DNA of 10,271 bases from an uncultured Eubacteriales bacterium (GTDB lineage: Bacteria; Bacillota; Clostridia; Lachnospirales; Lachnospiraceae). The notes beneath the pieces were generated by a model that had not been told where the DNA came from, made no database searches, and worked only from the letters and a program-made list of their open reading frames with translations. Positions 1 to 10,271 of the stretch are shown piece by piece. The stretch spans positions 1 through 10,271 of the forward strand of contig OMSZ01000068.1 of NCBI GenBank assembly GCA_900313855.1, given 5' to 3'. A program made the position numbers and the translations under genes. How positions within the stretch are numbered: the stretch's first letter is position 1; the number at the start of each line of letters is the position of its first letter.

Positions 1-2
1 AA

Positions 3-674
3 GAAACAGGAAAGACTATAACCGATGAAGATATCAGGAAGTACATATATGGCTGCAATAACAGGGATATAGTAAAGCATTTCTTCTTAGATAAGTATGG
101 CTGGGATAAGCTGGATTCTGCACAGGCGGAGGGGGAAAATAACAAGACAAAGTCGACTAAGACAGATGAAGAGATTGACAATATAATATTTCAGCAGATA
201 GATAAAGAGATTACCACACTTGCAAAAGAAATAGCTGAGAAAAAGGAAAGTTTGTATCGAACGCTTTGCAGGGAACTGGATACGATAGAAATTGCACCGG
301 GGCTTGCTGATTATCTTGACAGGTTGAAAGCAGATGGTATCAAATGTGCCATTGTGTCTGCCGCAACAAAGGAAAATATTGAACTTTATTTTGAAGTGTT
401 TAATCTGAATAAATGGTTTTCATGGGAGCAGATAGTATATGATGATGGAATTCTTCCCGGAAAACCCGAGCCTGACATGTGGCTGGCGGCAGCAGACAGA
501 CTTCATGTAGATATCGGTAATTGCATTGTGTATGAGGATTCGTTAAATGGAATCCTTGCGGCCAAAAGAGCAGGTGCGGCAAGGATAGTTGCCGTGTATG
601 GTGATGCCGATAGAAATATGCTGGAAAAACAGGGACTTGCGGATGAGTATGTTCATGATTGGACAAAAGAATAA
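3..674 (+). CDS. HAD superfamily hydrolase, beta-phosphoglucomutase-like (5' end missing)
   Basis: The reading frame is open from base 3 to the TAA at 672-674 (223 visible codons) with no ATG in it, so the start lies left of the window. An internal TTG at 252 should not be taken as the start, because clear cap-domain sequence precedes it. Visible HAD subfamily I features, in order, are a helical cap region (TDEDIRKYIYGCNNRDIVKHF, 21-83), motif II (CAIVSAATKEN, serine), motif III (PGKPEPD, lysine) and motif IV (CIVYEDSLNGILAAKRAG, acidic pair). The nucleophile DxD motif would lie about 35 residues upstream, outside the window. By family, these enzymes are cytosolic phosphatases or phosphomutases using Mg2+ and an aspartyl-phosphate intermediate. 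The closest resemblance is to beta-phosphoglucomutase/YcjU-like proteins, but the substrate cannot be read. A polar Lys/Thr/Glu-rich stretch (114-173) interrupts the cap and looks like an insertion. No terminator follows the gene. Confidence 0.85.
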   Translation, partial: ETGKTITDEDIRKYIYGCNNRDIVKHFFLDKYGWDKLDSAQAEGENNKTKSTKTDEEIDNIIFQQIDKEITTLAKEIAEKKESLYRTLCRELDTIEIAPGLADYLDRLKADGIKCAIVSAATKENIELYFEVFNLNKWFSWEQIVYDDGILPGKPEPDMWLAAADRLHVDIGNCIVYEDSLNGILAAKRAGAARIVAVYGDADRNMLEKQGLADEYVHDWTKE

Positions 675-680
675 AATATA

Positions 681-709
681 TTAACAAATCGCCAATACTG
701 TGATAAAAT
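681..709 (+). promoter_or_regulatory. Predicted sigma-A-type promoter for the nucleotidyltransferase/HEPN (and probably aspS) unit
   Basis: A -35 box TTAACA (681-686) is separated by 17 bp from a -10 box TAAAAT (704-709). A TG dinucleotide at 701-702 makes it an extended -10. Each hexamer matches consensus in 5 of 6 positions. A start site near 715-717 would give a leader of about 55-60 nt before the first gene. The 5-bp inverted repeat TCGCC (689-693)/GGCGA (711-715) flanks the -10 and could be an operator. A small hairpin (GAAAC 739-743/GTTTC 748-752) lies in the leader just before the ribosome binding site. Confidence 0.65.
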
Positions 710-772
710 GGGCGAAGTACGTGAATTGCGGTTTTGAGGAAACAATGGTTTCTAGTATGAGAGGATAATATA

Positions 773-1066
773 GTGATGGATTATAATCTTCCGGGTGATG
801 TATTAAGTGATATTATTTCTATTGCTGAAAAAAATAATATTCAAAAGATAATTCTGTTCGGCTCGAGAGCCAGAAAAGATAACAGCGACAGGAGCGATAT
901 AGATATAGCAGTAACGGGTGGAGATGTGGACTCGTTTTACTGGGATATCAATGAAGATGTATGGTCGTTGCTTTCATTTGATATTGTTGAACTTGATAAG
1001 TGTTCCGCTGAATTGATAAGTGAGATAGATAGAGATGGGGTAACAATATATGAAAAAAATAGATAA
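773..1066 (+). CDS. MntA-like nucleotidyltransferase (predicted antitoxin of a HEPN-MNT pair)
   Basis: This is a 97-residue minimal nucleotidyltransferase (Pol beta superfamily, MNT/HI0073-like). The signature GSX10DXD is complete: Gly30-Ser31, then ten residues, then Asp42-Ile-Asp44. A third candidate metal-binding carboxylate is Asp70 (FDIVEL). In characterised MntA/HepT systems such proteins transfer AMP groups to a tyrosine of the partner HEPN RNase and so neutralise it. That role is inferred here from the motif and the neighbour. The start is either GTG at 773 or ATG at 776. The GAGAGG at 759-764 is 8 nt from the GTG and 11 nt from the ATG, which slightly favours GTG. The gene overlaps the next one by 17 nt, indicating translational coupling, as is typical for these pairs. 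The size is normal for the family and nothing looks broken. An alternative label is a generic nucleotidyltransferase-domain protein. Confidence 0.9.
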   Translation: MMDYNLPGDVLSDIISIAEKNNIQKIILFGSRARKDNSDRSDIDIAVTGGDVDSFYWDINEDVWSLLSFDIVELDKCSAELISEIDRDGVTIYEKNR

Positions 1067-1448
1067 TTTTAACAATGCTTTGCAAGTATTGAAAAAGGCA
1101 GATTTTGACAGGGTATCTGATGATGAAATATATCGAACAGGAATTATTGGTCAGTTTAATCTTACCTTTGAATTGGCATGGAAGGCATTGCAAGCTGTAA
1201 TGCAAAGACATTCGATACAGGAGGCGGCAAGTGGTTCGCCTAGAGAGATAATTAAACTGGGATATAAGGTTGGTTTTGTGACACAGGAAGAAGAATGGTT
1301 ATTGATGCTGAAAAAGAGGAATCTTTCTACACACATTTATAATGAAGAAGAAATAGATGAAATGATTGGTTTAATTAAGGAATCATTTATACCGGCATTT
1401 AACATGCTATTGGATAATTTGTATGAGAAAGCTGCAGAAGCAGATTAA
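1050..1448 (+). CDS. HI0074-family HEPN protein (nucleotidyltransferase substrate-binding; predicted HepT-type RNase toxin)
   Basis: This is a 132-residue all-helical protein of the HI0074/NTase substrate-binding family (HEPN superfamily). The N-terminal FNLTFELAWKAL helix (36-47) is typical of the family. The catalytic HEPN motif RX4HXY is intact: Arg90, His95 and Tyr97 (RNLSTHIY). In studied HEPN-MNT systems Arg and His are required for ribonuclease activity, and the tyrosine is the residue AMPylated by the partner enzyme; at least one such HEPN protein trims tRNA 3' ends. Here those roles are inferred from the motif. The ATG at 1050 lies inside the end of the upstream nucleotidyltransferase gene, with GGGG at 1037-1040 as a modest ribosome binding site. 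Only 34 nt separate its stop from aspS, with no terminator and no convincing promoter between, so aspS probably shares the transcript. The codons are A+T-rich and use AGA/AGG/CGA, unlike the CGT/CGC-containing aspS, which fits an accessory module. Confidence 0.88.
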   Translation: MKKIDNFNNALQVLKKADFDRVSDDEIYRTGIIGQFNLTFELAWKALQAVMQRHSIQEAASGSPREIIKLGYKVGFVTQEEEWLLMLKKRNLSTHIYNEEEIDEMIGLIKESFIPAFNMLLDNLYEKAAEAD

Positions 1449-1482
1449 TATATATATAAAGATAAAGTAAGGAGTATATATC

Positions 1483-3324
1483 ATGGCAGAATCAATGAAG
1501 GGTCTTAAAAGGACTCACAGATGTACTGAAGTCAGCAACAAGAATGTTGGAGAAAGTGTTACCGTTATGGGCTGGGTGCAGAAGAGCCGTAACAAGGGCG
1601 GAATCATTTTCGTGGATCTCAGGGATAGAAGCGGACTTCTTCAGATTATTTTTGAAGAGGATAAATGCGGTGCTGAGAGCTTTGCAAAGGCTGAGAAGTT
1701 AAGAAGTGAGTTTGTTGTTGCGATTACAGGTAATGTTGCGCTTCGTGCAGGCGGTATCAACAAGAACCTTGCTACAGGAGATATTGAGATAATCGCTAAG
1801 GATATAAGAATTCTTTCAGAGGCAGAGACACCTCCGTTCCCGATTGAGGAGAACTCTAAGACTAAGGAAGAGATCAGACTTAAATACAGAACATTAGACC
1901 TTCGTCGTCCTGACCTTCAGAGAAATCTCATTTTAAGAAGTAAGGTTGTAAGCATAATCCGCAACTTCTTATCAGAGGAAGGCTTCTTGGAGATTGAAAC
2001 ACCTATACTTAACAAGTCAACACCGGAGGGAGCAAGAGACTATCTTGTGCCATCGCGCGTGCATCCGGGATCATTTTATGCACTCCCGCAGTCACCGCAG
2101 ATTTTCAAGCAGCTTTTGATGGCATCAGGCTATGACCGTTACTATCAGGTTGCAAAATGTTTCCGTGACGAGGATCTTCGTGCTGACCGTCAGCCGGAGT
2201 TTACCCAGATAGATATGGAGTTATCATTTGTTGATATAGACGATGTATTAGATGTAAATGAGCGCCTGCTTGCAAGAGTATTCAAGGAGGCGATCGGAGT
2301 TGATGTTCCGCTTCCGATACAGAGAATGACATGGGCAGAGGCCATGGAGCGTTTCGGTTCGGACAAGCCGGATATCCGCTTTGGCATGGAGCTTAAGAAT
2401 GTTACAGACGTTGTTAAGGGTTGTGGTTTTGGTGTATTTACGGGTGCAATCGAAAACGGCGGTTCTGTTCGCGGTATCAATGTTAAGGGACAGGGCGCAA
2501 TGCCTCGTAAGAAGATTGACGCGTTGGTTGATTTTGCCAAAGGTTATGGAGCAAAAGGTCTTGCATATATTGCAATCGGTGAAGACGGTTCGATTAAGTC
2601 TTCATTTGCAAAGTTCATGACTGATGAGGAAATGAACAACCTTGTTGCTGCACTTGACGGTGAGAGCGGTGACCTTCTTCTCTTTGCTGCAGACAGAGAC
2701 AAGATTGTATTCTCTGTACTTGGCGCACTTCGCTGCGAGATGGCATCACAGCTTGAGCTTGTGAGCAAGGACGATTACAGATTCCTTTGGGTAACAGAGT
2801 TCCCTGTATTTGAGTGGTCTGATGATGAGGAGAGATATCAGGCAATGCACCATCCATTTACAATGCCGATGGAAGAGGATCTTGAGATGTTAGAGCAGTC
2901 ACTTGCCGAGATGGAAAGCGGCAAGGCATTTACCGAGTCTAAGGAATCCGGAATGAGCAAGGCAAGAGCTAAGGCATACGATATTGTATTAAACGGTGTC
3001 GAGCTTGGTGGTGGTTCAGTCCGTATCCATCAGGATGATATTCAGGAGAAGATGTTTAAGCTTCTTGGAATCAGTGAAGAGGATGCTAATGACAGATTCG
3101 GTTTCATGCTTACAGCATTTAAGTATGGTGTACCACCTCACGCAGGACTTGCATTTGGTCTTGATAGAATGATAATGCTTATGACCGGTGCCGAGTCAAT
3201 CCGTGACGTTATCGCATTCCCAAAAATTAAGGATGCAAGCTGCTTGCTTTCTGATGCACCGTCATCAGTTGACAAGAAGCAGTTAGAGGAGCTTTGTATT
3301 GAAGTTAAGGTTCCTGAAGAATAA
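1483..3324 (+). CDS. aspS: Aspartyl-tRNA synthetase
   Basis: This 613-residue class IIb synthetase of the bacterial type charges tRNA-Asp with aspartate in the cytosol, using ATP. Domains in order are an N-terminal OB-fold anticodon-binding domain (about 10-115, with GWVQKSRNKGGIIFVDLRDR), the class II catalytic core, the bacterial GAD insertion (about 285-415) and the C-terminal catalytic part. Motif 2 is FRDEDLRADRQPEF (227-240, Arg228) and motif 3 is GLAFGLDRMIML (555-566, Arg562). The aspartate-site region around PQSPQIFKQ (202-210) and the GGGSVRIH segment (509-516) are intact. It is a little longer than E. coli AspRS, mainly through about 17 extra charged residues between HHPFT (456-460) and the AYDIV helix (498-502). 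Lysine occupies the anticodon-loop position that differs between discriminating and non-discriminating enzymes, so tRNA-Asn charging cannot be judged here. Start: ATG at 1483, 8 nt after AAGGAG (1469-1474). A strong terminator follows. Confidence 0.98.
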   Translation: MAESMKGLKRTHRCTEVSNKNVGESVTVMGWVQKSRNKGGIIFVDLRDRSGLLQIIFEEDKCGAESFAKAEKLRSEFVVAITGNVALRAGGINKNLATGDIEIIAKDIRILSEAETPPFPIEENSKTKEEIRLKYRTLDLRRPDLQRNLILRSKVVSIIRNFLSEEGFLEIETPILNKSTPEGARDYLVPSRVHPGSFYALPQSPQIFKQLLMASGYDRYYQVAKCFRDEDLRADRQPEFTQIDMELSFVDIDDVLDVNERLLARVFKEAIGVDVPLPIQRMTWAEAMERFGSDKPDIRFGMELKNVTDVVKGCGFGVFTGAIENGGSVRGINVKGQGAMPRKKIDALVDFAKGYGAKGLAYIAIGEDGSIKSSFAKFMTDEEMNNLVAALDGESGDLLLFAADRDKIVFSVLGALRCEMASQLELVSKDDYRFLWVTEFPVFEWSDDEERYQAMHHPFTMPMEEDLEMLEQSLAEMESGKAFTESKESGMSKARAKAYDIVLNGVELGGGSVRIHQDDIQEKMFKLLGISEEDANDRFGFMLTAFKYGVPPHAGLAFGLDRMIMLMTGAESIRDVIAFPKIKDASCLLSDAPSSVDKKQLEELCIEVKVPEE

Positions 3325-3339
3325 CAGGTTATTACCTCT

Positions 3340-3368
3340 CCCCTCGGTTCAATCCGAGGGGTTTTCTT
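3340..3368 (+). terminator. Intrinsic terminator of aspS
   Basis: A perfect 8-bp G+C-rich stem, CCCCTCGG (3340-3347)/CCGAGGGG (3354-3361), encloses the 6-nt loop TTCAAT and is followed by TTTTCTT. It begins 15 nt after the aspS stop codon and ends the upstream transcription unit. Confidence 0.95.
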
Positions 3369-3392
3369 ATGTCAGGATTAAAATATATTTAA

Positions 3393-3410
3393 TTAAGGTA
3401 ACGTTAAGGT
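3393..3410 (+). promoter_or_regulatory. Tandem TTAAGGT repeat, candidate OmpR/PhoB-type operator
   Basis: Two identical heptamers TTAAGGT occur at 3393-3399 and 3404-3410, exactly 11 bp apart, and the second ends 8 bp before the predicted -35 box (3419). Direct repeats at one-helical-turn spacing upstream of a promoter are the standard binding layout for a dimer of OmpR/PhoB-family response regulators. Such a regulator is encoded at 4680-5363, but the pairing is inference. A single inverted copy (ACCTTAA, 4607-4613) lies upstream of that regulator's own predicted promoter. Confidence 0.5.
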
Positions 3411-3418
3411 TTGCCGAT

Positions 3419-3446
3419 TTTACGGATAAGATTCCTCTGGTATGAT
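3419..3446 (+). promoter_or_regulatory. Predicted extended -10 promoter of the DUF975 gene
   Basis: The -10 box TATGAT (3441-3446) is preceded by TGG (3438-3440), an extended -10. The -35 is weak (TTTACG, 3419-3424, 16-bp spacer, 4 of 6 matches). A weak -35 with a direct repeat just upstream fits a promoter needing an activator. Transcription would begin near 3453 and leave a leader of about 96 nt. Confidence 0.55.
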
Positions 3447-3465
3447 GGGCACATAAAGTTAATAA

Positions 3466-3495
3466 AGCAGTTACGAATAAATCGTTTTAACTGCT
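3466..3495 (+). repeat. Inverted repeat in the leader of the DUF975 gene
   Basis: Perfect 8-bp arms AGCAGTTA (3466-3473) and TAACTGCT (3488-3495) enclose 14 nt that can form a smaller inner pairing (ACGA/TCGT). It lies in the predicted 5' leader, about 40 nt before the ribosome binding site. There is no U-tract directly after it, so it is not a terminator. It could be an mRNA hairpin or a binding site for a dimeric regulator. Confidence 0.5.
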
Positions 3496-3548
3496 ATAAA
3501 CCAAATAACCCATATTAAAGATAGAAGATAAAAAAAGGAGGAATCATT

Positions 3549-4469
3549 ATGTGGGATAGAAAGAAATTAAAGGAAGTAGCAAAAGAGAAGTTTCAGGCAA
3601 ATTATTGGAAGTGTGTATTAGTAGCTTTATTGTTCTCTTTCATTATGGGAGGCATGGGAGCTTCAAGCGGATACCGGGGCAATTACAATTTTAACAATTT
3701 CGGTAATCACAGCATTAACAATTTATCTGATGATGATGATAAGGATGATGAGGATTTATTCGATGAGGATGATCCGGATGACGCTAAGGTAAAGGCTGCT
3801 TATGACAGTGCTTTGGGAAAGGATATCCGGGATGCGATTAAGGATGCCGACAAAGCCGACAAAGAAGCAAAAGAGGTTTTTGACAAGTTCAAGGATTTAA
3901 ATGGACCTGAAGTGGCAGCATTTATTGTATTAATAGTAATTGTTGTAACCATAATAGTACTTATAGCGATAGCAATTGGAATAGTGATCGATGCATTGCT
4001 TATCAATCCGATAGAGATCGGATGCGCAAAGTTCTTCTATAAGAACTTAAGTGAACCGGCTAACGTATCTAATGTAACCTGTGGTTTTGACTATGGTTAT
4101 AAGAACAACGTTAAGATCATGCTTTGGAGAGATGTATATACATTCCTCTGGTCATTGCTCTTAGTTATTCCTGGTATTGTTAAAAGCTACGAGTACAAAA
4201 TGATCCCTTATCTCTTGGCAGAGAATCCTGAGATGACTAAGGAAGAAGCTTTTGCAGAGAGTAAGAGAATGATGGATGGTCAGAAGTGGAAAGCATTTGT
4301 GTTAGATCTTTCCTTCATCGGATGGGATATCCTTTCAGGATTGTTTACAATGGGTCTTCTCTCAGTATTCTTCGTAGCACCTTATAAGAGATCAGCACAG
4401 GCAGCTCTTTATGATGCACTTAAATACGGACAGACTACAAGAAGCGAAAGTGAAGTAGCACCTATGTAA
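3549..4469 (+). CDS. DUF975 family integral membrane protein
   Basis: This 306-residue protein begins with the family-typical MWDRKKLKEVAKEKFQANYW and carries the conserved segment PGIVKSYEYKMIPYLLAENPEM (208-229). After that come an AxxSxxMMxGxKW stretch (236-247) and a C-terminal LSFIGWDILSGL/PYKRSAQAALYDALK region, all as in DUF975. Membrane segments are predicted at about 20-38, 123-152, 195-211 and 250-278. Between the first two lies a very acidic stretch (61-78, 14 of 18 residues Asp or Glu), then a charged, Lys/Asp/Ala-rich helical region (80-115); this long hydrophilic loop is the odd part of the protein. Its biochemical function is unknown, and family membership only says it is an inner-membrane protein. 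Start: ATG at 3549, 7 nt after a perfect AGGAGG (3536-3541). It forms its own transcription unit with a promoter, candidate operator and terminator, next to a two-component system that may control it. Confidence 0.9.
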   Translation: MWDRKKLKEVAKEKFQANYWKCVLVALLFSFIMGGMGASSGYRGNYNFNNFGNHSINNLSDDDDKDDEDLFDEDDPDDAKVKAAYDSALGKDIRDAIKDADKADKEAKEVFDKFKDLNGPEVAAFIVLIVIVVTIIVLIAIAIGIVIDALLINPIEIGCAKFFYKNLSEPANVSNVTCGFDYGYKNNVKIMLWRDVYTFLWSLLLVIPGIVKSYEYKMIPYLLAENPEMTKEEAFAESKRMMDGQKWKAFVLDLSFIGWDILSGLFTMGLLSVFFVAPYKRSAQAALYDALKYGQTTRSESEVAPM

Positions 4470-4531
4470 TACCTTAGGCGAAATGCTTTATCAATTAAAG
4501 ATTTAACTGACTGATATATTTTAAAACAGAG

Positions 4532-4571
4532 AATCTCTCTTATAGGTTAATGCTTATGAGAGAGATTTTTT
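4532..4571 (+). terminator. Intrinsic terminator of the DUF975 gene
   Basis: A long hairpin has outer arms AATCTCTCT (4532-4540) and AGAGAGATT (4559-4567). It continues inward through TATAGGT/GCTTATG, including T-G and G-T wobbles, to the 4-nt loop TAAT. A T-run to 4571 completes it. It lies about 60 nt past the DUF975 stop and separates that gene from the two-component operon. Confidence 0.9.
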
Positions 4572-4621
4572 GATTTGCAGCAGACTTTGTTTCCTGTAAA
4601 GCAAAAACCTTAAGTTCAGGG

Positions 4622-4650
4622 TGGAAAAATTACTTTATATGCATTACAAT
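4622..4650 (+). promoter_or_regulatory. Predicted promoter of the two-component/EAL/cellulase operon
   Basis: The -10 box TACAAT (4645-4650, 5 of 6) lies 17 bp after a -35-like TGGAAA (4622-4627, 4 of 6). A start near 4657 gives a leader of about 23 nt before the ATG, with AGGGGAGGAATT as ribosome binding region. A single ACCTTAA half-site (4607-4613) lies upstream, the inverse of the TTAAGGT heptamer near the neighbouring gene. The rest of 4572-4621 shows no structure I recognise. Confidence 0.45.
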
Positions 4651-4679
4651 TAGTATAGATAAATAGGGGAGGAATTCAA

Positions 4680-5363
4680 ATGAATTACAAAATACTTATC
4701 GCAGATGATGAGGCGGAGATCAGGGATCTCTTAAAGCTTTATCTGGAAAATGAAGGTTATAATGTAGTTGAAGCACAGGATGGCAGGGCGGCGTTAACTC
4801 TTCTTAGAAAAGAGAAGCCCGATCTTTGTGTATTAGATATTATGATGCCTGAGATGGACGGCTATCACGTATTGCAGGAGCTTAGAAAGGAAAGCAATAT
4901 TCCGGTTATTATTCTCTCGGCTAAGGATGCGGATTCGGAAAAGATATTAGGACTTAATCTAGGTGCCGACGATTATCTGGCAAAACCGTTTAATCCGCTA
5001 GAGGCAGTTGCGAGAGTTAATTCCAATATCAGAAGATTTTACAGATTAGGTGCTAATGAGGTTAAGGCAGAGGTTATCAAGGTTCGCGATCTTTCATTGG
5101 ATCCTGAAAGCTGTATCTTGAAAAAGGGCGATGAGACTATCGAGCTTACCTCTGTGGAGTACAAGATTATGGAGCTATTTATGACACATCCGAATAAGGT
5201 CTTTACCAAACAGCAGATATATGAGCACGGCTGGGGAGATGAATTCATAATAGCGGATAACAATATAATGGTTTGCATCAGTAAGCTAAGAAGCAAGTTG
5301 GATGAAGATCCATCAGCATATATTAAGACCTTAAGAGGTTTGGGTTATCGTTTGGAGAATTAA
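4680..5363 (+). CDS. OmpR/PhoB-family response regulator
   Basis: This 227-residue two-component response regulator is of the usual family length. The receiver domain (about 1-115) has the acidic pair Asp9-Asp10, the phospho-acceptor Asp53 (VLDIMMPEMDG), the switch serine Ser80 (IILSAKD) and Lys102 (LAKPF). The DNA-binding winged helix (about 130-227) shows LTSVEYKIMELF and ends in the canonical IKTLRGLGYRLEN. All residues needed for phosphorylation are present. By family it is phosphorylated by its partner kinase and binds tandem repeats as a dimer. Start: ATG at 4680, preceded by GGGGAGG (4666-4672). It is the first gene of a four-gene cluster, its TAA is followed directly by the kinase ATG, and the kinase ribosome binding site lies inside its last codons. 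Candidate targets are the TTAAGGT repeat before the DUF975 gene and possibly its own promoter. Signal and regulon are unknown. Confidence 0.96.
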   Translation: MNYKILIADDEAEIRDLLKLYLENEGYNVVEAQDGRAALTLLRKEKPDLCVLDIMMPEMDGYHVLQELRKESNIPVIILSAKDADSEKILGLNLGADDYLAKPFNPLEAVARVNSNIRRFYRLGANEVKAEVIKVRDLSLDPESCILKKGDETIELTSVEYKIMELFMTHPNKVFTKQQIYEHGWGDEFIIADNNIMVCISKLRSKLDEDPSAYIKTLRGLGYRLEN

Positions 5364-6566
5364 ATGGAGCAGGAAAAGAAATTACAGTTTTTTTTGATCA
5401 GGAAATTTATTATCACGCTTATTTTGGTGAGTGTGGTTGATTACGGCATACTCTGGTTTGTTAATCATCATATCATGCCGTTTATTCTTCGTGAATTTTT
5501 TCCCGGTTATGAAAGGGCGGAATTGATCAACGGAGGCACGGTCATATTATTGCTTATACTTGTAATTGCAGCGTTGATCATCGGGTTTATTAACATGATA
5601 ATTCCGAGCCAGATCAGTCGACCTGTTTCATGGCTTTCGGGAGTGCTGCAGGAAAAAAGCAGTAATACCGTTGTTCCTTCGGGCGGTAATGATATACTTG
5701 ATGGTTTGAGCGGTATGCAGCAGTTTGTGCTGGTTATGATCATAATCGGCATATCACTGCTGGTGGTTATGCCTTATGTGCTAGGCGCCATTTATTTTAC
5801 AAGGATTACGGTTAAAGAGTTCAATAAAATAGCTGAGGCAAGAGTCAATGCGAGAAAAGAATTTGAAAGAAGAAGAAATCTCATGCTTTCTGATATAGCG
5901 CATGATCTCAGAACGCCGATAACCACTGTTGCGGGATATTCAAAAGCGCTTTCTGACGGTATGGTTTCAGAGGAAAGGAAGCAGGAATATCTTGATGCGA
6001 TAATGGTCAAATCGGTAAGGATGAATGAGCTTATACAGCTTTTATTTGACTATGTGAAATTAGATAGCGAGGGCTTTATTCTTAATAAGCAGCCCGTTGA
6101 TATATACGAGCTTGTCAGAGAGTGCACAGCCTTGCAGTATTCTGATATAGAAGATGCAGGACTTGAACTTTCTGTGGATATTCCGGAGGAGAGTTTGAAA
6201 TTATCCGCAGATAAAATTCAGCTGTCGAGAGTTATCACCAATCTGATCACTAACGCTGTCAAACATAATCAAAAGGGTGATAAGATCGCACTTGTGGTAA
6301 AACGCGAAGAGGACAGACTTCTGATAATGGTGGCTGATACCGGAAGAAGAATTCCTGATGAAAAGGCGGAGCATCTCTTTGAGCCATTCATGATGGGAGA
6401 TGAATCAAGGAACAGCAAGGGTGGTACAGGTCTTGGTCTTTCAATTGCGAAGAAGATCGTGGAAATGCACGGTTATACGATACGTCTTGTTCAGCAGCCG
6501 GATATAGTAAGATATAAACCGGTTGAGAAATATGTTAAGATGTTTATGATCACTATTAAATTATAA
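5364..6566 (+). CDS. Membrane sensor histidine kinase with an altered G1 box
   Basis: This 400-residue HisKA/HATPase_c kinase is the partner of the preceding regulator. Three clear hydrophobic segments lie at about 12-33, 58-80 and 120-145. An odd number does not settle the topology, since the catalytic part must be cytoplasmic. There is no large extracellular sensor domain; the outer loop between the first two segments is only about 24 residues, which suggests sensing in or near the membrane. The H-box is DIAHDLRTPITTVAGYSKAL with phospho-acceptor His180, and the N-box is NLITNAVKHN (293-302). The G1 box reads DTGRRIP (325-331), so the usual second glycine of DxGxG is Arg329 (codon AGA, one transition from GGA). 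The F-region and G2 box (GGTGLGLS, 353-360) are normal. ATG at 5364 abuts the upstream stop, and GGAG at 5354-5357 inside the regulator gene is its ribosome binding site. Activity may be reduced or biased, but this cannot be told from sequence. Confidence 0.95.
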   Translation: MEQEKKLQFFLIRKFIITLILVSVVDYGILWFVNHHIMPFILREFFPGYERAELINGGTVILLLILVIAALIIGFINMIIPSQISRPVSWLSGVLQEKSSNTVVPSGGNDILDGLSGMQQFVLVMIIIGISLLVVMPYVLGAIYFTRITVKEFNKIAEARVNARKEFERRRNLMLSDIAHDLRTPITTVAGYSKALSDGMVSEERKQEYLDAIMVKSVRMNELIQLLFDYVKLDSEGFILNKQPVDIYELVRECTALQYSDIEDAGLELSVDIPEESLKLSADKIQLSRVITNLITNAVKHNQKGDKIALVVKREEDRLLIMVADTGRRIPDEKAEHLFEPFMMGDESRNSKGGTGLGLSIAKKIVEMHGYTIRLVQQPDIVRYKPVEKYVKMFMITIKL

Positions 6567-6582
6567 GGAGGGGGGATAGCCA

Positions 6583-8484
6583 ATGAATGCGACAAACGAA
6601 TTTCATATAGCATTTTATGCGGCAACACTGACTATCTGCGTTACGGTATTATTGTTTACCGTACTTCAAAAAAGGACGGATCGTGTTCAGAACAGATTAT
6701 TCATAGGTATGATGCTTATATTGATGGCTAATGCAATATCGACAACTGGTGCAGCTCTTTCTGAGCCGTATGCGTTGGAGAGTCCGGTGGCTTATGTTGT
6801 TTTGGAAATGAGTCAGTTGTTCTATTTTCTATTGCATACGATGCTTTGTCCGCTGCTCTATTATTATGTGTTAAGTGTTACGGGAGCTATAAGAAAGCGG
6901 TCAATAGCTGTTAATATAATATTTGGACTGCCGCTTATCATAACAGAGGTTTTTGTTGTGATCAATCCGTTTTTTCATCAGGTTTATTATTATGATTCTT
7001 CAATGCAGTTCCACAGGAATTGGGCGGAGTATCTGATATACGGAGCTGCGGGTCTGTATTTTATACTGGCCATGAGCGAGCTTCTGTTTTCATGGAATGC
7101 GATAACAATGAGAAGACGTATAGCGCTCATTTATTTCTTTGTTTTATCGCTTGCCGGAATATTGATCCAGCTGTTTAACATTGATATTAAGGCAGAGCTT
7201 TTTTCTGAGTCGATAGCTTTAATGGGAGTTATGCTTGCTGTGGAAAGTGAGGATGACAGGATTGATTCCGACACGGGCATATACAATCGTAAGGCATTGC
7301 AGATGGATATCCACAATTTCATGATGATGAAGGAAAATGTTAAAATAATATTTATCAAGATCATTAATGCTGATATGGTTGAGAGAGTTACGGGATCTGC
7401 TAATCATGATATTATGTCTGAGATGATTTCGGATTATCTGAAAACTGTCGTACCGCGCTATTATATATATCATCCGAATCCGGAAACATTTGTTGTTACC
7501 TGTCCGGGTTACAGCGAGAAAAGGGTTGAGGAGATATTGACCGCGATCAGAATCCGGTTCGAGGAGGATTGGATAATTGCCAATATGCCTGTTTTATTAA
7601 ATGCGGCTGTGGTTGATTCGTCTATCCCGGGTGATATCAGTACTGTTGAAGATGTGCTGTTTATTTCAGACAGTATTATTCCGGCTAACATCAACAAAGA
7701 GGATGTGAGCATCGGATGGCTGATGCGCAGGGCAGAGATAGAGCGCGCTATCAGAAGGAGTTTAAGGGAAAACAAATTTGAGGTTTATTATCAGCCTACA
7801 TATGATCTGATCGGACCGATGCTGCATGGGGCAGAGGCATTAGTAAGGATGAATGATGAGTCCATAGGCTTTGTTTCCCCTGATGAGTTCATTCCTGTAG
7901 CAGAGCAGATCGGTCTTGTTGAGGAGATAGATGATTTCGTGCTTAAAGAGGTGTGCAGCTTCATCGAAAGCGGTATACCCGAAGAGCGTGGTATGGACTG
8001 TATAAATGTCAATCTTTCCGTGGTTCAATGTATAAGACCCGGCTTTACGGAGCATATAATAGGTATAGTCAATGAGTATAAGATCAAACATTCAATGATC
8101 AATTTTGAGATTACAGAATCTGTAGGAGCTGAGGATTACAAGGTTCTTTCGCTGGTTACCAAATTGCTCAAGGCTCAGGGCTTTATGTTGTCTATGGATG
8201 ATTATGGAACGGGTTATTCGAACATGGAGGGCATATTCGCTCTAGATTTTGATGTTGTTAAGATTGACAAGAGTATTCTCTGGAGCGCCGAGAATAATTC
8301 TAACGGAAGAATAATACTTAAAAACAGTGTTAATATGATACATGATCTTGGCTGTAAAGTATTGGTCGAGGGAGTGGAGAAGAAGGAGCATATCGAGATG
8401 CTCAGATCACTCGGAGCGGATTATCTTCAGGGATTCTTCTTCTCGAAGCCGGTGCCGAAGGTTAAGTTTTTGGAGATTATATAA
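6583..8484 (+). CDS. Multi-TM degenerate GGDEF/EAL protein, predicted c-di-GMP phosphodiesterase
   Basis: This 633-residue protein has an N-terminal membrane region of about seven hydrophobic helices (roughly 8-28, 38-58, 70-97, 108-130, 148-170, 178-200, 207-220), which puts the C-terminal domains in the cytoplasm. A GGDEF-like fold follows (about 222-385). It keeps the entry motif SDTGIYNRKAL (229-239), but the signature loop reads NPETF (299-303), so it should not make c-di-GMP. The EAL domain (about 386-633) is intact: YYQP (402-405), EALVR (Glu418-Arg422), NVNLS (Asn477), FEITES (Glu509), DDYGTGYSN (Asp539-Asp540), KIDKS (Lys560-Asp562), VEGVE (Glu596) and QGFFFSKP (Gln616). By family it hydrolyses c-di-GMP to pGpG. 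Start: ATG at 6583, 7 nt after a very strong AAGGAGGGGGG (6565-6575) that follows the kinase stop. The 16- and 12-nt gaps on its two sides place it in one operon with the two-component system and the cellulase. The membrane part may be a ligand sensor. Confidence 0.93.
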   Translation: MNATNEFHIAFYAATLTICVTVLLFTVLQKRTDRVQNRLFIGMMLILMANAISTTGAALSEPYALESPVAYVVLEMSQLFYFLLHTMLCPLLYYYVLSVTGAIRKRSIAVNIIFGLPLIITEVFVVINPFFHQVYYYDSSMQFHRNWAEYLIYGAAGLYFILAMSELLFSWNAITMRRRIALIYFFVLSLAGILIQLFNIDIKAELFSESIALMGVMLAVESEDDRIDSDTGIYNRKALQMDIHNFMMMKENVKIIFIKIINADMVERVTGSANHDIMSEMISDYLKTVVPRYYIYHPNPETFVVTCPGYSEKRVEEILTAIRIRFEEDWIIANMPVLLNAAVVDSSIPGDISTVEDVLFISDSIIPANINKEDVSIGWLMRRAEIERAIRRSLRENKFEVYYQPTYDLIGPMLHGAEALVRMNDESIGFVSPDEFIPVAEQIGLVEEIDDFVLKEVCSFIESGIPEERGMDCINVNLSVVQCIRPGFTEHIIGIVNEYKIKHSMINFEITESVGAEDYKVLSLVTKLLKAQGFMLSMDDYGTGYSNMEGIFALDFDVVKIDKSILWSAENNSNGRIILKNSVNMIHDLGCKVLVEGVEKKEHIEMLRSLGADYLQGFFFSKPVPKVKFLEII

Positions 8485-8496
8485 AGGAGTTATGAG

Positions 8497-10161
8497 ATGG
8501 GTGCGGGTAAGAAAAGATTAATTTTTACAGGAGTGGTTTTAGCTGCGATCATTGTTTTGTTTGTTGGAATAGGCATAGGGCGTAGAGCAAATAATAATAG
8601 TCAGACGACAGAGGCGGATGTTGTTAACGATACCGGTATTGAGAAGACGGATAGTGTTACCGAAACAGACAATAGCGTTGATGATAATGCTGATAGTGCA
8701 GATGAGCAGGATGATTCAGGTGCTTTCGAATATGAGGTGACACAGAACCAATCGTCATCATGGGAGCAGGACGGGAAGTACGTTGCACAGTTTGATATTG
8801 TGTTAAAAAACAATTCTTCTGAGGCTCTTAGTGACTGGAAGCTTACATTTGATAATGTAAATGATGCTGAAATATTAACCGGATGGAATGGCAAATTTGA
8901 GATAAGCGGTGGGGTTCTTACCATCACTCCTGAAAGCTATAATGGTACGGTTGAACCTAATACGTCTGTTGATTGTGGAGTTCAGATCAAATTCGCGGAT
9001 GAGGCGTCGGCAGGTAAGGTGTCAAAGAACGGCAGCCTTTATATTGCGGGAAAACAGGCGGATGTATCAAAAATGCAGGCAGCCGGATCAGGTGATGGGG
9101 CAGATGGCGACAAGGCTTTAAATGCTGATAATAAAGCTGCAAGTTCGGATAATGATAGTAATAGTAAGAATAAGGATGCCGTTGATAGTGATACGGCTGT
9201 AGACGATAATGAAAGCGGAACGGCGCGCGGAAAGAAAGTAGTGGCAGAAACAGGAACCCCATTTGCCAACCACGGCGCGCTGTCTGTCAAAGGAACGGAT
9301 CTTGTCGATAAGTCGGGCAAACAGTATCAGTTAAAAGGTGTCAGCACTCACGGTCTTGCATGGTTTCCTGATTACGTGAACAAGGATGCATTTGCCACAT
9401 TTCGTGATGACTGGGGAGCAAATGTAATAAGACTTGCAATGTATACCGATGAGGGCGGAGGATATTGTACTGACGGTAATAAGGACAACTTGAAGAAGCT
9501 GGTAAAGAAGGGTATTGATGAGGCTACAGAGCTTGGAATGTATGTTATTGTAGACTGGCATATCCTTCACGACCTTACACCGCTTAAGTATGAAAATGAA
9601 GCCAAGAAATTCTTTGAGGAGTTCTCTTCCGAATATAAAGACAGTGATAATATCATTTATGAGATATGTAATGAGCCTAATGGTGGTACGGGATGGGCAG
9701 ATGTCAAGAAATACGCTGAGGATATCATTCCGATCATCAGAAAAAATGATGACAATGCGATAATTGTTGTCGGCACTCCGACATGGTCTCAGGATGTTGA
9801 TGAAGCGGCTAAGGATCCTATAAAGGGATATGATAATATAATGTATACCCTGCATTTCTATGCGGCAACACATAAGGATGATCTCAGAAAGAAATTGACC
9901 AAGGCTAAAAATTCCGGTCTGCCAATATTCATTACCGAGTTCTCGATATGTGAAGCTTCGGGTAATGGCTCTGTCGATTATGATTCCGCCAATGCTTGGT
10001 TTGATCTTATAAGTGAGAACAATCTTTCGTATTGCGCATGGAATGTGTCTAACAAGGACGAGAAATCTTCACTGATAAAGAGTAATGTATCCAAGAAATC
10101 CGGATGGAGTGAGGATGATCTTTCGGAGACCGGTGTCTATATAAAAAAGCAGATGAAGTGA
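8497..10161 (+). CDS. Membrane-anchored cellulase: TM anchor, CBM2-like module, GH5 catalytic domain
   Basis: This 554-residue predicted endo-beta-1,4-glucanase is complete. After MGAGKKR a hydrophobic helix (8-28) acts as export signal. It lacks an AxA-type cleavage site or lipobox, so the enzyme is probably anchored with its C-terminus outside. An acidic linker (about 31-75) leads to a CBM2-like cellulose-binding module (about 77-186) with Trp89, Trp114, Trp130 in GWNGKF and Tyr148 in YNGTVEPN. A second Ser/Asp/Asn-rich linker (about 195-252) precedes GH5, subfamily 2-like (about 256-552): LKGVSTHGLAWFPDYVN, DWHIL (353-357), ICNEPNG with acid/base Glu393, LHFYAATH, and ITEFS with nucleophile Glu481. 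The family cleaves cellulose and related beta-glucans by a retaining mechanism. Start: ATG at 8497, 7 nt after AAGGAG; an ATG at 8492 is out of frame. It is the last gene of the two-component/EAL operon and is followed by a terminator. Substrate range is inferred only. Confidence 0.95.
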   Translation: MGAGKKRLIFTGVVLAAIIVLFVGIGIGRRANNNSQTTEADVVNDTGIEKTDSVTETDNSVDDNADSADEQDDSGAFEYEVTQNQSSSWEQDGKYVAQFDIVLKNNSSEALSDWKLTFDNVNDAEILTGWNGKFEISGGVLTITPESYNGTVEPNTSVDCGVQIKFADEASAGKVSKNGSLYIAGKQADVSKMQAAGSGDGADGDKALNADNKAASSDNDSNSKNKDAVDSDTAVDDNESGTARGKKVVAETGTPFANHGALSVKGTDLVDKSGKQYQLKGVSTHGLAWFPDYVNKDAFATFRDDWGANVIRLAMYTDEGGGYCTDGNKDNLKKLVKKGIDEATELGMYVIVDWHILHDLTPLKYENEAKKFFEEFSSEYKDSDNIIYEICNEPNGGTGWADVKKYAEDIIPIIRKNDDNAIIVVGTPTWSQDVDEAAKDPIKGYDNIMYTLHFYAATHKDDLRKKLTKAKNSGLPIFITEFSICEASGNGSVDYDSANAWFDLISENNLSYCAWNVSNKDEKSSLIKSNVSKKSGWSEDDLSETGVYIKKQMK

Positions 10162-10171
10162 AATAATTTTG

Positions 10172-10217
10172 AAAAGAGAGATCTCAGATTAATAATCTGA
10201 GATTCCTCTCTTTTTTT
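10172..10217 (+). terminator. Intrinsic terminator after the cellulase gene
   Basis: A perfect 10-bp stem ATCTCAGATT (10181-10190)/AATCTGAGAT (10194-10203) has a 3-nt loop. It extends past a 2-nt bulge through GAGAG (10176-10180)/CTCTC (10206-10210) and A-run/T-run pairing, and ends in TTTTTTT (10211-10217). The A-run at 10172-10175 could let it work in both directions. From 10218 to the right edge I see no gene, only a short palindrome TTCATATATGAA (10238-10249). Confidence 0.93.
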
Positions 10218-10271
10218 CCACATCTCTGTTCTATTAATTCATATATGAACTTTGATTCTCTCTCATTAATC

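Follow-up and report, generated by a model that had tools for sequence, protein, structure and literature searches.

Two-component signalling, c-di-GMP turnover or endoglucanases feature in several described bacterial systems. The Xanthomonas RpfC/RpfG system has a regulator that is itself an HD-GYP phosphodiesterase and that acts on enzyme genes through Clp (PMC3749722). In the clostridial ccsZABHI locus, the endoglucanase CcsZ, a member of subfamily GH5_25, is located with the cellulose synthase (PMC7710045). The rumen cellulose degrader Fibrobacter succinogenes shows a c-di-GMP level about 2.5-fold higher on cellulose, and its up-regulated GGDEF genes are stated to lie outside any operon with a kinase (PMC6851124). 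With regard to binding sites of response regulators, the streptococcal CiaRH system recognizes the box TTTAAG-N5-TTTAAG (PMC3091779).

The window analysed here is an entire contig of 10,271 bases from the draft genome (G000), 80% complete, of an uncultured member of the Lachnospiraceae. It carries, in one row, genes for a response regulator, a histidine kinase, an EAL protein and a GH5 cellulase. With moderate confidence, we regard this row as a lineage-specific, probably recently assembled operon that co-transcribes a regulator-kinase pair derived from a cassette with an EAL phosphodiesterase and an anchored CBM2-GH5 endoglucanase.

The four-gene row and its predicted products

The four genes lie on the + strand in the order regulator, kinase, EAL protein and cellulase, with successive gaps of 0, 16 and 12 nt. 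The first encodes an OmpR-family response regulator of 227 aa (4680-5363; Pfam Response_reg, 3.7e-33; Trans_reg_C, 1e-23) and the second a membrane-bound histidine kinase of 400 aa (5364-6566; Pfam HisKA and HATPase_c); a REC and winged-helix regulator adjoining a HisKA/HATPase kinase is the signature of an OmpR-type two-component system. The third product is a predicted c-di-GMP phosphodiesterase of 633 aa (6583-8484; Pfam EAL, 2.2e-60), and the fourth a predicted membrane-anchored endoglucanase of 554 aa (8497-10161; CBM_2, 1e-11; Cellulase (GH5), 6.7e-68). Terminator-like hairpins on the same strand flank the row, one between the DUF975 and regulator genes (4527-4572; -27.7 kcal/mol, z -7.9 over 4525-4580) and one at its end (10171-10215; -22.5 kcal/mol, z -5.5 over 10166-10220), shortly past which the contig stops. 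No strong fold is present at the kinase-EAL or EAL-GH5 junctions (z +1.2 and +1.1; the regulator-kinase junction, without a gap, was not folded), the 16-nt gap between kinase and EAL genes includes a purine-rich stretch resembling a ribosome site, and Rfam gave no match over its gathering thresholds. An earlier note on this DNA had described a tightly spaced one-strand row between two strong terminators; open reading frame coordinates and Pfam domains confirm the row, and the z-scores the terminators. Spacing and terminators in G000 thus support a single apparent operon whose four genes are presumably co-transcribed. The full order comes from one genome and may conceivably reflect an assembly join, yet no break is visible.

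The EAL protein consists of seven long N-terminal helices, a degenerate GGDEF domain and an EAL domain with intact motifs that align with those of PaMorA. Residues E418, N477, E509, D539, D540, K560, E596 and Q616 are invariant across a seven-sequence alignment, and the EAL fold carries the Glu, Asn, Asp-Asp, Lys and Gln motifs that we take to be the catalytic set of EAL phosphodiesterases. The GGDEF/GGEEF motif of a diguanylate cyclase is absent from all seven sequences, which have NPETF at that place, and the Pfam GGDEF model reaches an E-value of 0.021 at best, in four of the seven members, the window protein not among them. The structural model (pLDDT 79) finds the GGDEF-EAL proteins PA0575 and MorA in Foldseek. 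From its sequence, the protein is predicted to be a c-di-GMP phosphodiesterase and would lower c-di-GMP.

The cellulase has a single N-terminal hydrophobic anchor (residues 9-27), a CBM2 and a GH5 catalytic domain. Its nearest solved structures are 6gjf and 3pzt, and the catalytic domain is nearest to endoglucanases of a type that we take to be Cel5A, presumably of subfamily GH5_2. The enzyme would therefore be an endoglucanase, and it probably attacks plant cellulose at the cell surface.

The DUF975 cassette and its predicted box

Gene order in relatives places the regulator-kinase pair in an older cassette of the Lachnospiraceae, defined here as a DUF975 gene directly 5′ of the regulator-kinase pair on the same strand. 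The regulator is 89-94% identical in five congeners. In the window, the DUF975 membrane protein gene (3549-4469, + strand; Pfam PF06161, E 1.7e-22), which heads the row in relatives, also precedes the pair, but a 210-nt gap and the hairpin separate it from the regulator, whereas the corresponding spacing in three congeners (G002, G016 and G015) is 18-23 nt. The order AspS-DUF975-regulator-kinase is found in G016, G002 and G011, with neither EAL nor GH5 gene behind the kinase, and G015 has the DUF975-regulator-kinase row. Beyond the genus, 13 of 16 loci (16 genomes, 12 other genera) have the cassette, and the next gene encodes an EAL, GGDEF or GH5 protein at none of the 16. A terminator-like hairpin lies directly 3′ of the kinase in G002, G011 and G006; G000 has none there, nor has G016, so its absence is not peculiar to G000. 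Genes in relatives were called by a simple longest-frame method rather than taken from annotation, searches of 397 genomes scored at most three or four candidates per genome, and the 50 family loci are part of a list from 118 of the 397. The gene order of G000 would, on this distribution, be the derived state.

A predicted response-regulator box, TTAAGGTAACGTTAAGGTT, lies 156 nt 5′ of DUF975 (3393-3411, + strand); it is a direct repeat with an 11-bp period and fits TTAAGGT-N4-TTAAGRTT with no mismatches. Within 921 kb of DNA searched there are five exact boxes, in five genomes, every one upstream of DUF975-regulator-kinase. Whole genomes hold nine, across seven genomes: six precede DUF975, two precede the gene for the ABC ATPase of a MacAB-like exporter (ABC/HlyD/MacB), and one (G006) sits near a contig end, beside an SPFH gene whose counterpart adjoins the exporter in both G000 and G016. 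In G021, the exporter gene is preceded by a box with one mismatch. At the cassette loci of other genera, a box with at most two mismatches is found 70-178 nt 5′ of DUF975 in 8 of 13 cases, and none of that quality in the other 5. The promoter region of the four-gene unit (4470-4679) has no box, its best match showing five mismatches, the commonest background value; direct control of the EAL or GH5 gene by the regulator is thus unsupported. The presence of the box before DUF975 and the exporter, and its absence from the unit's promoter, point to envelope or antimicrobial-type stress as the signal of the cassette, rather than to cellulose sensing.

The favoured reading would start from an old, autoregulated DUF975-regulator-kinase cassette with a predicted regulon of itself and the MacAB-like exporter. 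A terminator would then have severed regulator and kinase from the cassette's own promoter, and the pair would have joined one transcript with the EAL phosphodiesterase and the anchored endoglucanase. When such an operon is on, kinase and regulator, lower c-di-GMP and surface cellulase would arise together, and the joint output would probably promote release from spent fibre, or movement along it, rather than firm biofilm.

Arrangement in relatives and competing explanations

A search of 25 further genomes of the genus did not recover the full four-gene row in any of them. Inspection of the neighbourhoods of six other near full-length kinase relatives in the genus showed two partial arrangements. 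In a second species (G006), the EAL and GH5 genes are adjacent, 44 nt apart, with regulator and kinase 3.4 kb off on the other strand and different surroundings. In G021, a different EAL protein stands directly behind the same regulator-kinase pair, so that an EAL protein follows the pair at two of six loci with a kinase of at least 68% identity (G000 and G021). The dedicated module that the earlier note proposed is not borne out, given the 25 genomes without the row and the pair's membership in an older cassette. That note had counted relatives in which the genes are never adjacent as evidence of chance, which describes the four genes together but not the EAL-GH5 pair. Its functional link between signalling and cellulose breakdown is upheld only in part: survival of the EAL-GH5 pair in G006 and the EAL protein of G021 favour a closer link, the latter hinting at a recurrent rather than accidental association of two-component system and EAL protein, whereas the box marks cassette and exporter, not EAL or GH5. 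An ECF-sigma and a membrane protein between the G006 blocks were considered as the cause of the arrangement; the 413-aa protein has no match in G000 at E 1e-15 and therefore does not explain it. Long frames of about 1040-1320 aa considered as possible EAL-GH5 fusions proved, among the matches listed, to be EAL-kinase hybrids.

A bolder account, which we hold only tentatively, is that the pair repeatedly recruits c-di-GMP phosphodiesterase genes at its 3′ end and captured a surface cellulase in one rumen-type lineage; through one transcript, a signal from the envelope would thereby govern both c-di-GMP level and cellulose attack, and cells would loosen their hold while cutting fibre.

A dedicated circuit from sensor to cellulase may exist, but its full form is doubtful; there, the kinase would respond to attachment or cellulose and the regulator would activate the operon that encodes it, with c-di-GMP lowered by the EAL protein and fibre digested by the cellulase. 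Tight spacing, the EAL-GH5 pair of G006 and the EAL proteins behind the regulator-kinase pair at two loci count in its favour, yet the unit's promoter has no box, the kinase (hydrophobic segments 15-33, 58-76 and 111-150) has no extracellular sensor domain recognised by Pfam or from those segments, and the four genes occur together in no other genome searched. A promoter common to the G000 regulator and the G006 EAL gene was suggested by 18 of 21 identical positions between 4630-4650 and the G006 EAL upstream region; this is unpersuasive, as 93 of 12,000 pairs of upstream regions drawn at random, a set that includes orthologous pairs, score at least as well, and the G000 region also scores 18 against three further regions, at other positions. 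A box-like repeat with three mismatches, 96 nt 5′ of the G006 EAL gene, was rejected, since 21 of 311 upstream regions, G006's own included, match equally well or better.

Chance proximity, with EAL-GH5 a separate transcription unit starting inside the kinase gene, is similarly improbable. In its favour is a promoter-like TTGAGA-16-TATGAT (6523-6550, + strand; 10/12) within the kinase 3′ end, which ends 32 nt before the EAL start and is a better match than the unit's own candidate, TGGAAA-17-TACAAT (4622-4650, + strand; 9/12). The single candidate promoter of the earlier note is present, but weak: alone it is not above chance, the window holding 41 matches as good or better against 30.6 +/- 7.5 in shuffles. 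The internal site is a possible start that may itself be chance, because such sites are near chance density and it falls in conserved kinase coding sequence, and the 16-nt gap, the ribosome-site-like stretch and the lack of a hairpin argue for read-through. The genus is also rich in c-di-GMP genes (in G000 at least 27 GGDEF and at least 16 EAL-type matches, partly overlapping), and a c-di-GMP gene lies directly beside GH5 at 3 of 37 loci against about 0.9-1.7 expected from G000 gene density with 1900-2300 genes assumed. The 37 are drawn from a genus-wide list of 42 GH5 genes (44 rows, two being second pieces), without G000:C389 and those GH5 genes that lie within very long frames in G011, G002, G025 and G022; c-di-GMP genes were detected with phmmer from a few seeds, which may have missed distant ones. 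The three cases probably represent two independent origins.

It is very improbable that the cell makes a cellulose matrix which this cellulase trims while the EAL protein shuts synthesis down, although such a pairing would fit dispersal and CcsZ is an anchored GH5 endoglucanase of a cellulose synthase locus (PMC7710045). The CelA model TIGR03030 exceeded its cut-off in 0 of 26 genomes; eight gave weak matches, none above 30 bits, and there were none at E 0.001 in G000 (80% complete), G006 or G002 (one of 14 control genomes was over the cut-off, the control having no clostridial synthase), and no synthase locus surrounds the window cellulase; trimming of self-made cellulose is therefore unlikely. 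The catalytic domain is near 3pzt and far from 6uje, which we take to be CcsZ. In G010, where the genes around a GH5 relative were checked for domains, that relative adjoins no synthase but recG, fatty-acid-kinase-type, Asp23, rsmD-type methyltransferase and coaD-type genes, the names rsmD and coaD being our assumption from Pfam matches.

Significance and comparison with known systems

If co-transcription holds, the lineage-specific operon would be a Gram-positive case of c-di-GMP turnover and a surface cellulase in one operon, and the sister species would form a natural series, from regulator-kinase without a tail, through an EAL-GH5 pair nearby, to all four genes. The more transferable result is the DUF975-regulator-kinase cassette of several genera, whose clean predicted binding box makes its regulon directly testable.

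The predicted box resembles that of CiaRH in being an 11-bp direct repeat of the TTAAG type (PMC3091779), but its form, TTAAGGT-N4-TTAAGRTT, is tied to DUF975 and a MacAB-like exporter, and likeness of boxes does not amount to orthology. The ccsZABHI locus shares a membrane-anchored GH5 endoglucanase, a Gram-positive anaerobic host and a c-di-GMP theme (PMC7710045); unlike CcsZ, the window enzyme carries a CBM2 and lies closest to other GH5 structures, and no synthase was detected. The RpfC/RpfG system offers a similar combination, its extracellular endoglucanase EngXCA being subject to two-component signalling and c-di-GMP breakdown (PMC3749722); at this locus, by contrast, the regulator is a DNA-binding OmpR-type protein, a distinct EAL protein serves as the predicted phosphodiesterase, and co-location alone links them to the cellulase. 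In Fibrobacter succinogenes, which degrades cellulose in the rumen, the c-di-GMP level rises on cellulose (PMC6851124), whereas the linked enzyme of this locus would lower c-di-GMP.

A four-gene row bounded by hairpins

The window is one entire contig (G000:C216) of the source genome, G000, a draft of 2.2 Mb in 425 contigs that is 80% complete. Its + strand carries genes for an OmpR-type regulator (RR, 4680-5363), a histidine kinase (HK, 5364-6566), an EAL protein (6583-8484) and a CBM2-GH5 cellulase (8497-10161), separated by gaps of 0, 16 and 12 nt. Strong terminator-like hairpins flank the row at both ends, and folding found no strong hairpin at the two inner gaps. Because gene order, gaps and hairpin placement agree, the earlier note was right in its description of the row, which is real and operon-like. 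The single promoter proposed for it is not secure: sites of equal quality occur at about chance density, and a better-scoring site lies in the 3′ end of the kinase gene, before EAL. The nearest named records, reached through the EAL gene, are the Lachnospiraceae isolate RGIG4480 (75%), from roe deer omasum, and strain NC2004 (69%).

The motifs of the EAL domain align with those of the phosphodiesterase PaMorA and are kept, being invariant across a seven-sequence alignment, and NPETF replaces the active-site motif in the GGDEF-like part. A structure model built from seven sequences (mean pLDDT 79) has seven long N-terminal helices, then a GGDEF-like fold and an EAL fold; its best matches among solved structures are the GGDEF-EAL proteins PA0575 and MorA. 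The kept motifs, NPETF and the modelled helices together point to a membrane-bound and probably one-way c-di-GMP phosphodiesterase. The cellulase is composed of one hydrophobic anchor, a CBM2 and a GH5 domain. Hydrophobic segments are present in the kinase, and no sensor domain was recognised N-terminal of HisKA.

Two other elements lie in the window. The nucleotidyltransferase and substrate-binding gene pair at 773-1448 resembles a toxin-antitoxin pair of the MntA-HepT type. DNA at roughly 700-1480 is ~98-100% identical to that of G011, a genome of the same genus, against 92% for the block before and 82% for a block after, and looks like a recent transfer; the pair is absent upstream of aspS in G002. 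A 21-base stretch, ACTTTGTTTCCTGTAAAGCAA (4584-4604), between the hairpin and the candidate promoter, has 18/21 matches before the membrane-protein gene DUF975 in G011 (L098) and again on another G000 contig, before position 287 (L043), and is perhaps a small dispersed element.

Parts of the row in related genomes

Among 26 genomes of the genus, G000 included, six encode a kinase with at least 68% identity, and one more a near full-length kinase at 41%. The row AspS-DUF975-RR-HK is found in G016, G002 and G011, and DUF975-RR-HK in G015; neither EAL nor GH5 follows HK in these four. The GH5 ortholog is solitary in G002 and G011 (86-88% identity in the catalytic part). G016 retains a fragment (G016:C24, L051 8880-9236) that matches EAL-protein residues 335-449 at 82% identity and is apparently left over from a lost copy. 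The earlier note had suggested that the four genes form a dedicated module linking attachment or biofilm state to cellulose breakdown. The complete row was seen in no other genome of the survey: one genome has the whole and others have halves. EAL and GH5 are adjacent in G006 (44 nt apart). RR-HK of G006 lies 3.4 kb beyond EAL-GH5 on the opposite strand, past genes for an ECF sigma factor, a one-pass membrane protein and an ATPase-type protein, and by eye just the final codons of DUF975 seem left before RR. In NC2004, too, an ECF sigma gene lies near EAL: the ortholog there (69%; L117 8476-11902) is preceded by it and by a gene for a 288-aa protein that has a single hydrophobic region.

DUF975 (3549-4469 in the window) ends 18-23 nt from RR in G002, G016 and G015 and ~550 nt from it in G011. 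In the window, a hairpin at 4527-4572 lies between the boxed DUF975 promoter and RR-HK and would separate the two. Directly 3′ of HK, a hairpin is found in G002, G011 and G006; there is none in the window, where EAL starts 16 nt on, nor in G016. With a hairpin upstream of RR and none after HK, RR-HK seem to have joined EAL and GH5 in one unit in the G000 lineage, and joint expression of all four genes would be the simplest consequence. As far as these searches go, the row is ordinary in its parts and new in its order: titles and abstract beginnings, in a coverage with subscription journals largely outside it, held no report of such an arrangement of c-di-GMP enzyme, cellulase and two-component system.

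Cellulase, c-di-GMP and kinase neighbours

Other GH5-CBM2 relatives in the genus share 46-59% identity over the aligned part, and most stand in an apparent housekeeping row of recG, GH5, an rsmD-type methyltransferase and a coaD-type gene (judged by domain tests in G010 and by gene sizes in all other cases; the short names rsmD and coaD for the G010 neighbours are presumptive). A c-di-GMP gene is immediately beside GH5 at three of 37 genus loci (the window, G006 and, as a GGDEF gene, G001) and at none of 50 loci of other genera. Chance would give ~0.9-1.7 such neighbours in 37 loci, taking an assumed gene number and the G000 density among the matches listed; with three seen, adjacency alone is not surprising, and its occurrence in two species is mildly surprising. 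At the G001 locus (G001:C8, L112 5801-8571), a diguanylate cyclase gene follows GH5 after 14 nt, and the CBM-like part of that GH5 is C-terminal.

The second GH5 of G000 is grouped with genes for an L,D-transpeptidase and a dCache-GGDEF protein, so that both GH5 genes listed for G000 in the genus survey lie near c-di-GMP genes, one predicted to degrade and one to make the nucleotide; G000:C110 has a third, weaker Pfam match to GH5. This order is common to G000, G006 (with an extra gene), G002 and G011, and probably to G007 via a partial gene (L115 134-4440 on G000:C389, L114, L242, L243 and L230; fn3 is present in G006). At 20 of 21 genus loci the gene after this GH5 belongs to a single similarity cluster. 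Where tested (G000, G006), it encodes an L,D-transpeptidase carrying choline-binding repeats; other choline-binding proteins fall in the cluster as well.

In G021, RR-HK is followed after 47 nt, on the same strand and with no strong hairpin between, by an EAL-kinase hybrid (35% identity in the EAL-protein part), a second EAL protein and a receiver protein. Two different EAL genes thus follow this kinase at two of six loci, for which chance is unlikely by our after-the-fact arithmetic, because EAL genes are <1% of all genes. Both this arrangement and the second GH5 near GGDEF speak for a closer link. A recurrent cluster (L044 5849-12513, L046 1980-8475, L047, L048, L049, L050) encodes a ~1260-aa protein with the EAL-protein architecture joined to a kinase, and a ~254-aa receiver protein; the L046 cluster has an EAL protein with an altered catalytic motif, and at L041 the hybrid seems, by eye, extended through receiver and HPt-like parts.

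A predicted regulator box and its proposed targets

Comparison of DUF975 upstream regions suggested the pattern TTAAGGT-N4-TTAAGRTT, a direct repeat of 11-bp period. Five exact copies, all upstream of DUF975-RR-HK, and no one-mismatch copy occur in 921 kb of fetched DNA. Seven whole genomes hold nine exact copies: six precede DUF975 (G000, G016, G002, G011, G015, G021), two precede the gene for an exporter's ABC ATPase (G000, G016), and the ninth, in G006, is ~240 bases from a contig end and adjoins an SPFH gene 77-79% identical to that flanking the exporter in G000 and G016. The predicted pair in G000 is at 3393-3411 of the window and at G000:C39:6683-6701 (L174 6683). The exporter's ABC/HlyD/MacB make-up was domain-tested in G016; the genes of G002 and G011 are 62-90% identical to those of G016, and G000 has the ATPase gene only (92%) on its contig. 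Fourteen one-mismatch boxes include one upstream of the G021 exporter's ATPase gene (93%), two standing one gene upstream of the exporter (G002, G011) and one before a DUF975 paralog (G015); the remaining ten include six inside genes and two intergenic elsewhere. A reversed control pattern gave 7 matches in these genomes against 23 for the box.

Beyond the genus, a search of 396 genomes (cut-off E 1e-60) found a related kinase in 16, with DUF975-RR-HK together at 13 of the 16 loci and a box of at most two mismatches 70-178 nt upstream of DUF975 at eight of the 13. EAL, GGDEF or GH5 was the gene directly after HK at none of the 16; L260 has an EAL gene two genes past HK, on the opposite strand.

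No box precedes the four-gene unit (4470-4679), the best match having five mismatches, the commonest background value, and action of the phosphorylated regulator on EAL-GH5 is not supported by the predicted box. Shared by the DUF975 cassette and, in several of the genus's genomes, by a MacAB-like exporter, the box makes a clean predicted regulon. We infer that RR-HK would be an autoregulated envelope-type system with an exporter among its targets, rather than a cellulose sensor. The box resembles that of CiaR (PMC3091779).
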